This document shows positions 1-64,000 of a stretch of DNA of 64,000 nt, piece by piece. This DNA comes from Thermodesulfobacteriota bacterium (GTDB lineage Bacteria > Desulfobacterota_D > UBA1144 > Nemesobacterales > UBA2774). The stretch's first letter is position 1, and the number at the start of each line of letters is the position of its first letter. The stretch covers positions 111,356-175,355 of the forward strand of contig JBFMCV010000003.1 in assembly GCA_040754335.1 (NCBI GenBank), in the 5' to 3' direction. Below the pieces are notes generated by a model. That model saw only the letters and a program-made list of their open reading frames with translations, did no database searches and was not told the origin of the DNA. The position numbers were made by a program, and so were the translations under genes.

Positions 1-882
1 ATCCTTTATCCATTTCCAGAACTGGCTCGCCGAGTATTTCTCCTCGACGACCGCTTTGGCTCCTTTGATGAGCGCGGGATAGACGGACATTACCATGGCG
101 TTCGAATGATAGAGGGGGAGACAAGTGAAGCAGACGTCCCTCGGGCCTACGTCCATTATCTCGGCGTAGTTCCTTGCGCTCGAGTAATCGGCCGCGCAGG
201 GTCTTACGACGCCTTTAGACCTACCCGTCGTGCCCGAGGTATACATGAGCCTCGCGTAATCCATGAACGTTATCTCCACGCCCGGCTCCGTGCTCTTCTG
301 GGGATTTATGAACTCGGGATATGAAATCATGCTTTCGAAATGAAAGCCCTGTTTGTCGAATTTCTCGCTGCCGCTCCTCGTCCACACTATCACGTGTTCG
401 AGCTGAGGCAGGTCGTTCGCTATGGGCGGCATCCTGTCGAGATACTCCTCGGCTATGAATAGCGCTTTCGAATCGGAGCTGTCGAGAATGTACTGGAGGA
501 AATCCATCTTGTAAGCCGTATTGATAGGCACCATGACCGCGCCCATTTTCAGGATGCCGAACCATGTAATCACGTAGTCGTCGGAATTCGGCATATACAC
601 CGCTACCTTCTCGCCTTTTTTTATGCCGAGCCTGAGGAGGCCGTTGGCTATCTTGTTGGCGAGCTGGTTAGTCCTGAAAAAGCTGAGGGGTTTCTTGTAG
701 CCGAACTGCAGGAAGGGCTTCTTGCCGAGCTTCTTAGCCTGCTGCGTGAGTATCCTGGGGAGCACCCAGTTGGTTTTGTCCTGACCCGCGTACCACTCCA
801 CGTTGAACCTGCCGTTCTCCCTCTTGTAGGTGACCGTGTGCATGAGGTCGCGGCCTTTCTTCCGCTTGGGTTTTGCTGCCAT
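1..882 (-). CDS. Acyl-CoA synthetase (AMP-forming), C-terminus cut by window edge
   Basis: This is the N-terminal 294 residues of a class I adenylate-forming enzyme, which activates a carboxylic acid to an acyl-AMP and then an acyl-CoA. The start is the ATG at 882, because a GGAGAGG ribosome binding site lies just upstream on the minus strand. The N-terminus is basic (MAAKPKRKK). The phosphate-binding loop TSGTTGRSKGV is visible around residue 213, and upstream segments match the AMP-binding fold. The adenylation motifs further on and the C-terminal lid domain lie beyond position 1. The substrate cannot be read from this part; a medium- or long-chain fatty acid or carnitine/crotonobetaine-type acid is possible. 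The gene has no close partner here; the next features are a repeat element and tatC. Confidence 0.9.
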   Translation of the reverse strand, partial: MAAKPKRKKGRDLMHTVTYKRENGRFNVEWYAGQDKTNWVLPRILTQQAKKLGKKPFLQFGYKKPLSFFRTNQLANKIANGLLRLGIKKGEKVAVYMPNSDDYVITWFGILKMGAVMVPINTAYKMDFLQYILDSSDSKALFIAEEYLDRMPPIANDLPQLEHVIVWTRSGSEKFDKQGFHFESMISYPEFINPQKSTEPGVEITFMDYARLMYTSGTTGRSKGVVRPCAADYSSARNYAEIMDVGPRDVCFTCLPLYHSNAMVMSVYPALIKGAKAVVEEKYSASQFWKWIKD

Positions 883-1042
883 TTTTATATCCTCTCCCGG
901 GCGGTCCCGAGCCGATAAACGTCTATTTTTATGCATGACCGGTCCACGCATGGCCCGGCCACCGATTTCATTTTCTACTTTATTTTTTTATAGGGAAAAG
1001 TCAAGTGTTCCGGCCGGGCCGCGACACGGTCGTGTCGGGTGG

Positions 1043-1559
1043 TGTAGATGCCTAGTAATTCGCGGACAAAAGTTGTCCCATTCCTTTCACACTCACGCTG
1101 GAGCGACACCCGTTCAACCCTTCGATCCCCCTACGGCTTATAGCCTACCGGCGACGTGCCGCAGGCTCCCCCCTTCGCTAGAGCTTCGGGGGACAAGCAG
1201 GGCGGACGGGTTAACTTTGATGTATGAATGGAAGGTGTCACCCCCACCTTAATCCTCCCCCCTCAAGGGGGAGGAAATTTATTTGCAGTTGCTCACCCGC
1301 CGCGGATTTACCAGTAGAAAATATCGGAGCCGAGAAAGTTGCAATCTGGACATTAGGGGAGAGCGACCGATTCATTTTGTCTTCTGAATCCACAAGGTAA
1401 ATCATTAACATTGTTGCATTCGACCAGGGGCGTCCGAATTCTCTTATTCATCGAATTCGTTACTCGCTCGGAATCGTTTGTGAATGTCGGGAAATACAAA
1501 CCCACCTTCATTACATGCTATCCAGAAACATTCCAGCCGCGAATTAGTTAACATCTACA
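1043..1559. mobile_element. Non-autonomous repeat element, copy A (TGTAGATG...CATCTACA ends)
   Basis: This 517 bp stretch is bounded by inverted ends, TGTAGATG on the left and CATCTACA on the right. The inverted match continues imperfectly inward to the shared string TAATTCGCGG. Just inside the left end is a small hairpin (GGACA loop TGTCC). A second copy at 29171-29450 has the same ends and end-proximal hairpin but a different, shorter interior. No convincing coding sequence or transposase lies inside, so this looks like a MITE-like or IS-derived remnant. Its TG...CA termini resemble those of IS3/IS481-type elements. The interior also holds other palindromic repeats. The flanking bases 883-1042 and 1560-1595 show no gene; the former probably carries the promoter of the acyl-CoA synthetase gene. 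Confidence 0.6.
1254..1274. repeat. C/G palindrome inside repeat element A
   Basis: This is an 8 bp perfect stem (CCTCCCCC paired with GGGGGAGG) around a five-base loop. A related palindrome sits between trpB and trpA at 62250-62272. It looks like a dispersed intergenic palindromic repeat rather than a terminator, because no T tract follows. Confidence 0.6.
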
Positions 1560-1595
1560 GGGTAGAGATGCAACTCCCGAAACCGTAAAGATAAA

Positions 1596-2366
1596 TCAGG
1601 AAACGCCGCCGTCGGCGGGGGTTTCCGCTTCTTCGGCAGGCGCCCTTTTCTTGCCGAACATCCACGCCACCAGGATGCCGAGCTCGTAAAAAACTATTAT
1701 GGGGAGGAACATGAACATGAACGATATGGCGTCGGTCGTCGGTGTGAGCACGGCTGCAACGACGGCGCTCACGAGTATCGCGTATTTCCTCCGCTTCCTC
1801 AGCCATGCGCTCGTTACAATACCGACCCTCGCCAGTACGAAAATCACGAGAGGGAACTCGAATATGAGCCCGAATCCAAGAATAAGGGCCATGAAGAACG
1901 AGAGTGCCTCCTTTATCGAAGGGAAAGCCTTCACGTACTCGGAAGAATATTCGTTGAGGAGGAACCTGAATGCCGGGGGCGCCGCGACGTAGTAGCAGAA
2001 CGAAGCCCCGAACGCGAAGAACAGAGTTCCGAAAAGAATAAACGGGATTATTATCTGCTTTTCATGCTTGTATAGTCCCGGCGCGACGAATTTCCAGGCC
2101 TGATAGAGTATAAAAGGCACTGCGGCGGCGATAGCCGTGAATATGGCGACTTTAAGATAGGTCATGAACCCTTCGGCGGGCATAGTGAATATGAGCACGC
2201 TCCCCTCGGGAAGGTTATCCCTGATAGGCTCCATAAGAAAATCGAATATCCGGCCGGAGAAATAGTACGCCGGAATGAAGCAGACGAGAACCGCCAGGAG
2301 CGACCAGAGGAGCCTCCTCCTTAATTCACCCAGGTGCTCGAGGAACGACATTTTGGATTCTTCCAT
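1596..2366 (-). CDS. tatC: Twin-arginine translocase subunit TatC
   Basis: TatC is the membrane receptor that recognises twin-arginine signal peptides and exports folded proteins. The 256-residue protein has the expected six hydrophobic segments. The conserved cytoplasmic N-terminus HLGELRRRLL carries the Glu and Arg residues of the TatC signature, and the loop after TM2 reads KFVAPGLYKHEK. The C-terminal tail after about residue 237 is charged, then rich in Ala/Glu. The start at 2366 gives MEESKMSF; the internal Met6 is an alternative. No tatA or tatB gene lies beside it, so the complex must draw those subunits from elsewhere. The length is typical of the family. Confidence 0.96.
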   Translation of the reverse strand: MEESKMSFLEHLGELRRRLLWSLLAVLVCFIPAYYFSGRIFDFLMEPIRDNLPEGSVLIFTMPAEGFMTYLKVAIFTAIAAAVPFILYQAWKFVAPGLYKHEKQIIIPFILFGTLFFAFGASFCYYVAAPPAFRFLLNEYSSEYVKAFPSIKEALSFFMALILGFGLIFEFPLVIFVLARVGIVTSAWLRKRRKYAILVSAVVAAVLTPTTDAISFMFMFLPIIVFYELGILVAWMFGKKRAPAEEAETPADGGVS

Positions 2367-2504
2367 GGATGCGGCAAAAGATTAACTCAATAGCGGGCGG
2401 TTCTCAAACAACGTCTCGCGGCGCGCACACGATCATATTCATCGCGGGAGTCACCCTCCCGGGCGCCCCGGCAGAGCACGGCCGCCCGCGGGCAGCCTCT
2501 GAAA

Positions 2505-2533
2505 TTGACAACAAATCATGGCTCGCATATATT
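2505..2533 (+). promoter_or_regulatory. Near-consensus sigma70-type promoter for serA-hisZ-purA
   Basis: TTGACA at 2505-2510 is separated by exactly 17 bases from TATATT at 2528-2533. Transcription would begin near 2540 and leave a leader of about 40 bases before the serA start. The hexamers and spacing are seen directly; promoter activity is inferred. Confidence 0.7.
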
Positions 2534-2577
2534 GTTATCCCTGTAAAATAATCCCCTAACATCTCTCGGAGGAAGAA

Positions 2578-4164
2578 TTGAAAGTACTGATTACAGACGG
2601 TATGACCAAGGAAGGTCTCAGCATTCTGGAATCCGCCGAAGGTCTTGACCTGGACGTAAGAAAGAGCACACCCAAGGAGGAATTGGCTGGAATCATAGGC
2701 GGTTACGACGCTATTGTCATAAGGAGCGCGACCAAGCTCACAGCCGATTTAATCGAGGCCGGGAAGAACCTGCGCGTAATAGGCAGGGCGGGGATAGGGG
2801 TCGACAACGTCGACGTCGAAGCCGCGACGAAGAAAGGCATCGTCGTGATGAACACACCCGAAGCGAACGCGATTACGACTGCCGAGCACACGATCACCCT
2901 GATGCTCTCCCTCGCGAGGCAGATACCGCAGGCGCACGCCTCGATCAAGACGGGCAAATGGGAAAGGAGCAAGTTCAAAGGAATAGAAATCTACGGCAAG
3001 ACGCTCGGATGCATCGGCCTCGGGAATATAGGCAAGCTCGTCGCCGAGAGGGCGCTCGGGCTCAAGATGAACGTCATCGCCTACGACCCGTTCCTGTCCA
3101 AGGAAGCGGCCGAGAGAATAGGCGTAGAGCTCGTCGCGCTCGACGAGCTGCTGAAGAGATCCGACATAATAACGATACACACTCCGCTCACGCCGGAGAC
3201 GAAAGACCTCATTAATAAAGACACCATCGAGAAGACCAAGAAAGGGGTCGTGTTCATAAACTGCGCGCGAGGCGGAGTGATAAACGAAAAGGACATCGCC
3301 GAGGCCATAAAATCGGGGAGGGTCGCCGGCGCCGCTTTCGACGTATACGCAAACGAGCCCCCCGAGGAGGGCAACCCGCTCCTCACGCTCGAAGAAAACG
3401 TGGTATTTACCCCTCACCTGGGGGCGTCGACGGAAGAGGCGCAGACCAAAGTGGGAGTCGCGATCGCCGAGCAGATAGTTGACTTCCTTAAAAACGGGGT
3501 AGTGAAGAACGCGGTGAACATGCCGTCCGTAAGCCTCGAGCTGCTTAAAACGATGAGGCCTTATCTAAACCTCGCGGAGAAGCTGGGTAGCCTCCAGGGA
3601 CAGCTCTGCAAGGGCGGGGTCGAGGAAATACACATAGAATACGACGGTGAGGTCTCGGAGCTCGACACCTCGCCCATAACCGTAGCCGCTCTCAAGGGGT
3701 TCCTCACGCCCATGATGGATGTGGTCGTGAGCCACGTGAACGCCCCGGTCATAGCCGAGGAGCGCGGCATAAAGGTAATCGAATCCAAGTCCGCGCAGAC
3801 CAAAGACTACAGGAGCCTGATATCCATTAAAGTGAAGACGGAAGGGGGCGAGAGCCACGTGTCGGGCACTATATTCGGGAAAGAAGAGCCTAGATTCGTC
3901 AGGATAAACGGTGTTACAATAGATGTTGTGCCCAAGGGTTACCTCCTAGTCAGCGAGAACTACGACAGGCCGGGGTTCATAGGGGCTATGTGTACGCTCC
4001 TCGGGGAAAACGGGGTCAACATCGGCCTCCTGCACCTGGGGAGGGAGGCGATCGGCGGGAGGGCGATAGTCTTTACGAACGTGGACTCCCCGGTGCCGGC
4101 CAACGTTATCGAAAAAATATCCAAGCTTCCGGACATCATTTCCGTGACGCAGGTCAATCTTTAG
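2578..4164 (+). CDS. serA: D-3-phosphoglycerate dehydrogenase
   Basis: SerA oxidises 3-phosphoglycerate to 3-phosphohydroxypyruvate, the first step of serine synthesis. The start is TTG at 2578, chosen because the strong site CGGAGGAAG sits just upstream. The 528 residues match the long SerA form. They comprise a substrate domain interleaved with the NAD domain (GLGNIGKLVAE), then the dehydrogenase segment with catalytic His in TPHLGAST, an intervening ASB domain, and a C-terminal ACT domain (about 455-528) that normally binds serine for feedback control. The hisZ start codon directly follows the stop codon, so the two are translationally coupled. A clear promoter lies upstream. Confidence 0.97.
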   Translation: MKVLITDGMTKEGLSILESAEGLDLDVRKSTPKEELAGIIGGYDAIVIRSATKLTADLIEAGKNLRVIGRAGIGVDNVDVEAATKKGIVVMNTPEANAITTAEHTITLMLSLARQIPQAHASIKTGKWERSKFKGIEIYGKTLGCIGLGNIGKLVAERALGLKMNVIAYDPFLSKEAAERIGVELVALDELLKRSDIITIHTPLTPETKDLINKDTIEKTKKGVVFINCARGGVINEKDIAEAIKSGRVAGAAFDVYANEPPEEGNPLLTLEENVVFTPHLGASTEEAQTKVGVAIAEQIVDFLKNGVVKNAVNMPSVSLELLKTMRPYLNLAEKLGSLQGQLCKGGVEEIHIEYDGEVSELDTSPITVAALKGFLTPMMDVVVSHVNAPVIAEERGIKVIESKSAQTKDYRSLISIKVKTEGGESHVSGTIFGKEEPRFVRINGVTIDVVPKGYLLVSENYDRPGFIGAMCTLLGENGVNIGLLHLGREAIGGRAIVFTNVDSPVPANVIEKISKLPDIISVTQVNL

Positions 4165-6710
<2,546 letters not shown>

Positions 6711-6719
6711 TACCCGGAA

Positions 6720-7172
6720 TTAATCGAATTCGTATTCCCTGACCCAGTATGTCAGGTTGGGACTCCAGCTTTCCAAACGCACCGCATCGATCTTGTTGTA
6801 GAAGTAATCGCCTTCCGTCTGGAACTCTTTCTTGAAGAGACCGACGACCCTGATGTAGTCGCCGTCGGCGACAGGCGCTTCGCCGTTGACATACACGTCG
6901 ATCCCTATCCCCTGCCTGTCGGCGAGAGTGAACACGGTAAAGACCTGCTCCACTCCGTTCACCATCACCCCCGTAGACTCGACCCTCGGGCGCCATATCT
7001 TTCCTATGACTATAACTCCCGACATGTCATAGGCGTCGGGGCTGGCCAGTATTGTCGAGATGCTTACGTTTTGCGAGGGGAGCGCAGTGTCGGGATCCCT
7101 CCACTCACGGGAACAAGCCGTGAATATGGAGAGGATTATTAAAAGTGTCAGCACGCATGAGAATTGTCGCAT
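6720..7172 (-). CDS. Small lipoprotein with OB-like beta-rich domain
   Basis: The 150-residue product starts with a short signal peptide ending in the lipobox IFTAC, so it is probably a lipid-anchored envelope protein. The mature part has alternating beta strands with the pattern GVIVIGKIW...VFTVFTLADRQGIGIDVYV...DGDYIRVVGLF. This recalls small OB folds such as those of CcmE-like proteins, but I cannot place it in a named family. It converges on purA with nine bases between the stop codons. The gene seems to stand alone; the PhoH-type gene lies upstream on the same strand. Function unknown. Confidence 0.75.
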   Translation of the reverse strand: MRQFSCVLTLLIILSIFTACSREWRDPDTALPSQNVSISTILASPDAYDMSGVIVIGKIWRPRVESTGVMVNGVEQVFTVFTLADRQGIGIDVYVNGEAPVADGDYIRVVGLFKKEFQTEGDYFYNKIDAVRLESWSPNLTYWVREYEFD

Positions 7173-7224
7173 CGGGAACGCCTCCGTTGAGGATGCCGGT
7201 CAGTAGAGAATTATAACACAATCC

Positions 7225-8196
7225 TTACGAATTTTTCTCGTACGCTTCTATAATTTTCCTGACGAGCGGGTGCCTCACAACGTCGTTCTTAGAGAAATAC
7301 ACGAAGGAGATGCCTTCGATCCTTTTCATCAGCATCTCGGCCTCCAGCAGGCCCGATCTCTCGCTCGCCGCCAGGTCCACCTGCGTGGTATCCCCGGTAA
7401 TCACGGCCTTCGAATTATAGCCGAGCCGCGTAAGGAACATCTTCATCTGCATCGACGTGGTGTTCTGGGCCTCGTCCAATATTATGAATGCATCGTTCAG
7501 CGTCCTTCCCCTCATGAATGCGAGCGGGGCTATCTCTATGGCTCCCTTCTCGAGTAGACGCGAGGCCTTTTCATAGTCCATCATGTCGTATAGCGCGTCG
7601 AGGAGCGGCCTGAGATAAGGGTCGACCTTCTGCGAGAGATCGCCCGGAAGGAACCCGAGCTTCTCCCCGGCCTCCACGGCGGGCCTCGTGAGCACTATCC
7701 GGTTTACCTCCTTATTGACGAAGGCCGAGACCGCCATGGCCATCGCGAGGTACGTCTTTCCAGTCCCCGCGGGGCCGATCCCGAACACTATGTCGTGCCT
7801 CCTGATCGATTCTATATATATCTTCTGCGCGATGCTCTTGGGAGCGATTATCCGTTTCCTCGTCGATACGCAGACCGTGTCGAGGAACACATCCGCGAGC
7901 CTTATCTTCCCCTCGTCCACTATCCTTGCCGCAAGCTCGATATCCGCCGGGTCGAGCGTATAGCCCTTCTCGAGGAGACCGTACATCTCCCTCAAGAACC
8001 TGTTGGCGGACTCGACTCCTTCCTCCTCGCCCTCGAGGTTGAGCTTCCCGCCCCTCGAATGGATCTTTATCCCGTAATGGCCCTCGATTTCCTTAAGGTT
8101 GTCGTTATTCTCCCCGTAAAGCTCCTTGACCAGGTTGTTGTCGCCGAATTCGAGCTCTTTCGCGCTCCCGTTTTCGATTCTAATAGTTTCCTGCAT
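7225..8196 (-). CDS. phoH: PhoH-family ATPase (YbeZ-like)
   Basis: PhoH-family proteins are P-loop ATPases linked to RNA metabolism and, in the YbeZ branch, to ribosome maturation with YbeY. The 323 residues contain an N-terminal KH-like segment (about 20-75, with IEGHYGIKIHSRGGK), then the ATPase domain with Walker A GPAGTGKTYLAMA near residue 140 and Walker B FIILDEAQNTT. The start is the ATG at 8196. The usual partner ybeY is not adjacent. About 290 bases upstream (8197-8490) hold no gene I can support; they include AT-rich stretches that could carry its promoter. Confidence 0.92.
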   Translation of the reverse strand: MQETIRIENGSAKELEFGDNNLVKELYGENNDNLKEIEGHYGIKIHSRGGKLNLEGEEEGVESANRFLREMYGLLEKGYTLDPADIELAARIVDEGKIRLADVFLDTVCVSTRKRIIAPKSIAQKIYIESIRRHDIVFGIGPAGTGKTYLAMAMAVSAFVNKEVNRIVLTRPAVEAGEKLGFLPGDLSQKVDPYLRPLLDALYDMMDYEKASRLLEKGAIEIAPLAFMRGRTLNDAFIILDEAQNTTSMQMKMFLTRLGYNSKAVITGDTTQVDLAASERSGLLEAEMLMKRIEGISFVYFSKNDVVRHPLVRKIIEAYEKNS

Positions 8197-8490
8197 AGTT
8201 ATTCAGTCTTTCCTCCTCCCGGATTCATACCGGGATTTATATATAAAATATATGCATTGCCTGGGGATTTTACAGACCGGGAAAACGGGCATAAAGGTTC
8301 CGCCGTCCGGAACGAAGCGTGAGATTGACGGACCAACGTAGGGAGGTTGAGGGTTTCCTTTATTTTATTTCCCAACTATGAAGTAATGTGGTGCCGGGGA
8401 TTTCCTTCATTTTTAACAGTGATTAGTATAACAGAACGCCCGCCAAATCCAACCCCGCGCCGCAGCCCCTTCAGCCGTGAAAGCGCACGC

Positions 8491-9306
8491 TCACTTGTCT
8501 ATGAGAGAGGGGTCCGGGTGCTTGAACCGGTAACCGAGCAGCATCTTCAGCTTCTCGCTCTTTATTATCTTAAATCCCCTTCCCCCTCCGTCTGCGAAAT
8601 CAGGCGGTTTAAGCCCCAGCTTGCGGGCCTGGGCTGTGTAATATTCCTTTCTTAGCGGGTGCTTATCCGCGCAGGCGTTGAGCGTCTCCCCCCAAAGATT
8701 CCGCTCGATGATCCTGTGGATTATCGCCACGCAATCGTCCCTGTGTATGAGGTTCACGGGGGCGTTCCCCCCCGTAATACCGCTTTTCCCCGCAAGGAAC
8801 CTGCCGGGCATCCGGTCGTAGCCTATGAGCCCGCCTAACCTGAGTATCGTCGTCTCGAAACGGGCGCATTCGCGTAGGAGCCTCTCGGCCTCGAGAAGGG
8901 CTATGCCCGAGGGCTTTTCAGGCGGCTCCCGATCATCCTCCGTGACTTCACGGTTAAGATCCGGATAAACGGATGTCGAGCTTACGAAGAGCACTTTTTT
9001 GACGGGGGAGGATTCGATACGGGCGATCAAGGACCTGATCTGGGCCGGGTGATACTCGGCGATGTCGTCCCTCCTCCCGGGCGGGAAGTTGACTACCAGC
9101 ACGCCGCAATTGAAAAAATCATTGAGTCCCTCGCCCCTGAGGCCGGGATCGAGGACCAGATAAAAAGGCTCGATGCCGCGGGCCCCTATCACTTCGAGCT
9201 CGCTACGGGTCCTGGTCGACCCCTTCACGGCATAGCCCTTCCCTATCAGGTATTCACCCAGAGGCAGCCCCAGCCAGCCGCATCCCAGTATGCTTATCGT
9301 TTCCAT
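8491..9306 (-). CDS. NAD(P)-dependent SDR/epimerase family protein (YeeZ-like)
   Basis: This is a 271-residue Rossmann-fold protein of the extended short-chain dehydrogenase group. The nucleotide loop at the N-terminus is ISILGCGWLGLPLG, a GxGxxG variant like that of YeeZ and related sugar-nucleotide epimerase homologues. SSTSVYPD follows at about residue 109, where the catalytic Ser region lies. The canonical YxxxK motif is not evident, so activity is uncertain. The substrate is unknown. The stop of the downstream purC gene is separate, and this gene appears to be its own unit. Confidence 0.8.
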   Translation of the reverse strand: METISILGCGWLGLPLGEYLIGKGYAVKGSTRTRSELEVIGARGIEPFYLVLDPGLRGEGLNDFFNCGVLVVNFPPGRRDDIAEYHPAQIRSLIARIESSPVKKVLFVSSTSVYPDLNREVTEDDREPPEKPSGIALLEAERLLRECARFETTILRLGGLIGYDRMPGRFLAGKSGITGGNAPVNLIHRDDCVAIIHRIIERNLWGETLNACADKHPLRKEYYTAQARKLGLKPPDFADGGGRGFKIIKSEKLKMLLGYRFKHPDPSLIDK

Positions 9307-9386
9307 ATGAATTCAATGGTAAGCGGTAATTTGCGGACGTTCAATCCCCGGCCGGGGGCTCACCCGTTAACGCATCTCGATATCGT

Positions 9387-10286
9387 TCATTTCGTAAGAC
9401 GTTCGAGCGCTTCTTTATATTTCTCGGAGGTTTTGCGGACGATCTCGGGGGGAAGGGCCGGCGCGGGCGGGCGCTTGTCCCAATCGAGCGACTCGAGATA
9501 GTCCCTGACGAACTGTTTATCGAAGCTCTTCTGGGGGCCTCCGGGTTTATATTCGTCCCGGGGCCAGAACCGGGACGAGTCGGGCGTGAGCGCCTCGTCT
9601 ATGAGTATGAGCTCCCCCGTTTTTTCGTCTATACCGAATTCGAATTTCGTGTCGGCGATTATTATCCCTTTCTTCTCCGCTATATCCCTCGCCCTCGAAT
9701 AAAGCGCTATGCTCACGTCCCTGACCCTTTCAGTAAGCTCTCTACCGAGAAGTTCCGCTGCGCGCTCGAAGCTGATGTTTTCGTCGTGTGTGCCTTCCTC
9801 GGCCTTCGTCGAAGGTGTGAATATGGGCGTTTCGAGCTTCGAAGATTCCGGGAGCCCGGGAGGAAGCGGGATTCCGCATATTGAATTTTTCTTCTTGTAT
9901 TCTTTCCAGCCCGAGCCCGCGACGTACCCCCTTACTATGCATTCGACAGGAAGGGGCTTCGTCTTCCTTACGAGCATGCTCCTCCCCCGGAGCACTTCCC
10001 TGTATTTCCGGAACTCTTCGGGATAGTCGTCCACGTCCGTCGATATCAAGTGGTTCTGTACGATGTCTTCGGTTTGTCCGAACCAGTATTTAGATATCGT
10101 ATTCAGCACCTTCCCCTTTCCCGGTATGCCTTCGGGGAGCACCACGTCGAACGCCGAAATACGGTCTGAAGCGACGAGGAGGAGCTTATCGCCGAGGTCG
10201 TAGATGTCCCTCACCTTACCCCTCCTGGGAGGTCCCACACCCTCGAAATCGGTGCGCATCACGATCATGTTTTCTTTTGTTGCCAT
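9387..10286 (-). CDS. purC: Phosphoribosylaminoimidazole-succinocarboxamide synthase
   Basis: PurC condenses CAIR with aspartate using ATP in purine synthesis. The 299 residues are the longer form of SAICAR synthetase seen in yeast and some bacteria, rather than the roughly 237-residue Escherichia type. Visible signatures are [25 protein letters not shown], where the Arg-Asp and Ser-Asp residues bind substrate, then [17 protein letters not shown] and later [14 protein letters not shown]. The start is uncertain: an in-frame GTG lies at 10295 and Met codons also occur further in, and none has a clear ribosome binding site. I chose the ATG at 10286. Confidence 0.94.
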
Positions 10287-10395
10287 AAGTCGCACGAGAC
10301 AGCCAAGAAATCAGCGGAGAGAATTCTATTAAAGAAAAAAAGGTATGTCAAAGGATTATTATATACGGAGACGCATACGTTCCTCCGTGCAGGCT

Positions 10396-10695
10396 TCAAT
10401 ACTTTCGATGATCGAGCGGGCCTTCGATCCCTATCCGCAGAAGCTCCTTTATGCGGTGCTCAACTCCGGGGAACCTGCCTCTTAACTCCCCTTCGATCAT
10501 GAGAAGGCCGTCGAGCTCAGGTCCTGCAAGCGTCTCGTCGAGGAGCTTGAACGCGCGAGCCCGGACGGTCTCATAACCGAGCGGATTGCCCCTCTTTTCG
10601 AGCGCATCCGAGAGACCTTTGAGAAAATCGGTATAATAACCGAGTATAGAGTTTATTTTGTTGCGCCTTTCGAGAGGGTTTTCCTTAACTGTCAT
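10396..10695 (-). CDS. Conserved hypothetical protein, 99 aa, mostly helical
   Basis: I do not recognise this protein. It is soluble, strongly charged and predicted by eye to be largely helical, with no cysteine cluster or known motif. Its start codon overlaps the stop of the upstream membrane-protein gene by four bases (ATGA), so the two are translationally coupled and may work together. The purC start lies about 110 bases downstream on the same strand. Confidence 0.65.
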   Translation of the reverse strand: MTVKENPLERRNKINSILGYYTDFLKGLSDALEKRGNPLGYETVRARAFKLLDETLAGPELDGLLMIEGELRGRFPGVEHRIKELLRIGIEGPLDHRKY

Positions 10696-10988
10696 TTAGC
10701 CCCGCCTGACGTCCTGCCTCTCAACCTCGAGGCGTCTAAGATGTCTTTCAGGAACCACATGAGGAGGAACGGGAGATAATAAAAAAGAGTAACGTAGAAT
10801 GACGTAGCGGGATTGTGGTAGAGGGCCCAGATGCCCGTGAAATCGAGAAGCGCGACTGAGCCCAAAACAATATACGCCCTCTTGTAAGGGTCTGTAACCC
10901 ATCGCCTGAGCAAGAGATTGGCGCCTCTCGAAAGTATGGTCACGTTTATAAAAGCTCCCGCGAGCCGCCACAGCATGAGCGTGTCCAT
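10692..10988 (-). CDS. Small membrane protein, 98 aa
   Basis: The protein has two or three hydrophobic segments (about residues 3-25, 38-58 and 64-84) joined by short charged loops and a basic C-terminal tail. No family is recognised. The ATGA overlap with the following 99-residue gene argues for a two-gene unit. Another reading frame over the same bases is open but lacks a plausible protein. Confidence 0.65.
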   Translation of the reverse strand: MDTLMLWRLAGAFINVTILSRGANLLLRRWVTDPYKRAYIVLGSVALLDFTGIWALYHNPATSFYVTLFYYLPFLLMWFLKDILDASRLRGRTSGGAK

Positions 10989-11160
10989 ATCTATTCAGCC
11001 CCTCCTTAAAGTCCGCCGCTCAACTTTTTTACTTGAAAATCTGCGATGAACCATTATTTTCATTATATCACCCGAAGGTAAAGGTGTATAACTTTGCGAA
11101 CCCGCCGTCAGAGACGGAACGGACTGTAAATTAACTGTTTTTTTATTGGGAGACATAAAA

Positions 11161-12030
11161 ATGAACACACTCAAAAGCCTTATACTTCTCGTAGCCCTCT
11201 CCGCGATCCTGATGTGGATAGGCGGAGCCATAGGAGGGAAGCAGGGCCTTATAATCGCTTTCGGCTTCGCGATGGTTATGAATTTCGCGAGCTATTGGTG
11301 GAGCGACAAGATCGTCCTTTCCCTTTACGGGGCTAAGGAGGTTAAATACGAAGACGCGCCCGAGCTTTACGGGGACATACAGGACCTCGCACAGAGGGCG
11401 GGGCTCCCAATGCCGAGGGTGTATATCACCCCGCAGGAGCAGCCGAACGCCTTCGCCACAGGGAGGAACCCCGAGCACGCGGCAGTAGCGGTCACGCAGG
11501 GCATACTGAGGCTGCTCAGCCGCGAGGAATTGCGCGGAGTGCTCGCCCACGAGCTCGCGCACGTGAAGCACAGGGACATACCGATAGGGTCTATCGCCGC
11601 GACGATAGCGACTGCAATTACCTACCTCGCCTACATGGCGCAGTTCGCCGCAATATTCGGAGGAGGAGGCGGAGGCGACAGGGAGAGGGGCGGGAACCCG
11701 CTCGGACTCCTCGTAATGGCCATAGTTGCCCCGCTTGCGGCCACGATAATAAGGCTCGCTATCTCGAGGACGAGGGAATACGGAGCCGATCAGGGCGGAG
11801 CCGAGATCAGCGGAAACCCTCTCTCGCTTGCGAACGCTCTCAGGAAACTGGGGGCGGCTTCAGGGAGAATCCCTCTCAGGGTGAGCGAGCAGGTAGCCGA
11901 CAGCACCTCTCACATGCTTATTGCCAACCCTCTCTCCGGACACGGGCTGTCCTCTCTGTTCAGCACGCACCCGCCTATGGAAGAGAGGATAAGAAGGCTC
12001 GAAGAGATGGCAGCCGGTATCTCCAGGTAA
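11161..12030 (+). CDS. htpX: HtpX-like membrane zinc metalloprotease
   Basis: HtpX is an inner-membrane M48 peptidase that degrades misfolded membrane proteins. The start at ATG 11161 is preferred over the upstream in-frame TTG, because GGGAGA precedes it and the protein then begins [10 protein letters not shown], as in the family. Two N-terminal hydrophobic segments are followed by the zinc motif HELAH at residues 130-134, a second pair of hydrophobic segments around a Gly-rich loop, a downstream [10 protein letters not shown] with the third zinc ligand Glu, and the C-terminal [14 protein letters not shown]. The 289-residue length is normal. Confidence 0.96.
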
Positions 12031-12089
12031 ACACAAGGGTCATGTCGAACAGTTAGTAACGCTTCAGAATATGCTGCCGCCCGAGGGTC

Positions 12090-14144
12090 TCAATCGGAGA
12101 CGTGTCTCTCCAGATGGGATGAGACTGCCTCCCACCTTTCGTATAATTTCCTGAGCTCGCCGTGAAGCCGGCTGAATTCGTCAGAGGCTTCGGCCGAGCG
12201 CCTGCCGTCCCTGAAATTGTCGGGGTTGGCGAGGAAAGCCTCCACTTCCGATATATTTTCCTCGATACCGTGGATCCTCTGCTCGAGCTCCGTGAGAGCC
12301 GTGCGTAACTGCTTCGAGGAGAGCTCGTCCCAGTTTTCCATGTTCTCGATACCCCGCTCCCGGAGCTCCCTGTAAAGACGGTTCCGCTTTTCGGCCTGGA
12401 GCCTTCTTGACTCTTCGGGTTCGGACGGCTTATTCCGAGACTCGTCAGGTCCGGTCTTTCTTCCGTTGCTTCCCGCGGCGCCCGTTTCCGCCCCGCTTAC
12501 GGTGTCGACGGTCTCCCTGAGACTCTGATGGTATCTGAACTCGGAATAAGTGCCGGGATACGTGACGATCCTGCCGCCCGATGCGTACCATATCTTGTTC
12601 GTCACACGGTCGAGGAAATGCCTGTCGTGGCTCACGACGAGGAAGGTCCCCTTATACTGCCTGAGCGCCTCGATGAGCACGTTTCTCGACTGTATGTCCA
12701 GATGGTTCGTCGGCTCGTCGAGGACGAGGAAGTTCTTTGGAGACACGAGTGTCTTGGCGAGGGCGACGCGGCTCTTTTCCCCGCCCGAGAGCACCGAAAC
12801 TTTCTTGTACACGTCCCCTTCCGAGAACAGGAACGCGCCGAGGAGGGACCTGATATCGGTCTCGTTACGAGCCTCAGCAACGGACTCTATCTCTTCGATT
12901 ATCGTCCTCGTGGGATCGAGAGATTCGGCAAGGTGCTGGGCGAAGAAGGTGACGTGTACGTTGTGTCCTTCCTTCCTCTCGCCGCGGAAGGGCTCGGTCC
13001 CGATCACAATCCTCGCGAGCGTGCTCTTGCCCGCTCCGTTTTTTCCGATGAGCGCGATCTTGTCCCCTCTCGAGACTATGAGCGGCCCCGCGTCCTCGAA
13101 TACATGAACTACGCTACCGCCCCCGCTTTCGTACGACTTGGAAAACTCGGACAGCTCCAGCACCGCCTTTCCCGAGCGCTCGGGCTCGGGGAACTTGAAA
13201 TGTATGGCGGGATCGTCAGCTGGAGGCGGGGGTATCCTATCGAGTTTCTCGAGCGTTTTTATGCGGCTCTGCACCTGTTTCGCCTTGGTATTCTTGTACC
13301 TGAACCTCTCGATGAACCGCTCAGTGTCTTTTATTTTCCTCTGCTGGTTCTCGTACGCCGCCTTGTGGATATCGAGACGGGACTTCCTCTCGCGAAGGTA
13401 GTACGAGTAGTTCCCCGCATACTCAGTAATGCGTCCCGTGCCGAGCTCGGCTATCGTATCGACCATGCGATCGAGGAAATACTGGTCGTGTGAAACGAGT
13501 ATCACGGTCCCCTTGAACTCCCGGAGATATTCCTCAAGCCAGTCTATGCTCTCTATGTCGAGGTGGTTGGTGGGCTCGTCAAGAAGGAGTATGTCGGGCT
13601 TCACGAGCAGCAGCTTGGCGAGGGCAACCCTCATCCTCCATCCGCCCGAGAACGCGGAGAGGGGCTTATAGAGCTCTCCGGTCTCGAACCCGAGGCCCTG
13701 GAGCAGCTTCTCGGTCTGATAACGGAGAGTATGGAACCCCCTCGCATTGAGCTCGATCTGGACGGCGTCGAGCCTGCGGAGGAGCCTTTCCCTCTCAGCC
13801 GGGGTTTCGCCGCTAACCCGCCCGAGCGCTTCCCTGACCGATTCCATCTCCCGCTCGAGCTCCTGTACCTCGCGGAAGGCGGTCATGGCCTCTTCGACGA
13901 CGGAACCGGCCGGCACGGAATCGCCCACCTCCTGCGGGAGGTAGCCCACAGTAACGGCCGGGGGAACGATCACGGCCCCCGAGTCCGGCTGCGCGCGACC
14001 CGCGATTATATTTAAAAGCGTGGTTTTCCCGACGCCGTTCGGTCCGAATAGACCTATCCGCCTGCCGTCTTTTATGTGCCAGTCAAGATTCTTAAAAATC
14101 TCCCTCGACCCGTAAGAGAGGGAAATATCATCGAGCTGAATCAT
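12090..14144 (-). CDS. ABC-F family ATPase with C-terminal coiled coil (Uup/YheS-like)
   Basis: ABC-F proteins have two ATPase domains and no membrane part; they act on ribosomes and sometimes resolve stalled or antibiotic-bound complexes. In this 684-residue protein the first Walker A is GPNGVGKTTLL and the second GKNGAGKSTLA. The signature motifs are FSGGWRMRVALA and LSGGEKSRVALA, and both Walker B regions read LDEPTNHLD. The linker between the domains (about 240-320) is rich in Lys, Arg and Gln. The C-terminal 120 residues form a charged coiled coil like that of Uup. Two small envelope-protein genes precede it on the same strand with gaps of about 30 bases, so it may be their operon partner. 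Confidence 0.93.
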   Translation of the reverse strand: MIQLDDISLSYGSREIFKNLDWHIKDGRRIGLFGPNGVGKTTLLNIIAGRAQPDSGAVIVPPAVTVGYLPQEVGDSVPAGSVVEEAMTAFREVQELEREMESVREALGRVSGETPAERERLLRRLDAVQIELNARGFHTLRYQTEKLLQGLGFETGELYKPLSAFSGGWRMRVALAKLLLVKPDILLLDEPTNHLDIESIDWLEEYLREFKGTVILVSHDQYFLDRMVDTIAELGTGRITEYAGNYSYYLRERKSRLDIHKAAYENQQRKIKDTERFIERFRYKNTKAKQVQSRIKTLEKLDRIPPPPADDPAIHFKFPEPERSGKAVLELSEFSKSYESGGGSVVHVFEDAGPLIVSRGDKIALIGKNGAGKSTLARIVIGTEPFRGERKEGHNVHVTFFAQHLAESLDPTRTIIEEIESVAEARNETDIRSLLGAFLFSEGDVYKKVSVLSGGEKSRVALAKTLVSPKNFLVLDEPTNHLDIQSRNVLIEALRQYKGTFLVVSHDRHFLDRVTNKIWYASGGRIVTYPGTYSEFRYHQSLRETVDTVSGAETGAAGSNGRKTGPDESRNKPSEPEESRRLQAEKRNRLYRELRERGIENMENWDELSSKQLRTALTELEQRIHGIEENISEVEAFLANPDNFRDGRRSAEASDEFSRLHGELRKLYERWEAVSSHLERHVSD

Positions 14145-14178
14145 GGTGTGTTAGCTCAGGAGGAATATCCGGAACCTT

Positions 14179-14541
14179 TTATTCTTCTTTCGTAAAATCG
14201 AGCCTTGTCCTGATATAGTCGAAATCGGTCTCGGGGACCAATGTGAGCGTTTTCTTATCCGCGCTGAATTCGTATGAGAAAGCGACCTCGCTCCCGCCGT
14301 CTAATTTCAGAACCAGGGTTTTATCATCATAACTGTACTCTCCGCGGAGATTGACAGAGATCGTGCTCCCGACGATTAATTCGAACGACCGGCCGCTCCC
14401 GAACTCGAGCTCGAGCATCCCCGCCCTCCATTTGCCTGCAAAGGGATTGAATAATCCCTTTATCGCTTCACAGCCCGAGACCGTGAGCGAGACTGCAAGC
14501 AATAACGCCGCCGATGTCAAAAACCTGCGCATAACCATATA
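14179..14541 (-). CDS. Small beta-rich lipoprotein, 120 aa
   Basis: The start is the ATG at 14541, because GGAGGAAGG precedes it at good spacing; an upstream GTG is less likely. A signal peptide ends in the lipobox TVSGC at residue 24. The rest forms a short run of beta strands (GKWRAGMLELEF, RGEYSYDDKTLVLKL, FSYEFSADKKTLTLV) that resembles small lipocalin-like or DUF5640-type domains, though I cannot name a family. It sits between a multi-pass membrane protein and the ABC-F gene. Function unknown. Confidence 0.75.
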   Translation of the reverse strand, partial: YMVMRRFLTSAALLLAVSLTVSGCEAIKGLFNPFAGKWRAGMLELEFGSGRSFELIVGSTISVNLRGEYSYDDKTLVLKLDGGSEVAFSYEFSADKKTLTLVPETDFDYIRTRLDFTKEE

Positions 14542-14569
14542 ATTTCCTTCCTCCGCCGGAGTCACAAGT

Positions 14570-15073
14570 TTACCCGACCGGCAGGAGCCCGAACACGTAT
14601 ACTGTCATATAAGATATACCAAGGGATATCAGCACCGCAAATGTGAATACGTATTGATTAAGCAGGGACAGGTATATTCCATTCCTCGAAAGGTAGAGCG
14701 CCCCCGAGAGGCTCACCGCCCCGAGAGACATGCCCGCGTAGAAGAGTATGAGGAGGTGGAAAACAGCCATCTGGACGGGATAGAGACCGACTATGGCGCT
14801 CGCCGGGAAGAGAGCAGACAATATAAGCGCGGAGACTAGGATGCATACTGTCCTCCTGACCCTCGAGGCCATGCCCGCCCTCATTTTCCTCGATTCGCCG
14901 CGCAGCGAAACCGCATAGACCGCAATGCTGAGAATCACGTGAGCCCCAAGAAAAACCGGAAGGAGGCGGAGCATGAAAAACGGGTGCTCGTATCTGAACG
15001 CGATCCCGAAAAAAACGTAAAACAGGGACGCGGCGAGAGTGGAGATCAATATGAAATATAAGCCTTTCAGCAT
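14570..15073 (-). CDS. Multi-pass membrane protein, 167 aa
   Basis: The protein is almost entirely hydrophobic, with about five predicted membrane segments separated by a basic loop near residues 58-72 (RGESRKMRAGMASRVRR). I do not recognise the family. It is followed 28 bases later by a lipoprotein gene on the same strand, which suggests a small envelope-related operon leading into the ABC-F gene. Confidence 0.65.
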   Translation of the reverse strand: MLKGLYFILISTLAASLFYVFFGIAFRYEHPFFMLRLLPVFLGAHVILSIAVYAVSLRGESRKMRAGMASRVRRTVCILVSALILSALFPASAIVGLYPVQMAVFHLLILFYAGMSLGAVSLSGALYLSRNGIYLSLLNQYVFTFAVLISLGISYMTVYVFGLLPVG

Positions 15074-15223
15074 CAGAGCGACCGATCCGGATATTGAGAT
15101 AAGAATAATGCAGAATAGAATTTCCCATAGGCAAATTTTCGGGAGCCCCGCGGGCGGCCTTGCTTTTTCAGCAGGGGCAAATATCTTTAGCTCGAAGGAC
15201 GATCCGTCATATCCGGGGAAGGA

Positions 15224-15934
15224 ATGGACATTAAAAGGCCGTTAATAGGGATAACGACAGACATCAAAGACGGCAGCTGCGTTATCGAGGACGCGTACGC
15301 CCGCGCGGTGGCTAGGTCCGGCGGGATCCCTCTGCTCATACCATCGATACCGGAAAACACGGAGCTCCTGAAGGAAACGGTATCCCGCATTGACGGGCTC
15401 CTTCTTCCCGGCTCGAGGGACATGGACCCACGATTCTATAACGAAGAGCCCCATCCGAAGCTGAGACCGATGAGCATAGAAAGGACGGAGACCGAGCTCG
15501 TCGTGCTGGGGGAATCGTGCGAGAGAAATATCCCCGTACTCGGCATATGCGGCGGCATGCAGCTACTTAACGTCTTTTTCGGCGGGTCTCTCTATCAGGA
15601 CATCTCCGCATTCCTCCCCGACGCGCTTCAGCACGAGAAGGGAGCCGTTCACGAAATCCTTGTAGAAGACGGCTCACTGCTCGAGAACGTGTTCGGGTTG
15701 AGGAGCTTCCCGGTAAAGAGTTATCACCACCAGGCGGTGAAAAAGATGGGGACGGGGTTAAGGGCCTCCGCGGTTGCGCCTGACGGGATAGTGGAAGGCA
15801 TAGAGTCCCAGGAGTGCCCCTACATCCTGGGCATACAATGGCACCCGGAGCGCGAAGAGTCGGAGCTTTCAGGCCTTATATTCAAATCGTTTATAGAAGA
15901 GTGCGTCAAGAAAAAAGAGAAGATCAGAGGATGA
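15224..15934 (+). CDS. Class I glutamine amidotransferase-like peptidase C26 (PuuD type)
   Basis: Peptidase C26 members hydrolyse gamma-glutamyl bonds; the PuuD branch cleaves gamma-glutamyl-GABA in putrescine breakdown. The 236-residue protein has the complete triad: nucleophile Cys109 in GICGGMQ, then His206 and Glu208 in QWHPERE. It also shows the family's LPGSRDMDP and SYHHQAV segments. The start at 15224 has GGGGAAGGA immediately upstream. No other polyamine genes are nearby, so the exact substrate is uncertain. It converges on the holin-like gene with six bases between stops. Confidence 0.88.
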   Translation: MDIKRPLIGITTDIKDGSCVIEDAYARAVARSGGIPLLIPSIPENTELLKETVSRIDGLLLPGSRDMDPRFYNEEPHPKLRPMSIERTETELVVLGESCERNIPVLGICGGMQLLNVFFGGSLYQDISAFLPDALQHEKGAVHEILVEDGSLLENVFGLRSFPVKSYHHQAVKKMGTGLRASAVAPDGIVEGIESQECPYILGIQWHPEREESELSGLIFKSFIEECVKKKEKIRG

Positions 15935-15940
15935 CGGCCG

Positions 15941-16411
15941 TTATTTCGGGTCGCTCTCTTTGAGGAGCGTAAGGAATTCCGTCAATGTCTTAGGCGCATC
16001 GTCCGACGAGCCGACGATGAATCCCGCAATGGCTGCAGTAAGACCCGATTCGAGGGGATATCGCTGAACGAGCTCCATAGGGTCGCACGATTCTCCCGCG
16101 CGCGCCCGCGCGGGTTTCGGTTTCACTCTCCCGCCTCTCTTTAAGTAGCCGGTCGCGAGAAGCGCGATCAGCACGATTACAACAGCGAGAGCGATAGCCC
16201 CGGCACCGCTAATGAGCGCGGCCCAATAGGGGCTGAACAGGGTTTCCAGGTAAAGATAAAGAGACCATACAAAAAATCCGAGCCCGATCAAAACAATAAC
16301 GGACGATACGACGAGCACGAGCAGCACGGCAGCGAGCCTGAATAAAACGGCTCTTACGGCCCTGTAGTCGGGCTTGACCGAGCTCAAAATTATATTAATC
16401 AAGTCCTTCAA
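15941..16411 (-). CDS. YqjE-like membrane protein of the phage holin 3_6 superfamily
   Basis: This 156-residue protein has two long adjacent membrane segments (about residues 26-52 and 62-88), then a basic linker and a further weakly hydrophobic stretch (about 124-138). The arrangement and position match YqjE-type proteins, which are annotated as holin-like but are chromosomal envelope proteins rather than phage lysis genes. It follows the DUF883 gene by nine bases on the same strand, the same pairing as yqjD-yqjE in enterobacteria. No phage genes are nearby. Confidence 0.75.
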   Translation of the reverse strand: MKDLINIILSSVKPDYRAVRAVLFRLAAVLLVLVVSSVIVLIGLGFFVWSLYLYLETLFSPYWAALISGAGAIALAVVIVLIALLATGYLKRGGRVKPKPARARAGESCDPMELVQRYPLESGLTAAIAGFIVGSSDDAPKTLTEFLTLLKESDPK

Positions 16412-16420
16412 CCGGTGGAC

Positions 16421-16714
16421 CTACCTCTTGTCGAAAAGCTTTCCCAGGACGAGCCCGACGAGGAAAGCGATAAGGAGGCTCATCAAAGGCTTTTCCTGTA
16501 TCCTGTGCTCGACCGACTCGACCGTGTCACCGCCCTTTTCGCGCGCCGACCGGAGGTTGGACATAAGCTCATCAATAACCCTGTCCTTCGCCGTGTCAGT
16601 CTCGCTCTTCCCTCTTTCGAGGAGTGACTTGGCAAGCTGAGACAGATCCGACCTCAGCCTAGTGACGTCTTCCCGGAGCGCTTCCAAATCCTGCCCGAGG
16701 TTTTCCTGACCCAT
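16421..16714 (-). CDS. DUF883 family protein (ElaB/YqjD-like)
   Basis: Members of this family are tail-anchored inner-membrane proteins; YqjD binds ribosomes in stationary phase. The start is ATG 16714, since GGGGAAGGTG lies just upstream; an in-frame TTG at 16732 is within that site and is rejected. The 97 residues comprise a long amphipathic, coiled-coil-like segment (EALREDVTRLRSDLSQLAK), a helical stretch ending near residue 68, a C-terminal membrane anchor with glycines (LLIAFLVGLVLGKLF), and a short basic tail, as expected of DUF883. Confidence 0.88.
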   Translation of the reverse strand: MGQENLGQDLEALREDVTRLRSDLSQLAKSLLERGKSETDTAKDRVIDELMSNLRSAREKGGDTVESVEHRIQEKPLMSLLIAFLVGLVLGKLFDKR

Positions 16715-16848
16715 TCGAATCACCTTCCCCAAATATATTTACTAATAATAATAACATCTTTCGGCGCAAATCTAAACTAATATTTTCCCGAGGACGGGTC
16801 ACAAAAAGCGACTAGAGGGAGTTTCGTAATAAGTTAGACAGGTTAAAC

Positions 16849-17703
16849 CTAGAACTTGCCGTCGTATCCGGAGATCGCGGAAAGCTGCTCGAGCGGCATC
16901 GCGCCCTCGTAGAACCTGCCGTCTATCTCCCAGGTCGGATAGTTCATAATGCCTTTGGCCAGGCAGAGGGAAGGATTGGCGTTTTCCCCCTTCGGGTTGC
17001 ATTCGACGTATTTGATATATTTGAACGCGCCGCCGAACATCTGTTTTTGCTGACTGCAGTGGGGACACTTGTAGGAGCCGTACATCACGGCCCCGTGCTC
17101 TGCCATGTACATAGCGAGGCCGGTCTGGAAGGAATCGGCAGGCTCCGACAACTCCGCCGGAGGAGAGCCGGACACGCCGAACTTTTCGGCCTGCACGAGC
17201 GCGGCGCCGAGTATAACGGTCGCGGCGACGGCTAGGCTCAGCACCACTATATAGGACGCGGACAGCTTGGGGTGGTATACGGATTTAGCGGCAACCAGGG
17301 CGATAAAAATACCCGTCATGAGGACAGCCGAGAAAATGCAGTACATGCATATCGCTTTTATAACGAAGAGCTCAAGATAAGTGAGGTACGCGGAAAATAT
17401 GAATCCGGCGAGCGCGAGTATATAAAGAAGGAGCCACTTCGTCCGTTTTTTTACGGCTATCAGGGATAAAATCAATATGACCGAATAACCCAGAACGCCT
17501 ATAGCGGCCACCGGAACGCCCAGGATCGTGGAAAAGCCGCTCTGCCTTACGGTATCGCAGTCCGTCCCCGCGGCGCAGAACGCGGCGCGGCTCTCCGAAA
17601 AGTGGATATAAGTGAGGTAGAGGGACAGTATGACCCCGAGCGCCGAGAGGGCCAGTATCACAGGTTTCAAATAATTCCCTTTGCTTTTCCTATCCGAACT
17701 CAT
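16849..17703 (-). CDS. VKOR-thioredoxin fusion, disulfide-bond forming enzyme
   Basis: Bacterial VKOR homologues pass electrons from a thioredoxin-like partner to quinone and replace DsbB. This 284-residue protein fuses both parts. The membrane domain (1-170) holds four or five helices, the loop pair Cys43/Cys49 and the quinone-side motif CMYC at 119-122. A linker leads to a periplasmic thioredoxin-like domain with CPHC at 213-216 and a cis-proline segment near NYPTWEIDG. It should oxidise exported proteins without a separate DsbA. No dsbB or dsbA lies nearby. It is a single gene between the DUF883 pair and the fad-like genes. Confidence 0.93.
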   Translation of the reverse strand: MSSDRKSKGNYLKPVILALSALGVILSLYLTYIHFSESRAAFCAAGTDCDTVRQSGFSTILGVPVAAIGVLGYSVILILSLIAVKKRTKWLLLYILALAGFIFSAYLTYLELFVIKAICMYCIFSAVLMTGIFIALVAAKSVYHPKLSASYIVVLSLAVAATVILGAALVQAEKFGVSGSPPAELSEPADSFQTGLAMYMAEHGAVMYGSYKCPHCSQQKQMFGGAFKYIKYVECNPKGENANPSLCLAKGIMNYPTWEIDGRFYEGAMPLEQLSAISGYDGKF

Positions 17704-17787
17704 AAGAGTTAAATTATAACTACCGGGCGATCGATTTCACACCGGGAAATCCTTCCATGCCGGAAGACTGAAAAGATAACCTGCGTA

Positions 17788-19947
17788 TCAGTTTTCGTAA
17801 AATTTATTTCCGCCCACTGCCGTGTTTTTCAATATGACCGGAGGAGTGTAACGGGTGCCGTACCTCACGCTCAGGTTATGGAGCTTCTTAAGTATCTCCC
17901 CGGCGCCGGCGGAGTCCACGTACCTGAACGGGCCTCCCCTGTATGTCGGGAAACCGAGACCCAGGAGCGCGCCCACGTCCCCGTCCCTGGCGCTCCCGAT
18001 GACCTCGTCCTGCAGACACAGCATCGCCTCGTTCACCATCGCGAGCACGAGACGGTCCTGAATATATTCCTGTGAAATACCGTCGGAATCCTCTTCTTCG
18101 AGCGCGAGCAGCTTGTTGAGAGACCTGTCGAGCCTTTTTTCGTCCCGCCCGTATCTGTAGAAACCCCTGCCGCCCCTGACTCCGGTCCTGCCGTCCTCTA
18201 TCATCCTGTCGAGCATCGAGAGAGGCTTCATCCTCTCGGCCGATTGTTTGAACGCGATCCGGGAGCCCGTCTGAACGAGGTCGAGGCCTATTTCGTCCAT
18301 CGCGCTCAGGGGCCCTTCGGGAAATCCGAACTGGATCATCGCGTCCTCAATGTCCTGAGCGCCTATTCCCTCGCCTAAGAGGTGAAGGGCTTCGTTGAAA
18401 TAAGCGAGCTGGATGCGGGTCGTATAAAACCCGGCCTTGTTTTTTACCACGAGCGGAATCTTCCCCAGGCTCTTCCCGAACTCGATCAGCTCGGCGACCG
18501 TTTCCTGTGAAGTATCTTCCGTGACCGCGACCTCCATGAGCTCCGTCTCCTGAACGGGGCCGGGGATGCGCATCCCCACGACCCTTTCGGGCCTCTTCGA
18601 TGCGCCCGAGATAAGCGCTACAGGAAGGGCGAACGAATTCGAAACGTAGATGCATTCTCCGCTCATGAGCGGCTCGACGTCTTTCAGTATCCCGCGTTTT
18701 ACATCCGGGTCCTCTCCCGCAGACTCTATAACGATGTCAGCCCTTTTGAAGCCGGTGTAGTCAGGCGCCGCGCTTATGAGGTCGAGGCTTTTCTCCGCAC
18801 CGAGCTCGTCAGTTTCGTGATTTGCGAGCTTTTCCATGAAGAAATCGAAACACGCTTTCAGGTTTTTCGCCGCGCCGCCCGCATCCCTGCTCTTTATCCT
18901 CACCCTGACTCCCTTTTCGGCCGCGAGGCAGGCTATTCCCGCGCCGTGCGTCTCTTCGCCCACGAGCGCGATCTTCTCCGTCTTCTTCCTCGCCGTCTTA
19001 TGGCCGGCTTTCGAAAACCCGGCGTCGTTCCTGACCTCGTCTATCGCTATGCCCGATCTGATCAGCTGCCGGGAATAGCCCGTCACCGCGAGCTCGCCGA
19101 AATAGACAGATTCGACGTGGAGCCCCCTGTTGAAGCTCGCCACTCCGATCTCGAGCGCCTCGATCGCCATTCTCGAAGCCGTGAGGTAGAGCTCGCGGCT
19201 CTCCTTTATTTCCTTCTTAGCTTTGTCGAAATACATTTTTCTGGATACGGGATTCTCTTTTATCAGCGCGTTCGCCACTCCGCCGAAGCGAAGACGCCTC
19301 GGCTTGAACTCCTTGCCCGACAGATCGAGCGCGCGCTTCCTGGCGATGCTCATGAGATATTCCTCGGGGACGACTTCATCGAGTATCCCGATCTGCCTCG
19401 AATGATGGGAATCGTGAGCTTCGCCACTCAATATCATATCGAGCGTTTCTTTGGTACCAATGAGCTTCGCGAGCCTCAGGATGCCGCCTGCGCAAGGGAT
19501 GAGGCCGAAGTCTATCTGGTCGAGACCGAGCGCCGTTTTCCTGTTATCCGCTCCGACCCTGTATTTGCAGGCGATCGCCAGCTCGAGACCAAGACCGAGA
19601 CACTCGCCGTTTATAGCCGCGACGAAGGGGGCCCTCGAGTTCTCTATCTTCTCGGCTAATTCCTGCGCCTTGAGACTATACGACCTGCCTTCGTCTGCGA
19701 GCGTGAAACCGAGGAATTCACCGGGGTCCGCTCCGCTGATAAAACTCCCGTCCTTGGCGCTTGTGATAACGACGGCCCTTATCTCGTCGCTGCTCTCGAG
19801 CATATCGAGCTCACGCTCGACCTTGTTGAGGAACTCTTCGAGGGAAAGGAAGCTCTCGTGACCGAGCCTGTTCACGGTGCTGCCGGGCGTATTTATCGTT
19901 AATACTGCTATTCCTGCATCATCTATGGTGTAGGATACGCTGCTCAT
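17788..19947 (-). CDS. FadJ/FadB-like multifunctional protein with altered active-site residues
   Basis: The 719-residue protein has the architecture of the beta-oxidation alpha subunit: an enoyl-CoA hydratase/isomerase domain (1-190), a linker, and a 3-hydroxyacyl-CoA dehydrogenase with NAD and two C-terminal domains (323-719). Several catalytic positions differ from the family as I remember it. The first hydratase Glu is kept (Glu122, GLGLELAIAC), but the second is Gln144 (GLDQIDFG). The dinucleotide loop reads GEETHGAG (330-337) instead of GAGxMGxG. The dehydrogenase His, normally in GLHFFNPV, is Arg460 (GMRIPGPV), with Glu472 kept. The frame is intact and long, so this is not simple decay. 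The thiolase-like gene precedes it by five bases. It may have a changed reaction, a binding role, or only partial activity. Confidence 0.85.
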   Translation of the reverse strand: MSSVSYTIDDAGIAVLTINTPGSTVNRLGHESFLSLEEFLNKVERELDMLESSDEIRAVVITSAKDGSFISGADPGEFLGFTLADEGRSYSLKAQELAEKIENSRAPFVAAINGECLGLGLELAIACKYRVGADNRKTALGLDQIDFGLIPCAGGILRLAKLIGTKETLDMILSGEAHDSHHSRQIGILDEVVPEEYLMSIARKRALDLSGKEFKPRRLRFGGVANALIKENPVSRKMYFDKAKKEIKESRELYLTASRMAIEALEIGVASFNRGLHVESVYFGELAVTGYSRQLIRSGIAIDEVRNDAGFSKAGHKTARKKTEKIALVGEETHGAGIACLAAEKGVRVRIKSRDAGGAAKNLKACFDFFMEKLANHETDELGAEKSLDLISAAPDYTGFKRADIVIESAGEDPDVKRGILKDVEPLMSGECIYVSNSFALPVALISGASKRPERVVGMRIPGPVQETELMEVAVTEDTSQETVAELIEFGKSLGKIPLVVKNKAGFYTTRIQLAYFNEALHLLGEGIGAQDIEDAMIQFGFPEGPLSAMDEIGLDLVQTGSRIAFKQSAERMKPLSMLDRMIEDGRTGVRGGRGFYRYGRDEKRLDRSLNKLLALEEEDSDGISQEYIQDRLVLAMVNEAMLCLQDEVIGSARDGDVGALLGLGFPTYRGGPFRYVDSAGAGEILKKLHNLSVRYGTRYTPPVILKNTAVGGNKFYEN

Positions 19948-19952
19948 ATCTA

Positions 19953-21251
19953 TTATTCCTTCTCGAGCACGATCGTGACCCCGAGACCGCCTGCAGAGGC
20001 CAGGCTCACGAGCCCGAAATTCCCCTTCCTTTTCGACATCCTGTATGCGAGCGTCATTATTATCCTCGCTCCCGTGGCTCCGAGCGTGTGTCCGATCGCG
20101 ATCGAGCCGCCTGAAACGTTCAGCTTCTCCATATCTACCTCCCCGACGGGCTGGCTTCTCCCCAGTTTTTCCTTGGCGAAGCTCTTGGAGCCGAGCGCTC
20201 TCACGTAAGAAATCACCTGCGAGGAGAACGCTTCGTGTATCTCGACCAGGTCGATTTCGTCAAGCCCTATGCCGGCGCGCTCCAGTGCGGCAGGGGTCGA
20301 GTACGCGGGGGCCATCAGCGATTCGTCAGAAGGGTCGAGCGCCGCGTACGCGTATGACCTTACAAACGCTATGGGCTTATAACCGAGCGCCTTTGCCTTG
20401 TCCTCGGACATGAGGAGGATCACCGAGGCTCCGTCCGCGAGCGGCGCTGAGTTTCCCTCAGTCACGGTCCCGAACTCTTTGTCGAAAATCGGAGGAAGGG
20501 CCGAAAGCGCTTCCACGCTCATGTCGTATCTGACCGAGTTATCCCCTGAAACGATTTCCGTAAAATCGGGCGGCACGAAAGTATGGATTACCTCATCCTC
20601 GAATATTCCCTCCGCCTGGGCCCTCGAGGCGAGCGTATGGCTCCTTGCCGCAAAAGAGTCCTGCTCGACCCTGCTTATCTGATATGTCCGGGCGAGCTTC
20701 TCGGCCGATTCTCCGAGGGTATGTCCCGTGGAGCGCTCGGGCAGGAGCGGCAGCGAAAAAGAAGACTCGCCGCTTCCCATTTTGAGCAGCGGCATCGCCT
20801 TCTCGATCAGATTGATCCCTTTCGCCGAATCGTAGAGCCTCGACCGCGGACCCCTTCCCGCAAGATAAGGCGAGTCGTGTATCGAATCGGCCCCGCCGGT
20901 CAGCACGACCTCGGAGTCTCCGGACATTATGCTGTCGACCGCGCTCGTGAAAGCCTGGCTCGCGGACGCGCATGCGCTCGTGACGGTGAAAGCCGGCACT
21001 GTAGGCGGGACGCCCGAGCCTAACGCGATTTCCCTGGCGAGGTTGGGGGTCCTTACGGAAGGTATAACGCTGCCGATGAAAACCTTGTCTATTTCCCCTG
21101 GGGATATCTCGGTCCTGTTTATCAGCTCGACGGCCACCGCCTTTCCCAGATCGAGGGACGTGAGGTTCCTGAAGAGCGTCCCAGATTTCACGAACGGCGT
21201 CCTTAAACAGTGGACAATCGCCACACGTCTTCCGTTGTCAGCTCGATTCAC
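19953..21251 (-). CDS. Thiolase-family protein (FadI/FadA-like) lacking the second catalytic Cys
   Basis: This 432-residue protein is a thiolase of the acetyl-CoA acyltransferase type and the expected partner of the FadJ-like protein. The start is GTG at 21251 with GGAG upstream. The nucleophile Cys94 (TSACASASQ), His339 in EIHEAF and His388 in GHTLGATG are present. The second Cys, which acts as acid/base near the C-terminus (CAAGG or CxGGG in relatives), appears to be Ala418 (SLASAGGLG). Without it the normal Claisen/thiolysis chemistry should be strongly impaired, unless another residue serves. An extra Ser/Leu-rich insertion lies near 160-175. The five-base spacing argues for an operon with the FadJ-like gene. 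Confidence 0.87.
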   Translation of the reverse strand: MNRADNGRRVAIVHCLRTPFVKSGTLFRNLTSLDLGKAVAVELINRTEISPGEIDKVFIGSVIPSVRTPNLAREIALGSGVPPTVPAFTVTSACASASQAFTSAVDSIMSGDSEVVLTGGADSIHDSPYLAGRGPRSRLYDSAKGINLIEKAMPLLKMGSGESSFSLPLLPERSTGHTLGESAEKLARTYQISRVEQDSFAARSHTLASRAQAEGIFEDEVIHTFVPPDFTEIVSGDNSVRYDMSVEALSALPPIFDKEFGTVTEGNSAPLADGASVILLMSEDKAKALGYKPIAFVRSYAYAALDPSDESLMAPAYSTPAALERAGIGLDEIDLVEIHEAFSSQVISYVRALGSKSFAKEKLGRSQPVGEVDMEKLNVSGGSIAIGHTLGATGARIIMTLAYRMSKRKGNFGLVSLASAGGLGVTIVLEKE

Positions 21252-21396
21252 AGCAGGCTCCGAAAAAATGATTCATCATCTATTTTATCCGTGTCTTGAA
21301 GGTTAAGGAAGCGGATTAAGCCGAACGGACTAAAATGAGAGGCCCGGCCGGAGCAGATTCAGAAGAATGCAGTGCTCGCACTTCCCGCACGCGTGC

Positions 21397-21855
21397 TTAC
21401 GCGCCCCGGATCTCGTTCCTGACTTTCAGCTTGAGCTCGATGAATTTTGAATGGTCTATATTGAGCATGCGGTAGAGCTTCTGCGCTACGTAGTTTTCAA
21501 ACTCGCCCAGAGTCCCGTCCGAATAGATGACCTCCCAGACCTCTTCCATCAAATCGTATTTTTCATCGTTAGTGAGGTTTTGGTTAATGAGATTGGTAAA
21601 ATGCCAGATGTCGGCCTCGCTCTCCCTCGCCCTCCTGGATTCTTCGACGAGCTCGCTGACGGCTTCGTCGGTCATGCCGAACCTGGATTTCAATATTTCG
21701 ACGACCTTCTTCTGCTCGGTGTCCGAGAAGGCCTCGTCGGCAGTCGCAGCCTCGAGCAGCAGGACGCAGGTCGCTGTCCTGAGCTTCGCCTCTTTATCCC
21801 CTTCCACCCGGCCGTCGCCCTGTCCTTCAAAGAATTTTTTAAATACGCTGAGCAT
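21397..21855 (-). CDS. TerB-like (tellurite resistance family) protein
   Basis: The 152-residue protein is acidic and helical, with the TerB/DjlA-type pattern LLLEAATADEAFSDTEQKKVVEIL at about residues 32-55 and a second similar helix pair later (EEVWEVIYSDGTLGEFE). TerB-like domains bind metal or mediate assembly at the inner membrane; their precise role is unclear. No other ter genes accompany it, so tellurite resistance should not be assumed. It may be translated separately from the downstream thiolase gene, which starts 145 bases away. Confidence 0.85.
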   Translation of the reverse strand: MLSVFKKFFEGQGDGRVEGDKEAKLRTATCVLLLEAATADEAFSDTEQKKVVEILKSRFGMTDEAVSELVEESRRARESEADIWHFTNLINQNLTNDEKYDLMEEVWEVIYSDGTLGEFENYVAQKLYRMLNIDHSKFIELKLKVRNEIRGA

Positions 21856-22036
21856 CGATTTGCCTCCCGGTCACCCGCGGTGGTATATCCGCATTCGGAT
21901 CAAGGACTTTAATTTAACCAAAACGCGCCGAATTTCCACACGCGGATCGAGTGCGACACCGCCCGATGCAGATTTATCTTGCGAAGGGGCCTAAACCATG
22001 TAAGATTATCGGAGCTAATTCGGAGCAGCAAAAGAC

Positions 22037-22510
22037 ATGCCTTTTCCGGAAACTCTCAGAGAAAGAATCAATGCGATAGTATCAGGGTCAGAAACCAGGC
22101 AATCCGCCCTCATACCGGTGCTGAGGGAGATACAGAACGAATTCGGTTACCTTTCGAACGAATCGATGGAAGAGGCGGCAGGGATATTGGGCCTTCCGCC
22201 TTCTAGCGTGCAGAACGTAGCCACGTTCTACACCATGTTCTTCAGAAAGCCTGTGGGGGAGCACGTGATATGGCTCTGCCGCACGCTGTCCTGCGCGCTG
22301 AGGGGGGCGGAGCATGTCGAGCACCACATGTGCGAGAGGCTCGGCGTGAGGACAGGCGAGACGACGCCCGACGGCAAGATCACCCTTATGGAAGCCGAGT
22401 GCCTGGCATCGTGCGGATCGGCGCCAGTGATGCTGGTCGACGACAAACTCGAAGAGAACCTGACGAAAGAAAAGGTCGACAGGCTGATCGAAGAGCTGAG
22501 GAAAGGCTGA
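22037..22510 (+). CDS. nuoE: NADH dehydrogenase subunit E-like 2Fe-2S protein, standing alone
   Basis: NuoE is the thioredoxin-fold 2Fe-2S subunit next to the NADH-oxidising NuoF in complex I and in related hydrogenases and formate dehydrogenases. In this 157-residue protein all four ligands are present: Cys81 and Cys86 (CRTLSC) and Cys122 and Cys126 (CLASC). The N-terminal helical region is also typical (LREIQNEFGYLSNESMEEAA). No nuoF or other complex subunit is adjacent; glycerate kinase follows after 55 bases. It may serve a complex encoded elsewhere. Confidence 0.92.
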   Translation: MPFPETLRERINAIVSGSETRQSALIPVLREIQNEFGYLSNESMEEAAGILGLPPSSVQNVATFYTMFFRKPVGEHVIWLCRTLSCALRGAEHVEHHMCERLGVRTGETTPDGKITLMEAECLASCGSAPVMLVDDKLEENLTKEKVDRLIEELRKG

Positions 22511-22565
22511 ATCCGGACGGGACAGCCCGTCACGGAAAAATCCCTCAGCCCGATACTGAAGCAGA

Positions 22566-23900
22566 ATGGATTTCAAGAAATCGCGCGATAACGCCCTCAA
22601 GATATACTGGGAGGCTGTGGAAGCCGCAAACCCTTATAAATGCGTGCTCGACCACATGAGCCGCAAATCGGACGTCCTTACTGTGGACAGCAGGCACTAT
22701 AACCTGAACGATTTCGGGTCGATTTACGTAGTCGCCTTCGGCAAGGCCGCGACATCCATGGCCGAAGCCGTCGAGGAAGTGCTCGAGGACAGGCTCACGG
22801 GGGGGATAGTAGTATCGAATTCCCAGCCGCAGAACCCGTACAAGAAACTCGGGTTTTATATTTCGAGCCATCCCGTGCCGGACGACAGGAGCCTCACAGC
22901 CGCAAAGGAGGTCGTATCGGTCCTCGAGAAAGCCGGGGAGAACGACCTCGTCATTTTCCTCATATCGGGAGGCGGGAGCGCGCTCTTGGCGATGCCTTCG
23001 CCCGGCATCTCGCTCGACGACAAGCGGAAAGCGACCGAAACGCTCCTGAGGTCGGGCGTCGATAAATACGGGCTCAACGCCGTGAGGAAGCATATCTCTC
23101 AGATAAAGGGAGGGGGGCTCCTCAAGAAGGCCCTCCCGGCAAAGGTAATAACGCTCATTCTTTCGAACGTGGTGAGCGACAAGCTCGACGCCATAGCCTC
23201 GGGCCACACCGTGCCCGACCCGACAACTTATGAAGACGCCTGGCGCGTGATAGAGGCCCTCGGCATAGAGCACAAGCTCCCTCCAAACGTGGTAGTGCAC
23301 CTCGAGGAGGGAAGGAGCGGCAATTCGCCCGAAACCCTCAAAGAGGGCGAATACGACCCTAAGGACGTACAGACCATTATTGTGGGAAACAACTTCAAAT
23401 CGCTTAAAGCGGCCGAGAAGAGAGCAGAGGAGCTCGGGTACAACACGTTCCTCCTCTCGTCCCAGATAAGCGGCGAGGCGAGGGAGGTCGCCAAGGTAGC
23501 GGCGGCGGTCGCGTTCGACATAGAGAAATTCGGCAACCCCGTCAAGAAACCTGCCTGCGTAATATTCGGTGGCGAGACCACGGTTACAGTCCATGGTGGC
23601 CCCGGTACGGGAAAAGGGGGGAGGAGCACGGAGACCGCGCTGTCTTTCTGCATGGAGATAATAGGCCACGACATAGTGGGGCTCTTCTGCGACACGGACG
23701 GCATAGACGGCCCGATAGACGCGGCGGGGGCGATATGCGACGGACAGAGCAGGCTCCAGGCACGGACAATAAACGTGAGCGCGAGAGAGCACCTGGCGCA
23801 GAACGACTCGTACGGCTTCTTCGACAAGCTGGGCGACCTCATAATAACCGGCCCCACGGGCACGAACGTGATGGACATAGGGATCGTGCTCGTCGAATAA
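22566..23900 (+). CDS. Glycerate 2-kinase, MOFRL family
   Basis: This enzyme phosphorylates D-glycerate to 2-phosphoglycerate and links glyoxylate/serine breakdown to glycolysis. The 444 residues fit the two-domain GckA/TtuD family. The N-terminal domain has AFGKAATSMAEAV and the nucleotide-binding ISGGGSALLAMP, and the C-terminal MOFRL domain has FGGETTVTVHG and GRSTETALSF, with FCDTDGIDGP near the end. It lies in the same direction as nuoE and the following phosphoesterase gene. Together with serA, glyA and the class V aminotransferase it indicates active C2/C3 acid metabolism. Confidence 0.94.
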   Translation: MDFKKSRDNALKIYWEAVEAANPYKCVLDHMSRKSDVLTVDSRHYNLNDFGSIYVVAFGKAATSMAEAVEEVLEDRLTGGIVVSNSQPQNPYKKLGFYISSHPVPDDRSLTAAKEVVSVLEKAGENDLVIFLISGGGSALLAMPSPGISLDDKRKATETLLRSGVDKYGLNAVRKHISQIKGGGLLKKALPAKVITLILSNVVSDKLDAIASGHTVPDPTTYEDAWRVIEALGIEHKLPPNVVVHLEEGRSGNSPETLKEGEYDPKDVQTIIVGNNFKSLKAAEKRAEELGYNTFLLSSQISGEAREVAKVAAAVAFDIEKFGNPVKKPACVIFGGETTVTVHGGPGTGKGGRSTETALSFCMEIIGHDIVGLFCDTDGIDGPIDAAGAICDGQSRLQARTINVSAREHLAQNDSYGFFDKLGDLIITGPTGTNVMDIGIVLVE

Positions 23901-23923
23901 CCCCTACCGGCGCGGGTGAGGGA

Positions 23924-24643
23924 TTGAGATACGCAATCATCTCCGACATACATGCAAACCTGGAAGCGCTCCAGGCCGTCCTCAGGGAAATCGACTGGTG
24001 CAGCGCGGACAGGATCATCTGTCTGGGAGACATCGTAGGGTACGGGGCGAGTCCTAACGAGTGCGTCGAAACAATAATGAGCCTGAATATAACTTCACTT
24101 ATCGGCAACCACGATAAGGCCGCGTGCGGTCTTGCGGAGCCAGTAGGGTTCAACCCGGCCGCGAGGCAGGCGGCGCTCTGGACCAGAATGGAGCTCACCG
24201 GAGAAAACAAGGATTATCTGAAGAGCCTGCCTGACGAGGACGAGGTTGACGGATTCATGATCGTACACGGCGCGCCGTCCGACCCGGACAAGTACATATT
24301 ATCTACGTACGACGCCGCCCCCGAATTTCCGCTCATGGGCAAAATGAGCCTCTGCTTCTTTGGCCACACTCACGTGAGCTGCGTATTCACCTTTGCTGAC
24401 GGTGTAGTCCGCTTTTCGAGGGACGATAGGCTGCAATTGAGAAGCGGTTGGAGTTATCTCGTCAATCCCGGGAGCGTGGGACAGCCGCGCGACAGGGACC
24501 CGCGTGCGTCGTTCCTGATATACGACGAACGCGGGGGCGCAGAGTTCAGGAGGGTCGGATATCCGGTAGAAATCGCGCAGAAAAAGATAATAGACAGCGG
24601 GCTCGACCCTTTCCTCGCCGAAAGGCTCTCTTACGGATACTGA
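23924..24643 (+). CDS. Metallophosphoesterase (calcineurin-like, YfcE-related)
   Basis: The open frame begins earlier, within glycerate kinase, but the protein should start at TTG 23924. GGTGAGGGA lies just upstream and the product then opens with the metal motif LRYAIISDIHANLEAL. The 239 residues contain the five usual metal-binding blocks: DIHAN, GDIVGYG, GNHDKA, HGAP and GHTHV. It is a cytoplasmic phosphodiesterase or phosphatase of unknown substrate; related proteins act on small phosphodiesters or nucleotides. It follows glycerate kinase by 23 bases. Confidence 0.9.
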   Translation: MRYAIISDIHANLEALQAVLREIDWCSADRIICLGDIVGYGASPNECVETIMSLNITSLIGNHDKAACGLAEPVGFNPAARQAALWTRMELTGENKDYLKSLPDEDEVDGFMIVHGAPSDPDKYILSTYDAAPEFPLMGKMSLCFFGHTHVSCVFTFADGVVRFSRDDRLQLRSGWSYLVNPGSVGQPRDRDPRASFLIYDERGGAEFRRVGYPVEIAQKKIIDSGLDPFLAERLSYGY

Positions 24644-24701
24644 AGACGTTCCGTAACCCGCCCCCGTGCTTTCTTTTTAACCCCCACTTTAAACCCCCGT
24701 G

Positions 24702-24731
24702 TTGAAAACATCCGAACAAGTGATTTAATAT
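24702..24731 (+). promoter_or_regulatory. Promoter-like site immediately before dnaB
   Basis: TTGAAA at 24702-24707 lies 17 bases before TTAATA (24725-24730), or 18 before TAATAT (24726-24731). If used, transcription would start within a few bases of the dnaB ATG at 24740 and give a nearly leaderless message, which matches the absence of a ribosome binding site there. Confidence 0.45.
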
Positions 24732-24739
24732 AGATAACT

Positions 24740-26092
24740 ATGGAGATGCTCACACGTCAGCTTCCCCAGAATCTGGAAGCGGAGCAGGCCGTTTTAGGCG
24801 CGATACTCATAGAGAGCTCGGCGATAAACCAGGTGATGGAGATACTCACCGCCGACGATTTCTATAAAGAGGCGCACAGGAAGATATACAACGCGATGAT
24901 CGACCTCGACCGGGACAACAAGCCTATAGACCTGCTTACGCTCTTCGATTATCTCAAGGGGAACGGGAACCTGCTCGAGGAGGTGGGCGAGAGCAGCTAC
25001 CTCACATACCTGACGGAGATCGTGCCCGCGACCGAGAACGTGAGCTACTACGCGAAGCTGGTAAAGGAAAAGTCGATAATCAGGAACCTCGTAATGGCCG
25101 CGAGCGACATAGCGCACCAGGGGAACGAAGGTGTGGCGGACATCGACGAATTCATAGACAGGGCCGAGCACAAGATACTCGACATCGCGCAGAACAAGAT
25201 CAAGCCGAGCTTTTACGACTCGAGGGAGCTTGCGGCGAAGGCGCTCGATATAATTGAGATGCTCCATGCGAGGAAAGAGCTCGTCACGGGCATACCCACG
25301 GGGTTCGAGAAGCTCGACTACATGACCTCCGGGCTTCAGCAGGCGGACCTCATCATCGTTGCGGCGAGGCCGGGGCTCGGGAAGACGTCCCTCTGCCTCG
25401 ACATTGCCGCGCACGCGGCGTTAGAGTGCGGTACGTCGGTCGGCATATTCTCGCTCGAAATGACGAAGGAGCAGCTCATGCTGAGGATGCTCTCCATGAA
25501 AGCCATTGTCAGCTATTCGAACATCAGGAGCGGGTATATCAAGGACGAAGACTTGGAGAGGCTCGTAAAGGCAGCGGGGGAGTTCAGCAGGGCGAAGCTG
25601 TATATAGACGATACGCCCGCCATAAGCGTCCTCGAGATACGCGCCAAGGCGAGGAGGCAGAAGAGGGAAAAGGGTCTCGACCTTATCATCGTCGATTACC
25701 TCCAGCTCATGCGCGGCACGAGGAGGACCGAGACGAGGGAGAGGGAGATAGCCGAAATCTCGGGATCCCTTAAAGCGCTCGCGAAAGAGCTTAGCGTGCC
25801 CGTGATCGCCGTATCGCAGCTGAGCAGGCAGACTGAGTCGCGCTCAGACAGGCGCCCGCAGCTGGCAGATCTCAGGGAGAGCGGCGCGATAGAGCAGGAC
25901 GCGGACCTGGTGATGTTCATACACAGGGCCGACGCCTACAGGAAAACGCCCGAGGAGAAGGACGGCCTTGCCGAGCTCATAATCGGCAAGCAGAGAAACG
26001 GCCCTACAGGGACGGTGAAGCTCACCTTCCTCGACAGCTCGAGGGGCGTTCCGACCTTTCAAAACCTGTCTGATTACGACGACTTCGAGTGA
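24740..26092 (+). CDS. dnaB: Replicative DNA helicase DnaB
   Basis: DnaB is the hexameric 5'-3' helicase of the replication fork. The 450 residues show the N-terminal primase-interacting domain (LPQNLEAEQAVLGAILIE), a linker, and the RecA-like domain with Walker A ARPGLGKTSL near residue 215. Further on come SLEMTKEQLMLRML, Walker B LDLIIVDYLQLM and the C-terminal QLSRQTESRSDRRPQL, GAIEQDADLVMFIHR segment. No intein is present. No ribosome binding site precedes ATG 24740; the in-frame ATG at 24746 is an alternative. Confidence 0.97.
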   Translation: MEMLTRQLPQNLEAEQAVLGAILIESSAINQVMEILTADDFYKEAHRKIYNAMIDLDRDNKPIDLLTLFDYLKGNGNLLEEVGESSYLTYLTEIVPATENVSYYAKLVKEKSIIRNLVMAASDIAHQGNEGVADIDEFIDRAEHKILDIAQNKIKPSFYDSRELAAKALDIIEMLHARKELVTGIPTGFEKLDYMTSGLQQADLIIVAARPGLGKTSLCLDIAAHAALECGTSVGIFSLEMTKEQLMLRMLSMKAIVSYSNIRSGYIKDEDLERLVKAAGEFSRAKLYIDDTPAISVLEIRAKARRQKREKGLDLIIVDYLQLMRGTRRTETREREIAEISGSLKALAKELSVPVIAVSQLSRQTESRSDRRPQLADLRESGAIEQDADLVMFIHRADAYRKTPEEKDGLAELIIGKQRNGPTGTVKLTFLDSSRGVPTFQNLSDYDDFE

Positions 26093-26156
26093 TAGTTAAA
26101 CCGGAGTACTTTTAAGTGCGCGGAAACCCCGGCGGAACCGGGCGGTATGGTTATAT

Positions 26157-26795
26157 TCAAACCAGCATGGGTACGACGACGGCCTTAGGCTTCACTTCAC
26201 TGCGGAAGAGCTCTTCGTCTTCCTGCCAGGCCCTGAACCTGCCGAGTATATCCTTAAGCCTTTCCCTGACGGACGTCCAGTAGAAATCCCAGCTGTAATC
26301 CTTCTTCCTGCCCTTAAAGAACATATTGAAGAATATCTCCCTCTCGACGGGGAATCCCTTTTCAGCGACCCATCCCGTACGGACGCTCCCGTAACCGGCG
26401 CCGAACGCCATGGCGAAAGTACCCGTGAGACCGAGCCTCTCGGAAGCTTTCGTCGCGAGCTCTATGAATACGTAGAGCGCCTCTGAAGTCGAATAGCCGC
26501 GCTCACCGTACGCTTCTTCCATAGCTAGGAGGTTGTTTATGAAATACATCGGATAAAACGTGGGGGCGTATACAGAGACTGATTTCGTAGGGCTCAGGAA
26601 GGGCTGCCTTATAATTACGTCCTCCTCGATCACCCCTATCATGAAGTCCTTTTTATCGAAGCCGCCTATATCGCCGCACTCAGATAAGGACGTCCTCACC
26701 TTCTCCCATTCCCGCTCGGCTATGGCCAAAGCCCTCTCGATCCTCTTCTCGCCTTCTTCGTATTCCCTGTCTTTAAGGAGCTCTTCCAGATCCAT
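26157..26795 (-). CDS. Uncharacterised soluble protein, 212 aa
   Basis: The start is ATG 26795, because GGAGGGG precedes it; the longer open frame upstream has no such site. I do not recognise the family. An N-terminal charged helix (EELLKDREYEEGEKRIERALAI...) is followed by a mixed region with several aromatic residues (VSVYAPTFYPMYFINNLL) and Gly-rich FAMAFGAGYGSVRTGWV. There is no signal peptide or membrane segment. It converges on dnaB, with about 65 bases between the stops. Confidence 0.7.
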   Translation of the reverse strand: MDLEELLKDREYEEGEKRIERALAIAEREWEKVRTSLSECGDIGGFDKKDFMIGVIEEDVIIRQPFLSPTKSVSVYAPTFYPMYFINNLLAMEEAYGERGYSTSEALYVFIELATKASERLGLTGTFAMAFGAGYGSVRTGWVAEKGFPVEREIFFNMFFKGRKKDYSWDFYWTSVRERLKDILGRFRAWQEDEELFRSEVKPKAVVVPMLV

Positions 26796-26889
26796 ATTCC
26801 CCTCCTGCAATACGTGGAGTCTCCAAAAATATACCCCGATTAAAACTGTTCTCAATTTTTCTTTTGCTGGATTGGCCGGAAAGACTCAG

Positions 26890-26918
26890 TTGACTGTGCA
26901 AATTACATTGTTTTTAGA
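26890..26918 (+). promoter_or_regulatory. Sigma70-like promoter before the epimerase gene
   Basis: TTGACT at 26890-26895 is followed after 17 bases by TTTAGA at 26913-26918. It points toward the dehydrogenase gene starting at 26967 and would give a leader of about 40 bases. Confidence 0.5.
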
Positions 26919-26966
26919 CGTCGGGTGTAGTAATATGAGTTTCTCTAAGTAATGGGAGGCTCTCAA

Positions 26967-27950
26967 ATGTCTACATTGGTTACAGGGGGGAACGGTCTTG
27001 TAGGCTCTCAGATCGTGCGAAAACTGGTAGAGAGAGGGGACAAGGTAAAGGTACTATTGAGAAAGACCAGTAATACGATAAACATCGACAACTTAAATGT
27101 CGAAAGGGTTTACGGAGACGTGACGGATATAGACTCCGTGAGGAAAGCACTCGAGGGCTGCGACACCCTCTACCACGCGGCGGGCATCGTTTCGTTCAAG
27201 CAGGCCGATTATAATAAGATGGAGGAAATCAACGTAAAAGGGACGCAGAACGTATTCAAGGCCGCGATGGAGGCGGGCGTAAAGAAAGCCGTCTATACGA
27301 GCAGCGTCGCGGCTATAGGATTGAAACCCGGCATGGAGCCCGCAACCGAGGAGACTCCTTTTGACCCGGCAGGCACCGACATACAGTATGTGAAATCGAA
27401 ATACTACGCAGAGCAGGAGGCCCTTAAATTTTTCGGAAAAGGCCTTCCGCTCGTAATCGTGAACCCTTCCATAGTCATAGGAGCGGGAGACGTCTACGTC
27501 TCGACCTCAGGGTTTATCCTCTGGTACTGCAAGAGAAAGCTTCCGGGATATACCGACGGGGGCATAAACGTGGTCGACGCCGAAGACGTAGCTATCGGAC
27601 ATCTGCTCGCGGCCGAGAAGGGCAGATTGGGGGAGCGCTACATACTGAGTAACCGCAATATCACTATAAAAGAGCTCTTCGAGGTCCTGGAGAGAGTGAC
27701 GGGAATCCCGCGGCCGAAAATGAAAATACCCTACCCTCTCGCTTACATGGGCGCCTTCATCGTCGAGCGCATACTCGGCATCTCCGCCCCAAACTACGTC
27801 GCCATGGACATAGACTCCGTAAAGGGATCGAAGCACTTCTGGTATTTCGATAATTCGAAGGCGGTGCGGGAGCTCGGGTTCTCGCCGAGGCCGCTAGAAG
27901 AAACCATTCAAAGCACGGTGAATTGGTTCAGGGGGCACGGCTATCTCTGA
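26967..27950 (+). CDS. NAD-dependent epimerase/dehydratase (HpnA / dihydroflavonol reductase-like)
   Basis: This extended short-chain dehydrogenase has the nucleotide loop TGGNGLVGSQIV at the N-terminus, TSSVAA near residue 112 and the active-site YVKSKYYAEQ (YxxxK) near 145. Start ATG 26967 is preferred over 26952 because GGGAGG lies seven bases before it. Relatives include the hopanoid-linked HpnA and the ketosphingosine/ceramide-type reductases such as Caulobacter CerR, so a lipid substrate is possible. That would fit the alpha-oxoamine synthase operon 3 kb downstream, but aroC lies between them. The substrate is unproven. The length is 327 residues. Confidence 0.85.
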   Translation: MSTLVTGGNGLVGSQIVRKLVERGDKVKVLLRKTSNTINIDNLNVERVYGDVTDIDSVRKALEGCDTLYHAAGIVSFKQADYNKMEEINVKGTQNVFKAAMEAGVKKAVYTSSVAAIGLKPGMEPATEETPFDPAGTDIQYVKSKYYAEQEALKFFGKGLPLVIVNPSIVIGAGDVYVSTSGFILWYCKRKLPGYTDGGINVVDAEDVAIGHLLAAEKGRLGERYILSNRNITIKELFEVLERVTGIPRPKMKIPYPLAYMGAFIVERILGISAPNYVAMDIDSVKGSKHFWYFDNSKAVRELGFSPRPLEETIQSTVNWFRGHGYL

Positions 27951-28005
27951 ATTTGCTCTCTCGCCCTTGTTTGCGGCGATTATCCCGTTAATATAAACTC
28001 TTAAC

Positions 28006-29076
28006 ATGCCAGGAAATTCGTTCGGACAGCTCTTCCGTATAACCACCTGGGGCGAATCGCACGGCCTTGCGCTCGGGGTGGTAATCGACGGCTGCCCGGC
28101 AGGGCTCGAGATAACGAGCGAAGAGATACAGTCGGAGCTCGACCGCAGGCGCCCGGGCCAGAGCAGGATAACCACGCAGAGAAAAGAGTCAGACAGCGTC
28201 GAGATACTCTCGGGGGTTTTCGAGGGAAAAACGCTCGGCACGCCCATATCTCTCATGGTCAGGAACGAAGACGTCATATCCAAGTCCTACGAGGACATAA
28301 AAGACACCTACCGTCCCGGACACGCCGATTACACCTACGATGCGAAGTACGGGATAAGGGACTACAGGGGCGGGGGCAGGTCCTCGGCCAGGGAGACGGT
28401 CGGAAGGGTCGCAGCAGGAGCGGTCGCGAAAAAGATACTCAACCGGAACGGTATCGAGACTTTCGGGTTCGTGAGGCAGGTCGGTAGAATAGTCGCCCGG
28501 AAAATAGACCGGGACGAGATAGAGAGGAATATCGTAAGGTGCCCTGACGCGGAGAAGGCGGCCGAGATGATAGAGCTCATTGAGAAGGTGAGGAAGGAAG
28601 GGGACTCGGTCGGGGGGACGGTGGAGGTAATATCGAGAGGGCTGCCGCCGGGGCTCGGGAGCCCTGTCTTCAACAAGCTCGACGCCGACCTTGCGGCTGC
28701 GCTCATGAGTCTAGGCGGGATCAGGGGGTTCGAGGTGGGAATGGGGTTCGAAGCGTCCAGGAAGAAAGGCTCTCAGGTAAACGACGTAATGTATAAGGAC
28801 AAGAACGGCAAGCTGAGGTTCAAGACGAATAACGCCGGAGGTCTTCTCGGTGGGATAACGAACGGCGAGGACCTCGTGGTGAGAATAGCAATAAAGCCCA
28901 CCTCTTCCATTTCGAAGGTCCAGCACACGGTGGATAAATACGGGAACCCCAAGGAGCTCAGGGTGAAGGGCAGGCACGACCCGTGTCTCTGCCCGAGAGC
29001 GGTGCCGATCGCGGAAGCAATGGTCAACCTCGTTCTCGCCGACCACCTTCTCATATCGAGAGCAGCAAGGATATAG
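28006..29076 (+). CDS. aroC: Chorismate synthase
   Basis: AroC converts 5-enolpyruvylshikimate 3-phosphate to chorismate using reduced flavin. The 356-residue protein opens with [18 protein letters not shown], the family signature. Later signatures are [29 protein letters not shown] and the C-terminal [17 protein letters not shown]. Its product feeds the tryptophan genes near the window's end. It lies 55 bases after the epimerase gene and may be cotranscribed with it. The 850 bases downstream hold a repeat element, a promoter and a riboswitch. Confidence 0.97.
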
Positions 29077-29276
29077 CACGGTATACAACAGCAGCTTCTG
29101 AAATCATTTCCAACTTAACACTACGGTTGTATTGAAACTGCAGCGCTAAGCGCGGAGCCGTCAGCACTACTGTAGATGTCAAGTAATCCGGGGACAAAGT
29201 CGTCCCATCGGAATACATAATAAAGCGATATATATTTTTCTTCTTTTCCTGAAACAACCCTGAAACGAGCAAGGAA

Positions 29277-29303
29277 ATCGCGGCAGGATGCCGCTCCTAC
29301 GGG
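29277..29303. repeat. REP-like palindromic unit 1 in element B
   Basis: The unit begins ATCGCGGCAGGATGCCGC and ends with CTCCTACGGG. Its twin lies at 29366-29393. The GGC..GCC arms can form a hairpin. It resembles REP-type repeats found between genes in many proteobacteria. Confidence 0.6.
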
Positions 29304-29365
29304 TGTGATGCAGCATGAGATTGCCGCGGCTCATTCTGAGCCTCGCAAAGACAGATAAAAGTTCC

Positions 29366-29393
29366 ATCGCGGCTGGAAGCCGCTCCTACGGGG
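29366..29393. repeat. REP-like palindromic unit 2 in element B
   Basis: The unit begins ATCGCGGCTGGAAGCCGC and ends CTCCTACGGGG; it differs from unit 1 at the hairpin arms by changes that keep pairing. The same GCGGCTGGAA core also appears in the terminal repeat of the element. Confidence 0.6.
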
Positions 29394-29669
29394 AGGATGG
29401 AGGATGCATTATACAGAAAAATTCCAGCCGCGAATTATTTAACATCTACAAATACGACCGTTTCTTTTAATGTGAATTTAATTTTTTATCAGACACGAAT
29501 ATTCGGGTAAAATATTTTCTGGGTCTAGAAGGTTCATCAGTTTCATTAATCAGATTTAAGCGGATCAGGCCGGCCCGTAATTACGGATAGCGTATTCCGG
29601 CGCCGGAAGCCATGCTCCCGGTATTCGATCACTCGTTTCTTTCTGATTCCGCTAATTTGATATAACCTA

Positions 29670-29698
29670 TTGAAACAAAAAACAAATTGCACTAAACT
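29670..29698 (+). promoter_or_regulatory. Sigma70-like promoter driving the riboswitch leader
   Basis: TTGAAA at 29670-29675 and TAAACT at 29693-29698 are separated by 17 bases. Transcription would begin near 29705, about 20 bases before the riboswitch core, which is the position expected for a leader-controlled operon. Confidence 0.6.
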
Positions 29699-29724
29699 TG
29701 CGAAAAGGGGTAGTATCCTTCCGA

Positions 29725-29810
29725 AATGGCAAACTATCCGAAAGGGTAGGACGCAAAGCCGCAAGCCTAAGGGACGTGTCGACACGGCCTATGGCGGTTG
29801 GGTTGCCGAA
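29725..29810 (+). ncRNA. Cyclic di-GMP-I (GEMM-I) riboswitch
   Basis: The aptamer binds cyclic di-GMP. All diagnostic parts are present. The closing stem pairs GGCAA (29728-29732) with TTGCC (29803-29807). A hairpin pairs CTATCC with GGGTAG around the GAAA tetraloop (29740-29743), followed by the conserved ACGCAAAGCC (29751-29760). The tetraloop receptor is formed by CCTAAG (29766-29771) and TATGG (29790-29794). It lies in the leader of the PilZ-oxoamine synthase-GNAT gene, about 115 bases before the start codon. I see no intrinsic terminator in the platform, so control of translation or of an alternative fold is more likely; the on/off sense cannot be read by eye. Confidence 0.94.
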
Positions 29811-29926
29811 GAAAGCATACTTGCAATAATTCTAATATTCGAGGATTATTATGGCAAGGCTATAAAGAATTATATTAACTATGTTAAAGAAAAATGCTAG
29901 AATAATTTCGTAGAGGGGGTTCGAGA

Positions 29927-32698
29927 ATGGGGATAATAATCAGGGAATCGAAGGACCGAAGAAGGCATGAAAGGGTGCCGGTGAATTTTCATGTCTATTC
30001 CAAAAATTCCGGAAAGATGATCGGGCTCGCAAAAGACCTCTCGCCGAAAGGACTATTCATACATACCGAAGACGAGTACGAGCCGGGAACAAAACTCCTT
30101 CTCGAGTGCGACCTGTCGGGCGCGTTCCCGGTCAAAGCCTACTGTGAAGTAAAGAGGTACGAAACGAACGGTACAGGAGAGCACGGTATCGGGGTCGAAT
30201 TCATAAACATATACGAATCCGATAGGGCGAAACTGGAAAGTTATATCGAGAAGAGCAAACATACTCTCAATTCCGACGACTATTATCTCTCCGACTTCAA
30301 CGACATACCCGACGAAGACCTGTTTAAAAAAGCCGAGGTGTTCTGGCAATACGGCGTGGACATGGCGTCTAAGGGGTATATACGGTACAGAAGACCCCTT
30401 GCCTCGCCCTCCGCGCACAGGGTGATCATCGACGACGATTTCACCGGAAAGAAAAAAGAGATGATCATGATGGGCAGCAACAACTACCTCGGCATCACCG
30501 CGCATCCGAGGGTCATGAAAATAGCCAAGGAGAATATCGACAAATACGGTGCGGGCGCGGGTTCGGTGCCGCTTCTGGCAGGGACGTTCGATATACATAG
30601 GCGGCTCGAGATGAAGCTCGCCGAGCTCAAGGGGGCGGAGGACGCGATAATTTTCCCGAGCGGCTACGTAACCAACCTCGGATGCATACAGGCCCTCGTC
30701 AAGAACGAGGACCTCGCAGTCATAGACAGGCTCGCCCACGCGAGCATCATAGACGGCTGCATGCTGTCCTCTGGGACTTTCAGGACGTTCAAGCATTCGG
30801 ACGTCGACAGCCTCGAGAGCGTATTGAAAAGGAATAAGGACAATTTTAAGGGAAAGATCGTTATCGTCGACGGCGTATACAGCATGGACGGGGACATCGC
30901 GCCTCTGCGACAGATAGCCGAAACGGCGCACAGGTACGGCGCCAAGGTCATGGTGGACGAGGCTCACGCCACGGGGGTCATAGGAGAGAGGGGAAAAGGC
31001 ACTCCGAGTCATTTCAAAATGAAGCCGGGCGAGGTGGATATAGTCATGGGGACGCTCAGCAAATCGCTCGGCGGCATCGGAGGCTTCATCGCCTCGACCA
31101 AAGAGGTGGTGACCTATCTCAGATACTACACGAGGTCGTTCTTCTTCTCGTCGAATTTCCCGCCTTCGGTCGCGGCTTCCGTGCTCGCGGCGATAGAAGT
31201 CATGGAATCCGACAAATCTCTCCATGAAAACCTGTGGAGGAACATCAAGCACATGAAGGAGAGCCTTAAATCCATGGGCTTTAACACCGGACAGACCGAG
31301 TCGGCGATCATCCCTGTAATGATCGGAGACGAGCTGACTCAGAAAAAGATGAACAAGAGGTTCCACGAGGAGGGAATATACGTAAACGCCATTCCCCACC
31401 CCGCCGTGCCCAAGGGTCAGGAGAGGTTCAGGTTCAGCGTCATGGCCACGCACACGCGGGAAGACATCGACAAGACGCTCGAAGTGGTCGAGAAGCTGGG
31501 GAGGGAATTCGGAATAATAGGCAGGCCGGTTTCTCCAGGCGCCCCCGAAAGCGAAAAATACTCGGTGAGAGAAATATCCTCCAGGGAAGATATCGAAAAA
31601 TCGGTCAGGTTCTCATGGAAGGTTTACAAGGACTACCCGGCATGGGTGCCGTACTTCCTGATAAAAGACCACGTCAAGCTCATTTCGAACGATTATTTCT
31701 ACTTCAGAAAGGTTTACGGCAAGAGGTTCGTCGTCGAGGAGAACGGGGAGATAGTAGGCACGGTAAGCGCGTTCATTGACCACTACTATAACCGCTATCA
31801 CGATACGAACGCCGGGTTCCTCGGTTTCTTCGAAGCCCTCCCGGATAAGGAAGAGGCGGTCGGGCTTATGCTGGCGAGAGCCGAGGAGTTTCTTGCAAGT
31901 GAAGGGTGCAGGGAGGTGCTCGGACCCGTGAACGGTATCTTCGGGCTTTTCGGCGGGGGGCTGCTCTCGAGCAACTACGGGAAGATACCTTCGTTCCTCC
32001 AGGTCTACACGCAGCCCTACTACCACGAATATTTCACCGGAGCCGGGTTCGGGCCTGTCAAAAAATTGCTCCACTACACGATAGACCTGAAATCCCCGGA
32101 TAACGTCAAGGCGATAATGAAATACTCACGGGAGTTGGCCCTCCCGGATATTAAGATAAGGCAGATGAACAAGTCCGACTGGGAGAACGAGGTCAGGAGC
32201 GTGGTCAGGATATTCAACAATTCTCTCGCCCAGCTCTGGGGAAACGTCCCGTTCGATCCCGATGAATTCATGGAGATCGCGGACGAGTTCAAGAGCCTTA
32301 TCGCTCCCGAATACTGGCTCATAGCGGAGTCGGGAGGGGAAGCGGTGGGCTTCATAGGCGGGTTCCCGCAGTACGCATCGGTGTTCAGGGGCCTCGACGG
32401 GGAACTCAGGCCCCACAAGCTGGTTACGCTGCCTCTCAAGCTGAGAGGAATAAAGGAAGGCGTTTTAATGATCATGGGACTCCTCGACGAGTACAAGGGA
32501 AAGAGGATAGGCTCGGTCCTCCTAAGCAGGGTCTGCGAGGCGATGATCGGGAACGGCTATGAAAAAGTGGCGGGCACGTGGGTCCTCGAGGACAACCTGG
32601 GCTCGCGGCGCATAGTGGAGAGCCTGGGCGGAAAGGTCGACCTCCACTGGGAGATGTATTCGAAAACCCCGGCGATAAGCGAACAGGCAAATGACTGA
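29927..32698 (+). CDS. PilZ - alpha-oxoamine synthase - GNAT fusion protein
   Basis: This 923-residue protein joins three parts. Residues 5-110 form a PilZ domain with both c-di-GMP motifs, RRHER (12-16) and DLSPKG (37-42). Residues 135-535 form a PLP-dependent alpha-oxoamine synthase related to serine palmitoyltransferase, AONS and CqsA/LqsA: MGSNNYLG (182-189), VDEAH (343-347) and the likely Schiff-base Lys379 in GTLSKS. Residues 550-905 form a two-part GNAT-like acyltransferase with FLGFFEA and GPVNGIFGLF, of the kind to which I believe bacterial ceramide synthases belong. It may make an amino-ketone, or acylate it, for a sphingoid-like lipid or signal, under c-di-GMP control. The start has GAGGGGG upstream and follows a c-di-GMP riboswitch. 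The kinase gene overlaps its end by eight bases. Confidence 0.9.
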   Translation: MGIIIRESKDRRRHERVPVNFHVYSKNSGKMIGLAKDLSPKGLFIHTEDEYEPGTKLLLECDLSGAFPVKAYCEVKRYETNGTGEHGIGVEFINIYESDRAKLESYIEKSKHTLNSDDYYLSDFNDIPDEDLFKKAEVFWQYGVDMASKGYIRYRRPLASPSAHRVIIDDDFTGKKKEMIMMGSNNYLGITAHPRVMKIAKENIDKYGAGAGSVPLLAGTFDIHRRLEMKLAELKGAEDAIIFPSGYVTNLGCIQALVKNEDLAVIDRLAHASIIDGCMLSSGTFRTFKHSDVDSLESVLKRNKDNFKGKIVIVDGVYSMDGDIAPLRQIAETAHRYGAKVMVDEAHATGVIGERGKGTPSHFKMKPGEVDIVMGTLSKSLGGIGGFIASTKEVVTYLRYYTRSFFFSSNFPPSVAASVLAAIEVMESDKSLHENLWRNIKHMKESLKSMGFNTGQTESAIIPVMIGDELTQKKMNKRFHEEGIYVNAIPHPAVPKGQERFRFSVMATHTREDIDKTLEVVEKLGREFGIIGRPVSPGAPESEKYSVREISSREDIEKSVRFSWKVYKDYPAWVPYFLIKDHVKLISNDYFYFRKVYGKRFVVEENGEIVGTVSAFIDHYYNRYHDTNAGFLGFFEALPDKEEAVGLMLARAEEFLASEGCREVLGPVNGIFGLFGGGLLSSNYGKIPSFLQVYTQPYYHEYFTGAGFGPVKKLLHYTIDLKSPDNVKAIMKYSRELALPDIKIRQMNKSDWENEVRSVVRIFNNSLAQLWGNVPFDPDEFMEIADEFKSLIAPEYWLIAESGGEAVGFIGGFPQYASVFRGLDGELRPHKLVTLPLKLRGIKEGVLMIMGLLDEYKGKRIGSVLLSRVCEAMIGNGYEKVAGTWVLEDNLGSRRIVESLGGKVDLHWEMYSKTPAISEQAND

Positions 32699-35264
32699 CA
32701 GACACTACTCCATGTCGGAAGGGAACGGAACGAACATCCAGAAATCGGTATTCAGCATAGTTGCGTTCGTTCTGCTGCTCTTCTGCATAGGGAACCTACT
32801 CCTGGGATTGAACAGGGTGAACAAGCCCTACCCGGGATTTTTCTTCTACAGGAACCTCGTCGTAACCGACATATCGCCCAAGACGATCAACGGAGAGACG
32901 CTCAAGAGGTTCAAGGACAAGATCAGGGAAGTAAACGGCATTGCTGTAAGGACGCCCGAGGAAGTCTTCAGCATTACAGACACATACCCTGTAGGCACCG
33001 GCGTCGAATACACGATAGAAAGAAACAGCGGCACGTTCAGGGTCACGATACCGATCGAGAAACTGACGCTCAAGGAAATGCTCCTCATGTTCGGGATCAT
33101 ATACGTGATAGGCGTCGTGTTCCTCATCATCGGGGTCATGGTCCTTCAGATGAAGCCCGGTCTTAAGGCGAGCAAGGCGTTTTTCCTCTTTTGCGCATCT
33201 ATATGCGTCTGGTTCGTCGGGTCTTTCGACGCGCAGGCCGTCTATCTATTCGACCAGCTGAGCTTCTTTGCCTGGATATTCTGCCCGCTGTTCGGAATAT
33301 ACCTGATGTTTATTTTCCCCTCCGACACCAAGTTGAGGGGAATGACCCACAACCTGGTCTCGATACTGTTTCTGTTTATTTCCGCCATGCTCTTCGTGCT
33401 CCAGTTCATCTTCTTCCACAGGTATGAAGTATGGAAATACATCAATACCGCGAGCTGGATCTACGTGGTCCTGAGCACCATGATATTCCCCATCTCCTCG
33501 TTCGTGACCTACATGAATCCTGCGTCTGCGCTGGAGAAGCAGCGAGCGCAGATAATACTGCTCGGCTGCGTTTTCGGCCTGCTCGCCCCGGCTTCGGTCG
33601 TAGCCTGCATCACGGTCTTTAAAATAAGCCTGCCCTACAACCTGATGGCGCTGCCCGTGATAATATTCCCGGTTTCTATCGCCTACGCCATAGTAAAGCA
33701 CAAGCTCTTCGACATTGACGTCATCATCGAAAAGGCCCTCACGTACGGCCTCCTCACGGGAGCCGTTGGCGGAATATTCGCACTCACCGTGCTCGGGTTC
33801 AACGTCGCATTCGCGAAGTACGGCGGCTGGAAGAACCCCGCTTTCTTCGTGATCCTGAGCGGATTCCTCGTCATAGCGCTCAACCCGCTCAAAAACCGTA
33901 TACAGGACCTTGTGGACCTGACGTTTTTCAGGAAGAAATACGACTACAGGGGGACAGTGGAGGAAGTGAGCTACGCCATGACCTCGCTCCTCAGCCTCGA
34001 GAAGATAATCGACAAGATCATCGAAATCGTGGAGAGCACGATGTTCTCGAGCCCGGTTTCGGTATTCATATACAACCAGGACCTCGGCTCTTACGAGCGG
34101 TATTTTAAAGACGGCGAGGTCAGGAGCTCGCCCGACGCGGCGCTCGAAGAAGACAACGTCCTCATTCAGCAGCTCAATTTCCACGGGAGCGAGATATTCA
34201 AGGAAGACCTCATAGCGGACGAGAGGTACATTCACAACTCTCAAAAGCTAATGCTCGAGTTCGAGAGGTTCAGCGCGTCGCTCATAATTCCGCTCTTTTT
34301 CAAAAAGCAGCTCATCGGGTTCATAGCGCTCGGGGAGAAGAAGTCGGGGCTTTCGTATACCTCGCGCGACGTGAAGCTGCTCAAGCTGCTCGCTAACCAG
34401 AGCGCGATAGCGATCGAGAACGCGCTTGCTTTCAAGCTCGTCGAGGACTACGCGAAGAAGCTCGAAAAAACGAACAAGGAGCTCAAGGACACCCAGGCGC
34501 AGCTCGTGCACGCCGAAAAGATGTCCGCGATCGGGCAGCTCGCTGCGGGTGTCGCCCACGAGATAAGGAACCCGCTCAACATCATCGAAGGCGCAAGGTA
34601 CTACATATCCACATATATGATGGACAAGGAAAACACGGAGGTCGTCGGAGAATATCTCGATTATATAAAGCACGAGATCGACAGGACGAACCGACTGATA
34701 GACAGCCTGCTCAAGTTCTCGAAAGCCGAGCCGCCGTATTTCGAGAGGGTGAACATAAACAGCGTGATCGAGAACGTAGTCATCCTCGTACGGAAGCAGC
34801 TCTCTGACAACAGGATAAATCTCACGCTCAAGCTCGACGGGAACCTGCCGCAGATAATGGCCGATCCGAACCAGCTCTGGCAGGTATTCATCAATATCAT
34901 ATTGAATGCCGTTCAGGCGATGCCGAAGGGCGGGGATTTCACTATTGAGACCACGACCAGCTGGGACGAATTCGCGAGCGGGAACTCGAACCACGTCTAC
35001 ATACACTTCAGGGACACGGGCGTGGGGATAGACAGGGAAGACATAACGAAGATATTCGACCCGTTCTTCACGAAAAAGGATATGGGGACCGGGCTCGGTC
35101 TCTCGATAGCGTATAAGATAATCGAAAAGCACAAAGGCAGGATAATAGTGGAAAGCGAAAAGGGCGTCGGTACGACGTTCACGATTGAACTTCCATCAAA
35201 TAACCATAATATTACTGCGGGAGAGGCAGATGAACAACTCGAAGAAACGGGTGCTGGTAGTTGA
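32691..35264 (+). CDS. Membrane sensor histidine kinase with PDZ-like and GAF domains
   Basis: The 857-residue kinase begins with a membrane helix (17-40). A PDZ-like periplasmic segment follows (about 58-123, VNGIAVRTPEEVF), then about seven more helices (131-400) and a cytoplasmic GAF domain (about 420-585). The transmitter has phospho-acceptor His623 in VAHEIRNPLN and an ATPase domain (DTGVGID, MGTGLGLS). The start overlaps the stop of the fusion gene (ATGACTGA), so the two are translationally coupled; Met8 is an alternative start. The cue is unknown, perhaps a lipid or ketone made by the upstream enzyme. The REC domain of the next protein is the likely partner. Confidence 0.92.
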   Translation: MTDRHYSMSEGNGTNIQKSVFSIVAFVLLLFCIGNLLLGLNRVNKPYPGFFFYRNLVVTDISPKTINGETLKRFKDKIREVNGIAVRTPEEVFSITDTYPVGTGVEYTIERNSGTFRVTIPIEKLTLKEMLLMFGIIYVIGVVFLIIGVMVLQMKPGLKASKAFFLFCASICVWFVGSFDAQAVYLFDQLSFFAWIFCPLFGIYLMFIFPSDTKLRGMTHNLVSILFLFISAMLFVLQFIFFHRYEVWKYINTASWIYVVLSTMIFPISSFVTYMNPASALEKQRAQIILLGCVFGLLAPASVVACITVFKISLPYNLMALPVIIFPVSIAYAIVKHKLFDIDVIIEKALTYGLLTGAVGGIFALTVLGFNVAFAKYGGWKNPAFFVILSGFLVIALNPLKNRIQDLVDLTFFRKKYDYRGTVEEVSYAMTSLLSLEKIIDKIIEIVESTMFSSPVSVFIYNQDLGSYERYFKDGEVRSSPDAALEEDNVLIQQLNFHGSEIFKEDLIADERYIHNSQKLMLEFERFSASLIIPLFFKKQLIGFIALGEKKSGLSYTSRDVKLLKLLANQSAIAIENALAFKLVEDYAKKLEKTNKELKDTQAQLVHAEKMSAIGQLAAGVAHEIRNPLNIIEGARYYISTYMMDKENTEVVGEYLDYIKHEIDRTNRLIDSLLKFSKAEPPYFERVNINSVIENVVILVRKQLSDNRINLTLKLDGNLPQIMADPNQLWQVFINIILNAVQAMPKGGDFTIETTTSWDEFASGNSNHVYIHFRDTGVGIDREDITKIFDPFFTKKDMGTGLGLSIAYKIIEKHKGRIIVESEKGVGTTFTIELPSNNHNITAGEADEQLEETGAGS

Positions 35265-37146
35265 CGACGAGCAGCTCATATTAAAGATCATATCCGACAT
35301 ACTGACCAAGGAAGGTTACGAAGTCGTAATCGCCAACAACTGCGAGAAGGCGGCCGATTACCTGAGGTCATCGAACTTTAACGTCGTGCTCTCGGACATA
35401 AAAATGCCAGTTAAGAGCGGCATCGACCTCCTCGAGGAAATCAAGAAGAAAGACCCGAACATTCCGGTAATACTGATGACGGGATTCGCCTCGCTTGAAA
35501 CAGCCGTAGAGGCGGTCCAGAACGGAGCCTTCGACTACCTGATCAAGCCGCTCGATTACGGGAAGCTGAGGAGCGTCATCGAGCACGCCGCCGACAGGTA
35601 CGAGCTCTACAGGGAGAACACCCGTCTCCTCAGCGATCTCAAGGAGCTGAACACCAATCTCGAACTGAAGGTCCAGGAAAGGAACAGACAGCTCGAGAAC
35701 ACGCTCAACAGCACGATCGAGAGCATCATAACGACCGACAGGGACCTCGTCATAGAAACCACGAACCCGAAGACCTCCGAGATATTCGGCAGGAACTGTG
35801 TGGGTGAAAAACTGAGCTCGTTATTCCAGGGAATCAATTTCGACACCATAGTACCCAAAATATTGAGCGACCCGGCGTACTCGACGAAACACGAAGTGAG
35901 ACACGACAGCAAGTTCCTCGAAGTGACGCTCTCGCCGCTTATAGACTTCGAGACTAGGGAGATTTTCGGCGTGATAGCAGCGACTGAGGATATAACCGAG
36001 AAGAAGAAGCTCGAAGCGCAGCTCATACACTCGGCCAAGATGTCGGGCGTGGGGCAGCTCGCGGCCGGGGTCGCGCACGAATTCAACAACATCCTCTCGG
36101 GAATCATAGGGTACACGAGCCTCGCGCTCACGCGGCAGGACCTCGACAGCGTCAGGAAAGACCTCAAGGTCATAGAGAAAGCCTCCGACAGGGCCGTCGA
36201 GATAGTGAACAAGCTCCTCTCCTTCTCGAGACAGAAGGGAGAGAAGTTCCAGGTCGCCCAGATAGAGAGCATCATAGACGACGCGCTGGGGCTCGTGGAG
36301 CACACGTTCGAGACGGAAGGAATAAGGATACTGAGGAGCTACGAGAAGGTCCCGGCCATAAGGATGAACCTGGGAGAGATACAGCAGGTGTTCCTCAACC
36401 TCGCCATAAACTCGAAACACGCCATGCCCAATGGCGGCGCTATAGCCATAAGCACGAAGCTCGCAGGGAATTACGTTAGGATAGACTTTTCGGATACGGG
36501 CGTTGGCATTCCGCCCGAGAACCTGCCCAGGATATTCGAGCCCTTCTTCACCACGAAGCTGAGCGAAGGCGCAAAAACGGGAACCGGCCTCGGCCTCTCC
36601 GTCATATACGCGATCATCGAGAGGCACGGCGGGCGGATCGAAGTCTCGAGCGAGGTCAACAAAGGGACTACCTTCACGATCCACCTCCCGAATATCCAGA
36701 CCGTCGCGAAAGCCCCGGAACCGGAGCAGGCGAAGAAGAGCCAGAACGGCAAGGTAATCGAGCTCAGGAGAAAGGGGAACGTGCTGATAATCGACGACGA
36801 GGAGTTCATAAGGGACATAGTGAGCGAATGCCTTTCGAGCACCGGGCACAACGTAATGACCGCCGAGAGCGCGGAGGAAGCGATAGAGCTTATAAAAAAG
36901 AACCATTTCGACATCACGTTCCTCGACTTCTCCCTGCCTAATAAAAACGGCCTCGATCTTCTGAGAGAGATAAAGCTCATCGACCCCAGCTCGACCGTGG
37001 TCATCATAAGCTCAAGGCCCGGAGAGCAGCTCCCGGACGAGCTCTCGGACGAAGGCGCTTACAACATCATAAAGAAACCTTTCTCCGTGGACCAGATACA
37101 AAACGCAGTATCCAGGGTGCTTGGAGCGGAGGCCGTGAGCAGATAA
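35230..37146 (+). CDS. Hybrid regulator REC-PAS-HisKA-HATPase-REC
   Basis: The start is ATG 35230, preceded by GGGAGAGG, which overlaps the previous gene by 35 bases; the longer upstream frame is not used. The 638 residues comprise a first receiver (acceptor Asp56, Lys106), a coiled linker (about 125-160), a PAS domain (about 162-255), a kinase core with His283 in VAHEFNNILSG, an ATPase domain (DTGVGIPPEN, GTGLGLS), and a second receiver with Asp566. No DNA-binding output domain exists, so the signal probably passes on to another regulator or stays in a relay with the upstream kinase. Confidence 0.92.
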   Translation: MNNSKKRVLVVDDEQLILKIISDILTKEGYEVVIANNCEKAADYLRSSNFNVVLSDIKMPVKSGIDLLEEIKKKDPNIPVILMTGFASLETAVEAVQNGAFDYLIKPLDYGKLRSVIEHAADRYELYRENTRLLSDLKELNTNLELKVQERNRQLENTLNSTIESIITTDRDLVIETTNPKTSEIFGRNCVGEKLSSLFQGINFDTIVPKILSDPAYSTKHEVRHDSKFLEVTLSPLIDFETREIFGVIAATEDITEKKKLEAQLIHSAKMSGVGQLAAGVAHEFNNILSGIIGYTSLALTRQDLDSVRKDLKVIEKASDRAVEIVNKLLSFSRQKGEKFQVAQIESIIDDALGLVEHTFETEGIRILRSYEKVPAIRMNLGEIQQVFLNLAINSKHAMPNGGAIAISTKLAGNYVRIDFSDTGVGIPPENLPRIFEPFFTTKLSEGAKTGTGLGLSVIYAIIERHGGRIEVSSEVNKGTTFTIHLPNIQTVAKAPEPEQAKKSQNGKVIELRRKGNVLIIDDEEFIRDIVSECLSSTGHNVMTAESAEEAIELIKKNHFDITFLDFSLPNKNGLDLLREIKLIDPSSTVVIISSRPGEQLPDELSDEGAYNIIKKPFSVDQIQNAVSRVLGAEAVSR

Positions 37147-37160
37147 AATAACACCCGGAC

Positions 37161-37523
37161 ATGGAAGAGCTTTCCACCCACAGCTTCAGAATCTTCGTCA
37201 ACGAAAAAGAGATTTATTCGGGCAGCCTCGAGGAAGTGCCGGAAAGGTTCAGGGCGCGCATGATACGCGACCTTGCCGAGTGGGCGGACTCTCTCGGCAA
37301 GAGGGGCCTCAACGAGCTCATATACTCCCATCTCGCCTGGTATGAAGAGAAGGGCATGCACTGTGCGGAATGCGGGACTTGGGACACGGGAGGGGGCTCG
37401 GGGGAATGTGCGGAATGCGGGAGCAAGCTCGGGGAGCGGTACATATACGAGCGGGACAAAGGGCTCGATATGATCATTACGTGCGTGGGAATGATATCGA
37501 AAGTGCAGGTTTCAAAAATATAA
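37161..37523 (+). CDS. Small protein with zinc-ribbon-like CxxC pair, 120 aa
   Basis: The N-terminal half is helical and charged. The C-terminal half has two CAEC pairs (Cys68/71 and Cys83/86) separated by a Gly-rich loop, which suggests a zinc-binding knuckle. I do not recognise the family. It follows the hybrid kinase by 14 bases on the same strand and may belong to the same transcript. Function unknown. Confidence 0.7.
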   Translation: MEELSTHSFRIFVNEKEIYSGSLEEVPERFRARMIRDLAEWADSLGKRGLNELIYSHLAWYEEKGMHCAECGTWDTGGGSGECAECGSKLGERYIYERDKGLDMIITCVGMISKVQVSKI

Positions 37524-37542
37524 AAAACTCGAGAGGTCGGAG

Positions 37543-37848
37543 ATGAAGCTAACAGTCAAGGGTCAGATATTTCCAAAGGTCTGGGAGATCGCGGAGAGCG
37601 TAAGGAAGCTGAGGGACGACAGGAAGCCCGTGAACATCGGAGCGGGCACGGTGGGCTTTCCGGTCTACGAAGTGGATCTGCCGGATGACACGAGAAAGGA
37701 GGGTCTTTATTTCGTGACTCCACAGGGGATAAAGCTCTATTTTTACCCGGGCGACCAGTACCAGATAGCATATCTGATCTCGGAGATAGACACCGACCCG
37801 CTGAGGGAGAAGCATTTTAAAGAGGCGGCAAAGAACGCACTGTCTTGA
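37543..37848 (+). CDS. Uncharacterised small protein, 101 aa
   Basis: No family is recognised. The product is soluble, mixed alpha/beta, with short beta strands (VNIGAGTVGFPVYEVDL, GLYFVTPQGIKLYFY) and a C-terminal helix. GAGAGGTCGGAG precedes the ATG. It lies 19 bases after the CxxC-pair gene, in the same direction, so the two may be a pair. Confidence 0.6.
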   Translation: MKLTVKGQIFPKVWEIAESVRKLRDDRKPVNIGAGTVGFPVYEVDLPDDTRKEGLYFVTPQGIKLYFYPGDQYQIAYLISEIDTDPLREKHFKEAAKNALS

Positions 37849-37908
37849 AGCGGTCGCCGGGGCGGAGTACTTTGACTCCCGCGCGGGGTGTATGTATTTT
37901 TAATTCCG

Positions 37909-38829
37909 ATGGATAACCACGAGCGCGCTCACGACATAAAAAACACCAAAGAAAAAAAATCTCTCACGATCGTGCTCGCACTCACCGCCTGCTTCATGGT
38001 GGTGGAGGCCGCCTCCGGGTTCTATACGGGCAGTCTCGCGCTCCTGTCCGACGCGGCGCACATGCTGACCGACGTATTCGCCCTCTCCCTTGCCTATTTC
38101 GCCCTCTGGTTCTCCGTCAAGCCGCCGACCCTCACCAAGACCTACGGATTCTACAGGGCGGAGATACTCGCTGCCCTCATCAACGGAATCCTCCTCTTCG
38201 TGATCTCCGGGGGCATTATCGTAGAAGCGTACGAGAGGTTCAAGGTCCCGCGGGAGGTAAAAAGCCTCGAGATGACCGTCGTCGCAATCACGGGGCTCGT
38301 GTTAAACCTGGGCTCGGCATACGCGCTGTCCAGGTACAGGAGCGCGAATCTGAACATCAGGGGCGCGCTCTACCACGTCATAAGCGACGCGCTCGGCTCG
38401 GCAGGGGCGGTCATCGCGGGCGTGGTGATGCTTCTGACGGGCTGGTACTACGCCGACAGCATTATAAGCGTACTCGTATCGGTACTCATATTGAGGAGCG
38501 CATGGGTCATCCTTAGGGAGTCGGTGCACATACTCCTAGAAGGCACGCCGCGGGGGATGGACCTCAAGGCCGTACAAAACACGCTCTGCTCCCACGAGGG
38601 CGTCCTCAGCGTGCACGACCTCCACGCGTGGACGCTCACACAGGGGTTCGACGCGCTGAGCGCGCACCTCGTCGTGGACGACATGCGGAAGAGCGAAGAG
38701 CTCATAAGCGACATAAAGAGCCAGCTCTCGGGTAAATTCCACATCACCCACGTTACGCTCCAGCTCGAAACGAAGGAGTGCGGGACGGCGAACGGGACGT
38801 GCTACGAGGACTCTGCGGGCGGGAAGTGA
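37909..38829 (+). CDS. Cation diffusion facilitator (CzcD/ZitB-like)
   Basis: CDF pumps export Zn2+, Co2+ or Cd2+ in exchange for protons. The 306-residue protein has the six-helix core with the metal-site motifs HMLTD on helix 2 and HVISD on helix 5, then a C-terminal cytoplasmic domain. Start ATG 37909 is preferred to the upstream GTG, but neither has a convincing ribosome binding site. The N-terminal residues (MDNHERAHDIKNTKEKK) carry two His but no long His-rich tail. The C-terminal end has two Cys (ECGTANGTC). No regulator is adjacent. Confidence 0.93.
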   Translation: MDNHERAHDIKNTKEKKSLTIVLALTACFMVVEAASGFYTGSLALLSDAAHMLTDVFALSLAYFALWFSVKPPTLTKTYGFYRAEILAALINGILLFVISGGIIVEAYERFKVPREVKSLEMTVVAITGLVLNLGSAYALSRYRSANLNIRGALYHVISDALGSAGAVIAGVVMLLTGWYYADSIISVLVSVLILRSAWVILRESVHILLEGTPRGMDLKAVQNTLCSHEGVLSVHDLHAWTLTQGFDALSAHLVVDDMRKSEELISDIKSQLSGKFHITHVTLQLETKECGTANGTCYEDSAGGK

Positions 38830-38943
38830 GCCTTCCTAGCCTCTCTTCTTTTTTTCTCCGAAGTGATATAAAATGAATTATATGAATGTAGTTAACATTT
38901 GGAAAAGGATTGATTCGTAGCTTTTTTCTCATCCGGGGGAGTT

Positions 38944-39069
38944 TTGTATCTATTATTTTATTGTTTTACCGTAGTCAGTTTAGTGCTGTTAGCCGTCGTG
39001 CTAGTGCTACTGAGTTTCAAGAGCGAAGATTTGAATAATTGGAATCAGGAATATAAAAGAACGAAGTAG
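38944..39069 (+). CDS. Possible small single-pass membrane protein, 41 aa
   Basis: This reading frame in an otherwise empty, AT-rich 340-base gap starts at TTG 38944 and encodes one hydrophobic helix (about residues 2-25, containing SLVLLAVVLVLLSF) followed by a charged tail, KSEDLNNWNQEYKRTK. The sequence GGGGGAG lies directly upstream, but only two or three bases separate it from the start, which is tight. Composition and layout fit a real small inner-membrane protein; nothing else supports it and no family is known. The rest of the gap (38830-38943, 39070-39170) shows nothing I can name. Confidence 0.4.
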   Translation: MYLLFYCFTVVSLVLLAVVLVLLSFKSEDLNNWNQEYKRTK

Positions 39070-39170
39070 CCTCAATTTCTTTATTTCCGTCTTGAAATGG
39101 ATTTGCAGCATGGATTAAACGTGTGCAGGTGAAAGTGAATCTGGTGATCGGCCACACGGTTTTTGAATAG

Positions 39171-40406
39171 TCACTCATCTTCCCTTACAAGCTTCTCGGC
39201 TGCGGACTTCATGTCGGAGGCTATCTTTTTCAACTCGGGCTTCGACTGTATGTACTTGTCGAGCGCGTCGAGCACGCTCATCGTCTTCGAGAGCTCCGAC
39301 TGCCTCATGGTTTTCCTGGGCTTGGAGAAGACCCTCTCAATCCTGAGCGTCTGCGCGTCTCCGAGGGCAGACCTTATCTCCCTCTCATCCACCTCCTCTC
39401 CGGGGCTGCCGACCTCGTACCTCACCCTGACCACGGCTCCCCCGGTATCCCTGTGAGATAACAGGTCGGGTAGAGGGAGCTCCCTCCGGTCGGCATCTAT
39501 CTCTCCGAGATCTATCGTGATGAACCTCCTCGCCGGGGTCTCCCTGAATTCGTAGGCGCAGCGCCACCCCTTTTCCGACTCCGAGATTTCCCCGAGCACG
39601 AAGCCCTTTTTTTCCTTCTCCTCGGAGAAATCTATCCTCTCGATGCTGCCCGAATAAACCACCGGGGGCGCGTTTCCGCCGTTCAGGTCCTGAAACCCGT
39701 GGATGTGCCCGAGGGCGACATACTGGAACGCGGGGTCGGCGAGCGAAGTAACCGGAACGACGGGATCCGAGGTCGAAAGAGTGTCCGTCTCTGTGCCGGA
39801 CAGCCTGGCCCCCCTCGCCGCCACGTGCGCGAGGAGTACCGCAGGGTCTTTCGGGTCGGTCTTCCCGGCAAGGCTATGGATTATCCCGATGAGCCTCCTC
39901 TCGATCTCGGCCTGGATCTCGCCCGAGGAAAGGGACCTGTACTCCTCCCTCGTCAGAAGCGCACCCCTTCCCGCCCACGGGAGGCAGGCGACCTGAACCG
40001 TACCGCTCTTCGTTTCTACCCTGATCACTTCGGGTTTTCTGGCTATTGTCACGCCCCCGATGTCAAGCGCGGGGAAGATCTCAACGGCGGACGCGCCTGA
40101 GGCTGAAGACGAGTAGTCATGGTTCCCGAGCACTATCACGACGCGGGCCCCGTCCCTGCCGGCTGCCTTCCCTATCCTGCGGGCGAATTCTATCTCTTCC
40201 GCCGGGAGCGGGTTCTCCCTGTGGAACACGTCGCCGGCGATGAGTATCAGGTCGGCAGATTCCCGTGCCGCCGTCTCCAGCACATGATCTAGACAAGCGA
40301 GTATGTCCTCGAGCCTGGTGTTATACCCCGTGGACGGGTTCAGCCTGCCGTGCGTCTGAAGGCCGATATGGATATCGGAAAGGTGTATGAACCTTATCTT
40401 TCTCAA
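39171..40406 (-). CDS. sbcD: DNA repair exonuclease SbcD (Mre11-like)
   Basis: SbcD is the nuclease subunit of SbcCD, which cuts hairpins and DNA ends. The 411-residue protein carries the metallophosphoesterase blocks HLSDIHIG, AGDVFHREN, LGNHDY, LLAHVAARG and ALGHIHG, then a cap region and a coiled C-terminal segment. No sbcC gene is beside it, although the two usually lie together. It is the only gene on its strand here before the aminotransferase. Confidence 0.93.
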   Translation of the reverse strand: MRKIRFIHLSDIHIGLQTHGRLNPSTGYNTRLEDILACLDHVLETAARESADLILIAGDVFHRENPLPAEEIEFARRIGKAAGRDGARVVIVLGNHDYSSSASGASAVEIFPALDIGGVTIARKPEVIRVETKSGTVQVACLPWAGRGALLTREEYRSLSSGEIQAEIERRLIGIIHSLAGKTDPKDPAVLLAHVAARGARLSGTETDTLSTSDPVVPVTSLADPAFQYVALGHIHGFQDLNGGNAPPVVYSGSIERIDFSEEKEKKGFVLGEISESEKGWRCAYEFRETPARRFITIDLGEIDADRRELPLPDLLSHRDTGGAVVRVRYEVGSPGEEVDEREIRSALGDAQTLRIERVFSKPRKTMRQSELSKTMSVLDALDKYIQSKPELKKIASDMKSAAEKLVREDE

Positions 40407-40454
40407 CAGCTGCCGGGCGGCTCAGCCAGCCAGGGGCCTCTGAGCGCGCTCCCT

Positions 40455-41597
40455 CTATTGATCTCCGAACAGTATCTCGGACGCCTTTTTCGTCCCGGCC
40501 CCGTAATTGAATTTATAGCCGAGCTTGTGGAGAACGCTTTCTATCGCCGACACGAAGAAGAGGGTGTCCGTCTTGTCGATGTCGCCTATGTGGGAAACGC
40601 GGAATATCACTCCCTTGGCCTGATCCTGCCCGTCGGCTACAGTGATGCCGAACTCGCCGGCAAGCGCCTTGATGACCTTGGAGGAGCCTATCTCCGGCGG
40701 GGCCACGACCGTCGTGAGCGCGGGGCTCGGAACGTCCTTCACGTATATATCGAGGCCTATCGCCTTCATACCTTCCCTCATGGCGAGAGAGAGCTTCGCA
40801 TGTCGCTTGTACATGCTCTCCCTACCCTCTTCCCTGAACCTCCTGAGCACGGCGGCAAGCCCTATGATAAGCGTGACGGCCGGGGTATAAGGGGTAGTGT
40901 TTTTCTCCGCATTCTTTAGCGCGGCTTTGAAATCGAAATAATATTTCGGGAGGTCTGAAGTCTTGTTGAACTTCCAGGCCTTTTCGCTCATTGCCGCGAA
41001 CGAGAGACCCGGAGGCAGCATGAACGCCTTCTGCGATCCGCCCACCATCACGTCTATGCCGATCTCATCGAAGGGGAGCGGGAACACGCCCACGCCGGTG
41101 ATGCCGTCGACTATGAGTATCACGTCGTCCCTGTGTCTCGTAATATCGGCGATCTCTTTGGTCGGGTGCATGACGCCTGTCGAGGTTTCGCTCGCCTGTA
41201 CAAGAACCGCGCGTATCGACGGGTCCTTCTCGAGCGCTTTCTCTATATCGGCGGGATTTACGGAATGTCCCCATTCGACCATAAGCTCCTGCGTGTCGAG
41301 GCCGAAAGCCTTGCATATCTTCCCCCACCTCTCGCCGAACTTGCCGCCGTTCACGACGAGCACCCTATCGCCGCGGGAGAGCGTATTCACTACAGCGGCC
41401 TCCATCGCGCCCGTGCCTGAGGCGGCGAGAACGAATACCTCCTGCTTCGTATCGTATATGTATTTGAGACCCTCTCTCACCTCTGCGAATATGGCCTCGA
41501 ACTCCTTCGTTCTGTGGTGCATGATGGGCTTCGCCATCTCTATCAGGACTTCGCTTGGGACGGCCACCGGCCCCGGAGTAAATATGTAATTTTTCAC
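40455..41597 (-). CDS. Alanine-glyoxylate / serine-pyruvate-type aminotransferase (class V)
   Basis: The 380-residue PLP enzyme shows the class V pattern: FTPGPVAVP at the N-terminus, ASGTGAMEAA, VDGITGVGVFPLPFDEIGIDVMVGGSQKAFMLPPG with the PLP Lys in SQKAF, and IGLAAVLRRF later. Members transfer amino groups between alanine or serine and glyoxylate, and in some bacteria act in serine synthesis where serC is missing; no serC is visible in this window. It starts near 41597 with GAGGAG upstream. The 257-base gap to prfB carries a short stem near 41673-41695 and AT-rich sequence suited to divergent promoters. Confidence 0.9.
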   Translation of the reverse strand: MKNYIFTPGPVAVPSEVLIEMAKPIMHHRTKEFEAIFAEVREGLKYIYDTKQEVFVLAASGTGAMEAAVVNTLSRGDRVLVVNGGKFGERWGKICKAFGLDTQELMVEWGHSVNPADIEKALEKDPSIRAVLVQASETSTGVMHPTKEIADITRHRDDVILIVDGITGVGVFPLPFDEIGIDVMVGGSQKAFMLPPGLSFAAMSEKAWKFNKTSDLPKYYFDFKAALKNAEKNTTPYTPAVTLIIGLAAVLRRFREEGRESMYKRHAKLSLAMREGMKAIGLDIYVKDVPSPALTTVVAPPEIGSSKVIKALAGEFGITVADGQDQAKGVIFRVSHIGDIDKTDTLFFVSAIESVLHKLGYKFNYGAGTKKASEILFGDQ

Positions 41598-41854
41598 TTT
41601 ATGATTCTCCTCTTTAATGATTTGCTTTCAGTATTTGAAAAACCGGAACACGAACCAAGCTGTCATCCGGCAGGCGTTTTCGGCAGTCTGCCGGGGGCGG
41701 TCAATGCCCCCCAGGCTTATCCCGAAGCAGAATCCACCGATACAAGCCGCGTTAAAACCATAAGAATCTACCCAAAACTGCGGATAATTCAACCTTCCTT
41801 GCTTTTGAATATCCAAACCATATATTATTTACATACCACGAAAGGGAGAAAGAT

Positions 41855-42965
41855 ATGTTTGGAGAAAATAAAGAGCAAATACAAGAGCTTAAGAAGAGAC
41901 TAGTAGTCCTGGGAGAGTTTCTTTGACCTGCCGGGAAAGAACCTGCGCTTAAAGGAGCTGGAAGAGATAACGGGAAGGGAGGGTTTCTGGAACAATGCCG
42001 AAAAGGCGCAGGAAATCCTGAGGGAGCAGGCCCGCATCAAGAGCACGCTCGAGAGCCTTAAGAGGCTCAACCGCGACCTCGAGGACGTGGAGGTGCTGGA
42101 GGAGCTTTCCATAGAGGAGGAAGACGAGGCGGCGGCAAGGGAGGCCGGCGAGAAGCTTTCGGAAATAAAGAGCCGGGTCGAAACGCTGGAATTCAAACGC
42201 ATACTCGGCGAGCCCGACGACGAGAGGAACGCGATCGTCTCGATCAATGCGGGAGCCGGGGGCACGGAGGCCCAGGACTGGGCGGAGATGCTCCTCAGGA
42301 TGTATCTCAGATACGCCGAGCTTAACGGATATACGACCGAATTCATAGAATACCAGGAGGGGGACGAAGCAGGCATGAAGAGCGCCACGTTCCTCGTAAA
42401 AGGCGATTACGCATTCGGCTACCTTAAGGGGGAAAGCGGGGTGCACAGACTGGTCAGGATATCGCCGTTCGACGCGAACAAGAGGAGGCATACGTCGTTC
42501 GCCTCGGTGTTCGTATCCCCAGAGATAGACGAGAGCATAGAGGTAGAGATAGAGGAGAAGGACCTGAGGGTGGATACATACAGGGCGAGCGGAGCGGGCG
42601 GACAGCATGTCAACAAGACCGATTCCGCGATAAGGATAACCCATTTCCCGACGGGCATAGTCGTGAGCTGCCAGAACGAGCGCTCCCAGCACCAGAACCG
42701 GGCTACAGCCATGAAAATCCTGAAGGCGAGGCTGTACGAGCTGGAGAAAGAGAAGCAGAGGGAAAAGATTGACGAGCTTCACGCTACTAAAAAGGAGATC
42801 GGCTGGGGCAGCCAGATACGCTCCTATGTGCTCCACCCGTACAGGATGATCAAGGACCACAGGACCGGGTACGAGACCGGGAACGTGGAGCCCGTTCTCG
42901 ACGGGGACCTGAGCGAGTTTATAAAAGCCTATCTCCTCATGCAGGCGGGGGAGAAACAGAACTGA
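41855..42965 (+). CDS. prfB: Peptide chain release factor 2, with programmed +1 frameshift
   Basis: RF2 releases polypeptides at UGA and UAA. The gene starts at ATG 41855 after GGGAGAAAGAT and reads 23 codons to an in-frame TGA at 41924-41926. Ribosomes must shift +1 there and continue DLPGKNLRLKELEE through to 42965, giving about 369 residues, the normal RF2 size. The continued frame has the stop-codon-recognition tripeptide SPF (RISPFDANKRR) and the catalytic GGQ (GAGGQHVNKTDSAIR). The shift lets RF2 regulate its own synthesis. This is a normal gene, not a frameshifted pseudogene. Confidence 0.97.
41911..41927 (+). promoter_or_regulatory. prfB programmed frameshift signal
   Basis: The site has a Shine-Dalgarno-like GGGAGAG (41911-41917), three bases of spacing (TTT), the slippery CTT, then the stop TGA followed by C, matching the conserved CTTTGAC context. 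It is the standard autoregulatory element of RF2 genes. Confidence 0.95.
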
Positions 42966-43097
42966 CGCCTTGACAGTGACCGCCATGCCTGAGAGCACAA
43001 TTCCATCCTTTGATCGCATACGCCCGGTGTTATATTTATCCGTCGATACCGCCTTTAACCAGGAGGAGTCCGCACACCACGCGGGAGGAAAGGGATC

Positions 43098-43967
43098 TTG
43101 AGAATCGGAATAATAGGGAAGACGAATATAGAAAAGACCTACGATATCGTCAGGGACCTCTGCAGATGGTTCAGGGAGAGGGGGGTCGAGGTGATACTCG
43201 AAAGCGGGATCGCGGACAAGCTCCGCAGAAAGAACTCCGCGCCCGCCCCAGAGATACCGGGGCTCGTCGACATAATACTCGTGTTCGGAGGGGACGGGAC
43301 GTTCCTCGGAGTGGCGAGGCTCGCGTGCGAGCACGGGACGCCGATCCTGGGAGTAAACCTCGGCGGACTCGGGTTTCTCACGGAGATCACTGTCGACGAA
43401 ATATATCCGATGATGGAGAGGATACTGAGCGGCGACTACGAGATAGAGGACCGCTGCATGCTCAGGACTACCGTCAGGAGGGGCAAAACAAGAGCGAAGC
43501 ACTATGAGGTGCTGAACGATGTTGTAATCAACAAAGAGGCCGAAGCGCGGATCATAGACCTCGAAATTTATATCGAGGGCTCGCACGTGACGACGTATAA
43601 AGCGGACGGCATAATCCTCTCTACTCCTACAGGCTCGACCGCCTATTCCCTCTCGGCGGGAGGGCCGATAGTGCATCCGGCGCTGCCCGTCACCATAATC
43701 ACCCCGATCTGTCCCCATACGCTCACAAACAGGCCGCTCGTGGTCTCGAACGAAATGAAGGTCGAGATAAAGATCACCACACAGCAGCCTGACACGTATC
43801 TCACGCTCGACGGCCAGATCGGCATGAGACTCAGGACCGGAGACGTAATAGAAGTAAGGAGATCCGATACACTCGTCAAGCTGATCAAGTCCCCTTTCAG
43901 GGACTACTTTACGATCCTGAAGACCAAGCTCATGTGGGGAGAGAGATATGGCAAGATCAACGGATGA
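43098..43967 (+). CDS. nadK: NAD kinase
   Basis: NadK phosphorylates NAD to NADP. The 289-residue protein has the ATP-binding GGDGTFLG, the NAD site segment NLGGLGFLTE and the highly conserved DGIILSTPTGSTAYSLSAGGPIVHP. The start is TTG 43098 with GGGAGGAAAGGGATC just upstream. The gap after prfB is 132 bases. The stop lies 20 bases into the next gene, so the pair is translationally coupled. Confidence 0.95.
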   Translation: MRIGIIGKTNIEKTYDIVRDLCRWFRERGVEVILESGIADKLRRKNSAPAPEIPGLVDIILVFGGDGTFLGVARLACEHGTPILGVNLGGLGFLTEITVDEIYPMMERILSGDYEIEDRCMLRTTVRRGKTRAKHYEVLNDVVINKEAEARIIDLEIYIEGSHVTTYKADGIILSTPTGSTAYSLSAGGPIVHPALPVTIITPICPHTLTNRPLVVSNEMKVEIKITTQQPDTYLTLDGQIGMRLRTGDVIEVRRSDTLVKLIKSPFRDYFTILKTKLMWGERYGKING

Positions 43968-44316
43968 ACAGTTCCTGCACGACTGGGTCATCAGGAAAGT
44001 GCAGGAGAAGTATTCGAGGCTCTACAGCGAAGTGCGGATCAATCCCGGCGAGGAAAAGAACTTCGATTACAAGGGGAAGTACCCGGACATCGTGCTCGTG
44101 AACTACGGGCAGGTCGTTCAGATAGTAGAGGTCGAAACGAGAGAAACGATAACCGCAGAGAGGGTCGCCAAGTGGAAGGAGATGTCCGAGCTCGGCGTGA
44201 AATTCACGCTTATGGTTCCAAAAGAGCTGCAGGGGACGGCGAGGGATATCTGCTGGAAGAACGGGCTCGCCGCCAAAGTAAATCTCGGAAGCTTCGACGT
44301 CCAGTTAAACACGTGA
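43948..44316 (+). CDS. Uncharacterised protein resembling a PD-(D/E)XK nuclease fold, 122 aa
   Basis: The start has GGAGAGAGAT before ATG 43948 and overlaps nadK by 20 bases. The sequence shows a helix, then KYPDIVLVN with Asp47, and VQIVEVETR with Glu61 and Glu63 on the following strand, then a helix (ERVAKWKEM). This spacing recalls PD-(D/E)XK endonuclease folds, with Glu in place of the usual Lys. The similarity is by motif only. It could be a DNA-binding or degenerate nuclease-like protein; no restriction or modification genes adjoin it. Confidence 0.6.
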   Translation: MARSTDEQFLHDWVIRKVQEKYSRLYSEVRINPGEEKNFDYKGKYPDIVLVNYGQVVQIVEVETRETITAERVAKWKEMSELGVKFTLMVPKELQGTARDICWKNGLAAKVNLGSFDVQLNT

Positions 44317-44325
44317 AGGACGTTT

Positions 44326-46368
44326 TTATTCATGACTCCCGGTCTTCTTCGCGGATATTGGGAAAACGATGTTGAACGCAGTACCGGAGTCATTCCGCAG
44401 CTCCATCGTCCCTTTCAGCTGATCCGTAAGAGTACAGACGAGCTGAAGGCCCAGAGTATCCGTGTTCCTGAAGTCTATACCCTCGGGAAATCCGACGCCG
44501 TTGTCCTTTACGGAGAGAATCAGGACCCCGTCGGAATCGGAATATATCTCCACCGATACCTTGTTCCTTGCCTTACGGTACAATTTTTCGCTCTCGGAAA
44601 AACGGAAGGCGTGTTTGAGGCAATTCGAGAATAGCTCGTTGATGATAAGCCCGCAGGGGATAGCACGGTCGATGTCTATTGAGATATCGTAAGCATTTAT
44701 CTGAACGTCTATGTTCCCGCCGAGGTCTTTATAGACCCTTAGCAGGTTCCTCGTCAGGTCCGTAATGTAGTCGAGCATCTTTATCTCGTCTATGTTCCTC
44801 GATTGGTAGAGCTTCTCGTGTATAAGCGCTATCGTGGATATCCTGTTCTGGCTCTCATAGAATTGAGAAAGCGACTCCTCGTCTTTCGCATAATCGGACT
44901 GGAGGCTCAGCAGGCTCGATATCACCTGGAGACTGTTTTTTACCCTGTGATGTATTTCCCTGAGAAGGGACTCCTTCTGCCGGAGCGATTCCTGTATCCG
45001 CTCTTCCGCTTTCTTCCGTTCCGTGATCTCGCGCGTGTCGATTATAGCCCTGATCTCACCCGTCCTAGTCCTGAACGGTTTCCCCGTGGCCTCGAACCAG
45101 CGCCACTCTCCGTCCTTGTGCATGTACCTGTAAACGCCCCTTCCGGCCGCGCCCCTCCCGAAGCCCTGAATAAATGCGGACATGATGGCTGAGCGGTCTT
45201 CGGGATGCATCAATTCGAACGCGTTCTTTCCCAGGAGCTCTCCCGGCTCGTATCCCAGTATCTCTTTGTGGTTGGAGCTCGCGTACATAATGCGCCCGTC
45301 GTACAATATCTCGAGTATAAGGTCATGAGCGTTCTCGACGAGGGTGCGGTATAGCTCCTCCTTCTCCTTCAGCATGTCCTCCGCTTCCTTGCGCTCTATC
45401 TTGGTGCTGATCCAGCGCCCCATGAGCCTGACAAAATCCTTGTCAGGCTCTGTAAAAGGCTCCTTACGTGGATCGGGACTCGCGAAATTCAGAGTCCCGA
45501 ATACCCTGCCGTTAATGCGCAGAGGCACGCCGATATAGGACTCGAAACCGAAGACCCTGTAGAACTCTTCATTTTTGTATTCCGACTCTCCGACATTGTC
45601 CACGGCAAAGACGTCGTCGTTGGCAAGCGTAATCTTGCAGAATGTTTTTACCAGATCGCATTCGAGACCCTGCGTCAACCTGCCCGTTTCATCGTAGCAG
45701 TATACGGCGGTGCAAATCCCGCCTGTAATCCGTCCGACCCCCGCAATTTCCATGGACAGCATCTCGGCGCCCTTCTTGAGCGTCTCCACGATCTGTGTAT
45801 CGATCCCTACGCCGGGCTCAGCCGATATCTCGTAGAGTGACCTGATGCGTTTCTCCCGGAGCGCGCGCTCCTCGTCGGACAGACTCCTCCCGGCGTTGTC
45901 CCTCATGGAGCCGACCACGCCCGTTACTTTATCCCCCTTCATCCGAAAAGATAGGGACACCTCGGCGCTCAGGGAGCCGCCGCCGTTTACGAGCACATAA
46001 GAATCAAAAACCTTTTTTCGGTCCCCATTTTCAAAGCCGAGGGTGTTATGAGACAATTTAGCTCCGTCGGCATCAACGAGCAGGTCCGAGAACGGCCTCC
46101 CTATCCATATGTCACGCTCCCAACCTGTCAGCGTTTCGAAAGCGGGGTTGATATAGGTGAATATGCCTTCCGGGGTCAGGCTGAAAATGACATCGGGCGC
46201 GTTCTCCAGAAGGCCGAACAAGAATTGCACTGTACCGCCGTTTTTCTCATTATCGGCGGCTGACGGTAAAACATCGCCCGGGCTCGGATCAACGGACTCA
46301 ACGAAACCCTGAAGCGCCATCGCTGCATCCGCGTCGCGAGAGGTCTCATGCCTGAATTTGCCCTTCAT
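44326..46368 (-). CDS. Soluble PAS-GAF-PAS sensor histidine kinase (HisKA_2)
   Basis: The 680-residue kinase has no membrane segment. In order it shows PAS (about 45-160), a region with GAF-like features (about 185-325: VDNVGES, IGVPLRINGRVFGTLNFA), a second PAS (about 335-450: AHDLILEILYDGRI, LGYEPGELLG), a HisKA_2 dimerisation segment with the acceptor His at about 473-474 (LLREIHHRVKN), and a C-terminal ATPase domain (NDNG-type box VKDNGVGFPEG). No response regulator or output gene adjoins it. It converges with the PD-(D/E)XK-like gene, with nine bases between the stops. Confidence 0.93.
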   Translation of the reverse strand: MKGKFRHETSRDADAAMALQGFVESVDPSPGDVLPSAADNEKNGGTVQFLFGLLENAPDVIFSLTPEGIFTYINPAFETLTGWERDIWIGRPFSDLLVDADGAKLSHNTLGFENGDRKKVFDSYVLVNGGGSLSAEVSLSFRMKGDKVTGVVGSMRDNAGRSLSDEERALREKRIRSLYEISAEPGVGIDTQIVETLKKGAEMLSMEIAGVGRITGGICTAVYCYDETGRLTQGLECDLVKTFCKITLANDDVFAVDNVGESEYKNEEFYRVFGFESYIGVPLRINGRVFGTLNFASPDPRKEPFTEPDKDFVRLMGRWISTKIERKEAEDMLKEKEELYRTLVENAHDLILEILYDGRIMYASSNHKEILGYEPGELLGKNAFELMHPEDRSAIMSAFIQGFGRGAAGRGVYRYMHKDGEWRWFEATGKPFRTRTGEIRAIIDTREITERKKAEERIQESLRQKESLLREIHHRVKNSLQVISSLLSLQSDYAKDEESLSQFYESQNRISTIALIHEKLYQSRNIDEIKMLDYITDLTRNLLRVYKDLGGNIDVQINAYDISIDIDRAIPCGLIINELFSNCLKHAFRFSESEKLYRKARNKVSVEIYSDSDGVLILSVKDNGVGFPEGIDFRNTDTLGLQLVCTLTDQLKGTMELRNDSGTAFNIVFPISAKKTGSHE

Positions 46369-46664
46369 AGAAAAAGCCTCGTCGGGCCGCCCGGTGCGGA
46401 ATAGGGCCCCTACCGGAGCCTCCCGTGCCCGGCCACAGTCGCTATTTTTATTTTTTCCTGAATCGCTGGGCGCCTACATTTATTTTAATAAAAACTGCAG
46501 GTACATGCAATCCGGCTCGGAATGGATGATTATTCTATTAAAAACGCGCGCGACGCCGTACCCACCGGCAGGCATTCGTCCCGGCCGGTCCTGGGACCCC
46601 TTCCGGCTTGCCAATGAGACTAATCTTGGATAGGCTTTTCATGAATTGAGGGGGTATGCATCAG

Positions 46665-47912
46665 ATGTCCAAGCTAGAAACTGTCGATCCTGAAATTTAC
46701 CGCGCAATCAAGGCCGAAGTCGAACGCCAGGAGTACAAACTGGAGCTGATAGCTTCGGAAAATTACGTGAGCGAAGCGGTTCTGGAGGCCCTGGGCTCGG
46801 TTCTCACGAACAAGTACGCGGAAGGACTTCCGGGAAAGAGGTACTACGGCGGATGCGAATTCGTGGATATAGCCGAGAACCTGGCAAGGGACAGGGCGAA
46901 GGCGCTTTTCGGCTGCGATGCCGTGAACGTACAGCCCCATTCGGGCGCCCAGGCCAATATGTCGGTCTACTTTGCGTGCCTCAATCCGGGGGACACCATG
47001 CTGGGAATGAACCTCGCCCACGGCGGCCACCTGACACACGGGAGCCCGGTCAATTTCTCGGGGAGGCTCTATAACGTAATCCCGTACGGGGTCACCGAGG
47101 ACACGAACCTCATCGACTACAGCGAAGTAAGGAGGCTTGCCCTCGAGCACAAGCCGAAGCTCATCGTCGCCGGGTGGAGCGCGTACCCGAGGGACATCGA
47201 TTTCGCGAAATTCAGGGAGATAGCTGACGAAACGGGCGCACTCCTCATGGCGGATATAGCGCACCCGGCGGGACTCGTGGTCGCGGGACTCTATTCGAAC
47301 CCCGTGCCCCATTGCGATTTCGTAACGACGACGACGCACAAGACACTTCGGGGGCCGAGGGGCGGCATGGTGATGATGAAGGAGAGCCAGGAGAAGCAGG
47401 TAAACAGCAGGGTGTTCCCCGGGGTGCAGGGGGGGCCTCTCATGCACGTAATCGCCGCAAAGGCGGTTGCATTCAAGGAGGCGCTCGAGCCCGGTTTCAA
47501 GGATTATCAGAAGCAGATCGTCAGGAACTCGAAAAAGCTCGGCGAATGCCTCACCGAAATGGGGCTCAGGCTCGTCTCAGGAGGCACAGACACGCACCTC
47601 GTTCTCGTAGACCTGAGAGAGACCGAGCTCACCGGGAAGATAGCCGAGGAGACCCTCGAGAGCGCCGGCATTACCGTAAACAAGAACGCCATTCCGTTTG
47701 ACCCGCGTCCGCCGGCCGTAACGAGCGGTATCAGGATAGGCACGCCCGCCGTCACCACGCGAGGGATGAAAGAAAAAGAGATAGAAATAATCGCCGATTT
47801 TATAAAAGAGGCTTTAAACAACCCGGGCAACGAGAAAGTGCTTTCGAGAATCAGGGACGACGTCCGGGGGCTTTGCAGCCAATTCCCCGTTTACAGACAC
47901 AGGCTCATTTAG
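46665..47912 (+). CDS. glyA: Serine hydroxymethyltransferase
   Basis: GlyA interconverts serine and glycine while loading one-carbon units on tetrahydrofolate. The 415-residue protein (start at ATG 46665, about ten bases after GAGGGGG; an in-frame ATG at 46656 is too close to that site) has [31 protein letters not shown] and the PLP-lysine motif [14 protein letters not shown]. nrdR follows directly. The 296-base gap before it (46369-46664) holds no gene; I looked for a ZTP or glycine riboswitch and could not support one. Confidence 0.97.
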
Positions 47913-48446
47913 ATGAAATGCCCATTCTGCTCAAGCCTGGAAAGTAAGGTAATAGACTCGCGTCTCGCGAAGGAAGATACGTCTATCAGGAGGAGGCGGG
48001 AGTGCCTCAACTGCAAGAGCAGGTTCACGACGTATGAAAGGGTGGAGGAGATGGAGCTCCTGGTCATCAAGAAAGGCGGGGTGAGGGAACCCTTTGACCG
48101 CAGCAAGATAATCGCCGGAATGATCAAGGCGTGCGAGAAGAGGCCCATAAGCATGGAGGTTATCGAGAATTTCGTCTCCGACCTCGAAAGGGAGTTTCAG
48201 GAGAGGGGGGACAGGGAAGTCGAAAGCAGCGAGATCGGCGAAAGGGTAATAAACAAGCTGTACGAGATAGACGAAGTCGCTTATGTCAGATTCGCTTCCG
48301 TTTACAGGTCCTTCAAAGACGTGAACCAGTTTCTTAACGAATTGACAGACCTACTCAAGGAGAAGGGCGAGCAGATAAAATTGGGCCGCAAAGCCGATTC
48401 TCCGATCCACGCGCTCACGATCATAAAGGACAAGACCAAGAAGTAA
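47913..48446 (+). CDS. nrdR: Transcriptional repressor NrdR
   Basis: NrdR represses ribonucleotide reductase genes in response to ATP/dATP. The 177-residue protein has the N-terminal zinc ribbon MKCPFCSS...CLNCKSRF and an ATP-cone ([16 protein letters not shown]). The start immediately follows the glyA stop, and the ATG of tatD overlaps its own stop, so the three genes form a coupled operon, as commonly seen with glyA-nrdR. No nrd gene is in the window. Confidence 0.97.
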
Positions 48447-49207
48447 TGCTCATCGATACACACGCCCACCTGGATTCCCTCGACGACGTTCCAGGTATCC
48501 TCGCGAGGGCCCGTGAGAACGGGATAGAGAAGATAATAGCCATATCGTCCGACCTGGCATCCTCACGCGATACGGTATCCATTTCGGAGGAATACGAGAA
48601 CGTTTTCGCCGCAGTGGGCGTTCACCCTCATGCGGCGAAGACAGCCGACGGAGGCGTACTCGCCGAGATCGAGAAACTGGCGGGCGCCGACAAGGTCGTG
48701 GCCGTGGGCGAGACGGGACTCGACTATCACTACATGAACTCCGGAAAAGAAGCACAGATAAGCTCGCTTACCGCGCACATAGGCATCTCTCGCCGGGCCA
48801 ACCTCCCTATAGTAATCCACGTAAGGGACGCAGACCCCGATCTTCTGGACATACTGAGGACAGAAAAGGTATCCGAAAGGACTGGGGTAATCCACTGCTT
48901 CACAGGAAATTACGAGACGGCTAGAAAGTATCTCGACCTGGGATTTTACATTTCGTTTTCCGGTATAGCGACGTTCAGGAAATCGGAAGAGATAAGGGAC
49001 GCGGCAAAAAAAATCCCCGGAGACAGGCTGCTTATCGAAACGGACTCGCCGTACCTGGCGCCTGTGCCGCTAAGGGGCAAGCCGAACGAGCCCGCGTACG
49101 TGAAATACGTTGCCGAGGCTATCGCCGATACGAGAGGGGTATCGGTCGAGGAGATAGCCGAGCTGACGTCAGAGAATGCAGTGAGGCTCTTTGGGCTCGG
49201 ACGCTGA
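48446..49207 (+). CDS. tatD: TatD family deoxyribonuclease
   Basis: TatD-type enzymes are Mg-dependent nucleases of the amidohydrolase fold. The 253 residues have DTHAHLDSLDD at the start and the later blocks GVHPHAAK, GETGLDYHY, VIHVRDAD, IHCFTGN and ETDSPYLAPVPLRGKPNEP. The start overlaps the nrdR stop by one base. A 60-base gap separates it from pdxA. Confidence 0.95.
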   Translation: MLIDTHAHLDSLDDVPGILARARENGIEKIIAISSDLASSRDTVSISEEYENVFAAVGVHPHAAKTADGGVLAEIEKLAGADKVVAVGETGLDYHYMNSGKEAQISSLTAHIGISRRANLPIVIHVRDADPDLLDILRTEKVSERTGVIHCFTGNYETARKYLDLGFYISFSGIATFRKSEEIRDAAKKIPGDRLLIETDSPYLAPVPLRGKPNEPAYVKYVAEAIADTRGVSVEEIAELTSENAVRLFGLGR

Positions 49208-49267
49208 CAGCCGGGGGCAAACCTGTTTCTATACACAACGGAATCGCTAATTTAAAATAGTCCGGGT

Positions 49268-50233
49268 ATGAGCAACAAGCCTAAAATAGGTATCACGATG
49301 GGAGACCCGAACGGGATAAGCCCCGAGATCGTCGTAAAAGCCGCGGGGTCGAGCGAAGTGTCGGACGTCTGCTCCCCCGTAATATACGGGAGCCGTGAGA
49401 TCCTGGAATCCGCGGAGAAGCTCACGGGCATGAAACTGGACTGCCGGATTGTCGATCCGTCCGGGTTCGGATCAGGAGACCTCAAGCCCTGCAGGGTCGA
49501 CAGGAAAGCGGGAGAGGCGAGCCTCACTTACATCAGGGACGCGGTGAAGGCGGCGATGTCGGGGAGGATCGACGCCATAGTAACGGCGCCGATCAGTAAG
49601 GAGTCCACTCACCTTGCGGGATCGAAATTCCCCGGGCACACCGAAATGCTGAAAGAGCTCACCGGCGCGGACGAGGCCGTGATGATGTTCGAAGGGGGGA
49701 GATTCAGGGTCGTACTCGTCACCATCCACACGGCTCTCAGGGAAGTCCCGAAGCTGATAACCAGAGAAAGCGTGCTCTCCGTGATTAAAATCACGCACCA
49801 CGCTCTAGTCAAACAATTCAAGATAAAGGACCCGAAGCTCGTCGTCTGCGGCCTGAACCCCCACGCCGGGGAGTCGGGAGCATTCGGCGACGAGGAGATA
49901 GTCCACATCACGCCCGCAGTGGCGGAAGCCAGAAAGCAGGGGATCGGCGTTACCGGCCCACTTCCGGCGGACACTCTTTTTTACTACGCCAATCAAGGGA
50001 AATGGGACGCCGTGGTCGCGATGTACCATGACCAGGGACTTATACCCTTTAAGATGGTCTCGTTCAACGTCGGAGTGAACATGACTCTCGGCCTGCCCAT
50101 AATAAGGACTTCCCCCGACCACGGGACCGCTTTTAATATCGCCTGGCAGGGGGTCGCCGACCCCTCGAGCATGACCGCCGCGGTCAAGCTGGCCGCGAGA
50201 CTCGCTGCGGAGCCTAAAATGAGCGGGAAATAA
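49268..50233 (+). CDS. pdxA: 4-hydroxythreonine-4-phosphate dehydrogenase
   Basis: PdxA oxidises 4-phosphohydroxythreonine in the DXP-dependent pyridoxal phosphate pathway. The 321-residue protein shows GITMGDPNGISPEI, ITAPISKE-like VTAPISKES, KFPGHTEML, VVCGLNPHAGESG and AMYHDQGLIPFK. It converges with the sirtuin gene, and only two bases separate the stop codons. Confidence 0.95.
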   Translation: MSNKPKIGITMGDPNGISPEIVVKAAGSSEVSDVCSPVIYGSREILESAEKLTGMKLDCRIVDPSGFGSGDLKPCRVDRKAGEASLTYIRDAVKAAMSGRIDAIVTAPISKESTHLAGSKFPGHTEMLKELTGADEAVMMFEGGRFRVVLVTIHTALREVPKLITRESVLSVIKITHHALVKQFKIKDPKLVVCGLNPHAGESGAFGDEEIVHITPAVAEARKQGIGVTGPLPADTLFYYANQGKWDAVVAMYHDQGLIPFKMVSFNVGVNMTLGLPIIRTSPDHGTAFNIAWQGVADPSSMTAAVKLAARLAAEPKMSGK

Positions 50234-50235
50234 AC

Positions 50236-50988
50236 TCAGCTGTGTATCTCCCGGGACTTAAAAAGGAGCGGGAGTATTTCACCCGACTTCCCGAGTATGG
50301 TCATGTCGAAGAGCGCTGAGTTCGGAGTGTACTCGATGTTTATTTCGATTACGGTCTTGCCGGTCTGCTTCGCGACAAGTCCCATCGACGCCGCTGGCTC
50401 CACTATCCCTGAAGTGCCTACTATGAGCATTACCTCGCACTCCTCTATAGCCTTGAGCGACCTGTCTATCACCTGCATGGGTATTATCTCACCGAACCAT
50501 ACGACGTTGGGGCGCCCGATCTCGCCGCAAAGAACGCACCTGGGCGGCAACTCCGCGAGGGGGACCTTGTGGTTCTCCTGAATATCCCCGCATTTCGTAC
50601 ACCTTATCTGCCAGATATTGCCGTGCATCTCGATGATGTTCCTGCTGCCGGCCAGTTGATGAAGGCCGTCGATGTTCTGCGTGATCAGCGTGAATTTCTG
50701 CTTCTGGTTCTCGAGCTCGGCGAGGGCGAAATGGCCGGGGTTGGGTCTCGCGTCCTTCACGGCGCTCCTTCTCCAGTCATACCATTCCCATACGAGCTTC
50801 GGGTTATTCCAGAATGCTTCGGCTGTCGCGAGGTCTTCGGACCTGAAATTCCTCCAGAGGCCTTCTTTGCCCCTGAACGTCGGAACGCCGCTCTCGGCGG
50901 AAATCCCCGCGCCCGTGAGTACCGTGAGCGAGGAGCAATTTTCCACGATGTCCCGTGCGGCGGATATCTTTTCATGCATGTCATTCAT
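50236..50988 (-). CDS. cobB: Sirtuin, NAD-dependent protein deacylase (CobB/SIRT5-like)
   Basis: Sirtuins remove acyl groups from lysines using NAD. The 250-residue protein has GAGISAESGVPTFRG, the catalytic TQNIDGLH, HGN and the zinc-binding pairs CTKC and CVLC. Tyr70 and Arg73 (EWYDWRRS) form the YxxR pair that, in SIRT5 and bacterial CobB, binds the carboxylate of succinyl or malonyl lysine, so desuccinylase or demalonylase activity is likely. The next gene upstream on the same strand starts about 1.1 kb away. Confidence 0.93.
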   Translation of the reverse strand: MNDMHEKISAARDIVENCSSLTVLTGAGISAESGVPTFRGKEGLWRNFRSEDLATAEAFWNNPKLVWEWYDWRRSAVKDARPNPGHFALAELENQKQKFTLITQNIDGLHQLAGSRNIIEMHGNIWQIRCTKCGDIQENHKVPLAELPPRCVLCGEIGRPNVVWFGEIIPMQVIDRSLKAIEECEVMLIVGTSGIVEPAASMGLVAKQTGKTVIEINIEYTPNSALFDMTILGKSGEILPLLFKSREIHS

Positions 50989-51010
50989 ACACTAAGTGTA
51001 CAGCATATAC

Positions 51011-52144
51011 TCAGCGAGCGGGCCGCATGGGATATATAAAACGGGCTTCCGAGAACCTCTCCGGAGAAACTATCACCTTTTTACCGCCCTGCCACTGAAC
51101 GACTACCATTTCATGCGCGGTCTGGAAACCGCTCTCGTCCGTGCCGAACTGCCCGTAGAACGTCGTTAACTTCTGAAGACGAGCATTTTCCCTGAGGGCC
51201 TTGTCATCGAGCGCGCCGGTATCCTCAATACACTTACTTACTATAAGCCCGATGTTGTAGCCCTGGGCGGCCGTATAATCGGGCCACTTTCCGTAAGCCT
51301 CTTTAAAGCGCCGGGTAAACTCTTCAGGCGAAGGCCCCGCATCGGGCGTTATCCTGATCCCGCTCTCCCATTGACTCGACGACAAGAAGCCTTCCGCGTT
51401 TCCGCCGAACGTATCCCTGAACAGCTTTATCGAGGCGGCAATGAAAGCAGCCGCATTTACGTTGGTTTTCCTTTCTATGAATTGTCTTGCGAGAGCGATG
51501 TCGTCGTGCGCGCGTCCCATGCCCAGGATCAGATCGGGTGAAGAATCGAGAGCTTCGTCCAAAAGCCGGGAAAAGTCTTCACACCCGGAGGCGAATGTAA
51601 ACTCCCTGACGAGGAAACCGTTCTCGCGGCCGCAGTTGCGCGCGCCCCGCGCGACGTTCCTCGAAAAGCCGCTGTCGCTCGCGCTGAAGGCCGCGATCTT
51701 TCCGGCCGCAGGGTCTTCCGTTCTCACTAGCTTTATTATCCCTTCCGCGTATCTGCCGGCCGGAGTTATCGCATTCACGAGACATGTAAAACCCCTCTCC
51801 TCCATATCGTCCGTCGACCCTCCGTGGTTCCAGAGGGTTACGTCTTTCTCCTGGGCGACCTCGGCAGATGCGAGAGCGAGGGAGCTCGAATAGGGGCCGA
51901 GAAGGATGTCGGCATTCTCCTCCCCGATCAGACGCTCGGTATTGGAGCGGCATTTGTCAGAAGAGCTTTCATCGTCGAGGAAGACAAGTTCGACCGGAAT
52001 TTTTCTTCCGGATTCCTTTACAAAAATACCCCCTTCTTTATTTACGTCGGAGACCCAGAGGCTCACGCCTTCGAAGCTCTCCCTGCCCTGGACGGAATAG
52101 GTTCCGGTGAGAGAAATCGACATGCCGACTTTTAATTTACGCAT
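51011..52144 (-). CDS. ABC-transporter-type periplasmic-binding fold protein without signal peptide
   Basis: The sequence matches the branched-chain amino acid/urea/amide receptor fold (Peripla_BP_6): KVGMSISLTGTYS at the N-terminus, DILLGPYSSSLALA, ITPAGRYAEGIIK, then QGYNIGLIVSKC. The mature fold starts at residue 5, with no signal peptide, and the bases upstream of ATG 52144 offer no in-frame start that would add one before a stop. No transporter genes adjoin it. It may be a cytoplasmic ligand sensor, like AmiC, or the signal is missing by mutation. Confidence 0.88.
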   Translation of the reverse strand: MRKLKVGMSISLTGTYSVQGRESFEGVSLWVSDVNKEGGIFVKESGRKIPVELVFLDDESSSDKCRSNTERLIGEENADILLGPYSSSLALASAEVAQEKDVTLWNHGGSTDDMEERGFTCLVNAITPAGRYAEGIIKLVRTEDPAAGKIAAFSASDSGFSRNVARGARNCGRENGFLVREFTFASGCEDFSRLLDEALDSSPDLILGMGRAHDDIALARQFIERKTNVNAAAFIAASIKLFRDTFGGNAEGFLSSSQWESGIRITPDAGPSPEEFTRRFKEAYGKWPDYTAAQGYNIGLIVSKCIEDTGALDDKALRENARLQKLTTFYGQFGTDESGFQTAHEMVVVQWQGGKKVIVSPERFSEARFIYPMRPAR

Positions 52145-52256
52145 GACAGGAATCCGCCCCGGCCGCTCCGGACGTAGCGGTGCCTCCGCATATATAATAC
52201 GCGCAATTCATTTCCCGATATACAGGAGATATGCGGGCGTCTTCTTGGCCGTCGTG

Positions 52257-53450
52257 TCAGCTGAGCTTCTTGACGGCTTCCTCTATCCTGTCCATTCCCT
52301 TAACGATATTCTCCATCGAGGTCGCGAAGGAAATCCTGACATGGTCGTCCGAGCCGAAGGAGTCTCCGGGAACGACCGCTACCTTGGCTTCATCGAGCAG
52401 GAACTCGGTGAATGTCATGGAGCTGTTTATTTCCTTTCCGTCATAGCGCTTCCCGTAGAAGCCTGAGACGTTGGGGAACGCGTAGAATGCGCCTTGTGGG
52501 CTGAAGCATTTAATGCCCGGAATCGAATTGAGCCTCTCGACTATATAATTCTTTCTCTTTTCGAACTCCTTCGTCCTCGCCTCGATCAATTCGTGAGGTC
52601 CTCTGTAGGCCTCGAGCGCCGCCCATTGCGATATGGACGTCGGATTAGACGTGGACTGTCCCTGGAGCTTGCCCATCGCGTTTATCACTTCCTTGTCCCC
52701 GGCGGCGTAGCCTATCCTCCAGCCTGTCATCGCGTATGTCTTGGAGACGCCGTTCACGAGAATAGTCGCCTTCTTCACGTCCTCGCCGAGCGTGGCCACG
52801 GGCGTGTGCCTGATGCCGTCGTATATAATCTTGTCGTATATCTCGTCCGATATGATCGTCAGTCCCGCTTCCATCGCAACGTCCACTATACGTCTGAGCT
52901 CGACTTCGTTGTACGTGGCGCCTGTCGGGTTCGAAGGATAATTGAGGATGAGAGCCCTCGTCTTGGGTGTTATAAGCTTCTTCAGCTCGTCAGGGTCTAT
53001 CTTGAACCCCTCCTCTTCCTTCGTGTTGAGGATCACGGGGTCTGCCCCGGCGAGGGTTATCTGCTCAGGGTACGAAACCCAGTAAGGCGCGGGCACTATC
53101 ACCTCGTCGCCTTCTTCGAACAACGCCTGTGTGAGGTTGTAGAGCGTATGCTTTGCGCCGTTAGAAACTATTATTTCCGGCTTCTGGTATTCGAGCCCGT
53201 AGTCGAGCTTCATCCTATTGATTATCGCTTCCTTGAGCTCGTCTATGCCGCCGACAGCCGTATATTTCGTGAACCCGGCCTTGATAGCCCTTATCGCTTC
53301 TTCCTTCACATTTTCGGGGCTGTCGAAATCAGGTTCTCCCGCCCCGAACCCTATTACGTCGACGCCTTGAGCCTTGAGGGCCTTCTCTTTCGCAGTGATG
53401 GCGAGCGTAGCGGAAGGCTGCAGTTTTTTCGCGCGGGCTGAGAGTTTCAT
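52257..53450 (-). CDS. Aspartate-type aminotransferase (class I, AspC-like)
   Basis: The 397-residue protein is a PLP-dependent fold type I aminotransferase with GFGAGEPDFDSPENV, FPAPYWVSYPEQ-like VPAPYWVSYPEQI, YPSNPTGATY and the PLP Lys in NGVSKTYAMTGWRIGY. Members of this branch use aspartate, and some also transaminate prephenate or keto acids. It precedes the coaD-rsmD pair on the transcribed strand with only a few bases between coaD and its own start, so they may be cotranscribed. Confidence 0.93.
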   Translation of the reverse strand: MKLSARAKKLQPSATLAITAKEKALKAQGVDVIGFGAGEPDFDSPENVKEEAIRAIKAGFTKYTAVGGIDELKEAIINRMKLDYGLEYQKPEIIVSNGAKHTLYNLTQALFEEGDEVIVPAPYWVSYPEQITLAGADPVILNTKEEEGFKIDPDELKKLITPKTRALILNYPSNPTGATYNEVELRRIVDVAMEAGLTIISDEIYDKIIYDGIRHTPVATLGEDVKKATILVNGVSKTYAMTGWRIGYAAGDKEVINAMGKLQGQSTSNPTSISQWAALEAYRGPHELIEARTKEFEKRKNYIVERLNSIPGIKCFSPQGAFYAFPNVSGFYGKRYDGKEINSSMTFTEFLLDEAKVAVVPGDSFGSDDHVRISFATSMENIVKGMDRIEEAVKKLS

Positions 53451-53455
53451 CTAAT

Positions 53456-53950
53456 CTAATTCCTCCTGCCTTGTAAAAGTTTTTCTCTGAGTTTTGTTTC
53501 TACGATCTGGGGGACCATGTGTACCGCAGACCCGCCGAGAGACACCACCTCTCTGATTACGGACGAGCTTATGTGCGAATACTCGCTGTCGGTAACCATG
53601 AATACGGTTTCGAGCTCGGGGCTGAGCGTCTTATTTGCGAGCGCCATCTGGAGCTCGTACTCGAAATCGGAGACGGTCCTCATACCACGGAGAACCACGT
53701 TCGTGCCCATTTTTTTTGCGTAATCCACCAGGAGACCCTCGAAATAATCCACCCTTACGTCTTCACGCCCGCGAAAGATCTCGTTTAAGAGCTCGACCCT
53801 TTCCTCGAGCGTAAATATCGTTTTCTTCGACGTATTATGCGCTACCGCCACGACGACCTGACCGAACACACGCACTCCCCGCTCGATTATATTCTGGTGG
53901 CCCTTCGTAAACGGATCGAACGAACCGGGGTAGATCGCTACTTTACACAT
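53456..53950 (-). CDS. coaD: Phosphopantetheine adenylyltransferase
   Basis: CoaD adenylates phosphopantetheine in coenzyme A synthesis. The 164-residue protein has YPGSFDPFTKGHQNII with the TxGH-type nucleotide motif, RGMRTVSDFEYE and the ISSSVIREVV segment. It overlaps rsmD by 13 bases at its start, a common rsmD-coaD arrangement, and precedes the aminotransferase by five bases. Confidence 0.96.
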   Translation of the reverse strand: MCKVAIYPGSFDPFTKGHQNIIERGVRVFGQVVVAVAHNTSKKTIFTLEERVELLNEIFRGREDVRVDYFEGLLVDYAKKMGTNVVLRGMRTVSDFEYELQMALANKTLSPELETVFMVTDSEYSHISSSVIREVVSLGGSAVHMVPQIVETKLREKLLQGRRN

Positions 53951-54498
53951 TCGTCGCTCCTTCTGAAAAAGCTGAGATGTGTACCGCCGAAAGGTTTTGT
54001 AAACCTTTTGAAGCCGGGCGGCGCGTCGTTTATTTTGTGGTCATGCTCGATCACTATAAGCCCCCCGCCGCTTAAAACCGGGGCAGCGCTTTCTATGAAA
54101 TCCCCGACTTTGAGAACCTCGTAGAGCTTGTATGGAGGGTCTATGAATATTATATCGAAACTCTCCCCGCCCCTGCAGAGGTTCCTGAGCGCCTGCTCGT
54201 AGCCGGCGCAAATTAAATCGGCTTTGTCCCTGAACCCGCAGTCCGTGACGTTCTGAAGAAGTATTTTAAACACCGACGGGTCTTTCTCGATGAAAGTCGC
54301 GTGCGAGGCCCCTCTGCTGAGAGACTCTATACCCAGCCCACCCGACCCGGCGAAAATATCCAATATCCTTAGACCGGAAATGTCGCCCAGTCTGTCGAAT
54401 ATCGATTTCTTCACCCTGCTCGTCGTGGGACGGACCTTCTGTCCCTTAGGCACCTTGAGCTTCCTGCCCTTGTGAGAGCCTGTTAGCACATGCAACAT
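53938..54498 (-). CDS. rsmD: 16S rRNA (guanine(966)-N2)-methyltransferase RsmD
   Basis: RsmD methylates G966 of 16S rRNA using S-adenosylmethionine. The start is ATG 54498, giving MLHVLTGSHKGRKLKVPKG as in the family; the longer upstream frame is rejected. The 186 residues contain the SAM motif DIFAGSGGLGIESLSRG, the catalytic FIDPPY and RPTTSRVKKSIFDRL. Its start has no strong ribosome binding site. It is coupled to coaD by a 13-base overlap. Confidence 0.95.
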   Translation of the reverse strand: MLHVLTGSHKGRKLKVPKGQKVRPTTSRVKKSIFDRLGDISGLRILDIFAGSGGLGIESLSRGASHATFIEKDPSVFKILLQNVTDCGFRDKADLICAGYEQALRNLCRGGESFDIIFIDPPYKLYEVLKVGDFIESAAPVLSGGGLIVIEHDHKINDAPPGFKRFTKPFGGTHLSFFRRSDECVK

Positions 54499-54775
54499 GA
54501 GGGTTGATATAGTACCATAGGGGCTTTTTTTCGCAAAATACATGATTGCTTAATATAATTTATTCAATATAGTATCACACCGTGTAAAGTGTACGGATTC
54601 GCACGTCGCAATGCGTACCGATCAGAACACTTCTACGCATTCTGCTTCCACCCTTAAAAGTTAATCTTCCGCAAATACAAAATATTCATAGTCAGCAAAA
54701 CTATGGCCTCGTAATTGCCGAGCAACACGGGCAATCATCGATGATTAAATCCAAAAAATTCAGGAGGATTTATTC

Positions 54776-55762
54776 ATGAAGAAGTTAAAAAACATATTAC
54801 TCCTTCTGGGAGTTGCTGTGGTTGCCTCACTGAACCTTATCGGCTGTGACGATGGAGGAGGCGGAGGGGATCAAGGCGGACAGTCCACGACCGTTAACGG
54901 TAAGGTCTCGAACATAATCGCAATGAAAGCGGATGGCGATGAGACGATTAAGTTCGCAGAGCTTATGGAGCTATTGAATTTCATCGAAGAAGCAAAGGCC
55001 CAGAGCGGCATCACCGTGTCCGCGTTGATTGACGGGGAAGTGGTAAGCACCGACACTACGGACCCCGACGGCAGCTTTTCTCTGACCTTTATGCTGGAAT
55101 CGGACCAGGAAGTAACATTGAATTTCGGAATCGACGGCACGACGGTGTCGGTGACGATTTTCGTCGAGCAGGGCTCCATACTTGATATTATCGTTGTTAT
55201 AGACCTGAGCGCGCCTCCCGGTGATGAAGTCGATGTAGTGGAGGAAATTCACGATCCTATAATCTGCGAGACAGGCAACCTCGATATAACTAAAACAATC
55301 GATGAAGACATCGTAATCGACGGCGGAGGCGAAGCCTGTATTATGACTATGGGGAACTGCAACCTGACCATCGACCCGGAGAACATCATACTCACGAACT
55401 GTGATGAATGTATCGACGCGAGAGGAACCTCCAAGGTAACATTGACGTCACCCGACGGCCACATTGCATGTGATGCGACAGGGGACGGAATCCAGACATC
55501 CGGCGACGCAAACGTAATGCTGAATGCGAGCGGGAAAATAGACATATTAGCCGGTGAAAACGGAGTGGAAGCGGTCGGGAATTCAATTGTGGCTTTCACG
55601 GCCGATACGTGCGTATTCGAGTCGGGAGACGATCCTTTCAACGAAGTCGGGAACGCAACAATAGACACGAGCGGATGCGGCGAGGTTATTGTAGGACCTT
55701 CTCCCACACCGGGACCGACCCCGAGCCCGCCGCCGTCACCGACACCGACATCGACACCATAG
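54776..55762 (+). CDS. Large surface lipoprotein with beta-helix-like repeats and Pro/Thr tail (paralogue 1)
   Basis: The 328-residue protein has a lipobox LIGC at Cys24, followed by a Gly/Asp linker. A beta-rich N-terminal domain (35-150, TTVNGKVSNII, STDTTDPDGSFSLTF) comes next, then a run of repeats of the kind GDGIQTSGDANVMLNASGKIDI. These resemble right-handed beta-helix carbohydrate-binding domains such as Cthe_2159, with several paired cysteines. The tail is GPSPTPGPTPSPPPSPTPTS, a Pro/Thr/Ser linker probably crossing the wall or envelope. It is a paralogue of the next gene. Before it, 54544-54775 is AT-rich with no gene; GGAGGA precedes the start. Function is inferred. Confidence 0.8.
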   Translation: MKKLKNILLLLGVAVVASLNLIGCDDGGGGGDQGGQSTTVNGKVSNIIAMKADGDETIKFAELMELLNFIEEAKAQSGITVSALIDGEVVSTDTTDPDGSFSLTFMLESDQEVTLNFGIDGTTVSVTIFVEQGSILDIIVVIDLSAPPGDEVDVVEEIHDPIICETGNLDITKTIDEDIVIDGGGEACIMTMGNCNLTIDPENIILTNCDECIDARGTSKVTLTSPDGHIACDATGDGIQTSGDANVMLNASGKIDILAGENGVEAVGNSIVAFTADTCVFESGDDPFNEVGNATIDTSGCGEVIVGPSPTPGPTPSPPPSPTPTSTP

Positions 55763-55784
55763 AGTATCTGTACGACTGTCCTAG

Positions 55785-55812
55785 ATACGGGCCGGTAAGA
55801 TCCGGCCCGTAT
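55785..55812 (+). terminator. Strong hairpin after lipoprotein 1
   Basis: An 11 bp perfect stem (ATACGGGCCGG paired with CCGGCCCGTAT) with a six-base loop lies 22 bases after the stop codon. No T run follows, so it may be a transcript-stabilising or weakly terminating structure. A related ATACGGG stem follows the paralogous gene at 57129-57158. The remaining 300-base gap to the next gene is AT-rich with nothing else certain. Confidence 0.6.
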
Positions 55813-56062
55813 ATTACCCCGGTTGTAATTAACCAACCCTATCCTTACAGAATTGTGCAGTATCGCATTGTACGATATCACACAGTACACGGTGTTCATA
55901 TAAATACAACAGATGCCTCAGTCGTCCGGATTAAAAAATACATCCCCCTGTAAACATTAAAAATTACAGGATTAACAATTCTGGCCTTCTAATTGCAAAT
56001 TTTGAACAACATACACAATTATTACTGACAATTGATCAATCATAATAAGGAGGATCGGACCC

Positions 56063-57094
56063 ATGAAAAAAGTGAAATTTATATTGCTCCTGCTGTTCAT
56101 CATTCCAGTGCCTCTAGCCCTGCTCGCATGCGACGGAGGGGGAGACGGTGGCGGAGGGAACGGACAAGCTACGACCATCAATGGAAGGATCGCGAATGTC
56201 GTGGCAATGAACGGTAATGAAAATGATTCATTTAAATTTGCGGAGCTCATGAAGATACTGAGCATTATAAAGGAGGCAAAGGCGCAGGGCGGCATCACAG
56301 TAACCGCCATCATCGACAATGAGGTTGTGGATGATGACACTACGGACCCTGACGGTTTTTTCTCCCTGACCTTATTTCTGGATTCGGCTGAGAACGTGAC
56401 TCTCACTTTCGACATAGACGGGACCATAGTATCGGTCACCATAATTGTTCAGGAGGGCTCAATACTGAACATAGTAATAACGATAGACCTCAACGCTCCG
56501 CCAGGGGATGAGGTGGATATAATCGACGAGGACGAAGTGTTAGGCCCGATCGTGTGCGAAAACGGACCCCTCGAAATCACGAAGAATCCGGATGAGGACC
56601 TGATAATCGACGGCGGCGGCGATGACTGTATACGCACCGCGGGGAATTGCAACCTTATAATCGACCCCGAAGACATCATACTTACCAATTGCGAGAACTG
56701 CATCGACGCAAGGGGAACATCCGACGTCACGCTCGGGACGTTCGACGGAAATATTTTCTGCGACGCGTCGGGCGACGGGATAAAAACCGTAGGGGACGCG
56801 ACTGTTTTTCTCGATGTCAACGGCGATCTCGATGTATCGGCGGGGGAGAACGGAGCAAAGGCGGACGGGAACTCGGTCATTTCATTTGCGGCGAATGCCT
56901 GCATATTCGAGTCCGGAGAAGATACATTCGAAACGAACGGGAACGCAGTTATAAATGACGAGGGATGCGGAGAAATTATTGTAGGGCCTGTGCCTTCTCC
57001 AGTACCGACGCTCGAGCCGACTCCGCTTCCATCACCGGAGCCTTCCCCCGAGCCGTCACCGGAACCCTCACCGGAGCCGTCTCCGGAGCCCTAG
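56063..57094 (+). CDS. Large surface lipoprotein with beta-helix-like repeats and PSPE tail (paralogue 2)
   Basis: The 343-residue protein has the same plan as its neighbour: lipobox LLAC at Cys23, a Gly/Asp linker, an N-terminal beta domain (TTINGRIANVV...DTTDPDGFFSLTLFL), repeat region (DGIKTVGDATVFLDVNGD), and a tail of about five PSPE repeats. Conserved segments such as GNCNLIIDPEDIILTNC and AGENGAKADGNS match paralogue 1 closely. AAGGAGGA precedes the start. The Glu-Pro tail differs from the Thr-Pro tail of the first copy. A tandem duplication is the likely origin; an extracellular binding role is inferred. Confidence 0.8.
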   Translation: MKKVKFILLLLFIIPVPLALLACDGGGDGGGGNGQATTINGRIANVVAMNGNENDSFKFAELMKILSIIKEAKAQGGITVTAIIDNEVVDDDTTDPDGFFSLTLFLDSAENVTLTFDIDGTIVSVTIIVQEGSILNIVITIDLNAPPGDEVDIIDEDEVLGPIVCENGPLEITKNPDEDLIIDGGGDDCIRTAGNCNLIIDPEDIILTNCENCIDARGTSDVTLGTFDGNIFCDASGDGIKTVGDATVFLDVNGDLDVSAGENGAKADGNSVISFAANACIFESGEDTFETNGNAVINDEGCGEIIVGPVPSPVPTLEPTPLPSPEPSPEPSPEPSPEPSPEP

Positions 57095-57128
57095 ATTCCG
57101 GGGATCACGGGAACTTTGCATAAACGGG

Positions 57129-57158
57129 ATACGGGTTAGGAATTACTCCGACCCGTAT
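57129..57158 (+). terminator. Hairpin after lipoprotein 2
   Basis: Stem ATACGGGT pairs with ACCCGTAT around a loop with a few further matched bases. No T run follows. The sequence is related to the hairpin after paralogue 1. An AT-rich stretch with TATAAT at 57227-57232 may be part of a promoter for the next gene. Confidence 0.5.
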
Positions 57159-57284
57159 CTCCATTATCTGGAAGGACCGATTATTACTCCACTCCGGGAG
57201 ACTCAAAATATTACTTTGCTCAGAGATATAATAAGATAAAATGTTAATCGTCCGAGCTATATTCGTATTTAAGGAGGAGTATCC

Positions 57285-57686
57285 ATGAACCGTCTATCAG
57301 GAAAATTCCGCTTGCCCATTCTTATAATAATCCTGGCCGCATTCATGCCGGCATCGCTCACAGCCACAGTCGCAAAGGCCGCCACGGTCGATTCACAGAT
57401 GATATCTCCGGGTAAAGACACGCCCACAATGAGAGATATAGACGAGCTCAAGGTCAGGAGGGCGCTCGAGAACAAGATAGTCGCCGGGAAGCTATTGGGG
57501 CACGGCTTAACGAGCGAGGAGGTATCCGCGAAGCTTAACCGGATGAGCGACGAGCAGGTGCACCAAATGGCCGCGCTCGCAGATAAAGTGCCGGCGGGCG
57601 GAGACGCAGGGCTGGGGATCGTCGTCGCGCTGCTGGTGATAGTCGCCCTCGTGTTGCTAATCGTATTCCTGTACAAAAGGGTATAA
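57285..57686 (+). CDS. PA2779-family envelope protein
   Basis: The 133-residue protein has an N-terminal hydrophobic signal (residues 10-27), a charged middle with VSAKLNRMSDEQVHQMAALADKVPAGGD, typical of the PA2779 family, and a C-terminal membrane segment (about 110-130) ending in a basic tail. It is always found with a PA2778-type cysteine peptidase, as here. The function of the family is unknown. AGGAGGAG precedes the start and the next gene follows 25 bases later. Confidence 0.87.
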   Translation: MNRLSGKFRLPILIIILAAFMPASLTATVAKAATVDSQMISPGKDTPTMRDIDELKVRRALENKIVAGKLLGHGLTSEEVSAKLNRMSDEQVHQMAALADKVPAGGDAGLGIVVALLVIVALVLLIVFLYKRV

Positions 57687-57711
57687 ACCGGCGGGAAAAA
57701 GCAGATTCAGA

Positions 57712-58260
57712 ATGTCCAGAATTTTATCGTTGACGATTGTTTTGGCCGCTACCCAGGTATTCCTCACGGGTTGCGCGCAGAATAACACCATAGCCGGGAA
57801 AAACCCCACGGCCGCAGAGGTTATCCGGGGGGTGCCCTTCGTGAAACAGAAGAACAAATTCTGCGGCCCGGCAGCGATGGCCTCGGTGCTCAAATATTAC
57901 GGTGACGAGGTTACACAGGAAGAGATTGCCGAGGCGGTATATACCCCGAAACTGGACGGAGCCCTGATATCGGACATGGAAAACTTCGCCCGCGATAGCG
58001 GCTACCGGGCGGAAACGATAAACGGGAATATAGACTCGCTCGAAGCGGAGATAGACAAAGGCATTCCGGTAATCGTTCTCGTCGAGAAAGGGAAATGGAT
58101 GCTCAGCGTCCCGCATTATTACGTTGCTTACGGCTACGACGCAGAGGAAAAGGTTTTCATAGTCCACACGGGGTACGAGAGCGGGGAGAGGATCCCGTTC
58201 GACAGGCTCGACAGAGAATGGGAGAAAATGAACCGCCTCATGCTCATCGTAACAAAGTGA
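57712..58260 (+). CDS. PA2778-family C39-like cysteine peptidase lipoprotein
   Basis: The 182-residue protein has a lipobox LTGC at Cys21. A C39-type peptidase fold follows: Cys51 in KFCGPAAMASVL, then His135 in SVPHYYVAYGYD. The PA2778 protein of Pseudomonas carries its TPR domain in the same chain; here the peptidase ends after the catalytic core and a separate TPR gene overlaps its stop. The peptidase presumably acts in the envelope; its substrate is unknown. Confidence 0.88.
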   Translation: MSRILSLTIVLAATQVFLTGCAQNNTIAGKNPTAAEVIRGVPFVKQKNKFCGPAAMASVLKYYGDEVTQEEIAEAVYTPKLDGALISDMENFARDSGYRAETINGNIDSLEAEIDKGIPVIVLVEKGKWMLSVPHYYVAYGYDAEEKVFIVHTGYESGERIPFDRLDREWEKMNRLMLIVTK

Positions 58261-58844
58261 AAGCACCCTGCCCCGCCATATTCGCTGCGATATTAATACT
58301 GTCCCTGATCGCATCAGGCTGCGCATCGGTATACGGCCCGTATTTCGCGGAAGACCCCCTCACCGCTGAGGAGCACAACAACCTGGGCGTAATATACGAG
58401 CGGGAGGGCAAATACGACCTTGCCGTAAGGGAGTATAAAAGAGCCGCATCCGCAGACCGGGAACTCGTGGTGCCGCTCGTTAATCTTGGCAATGTCTATC
58501 AGAAGAAAGGGGAAACCGAAGAAGCGGAGAAGTATTACAAAAAGGCGCTCAAGAAAGACAGGCGGAACATTGAGGCAGCTAACAACCTGGCGTCCCTTTA
58601 CATAGAGACCGGGGAGAATTACGAAGAGGGGCTCGAGGTCCTTCTCGCCGCAACCGAAACGAAGAACCCGGTGCCCGCGTACGCCCTCGACACGCTCGGT
58701 GTCCTGTACTTTAAAACCGGGAATGTGGAAAAAGCGAAAGAATATCTGATTGAAGCCTGCGCGAAGGCGTCAGGCGATGAAAAGCTGAAGAGCGAGATAA
58801 ATACCCATCTCGCGGAGATGGGCGACACCGCCGGATGCCGATGA
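58257..58844 (+). CDS. TPR lipoprotein, split from the PA2778 peptidase
   Basis: Translation should start at GTG 58257, whose GTGA overlaps the peptidase stop. The longer open frame upstream is out of place. The 195-residue protein has its own signal and lipobox (IASGC, Cys22) and then about four TPR repeats (EHNNLGVIYEREGKYDLAVREYKRA, PLVNLGNVYQKKGETEEAEKYYKKAL). It corresponds to the TPR part of the PA2778 protein and probably supplies protein-binding to the peptidase. A separate signal peptide argues that the split is real rather than a frameshift. Confidence 0.85.
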   Translation: MKAPCPAIFAAILILSLIASGCASVYGPYFAEDPLTAEEHNNLGVIYEREGKYDLAVREYKRAASADRELVVPLVNLGNVYQKKGETEEAEKYYKKALKKDRRNIEAANNLASLYIETGENYEEGLEVLLAATETKNPVPAYALDTLGVLYFKTGNVEKAKEYLIEACAKASGDEKLKSEINTHLAEMGDTAGCR

Positions 58845-58869
58845 GGAGCGCGCTCCCGTAAAATGCTCT

Positions 58870-59793
58870 CTAACCGAGCACAGCACCCGGCACGATCTTC
58901 CTTCCCAAAAGAAATTCCCTGGAGCCGAGCCTCTTCCCGCCCTCTATCTGGAGCTCCTGAATATCGAGCGCACCCCGTCCAGTCACGACGCGCAATATTC
59001 CCTGCGGGGCGCTTATCACCACTCCGGGACTCCCCTCCCCCTCCGATGAAGACGCTTTATAAATCTTGAGCATCTTCCCGTCGAGTGACGTGTACGCCCC
59101 GGGCCAGGGCAGCATGCCCCTTATCAGGTCCCTTATCTCGCCGGCAGGCTTCGTCCAATCTATCCTGCCGTCCTCCTTTCTGAGCATCGGGGCGTATGTG
59201 GCCGCTGAACCGTCCTGCCTGACAGGATGCAGATCTCCTCTCTTCAGCGAGGCGATTGCCTCAAGAAGGAGCTCCGCCCCTAAGAGCGAGAGCTTTTCGG
59301 ACAACGTCTCCCCGGTATCGTCGTAATCTATCGGCATCTCGCGCGCAAGCAGTATGTCCCCCGTGTCCATCCCCTCGTCCATCCGCATGATAGTGATGCC
59401 CGTGACCTTTTCGCCGCGCACTATCGCCCAGTTAACAGGCGCTGCGCCCCTGTATTTAGGGAGTAGAGAGGCGTGAACGTTGATACAGCCGTGCCCCGGG
59501 AGATCGAGCAACGCTTTAGGGAGGATCTTCCCGTAAGCAGCTACGCAGATGAGGTCCGGCTTCAGCCGAGAGAGCTCCCGCAGGAACTCCCCGGTCCTTA
59601 TGCTATGCGGCTGAAGCACGGGGATGCCGCGCTCTTCGGCAGCTATCTTCGTCGGCGGCGGAGACGGCTTGAGCCCCCTGCCACGCGGCTTGTCGGGCTG
59701 CGCCACGAGAGCGGCGACTTCTTCCCCGGACTCGATCAACGCTTTGAGCGAGGGCACCGCGAACCCGGGCGTCCCCATGAACACAATTCTCAT
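58870..59793 (-). CDS. fmt: Methionyl-tRNA formyltransferase
   Basis: Fmt formylates initiator Met-tRNA with 10-formyl-tetrahydrofolate. The 307-residue protein has VFMGTPGFAVPSLKAL at the start, the catalytic HASLLPKYRGAAPVNWAI with the Asn/His/Asp site, and ITIMRMDEGMDTGDIL. It converges with the TPR lipoprotein gene. The deformylase gene def, often its neighbour, is not visible here. Confidence 0.96.
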   Translation of the reverse strand: MRIVFMGTPGFAVPSLKALIESGEEVAALVAQPDKPRGRGLKPSPPPTKIAAEERGIPVLQPHSIRTGEFLRELSRLKPDLICVAAYGKILPKALLDLPGHGCINVHASLLPKYRGAAPVNWAIVRGEKVTGITIMRMDEGMDTGDILLAREMPIDYDDTGETLSEKLSLLGAELLLEAIASLKRGDLHPVRQDGSAATYAPMLRKEDGRIDWTKPAGEIRDLIRGMLPWPGAYTSLDGKMLKIYKASSSEGEGSPGVVISAPQGILRVVTGRGALDIQELQIEGGKRLGSREFLLGRKIVPGAVLG

Positions 59794-59907
59794 GCACGTG
59801 GATTATATTCAGAAGACAGGACGTATTCAAACAGTTATTACGGGGTACGGCAATAAGGCGCCGGATATTGCGGAACGTACGCGTATGGAATTCGCGCGCT
59901 TGAGGGT

Positions 59908-61236
59908 TTACTGCCCGTTCTCGTCAGGCCTTTCGGAAACTGCTCTCGTGAACTCTTCCGTTATCCATTTTTTTATACCTTCCTGAGAGCCTTTGCCTAT
60001 GAGCTTCCTGACTTTCTTTAACGAAATGACCGCCTTCGCGGCAGACCTGTGTCCTCCGGCGCTCCCGATGTCCTTGAACAATTCCCTCACGAGCCTTCCT
60101 GCGCTCTTTACATACCCGACGTTTCTTACCGATATGATGAGATGCGAGTTCGCCAGTATGCCGAAAGCGACCGACCATTCGATGCCCTTTACCTGGATGC
60201 CGAAGTCGGCCATTTTAGGAATGAGGTACTCCCTGTCCACCCTGCCGACGTTGACGAAGAACACCTGGTTTACTATCCAATGGTCGGCAAGCGCCTGCCC
60301 GAACGACTTTATCTCGTCGGGAGGGACCTCGGCGCGCTCTATACGCCTCAGGAGACCGAGGTTAGCCAGCGGGTAGAGGAACGTGAAAGCCTCTACGTCG
60401 TCGGGATCGGCGTCCCTGTTGAGCATGACCGTATCCGTCTTTATCCCGTAGAGAAGCGCCGTCGCGAGCCTCTCGGATATATCCGTCTGGGAGGCTCTCA
60501 GGTACTTAGTGAGAATCGTGGAAGTCGCTCCCTCCTCTGTCCTGATCTCCTTGAACTTCGCTTCGTACGAACCGACGAGGGGGTGATGGTCTATGACGGT
60601 ATCGACATCCGGGAGCTCCGGCCCGAAGAACGGCGGCTGCACGTCGAGGAGCGCTATGGAGTCGAAGTCCTTGAGGTCCTCGACACCCAGCTCCTGGAGG
60701 TCTATTTCGAGGAGCTCTATCATGGCTACGTTTTCTGGGCGCGATATCTTGTCGCCGAGGTGCCCTATTATAGCGGTCTGTTTGTTCCTCTTGAGGAGCG
60801 CCCTCAGCGCAAGCGCGCTCGCTATGGAATCGGGATCGGGGTGGTCATGGAGCAGGATGAGCATCTTCTTGGCGTTAGCGTGTACTTTCCTTAGCTCGTC
60901 GACCCTGAGGTCCGTCCTTGCGAGCTTTTCCTCGCGGGCTATCTCTTCAGACAGCAATTTATGAAACGCCACGAACCTCACGGAAGGGGGAGGCTCCTCT
61001 TTCTGCTCCCCGTTGCTGACTATCATCGGGGTCTGGGGATAATGCGTGGAGAGCTCCTTCGTAATCTCTGGGGTGAAAGACCTGCTCTCGATCATGATTA
61101 TTGAAAAGTTGCCGGTCTGGTTGAGGGCTTCCTCAAGCGAGCTGACCCAGATGACCTCGCCTCTTTTAGAGAAAAGCCCGAGGAGGAAGGAATCGAAATC
61201 CCCGATAAAAAGATAACGTCTCAGTTCCTTCTGCAT
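59908..61236 (-). CDS. DHH/DHHA1 phosphoesterase with an extra N-terminal domain
   Basis: The C-terminal two-thirds (about 115-442) is a DHH phosphoesterase of the NrnA/RecJ-like superfamily: HDHPDPDSIASALAL, DVQPPF, VIDHHP and a DHHA1 GGHRSAAKAV. Such enzymes hydrolyse short oligonucleotides, 3'-phosphoadenosine phosphate or cyclic dinucleotide products like pGpG. The first 110 residues form an extra domain (FIGDFDSFLLGLF, GNFSIIMIE) of alternating strands and helices that I cannot name; it looks like a small Rossmann or receiver-like sensor. Its role in c-di-GMP breakdown is possible but untested. It lies directly downstream of trpA, with overlapping ends. Confidence 0.9.
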   Translation of the reverse strand: MQKELRRYLFIGDFDSFLLGLFSKRGEVIWVSSLEEALNQTGNFSIIMIESRSFTPEITKELSTHYPQTPMIVSNGEQKEEPPPSVRFVAFHKLLSEEIAREEKLARTDLRVDELRKVHANAKKMLILLHDHPDPDSIASALALRALLKRNKQTAIIGHLGDKISRPENVAMIELLEIDLQELGVEDLKDFDSIALLDVQPPFFGPELPDVDTVIDHHPLVGSYEAKFKEIRTEEGATSTILTKYLRASQTDISERLATALLYGIKTDTVMLNRDADPDDVEAFTFLYPLANLGLLRRIERAEVPPDEIKSFGQALADHWIVNQVFFVNVGRVDREYLIPKMADFGIQVKGIEWSVAFGILANSHLIISVRNVGYVKSAGRLVRELFKDIGSAGGHRSAAKAVISLKKVRKLIGKGSQEGIKKWITEEFTRAVSERPDENGQ

Positions 61237-62069
61237 TATTGTTCAGCCCTGCTCAGGGACCTTTCGCCTTTACCGCCACATGCCCTGCTCAAGCCGCTCA
61301 CAAACCCGGAGAGCTCGTCGAATAGCTCTTCTTTCCTTTCACCGTGCTTTTCTATTATCCGGACGATCGCGCTCCCGACTATAACCGCGTCGGCATAGAC
61401 CGCGATCCTCGCTACCTGCTCCGGCGTGGATATGCCGAACCCGACGCCGACCGGGAGCTTCGTATACTGTTTTATCTCCGACGTAAGTTCCTCGAGCGAA
61501 TAATCCATGTCGGGCCTGACCCCGGTAATACCTGTCAAGGAAACGAGATACACGAAACCGCTCGCATTCTTGGTAACGAGTCCTATCCTGTCCCCCGTGC
61601 TCGTAGGAGCCAGCAGGAAGATGAGATCGAGTCCCGCCTTGTCGGTGTGCACCTTGAATTCACCAGCTTCTTCGGGAGGAAGATCGACGACAAGGACGCC
61701 GTCCGCTCCCGCCCCGGCTGCGTCTTTGGAGAACCTCTCGAGCCCGTATTTAAAAAACGGATTATAGTAGCCGAAGATGATGATGGGAACCCGGGATTTC
61801 TCCCTTATGCGCTTTACCATGTCCAGAACCATTTTTAGCGTAGTGCCTTTCTTAAGCGCCCTCTCGGAAGCGAGCTGTATTGCGGGCCCGTCAGCCATGG
61901 GGTCCGAGAACGGGACGCCCAGCTCGATAATGTCGGCGCCGCTTTCCTCGAGCTTGAGCACGAGGTCCGCGGTCAATTCGGGCGACGGGTCGCCCGCCGT
62001 AACGTAATTGACCAGAGCTATCCTGTTTTTCTTTTTCAGCTCCCTGAACTTATCGCCTATTCTGCTCAT
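61236..62069 (-). CDS. trpA: Tryptophan synthase alpha subunit
   Basis: TrpA cleaves indole-3-glycerol phosphate to indole, which tunnels to TrpB. The 277-residue TIM barrel shows DIIELGVPFSDPMADGPAIQ with the catalytic Glu and Asp, then the catalytic loop segments and SGITGVRPD-like LTGITGVRPD. It shares one base with the DHH gene at the other end. It is on the same strand as trpB, but 249 bases separate them, an unusually large gap with a palindromic repeat. Confidence 0.95.
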   Translation of the reverse strand: MSRIGDKFRELKKKNRIALVNYVTAGDPSPELTADLVLKLEESGADIIELGVPFSDPMADGPAIQLASERALKKGTTLKMVLDMVKRIREKSRVPIIIFGYYNPFFKYGLERFSKDAAGAGADGVLVVDLPPEEAGEFKVHTDKAGLDLIFLLAPTSTGDRIGLVTKNASGFVYLVSLTGITGVRPDMDYSLEELTSEIKQYTKLPVGVGFGISTPEQVARIAVYADAVIVGSAIVRIIEKHGERKEELFDELSGFVSGLSRACGGKGERSLSRAEQ

Positions 62070-62249
62070 GTTATGTTGGAATTGGAATTTAGATGGATGA
62101 AATCAACCGACAGCTATTTGTTCCCAAACCACTGCTCTTATTGATAGTCATTTTAAGGGAATGAAATTAACTAAATACTCAGTCACCCGCCCCGCAACCA
62201 GATCGTAAGGGACAATCTAACACCTCCAAGGCTAAAGTCAAGATTGGAG

Positions 62250-62272
62250 CCTGCCTCCCCTGAGGGGGCAGG
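62250..62272. repeat. Palindromic repeat in the trpB-trpA gap
   Basis: An imperfect stem (CCTGCCTCCCC against GGGGGCAGG, loop TGA) in the 249-base gap between trpB and trpA. It resembles the palindrome at 1254-1274. No gene is visible in 62070-62318. Confidence 0.5.
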
Positions 62273-62318
62273 ATTAGTGGTCTTGAGTCGGCCGAAGTCC
62301 GGGTTATAATTATAAATC

Positions 62319-63527
62319 TCATTGTTTTATGCCTCTTACGAGGATATCTGAAACCGCGTTTATGTCCTTGTCGCCGCGTCCGGAGAGGCAGATAATAATA
62401 ACCGCGTCCCCGGGCATACCGGGCGCTGCCTTCCTCGCGTAAGCGATCGCGTGAGAAGATTCGAGAGCGGGGATTATGCCCTCCGTTTGCGAAAGGTACT
62501 TAAAACCTTCGAGCGCTTCCGAATCAGTAACGTTCGTGTAGGAGACCCTGCCCGTATCGTGGAGATACGAATGCTCCGGACCCACGCCGGGATAATCGAG
62601 TCCCGGGGCTATGGAGTGCGTCCCCAGGACCTGCCCGTTCTCGTCCTGGAGCAGGTATGTCCTGCTGCCGTGCAGGACCCCAACGCTCCCGGCGGATATA
62701 GTAGCCGCATGGTGTCCCGACCCGATGCCGCTTCCGGCAGCTTCGACGCCCGTCATTTTCACCGACTCGTCCCCGAGGAAGGGATAGAAGAGGCCCATCG
62801 CATTGGAGCCTCCTCCCACGCAGGCGATAAGGAGATCGGGAAGACGATTTTCCTTCTCGAGTATCTGCTCCCTCGCCTCCCTCCCTATGACCGACTGGAA
62901 GTCCCTCACCATCATGGGGTAGGGGTGCGGCCCAGCGACGCTGCCTATAATATAAAAAGTATTCCTGACGTTCGTTATCCAGTCCCTCATCGCTTCGTTC
63001 ATAGCGTCCTTCAAGGTCTGTGTGCCCTGAGTCACCTCCCTCACGGTCGCGCCCAGGAGCTTCATGCGCGTTACGTTGAGCGCCTGGCGCCTCGTATCCT
63101 CGAGTCCCATGAATATCTCGCATTCCATATCGAGGAGCGCCGCTACAGTGGCGGTCGCCACGCCGTGCTGCCCGGCGCCGGTTTCGGCTATGATCCTTTT
63201 CTTGCCCATGCGCGACGCGAGAAGGGCCTGCCCTATGGTGTTGTTAATCTTGTGAGCGCCCGTGTGCGCGAGGTCCTCGCGCTTGAGGTATATCTTCGCC
63301 CCTCCGAGGTCCTTCGTCATTCTCTCGGCGAAGTAAAGGGGCGTCGGGCGGCCGACGTATTCCTCGAGGAAGTAATCGAGCTCCTGCTTGAACTCCGGGT
63401 CGTCTTTTATCTCGAGGTACGCCTTTTCGAGCTGCAATATCGCGGGCATAAGCGTTTCCGAGACATACCTGCCTCCGAATATGCCGAAATGCCCGATCTC
63501 GTCGGGCACCGTGGTTCTAGACGCCAT
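62319..63527 (-). CDS. trpB: Tryptophan synthase beta subunit
   Basis: TrpB condenses indole and serine to tryptophan with PLP. The 402-residue protein has [14 protein letters not shown], the PLP Lys in [29 protein letters not shown], and the phosphate-binding GGGSNAMG. The start overlaps the trpF stop by 11 bases, as expected of coupled trp genes. Confidence 0.97.
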
Positions 63528-64000
63528 TCTTCACCGCCTCGATAAATTTTCTCATCTTCGCGTGGTTCTTCCTTCCGGGAGAGTCCTCTACGCCCGTGCT
63601 TACGTCAACGCCGTAAGGCTTCACGATTTCTATAGCCGCGGAAACGTTCTCGGGGGTCAGACCGCCGGACAGTATCACCTTTTTCGACAGCTTGATATCC
63701 TTGAGCGCCCCCCAGTCGAAGCTCTTCCCCGTCCCCCCGTATAATTCGTCCGTGTGCTTATCAAAGAGGATAGCCCGAACCGGGTAAAGTTCAACTTCGG
63801 CTGTATTTACCGTGTCTTTAATCCTGACCGCCTTTATCAATTTATAGGGCAGCATGGCGGAGAACTCGGGCGTTTCGTCCCCGTGGAGCTGCACGGTGTC
63901 TATGCCGGAGACAGCGACCGCCTCTATAATCTCCGGAAGCCCCTGGTTTACGAAGACGCCGACAGCCGAAATAAACGGGGGGAGCGTGGAGATGATCGAT
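63517..64000 (-). CDS. trpF: Phosphoribosylanthranilate isomerase, N-terminus cut by window end
   Basis: TrpF isomerises phosphoribosylanthranilate in tryptophan synthesis. Only the C-terminal ~160 residues are present; translation enters from beyond 64000. Seen in the sequence are [15 protein letters not shown], then [12 protein letters not shown]...[10 protein letters not shown] and [19 protein letters not shown], the last being the phosphate-binding end of the barrel. The stop overlaps trpB by 11 bases. Confidence 0.95.

Follow-up and report, generated by a model that had tools for sequence, protein, structure and literature searches.

Comparing a 64-kb stretch of DNA (the window) with related genomes, we found that it carries a cassette composed of a c-di-GMP-I (GEMM-I) riboswitch, a gene encoding a PilZ - α-oxoamine synthase (AOS) - acyltransferase fusion and the genes of two histidine kinases, HK1 and HK2, and that this cassette has been gained and lost as a block. 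The parts, their order, the conservation of their motifs and the gain and loss as a block are established from sequence. The individual parts are of known kinds and the assembly as a whole is without a description in the literature searched, in keeping with the initial annotation, which had known of no described system combining them. Searches for PilZ-AOS proteins, for AOS-GNAT fusions and for c-di-GMP together with sphingolipid synthesis returned nothing relevant in the literature searched, of which few subscription journals were part. The observation made in that annotation is confirmed and is firmer than claimed, because natural empty sites delimit the unit. The cassette is best read as one in which a single protein, gated by c-di-GMP, makes an N-acyl aminoketone (ceramide-like) lipid and is accompanied by a dedicated kinase relay, a reading to which we give an even chance of being right.

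The host of the window is a Candidatus Dadabacteria bacterium with a genome of 3.26 Mb (98% complete), and its closest relatives in the whole collection are Candidatus Dadabacteria MAGs; because the scan of that collection required exact peptides, it recovered only four close relatives, and the cassette may occur outside Dadabacteria as well. The comparison within the phylum covered 58 genomes, the window's own genome counted in, and the cassette was present in 18 of them. Conservation of the gene order in relatives had been named at the outset as a test, and the order PilZ-AOS(-acyltransferase) - HK1 - HK2 was indeed kept, being repeated in four Dadabacteria families, indicating that the arrangement goes beyond chance. 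All cassette features given below with window coordinates are on the + strand.

The riboswitch aptamer (29718-29810) matched RF01051 over the full model with 77.4 bits (E 1.8e-13; gathering score 35), as initially proposed for the DNA ahead of the enzyme gene, and was the sole Rfam match within the window. Its 3' end lies 116 nt from the 923-codon gene, and 19 nt ahead of it ends a promoter-like site (TTGAAA-17-TAAACT, 29670-29698) detected by consensus scan only, with 9 of 12 positions matching. The leader between aptamer and start codon (29811-29926), the presumed expression platform, could be aligned in six genomes; a terminator scan revealed no intrinsic terminator in it, and the six-genome alignment revealed no convincing consensus fold near the ribosome site. 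The aptamer column that separates c-di-GMP from cGAMP binders, which we take to be equivalent to Vc2 G20, carries G in the window and in 8 of the 9 operon aptamers and T in G002, and the G at this column argues for c-di-GMP over cGAMP as the ligand. An aptamer lies within the operon in 9 of the 14 readable relatives. It is 5' of the synthase in G004 and in G000, G029, G031, G039, G040 and G041, the latter six being all the genomes of the window's own family whose upstream DNA is readable; in G005 it lies between the synthase and HK1 (L043:5874-5960) and in G002 between the synthase and a methyltransferase gene (L045:11284-11370), in neither case at the 5' end of the operon. The riboswitch was not found in G003, G007, G009, G010 and G014 even at a weak threshold (E 0.3). 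By a rough estimate, the probability of encountering a right-strand aptamer by chance within 1.5 kb is 0.0003-0.003 for each genome, although the genomes are related.

The gene downstream of the leader (29927-32698) encodes a fusion of 923 aa in which Pfam places PilZ at residues 10-108, Aminotran_1_2 at residues 178-520 (3.2e-57) and Acetyltransf_1 at residues 780-901 (2.3e-12). The PilZ domain (29954-30250; PF07238, E 3.5e-14) carries the motifs R12xxxR16 and D37xS39xxG42, so the description of it as intact was correct, and a PilZ domain is present in every cassette member with a readable N terminus. Among 14 sequences with a mean pairwise identity of 40%, the c-di-GMP motifs (RxxxR, [DN]xSxxG) are invariant; seven positions are the same in all (R11, R12, R16, S39, G42, K56 and F92), four of which are motif residues, and position 37 is Asp or Asn throughout. 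Such invariance at 40% identity is the pattern that selection for ligand binding would leave. The window's own genome encodes six GGDEF domains and two PilZ domains, that of the cassette being the stronger match of the two; a search of plasmids with the PilZ domain as query gave no match. We infer both the binding of c-di-GMP and the sign of regulation. The proposal that c-di-GMP acts at two levels is supported in so far as the aptamer is 5' in the six same-family genomes and the PilZ motifs are kept in 14/14 sequences, but the riboswitch is less constant (9/14, and behind the enzyme gene in two). Given that the riboswitch is patchier than PilZ, two-level control would belong to the window's family and a few others and not to the whole system.

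HK1 (32691-35264), whose gene shares an overlap of 8 nt with that of the enzyme, is composed, according to Pfam, hydropathy and catalytic boxes, of a TM helix, a PDZ-like domain, a multi-TM region, GAF, HisKA and HATPase. The PDZ-like domain was detected in relatives (E 2e-5), and the multi-TM region showed weak HisKA_7TM similarity in one relative. HK2 (35230-37146) is a REC-PAS-HisKA-HATPase-REC hybrid kinase. Its reading frame is open from 35185; because several relatives begin at a matching methionine, the start is very probably ATG 35230 and not TTG 35185, and the overlap between HK1 and HK2 is then 35 nt. Where both kinase genes had been described as overlapping the enzyme gene, HK1 alone does so and HK2 overlaps HK1 instead. 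Both proteins carry H, N, G1 and G2 boxes, and domain content together with overlap suggests a phosphorelay from HK1 to HK2. The sensor region of HK1 was found in all 18 genomes with a PilZ-AOS or acyltransferase domain and in 2 of the 40 others, namely in G001 with 28% identity and in G013 as a fragment with 38% identity located immediately behind aroC at a contig end.

The cassette of relatives is mostly flanked by aroC on one side and, on the other, by the small genes that in the window start at 37161 and 37543. In the cassette-less G015 and G034, aroC directly adjoins the homologues of these two, indicating that the cassette was gained and lost en bloc; in G003 and G007, aroC and the cassette are on separate contigs. 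The unit is riboswitch, synthase, HK1 and HK2, and the flanking genes are background. The small genes 37161-37523 and 37543-37848 were considered as cassette members and rejected, since they follow aroC with or without the cassette. Both encode small conserved proteins, and that of the former has weak zinc-ribbon-like matches in one relative. An epimerase-like gene (26952-27950), HpnA-like and adjoining aroC whether or not the cassette is there, was likewise rejected as a missing ketoreductase; the SDR of a Streptomyces AOS-acyltransferase cluster found a better match elsewhere in the window's own genome than in this gene. No dedicated ketoreductase belonging to the window cassette was found.

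Six cassette-bearing genomes (G002, G003, G005, G009, G010 and G014) retain PilZ-AOS and both kinases, and no homologue of the acyltransferase domain was found genome-wide in them, indicating that N-acylation is not part of the constant core. Where the fused acyltransferase is missing, an SDR lies between the synthase and HK1 in G003 (L044:12654-13673), and a methyltransferase does so in G010 and in G002 (L045:11399-12175). In the PilZ-AOS of G002 (L045:9400-11052), His replaces the PLP lysine (GTLSHALGG), and this protein is possibly a pseudoenzyme with a decaying riboswitch. The fused AOS-acyltransferase members did not form one clade in a maximum-likelihood (ML) tree with few references, which makes one early fusion, with the domain lost later on in several lineages, the simpler reading.

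This variation bears on an alternative in which the cassette is a private signalling system, the AOS making a diffusible or membrane aminoketone or ketone signal that is tailored in a lineage-specific way by acyltransferase, SDR or methyltransferase and is received by an HK1/HK2 relay, similar to CqsA/CqsS in working and not in family. The constant core consists of PilZ-AOS, HK1 and HK2, the tailoring partner varies (fused acyltransferase; SDR in G003; methyltransferase in G002 and G010) and synthase and kinase are gained and lost together, so that this alternative keeps its weight. It is opposed by the score of the AOS against the α-hydroxyketone synthase family NF005526 (208.8 bits; cut-off 428), by the N-terminus of HK1, which gave no match to any named quorum-sensor family, and by the cassette itself, which encodes no DNA-binding output or response regulator; on balance we consider it somewhat unlikely. 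CqsA/CqsS and LqsA/LqsS have in common with the cassette that the gene of a membrane histidine kinase adjoins that of an AOS. In sensors of the CqsS/LqsS type, a multi-TM sensor is joined directly to the kinase core, whereas in HK1 a TM helix, the PDZ-like domain, further TM helices and GAF precede it; moreover, the cassette adds PilZ, acyltransferase and riboswitch. Membership of the CqsA/CqsS and LqsA/LqsS kind, which the layout had been said in the initial annotation to resemble, is accordingly not supported, as the AOS is far under the family cut-off and the sensor architecture is another one.

Turning to the enzyme, residues 545-923 (31559-32695) were found to make up an acyltransferase domain of the YghO/CC_1154 (bacterial ceramide synthase) family. 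They align with YghO-family proteins over nearly the full length with 22-29% identity (E down to 4e-52), and for YghO the identity is 25% (residues 3-369 of 379; E 8e-39); with E. coli YghO as query, this domain was the only match in the window's own genome (E 8e-36). The fusion of an AOS with a GNAT-like domain is thus present as first described, and its second partner goes beyond one generic GNAT domain, being a full-length YghO-family domain. yghO and CC_1154 are listed as N-acyltransferases needed for dihydroceramide (PMC9386255), and CC_1154 is described as a dihydroceramide N-acyltransferase also in PMC11324152; for the window protein this function is putative, assigned by homology. AlphaFold2 models, with 4-5 close sequences aligned, were too poor for searching (mean pLDDT 37 for the fusion and 45 for the HK1 sensor region). 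YghO-family genes occur on plasmids of E. coli and Pseudomonas together with AOS, ACP, epimerase and fatty acyl-AMP ligase. Plasmids of Rubrobacter (L054), Aureispira (L055) and Streptomyces (L056) carry neighbouring AOS, YghO-family acyltransferase and SDR genes, clusters that are candidate ceramide-type pathways.

The AOS domain (residues 145-531; 30359-31519), identified by PF00155, NCBIfam and PDB alignments, contains the PLP lysine K379 as well as H271, D344, H347 and R502. It scores below the curated thresholds for AOS families, with KBL/BioF-like and SPT-like scores about equal; against the three NCBIfam models of serine palmitoyltransferase (SPT) it reached 384.7, 350.6 and 296.8 bits, all below the cut-offs of 640, 500 and 670. 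PDB alignments returned ThAOS, SPT and KBL (glycine C-acetyltransferase). In a small ML tree with few reference sequences, the AOS was joined with PigH-type AOS (UFBoot 100) and grouped with KBL, Bacillus-type BioF and PigH (UFBoot 96), outside the clade of E. coli and Bacteroidota SPTs. The position governing amino-acid selectivity is V214 in the window and Val, Ile or Ala among relatives; as read from the PDB alignment it is equivalent to V79 of ThAOS and Ser81 of Sphingobacterium SPT, and it is Val also in KBL and Ser in every SPT examined. In Sphingobacterium SPT, Ser81 makes a water-mediated contact with the substrate carboxylate (PMC10196870). Given the Val as in KBL where SPTs have Ser, glycine or alanine would be at least as likely a substrate as serine, and the backbone of the product may be of the 1-deoxy type. 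KBL and the promiscuous ThAOS (PDB 7POA), among the best solved-structure matches and alike in their Val, differ from the cassette protein in having no regulatory or acyltransferase domains, KBL being paired with threonine dehydrogenase.

These data also weigh on the possibility of a true sphingolipid system, in which the AOS would be a diverged SPT and the fusion would make N-acyl-3-ketosphinganine from serine. The score of Sphingobacterium SPT is about that of KBL-type enzymes, the AOS has SPT-like stretches such as RFSVMATHT and is fused to a domain of the ceramide synthase family, and ThAOS takes serine despite its Val at the same position (PMC11906848); but the NCBIfam cut-offs, the place in the tree and V214, where all SPTs examined have the carboxylate-contacting Ser, are all contrary to SPT identity, leaving this possibility decidedly unlikely. 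The idea of a ceramide pathway condensed into one protein therefore is supported in its ceramide-type acyltransferase fused to an AOS and unsupported in the identity of the AOS as SPT. That PilZ-AOS acts mainly as a c-di-GMP- and ligand-responsive regulator or kinase scaffold, with catalysis secondary or lost, is highly improbable, for although PilZ-AOS is always accompanied by kinases and G002 retains them with His in place of the lysine, 14 of 15 AOS sequences keep the PLP lysine and all 15 keep the remaining catalytic residues, the mean identity of the AOS being 63%.

According to the preferred reading, the ceramide-like lipid synthase, the PLP-dependent AOS domain would condense an acyl thioester with a small amino acid, which is probably glycine, alanine or serine, and the ceramide-synthase-type C-terminal domain would N-acylate the resulting aminoketone to a 3-keto-ceramide-like membrane lipid on the same polypeptide. 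c-di-GMP would set the synthesis of the whole operon through the leader RNA; through the N-terminal PilZ domain it would set how active the enzyme is or how it is placed at the membrane. The membrane kinase HK1, with its PDZ-like outer domain, would form together with the hybrid kinase HK2 a phosphorelay that is made in step with the enzyme and reads its product or the state of the envelope; substrates, product, kinase ligand and kinase output are what we infer here. We counted against this reading the acyltransferase-less cassettes, the loss of the lysine in G002, the absence of the riboswitch in five relatives, the position of the AOS outside the SPT clade, the Val at the selectivity position and the lack of a cassette ketoreductase; no description of the lipid composition of these bacteria was found in the literature searched. 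A still more specific proposal, namely a circuit, gained and lost en bloc, that leads from c-di-GMP, controlling both RNA and protein, over a non-serine ceramide-like lipid or a lineage-tailored form of it to a PDZ-type membrane kinase relay with this lipid as its ligand, is unlikely to be right as a whole.

The ceramide cluster of Caulobacter and E. coli B (spt, acpR, cerR/epi, aasR, bcerS/aca/yghO) is similar to the cassette in its AOS chemistry and its YghO/CC_1154-family N-acyltransferase. Unlike that cluster, the cassette has both enzymes in one polypeptide with an N-terminal PilZ, lacks genes for ACP, acyl-ACP synthetase and CerR, has an AOS outside the SPT clade and adds riboswitch and kinases. 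The adjacent AOS and YghO-family genes of Rubrobacter, Streptomyces and Aureispira are the closest unfused arrangement found; they differ in being separate genes, in their SDR, in the SPT-type Ser of the AOS and in having no PilZ and no adjacent kinase annotated. A biosynthetic enzyme gated by a second messenger through a fused PilZ is known in the cellulose synthase BcsA, which makes a polysaccharide, whereas an aminoketone or lipid would be made here from a transcript that also bears a c-di-GMP riboswitch. If the enzyme binds c-di-GMP, the main lifestyle second messenger would be tied to the production of a ceramide-like membrane lipid, for which no precedent was found in the literature searched, and the cassette would show clearly how a single second messenger can act both on a transcript and on the enzyme encoded by it. 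Because the cassette includes no reductase, a natural one-chain AOS-ceramide synthase would help to test in which order the steps of bacterial ceramide synthesis occur; this order is disputed, N-acylation having been placed before reduction (PMC11087976). Gain and loss as a block in Dadabacteria provides a clean comparison set.

The window's own genome contains nine or ten GEMM-I aptamers, nine of them listed at or above the curated score. One of these (C4:264275-264360, L100) lies ahead of a type IV pilus operon that we judged by inspection of its genes to be pilMNOPQ-like, which suggests a surface-life regulon. At L103:6690-10883 (C9), another lies ahead of the gene for a tetratricopeptide-repeat protein of 1397 aa.

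Follow-up and report, generated by a model that had tools for sequence, protein, structure and literature searches.

A PilZ–alpha-oxoamine synthase–acyltransferase fusion protein encoded beside a conserved kinase pair in Candidatus Dadabacteria

PilZ effectors such as BcsA, Alg44 and YcgR carry a PilZ domain, with the motifs RxxxR and [D/N]xSxxG, on an output domain. Most PilZ outputs studied to date belong to polysaccharide synthases, flagellar brakes or adaptors, and some PilZ domains do not bind c-di-GMP. Among alpha-oxoamine synthases (AOSs), Spt acts together with bCerS and CerR in Caulobacter and Sphingomonas, and operons of this AOS-GNAT-SDR make-up occur in many phyla. PigH, of prodigiosin synthesis, is described as an enzyme with two carrier domains that acts on L-serine (PMC3870968). 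In the CqsA/CqsS and LqsA/LqsS systems, the AOS and a multi-TM kinase share one cluster (PMC3376566).

The window, by which we mean the whole stretch of 64,000 nucleotides analysed, encodes a PilZ domain, an AOS and a tandem GNAT on one chain of 923 amino acids, just as the sequence-only reading had claimed. The open reading frame starts with ATG and is uninterrupted, while stops interrupt the reverse strand in the same register. Pfam matches to PilZ (residues 10-108), Aminotran_1_2 (178-520) and Acetyltransf_1 (780-901) each lie above their cut-offs. Residue numbers are those of the 923-residue protein throughout. The parts of the fusion are as follows.

29927..32698, + strand: PilZ-AOS-GNAT fusion protein, 923 aa (ORF list, Pfam; conserved in relatives)
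29954..30250, + strand: PilZ domain, residues 10-108, with RxxxR (R12-R16) and DLSPKG motifs (PF07238; motifs; model strands)
30251..30358, + strand: linker SDDYYLSDFNDIPDEDLFKKA..., also found between carrier protein and AOS in PigH (alignment; PigH matches begin at query residue 2/425)
30359..31519, + strand: alpha-oxoamine synthase domain, residues 145-531 (PF00155; NCBIfam TIGR01825, 416 bits; structure match to SPT 3a2b)
31061..31063, + strand: codon of Lys379, the predicted PLP Schiff-base lysine in GTLSK (alignment)
31547..32665, + strand: tandem GNAT of the bCerS/YghO-like family, residues 541-913 (profile, alignment, structure model)

Independent genomes show the same fusion at identities of 92, 86, 77 and 74%, down to 48-49%, ruling out both chance and an assembly join as its origin. 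Near relatives at the locus are named Candidatus Dadabacteria (MFCJ01000073, CADEFK010000039, DEIM01000046).

The PilZ domain of the fusion scores 53.4 bits against a Pfam cut-off of 22.5, and those of eight orthologues score 25-56 bits. Both c-di-GMP motifs are intact, as RRHER (RxxxR) and DLSPKG ([D/N]xSxxG). The R, R, S and G motif columns are invariant in a 13-row alignment (A2), almost every row opens the second motif with D or N, and the two motifs are retained in orthologues with a complete N terminus. The beta barrel that had been anticipated within residues 1-110 appears in the AF2 model as six strands (21-25, 31-37, 43-46, 56-63, 67-80 and 86-95) followed by a helix (97-110), at a low to moderate pLDDT of about 45-76. 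This PilZ domain is likely to bind c-di-GMP; that such binding changes the activity of the attached AOS seems to us fairly probable.

The AOS part has an Aminotran_1_2 score of 194.8 bits, and its AF2 model matches the serine palmitoyltransferase (SPT) structure 3a2b with a Z score of 51.9 across 390 residues. In the Sphingobacterium SPT, the PLP and substrate residues are Asn52, Tyr54, Gly80-Ser81, His138, Asp210, His213, Thr241, Ser243 and Lys244 (PMC10196870), and alignment places counterparts of these in the fusion. Its active site keeps the Asn and Tyr of SNNY, AGS, His271, DEAH, TLSK379 and a C-terminal Arg. Lys379 (GTLSK379) aligns with Lys244 (GTFSK), in agreement with its earlier naming as the PLP-binding residue. 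The AGS motif of SPT, present in the fusion, is variable among orthologues. The domain very probably makes an alpha-aminoketone.

Family assignment places this AOS apart from SPT and from CqsA/LqsA. It falls under all three cut-offs of the NCBIfam SPT equivalogs (384.7 against 640, 350.6 against 500 and 296.8 against 670 bits), whereas the Sphingomonas Spt in the same test scores 833 bits against the cut-off of 670. For the CqsA/LqsA family NF005526 it reaches 208.8 bits of a required 428, and it is only 23-25% identical to CqsA structures. The SPTs of sphingolipid operons form a supported clade (100/99 and 100/100) that excludes the AOS of the fusion in two trees, the second made after removal of E. 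coli BioF and the B. glumae AOS for their long branches. The Dadabacteria PilZ-AOS sequences likewise form one clade (100/99 or 100/97), within which the branching order of the AOS is incompletely resolved.

By trees and plasmid matches, the nearest characterised neighbours are PigH proteins on Methylocystis, Thioclava and Pseudoalteromonas plasmids, in clusters whose gene content, along with one PigD annotation, leads us to read them as prodigiosin-type. This sister position could mean that the fusion is a natural-product AOS of PigH descent, in which PilZ replaced the carrier domains and acyl-ACP comes from a small pathway encoded elsewhere. The PigH relatives do have N-terminal carrier domains at the position where the fusion has PilZ, and alignment finds in both the linker D..DF....DLF.KA and the longer N-terminal hairpin VIFDE.TG..RE. 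However, the PigH branch is long (1.1), the Dadabacteria locus is without a PKS or ACP gene, and G174, the closest AOS without PilZ, lies in a different setting, all of which makes such a descent very unlikely in our judgement. The neighbours of G174 and of G357, the other nearest AOS without PilZ, are lipid- or natural-product-like, with no kinase seen among them. On the Methylocystis iwaonis plasmid (L163), a seemingly complete prodigiosin-type cluster adjoins a DevC-type ABC exporter.

The C-terminal part was modelled alone as a confident tandem GNAT (pLDDT 86), which upholds the two-part GNAT described in the sequence-only reading. Structure matches are to 7q3a (Z 24.4), glucosamine N-acetyltransferase (22), mycothiol synthase (21) and N-myristoyltransferases (16), and Acetyltransf_1 (780-901) scores 47.6 bits. 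The patterns GPVNGIFGLF and FLGFFEA, from which kinship with bacterial ceramide synthase had been suspected, are both present, at residues 666 and 631 respectively. As a reference for this enzyme we used a GNAT on a Sphingomonas plasmid (L133) that has a curated SPT (833 bits), an ACP and an NAD(P)H-binding protein nearby, and that was assigned as CerS by a position matching that of the Caulobacter CerS (PMC11324152). The fused GNAT aligns with it over its full length (27.9% identity, 383 aa, 150 bits, E 7e-46). The suspected kinship is thus borne out as common family membership, but residues that never vary among the stand-alone enzymes have been lost. Changes at invariant or nearly invariant positions are R612T, N770L, R846V/A, D815Q and N817A, with the NDE segment replaced by GLFG, and because of them the fused GNAT may use other substrates or be inactive. 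The fused GNATs form a deep clade of their own, separated from all stand-alone members by a stem 2.0 changes per site long, and as an ordinary GNAT the C-terminal half has the higher score (51.4 versus 23.8 and 15 bits).

A GNAT of this family next to an AOS is a familiar pattern. The GNAT profile picked out 80 loci; 62 of these have an AOS nearby, the Dadabacteria fusions accounting for four, and 53 have an SDR, and loci with all three have the arrangement of Spt, bCerS and CerR. These adjacent trios match the known sphingolipid core genes (PMC11087976, PMC11334938), and the fusion might be a one-chain ceramide synthase, with the AOS as SPT and the GNAT as bCerS making 3-keto-ceramide under c-di-GMP control. 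Homology of the GNAT to CerS, the SPT-like active site with its AGS motif and the order proposed in PMC11087976, with acylation before reduction, would all fit. Against this stand the SPT cut-offs and the SPT clade, neither of which takes in this AOS, the divergence of the fused GNAT, and the lack of a linked CerR, and we consider a ceramide synthase unlikely. An HpnA-like SDR (26952-27950) was weighed as a dedicated CerR and rejected, since most genomes of the order have it, whether or not they carry PilZ-AOS. Acylation of an amine by the fused GNAT is likely from its family, while ceramide synthesis proper is not established; that the amine acylated is the product of the AOS could prove right or wrong with about equal ease.

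Two further observations concern this GNAT family. E. coli YghO belongs to the same family as CerS (L135), and in Pseudomonas veronii yghO adjoins a cluster of an AOS, a small protein and an SDR-like gene, a neighbourhood that suggests YghO to be a ceramide-type N-acyltransferase. In some Desulfuromonadales-like genomes, a second, diverged GNAT paralogue follows the Spt-CerS pair at a distance of about 1 kb (L060 10156-11274, L080 10268-11386, L102 2965-4098).

The AOS or its fused GNAT was found at the locus in 18 of the 43 genomes of the order (G000-G042), nine in the window's own family and nine in others. PilZ itself was read in 14 of these carriers, as a contig end cuts the gene in G003, G007, G010 and G026. 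The form with GNAT extends to another family (G022, G034, G026), and the fused GNATs of both families make up one clade (100/100), so one fusion event with later losses explains the pattern most simply. In six loci (G018, G021, G025, G028, G029, G032), PilZ-AOS and the kinases occur without GNAT, as a protein of about 540 amino acids, and a profile search of these six genomes found no stand-alone GNAT; only G017 has remnants. Condensation and N-acylation on one chain, as first proposed, is possible, but it is weakened by an AOS outside the SPT clade, by the residues lost from the GNAT and by the six loci that do without it. These same points mean that the GNAT is accessory and that 'ceramide' should not be taken for granted. 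A search of 386 genomes found no AOS in the other long-frame PilZ matches (G089, G302, G364, G234, G343), and in the long frames at other AOS matches (G161, G297, G131, G117, G176, G269, G267, G065) no PilZ was seen by eye; several of the latter are ordinary Spt-CerS-SDR or BioF settings.

Two kinases, absent from the sequence-only reading, are the constant partners of the AOS, and the genes of the locus overlap or lie 8-40 bases apart.

32691..35264, + strand: membrane sensor histidine kinase with N-terminal multi-TM region, GAF, HisKA and HATPase_c (Pfam, hydropathy; co-occurs with PilZ-AOS)
35230..37146, + strand: REC-PAS-HisKA-HATPase-REC hybrid kinase (Pfam; conserved beside the fusion)
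37161..37523, + strand: small Cys-rich protein, conserved at the locus (conservation)
37543..37848, + strand: small protein, conserved at the locus (conservation)

The sensor kinase gene shares its first 8 bases with the end of the fusion gene. The hybrid kinase is listed as an ORF from TTG 35185, and an ATG at 35230 has GGGAGAGG upstream. Both small proteins follow the hybrid kinase in most carriers, and one of them has CxxC pairs and a weak zinc-ribbon match.

The sensor region of the kinase is present in all 18 carriers, next to the AOS. Among the 25 relatives without the AOS it is absent or represented by distant copies only, at 27-38% identity, including one of 28% in G030 and, at the syntenic position in G017, a fragment of 38%. 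Shared ancestry inflates these counts, which stand for linkage and not for proof. G017 is the one exception to strict pairing: a divergent kinase follows aroC, without PilZ-AOS between them. Together with broken GNAT remnants (C56; L205 9010-9513), this is perhaps a decayed locus. A PDZ-like first loop in the sensor kinase was a guess for which Pfam gave no support.

We tentatively suggest that the kinase pair senses the product of the AOS or its effect, although we hold this to be somewhat less probable than its opposite. It could do so in the manner of the cqs and lqs systems, where the aminoketone would be a dedicated ligand of the kinase and not a structural lipid, with c-di-GMP gating the output of signal. 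The kinase is directly downstream of the AOS in carriers, AOS and kinases are constant where the GNAT and other accessory genes are dispensable, and the pairing of AOS and multi-TM kinase has its precedent in the two described clusters. Yet the AOS is no CqsA/LqsA orthologue by its score and has low identity to CqsA structures, Pfam matches nothing in the sensor region itself, homologues of this region elsewhere carry other outputs, and no target regulator was identified; a dedicated signal of this kind is thus possible but rather unlikely.

Other genes adjoin PilZ-AOS in particular loci. Directly upstream in GNAT-less loci is a porin-like outer membrane protein (weak Alginate_exp, TIGR04551; L040 7689-9488, L041 10617-12548, L043 10160-11995, L044 6664-8523), a possible exporter. 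An OleD-like reductase (235 bits, under the cut-off; L041 7154-8173) and a methyltransferase (L042 9899-10675) are also found next to it, in two genomes, perhaps for tailoring of the aminoketone.

The window's genome encodes two PilZ proteins and six with GGDEF, at least one GGDEF protein is encoded in all 18 AOS-carrying genomes, and PilZ-AOS is missing from every relative that lacks GGDEF. Genes for REC-HD-GYP and CZB-GGDEF proteins lie upstream of the fusion in G022, and the G028 locus lies between a GAF-PAS-GGDEF-EAL gene and a REC-HD-GYP gene. GGDEF neighbours in 2 of 14 loci are only weakly above chance (0.34 expected, P ~0.05, a rough estimate for GGDEF genes alone).

A second PilZ-AOS protein, of 573 amino acids, is encoded in an unrelated lineage (G293). 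Its PilZ domain scores 29.7 bits and keeps both motifs, as RTLPR and NISATG. To either side of it lie GAF-HD-GYP proteins (HD_5 matches of 130-138 bits), one with a Pfam HisKA_7TM region, in the order GAF-HD-GYP, PilZ-AOS, 7TM-GAF-HD-GYP (L209 4440-10390). The sensor parts of these proteins are distantly related to the Dadabacteria kinase (~25% identity, E ~1e-30). In the tree, this PilZ-AOS is outside the Dadabacteria PilZ clade, with an attachment support of 85/34 that leaves its exact place unsure. That PilZ-AOS occurs in two settings, each time beside GAF-type sensors, is the strongest reason to think the pairing meaningful. Gating by c-di-GMP, the central idea of the earlier reading, gains comparative support from the two motifs, from GGDEF in all carriers and from turnover genes by the G022, G028 and G293 loci; its ceramide idea holds at the family level only.

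The reading we prefer is a c-di-GMP-gated synthase of an alpha-aminoketone, possibly N-acylated, that serves as lipid or signal and works with the kinase pair; we regard it as evenly poised between right and wrong. In this scheme PilZ would bind c-di-GMP and the linker would pass control onto the AOS dimer, which would condense an acyl thioester, either acyl-CoA or acyl-ACP, and an amino acid into an alpha-aminoketone. The tandem GNAT fused to it in this genome might then act in cis on the amine, by N-acylation or some other acylation, to yield an amide resembling a keto-ceramide. What results would be an amino-lipid or lipid-like signal, made in one regulatory unit with the membrane-GAF kinase and the REC-HK-REC hybrid, and the kinases would respond to this product, or else to the membrane's state, and feed back. 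The fuller picture, of a c-di-GMP-controlled amino-lipid-signal synthase with its own kinase, in which PilZ and AOS were fused at least twice beside GAF-type sensors and N-acylation in cis was present in some lineages, is doubtful as a whole. Since hydropathy shows no transmembrane-like stretch in the protein, which exists in a form of about 540 amino acids and offers obvious motif mutants, the gating idea can be tested with one purified protein. If true, c-di-GMP would set the rate of amino-lipid or signal synthesis directly, through an enzyme-level switch that links a second messenger to a chemical message or a membrane lipid.

Each part of this arrangement is known; as far as could be searched, the PilZ-AOS architecture and its second occurrence are new, and our literature search found no paper linking PilZ with an alpha-oxoamine synthase or with sphingolipid synthesis. 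Like Spt, bCerS and CerR, the fusion has the AOS fold and active site, a homologous GNAT and the two activities side by side. Unlike them, it has these on one chain behind PilZ, with the AOS outside the SPT clade and the GNAT strongly diverged, at a locus with a kinase pair and no linked CerR. It resembles PigH, among its nearest characterised AOS relatives, in the linker, the N-terminal hairpin and the possession of an N-terminal extension; PigH has carrier-protein domains and a PKS cluster, whereas the fusion has PilZ and the prodigiosin cluster genes are absent at its locus. With CqsA/CqsS and LqsA/LqsS it has in common the gene make-up of an AOS, a multi-TM sensor histidine kinase and receiver domains, but those systems are without PilZ or GNAT and the AOS of the fusion is of another branch. 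Compared with BcsA, Alg44 and YcgR, in which PilZ with the same motifs is likewise set on an output domain, the output domain here is a PLP-dependent condensing enzyme.
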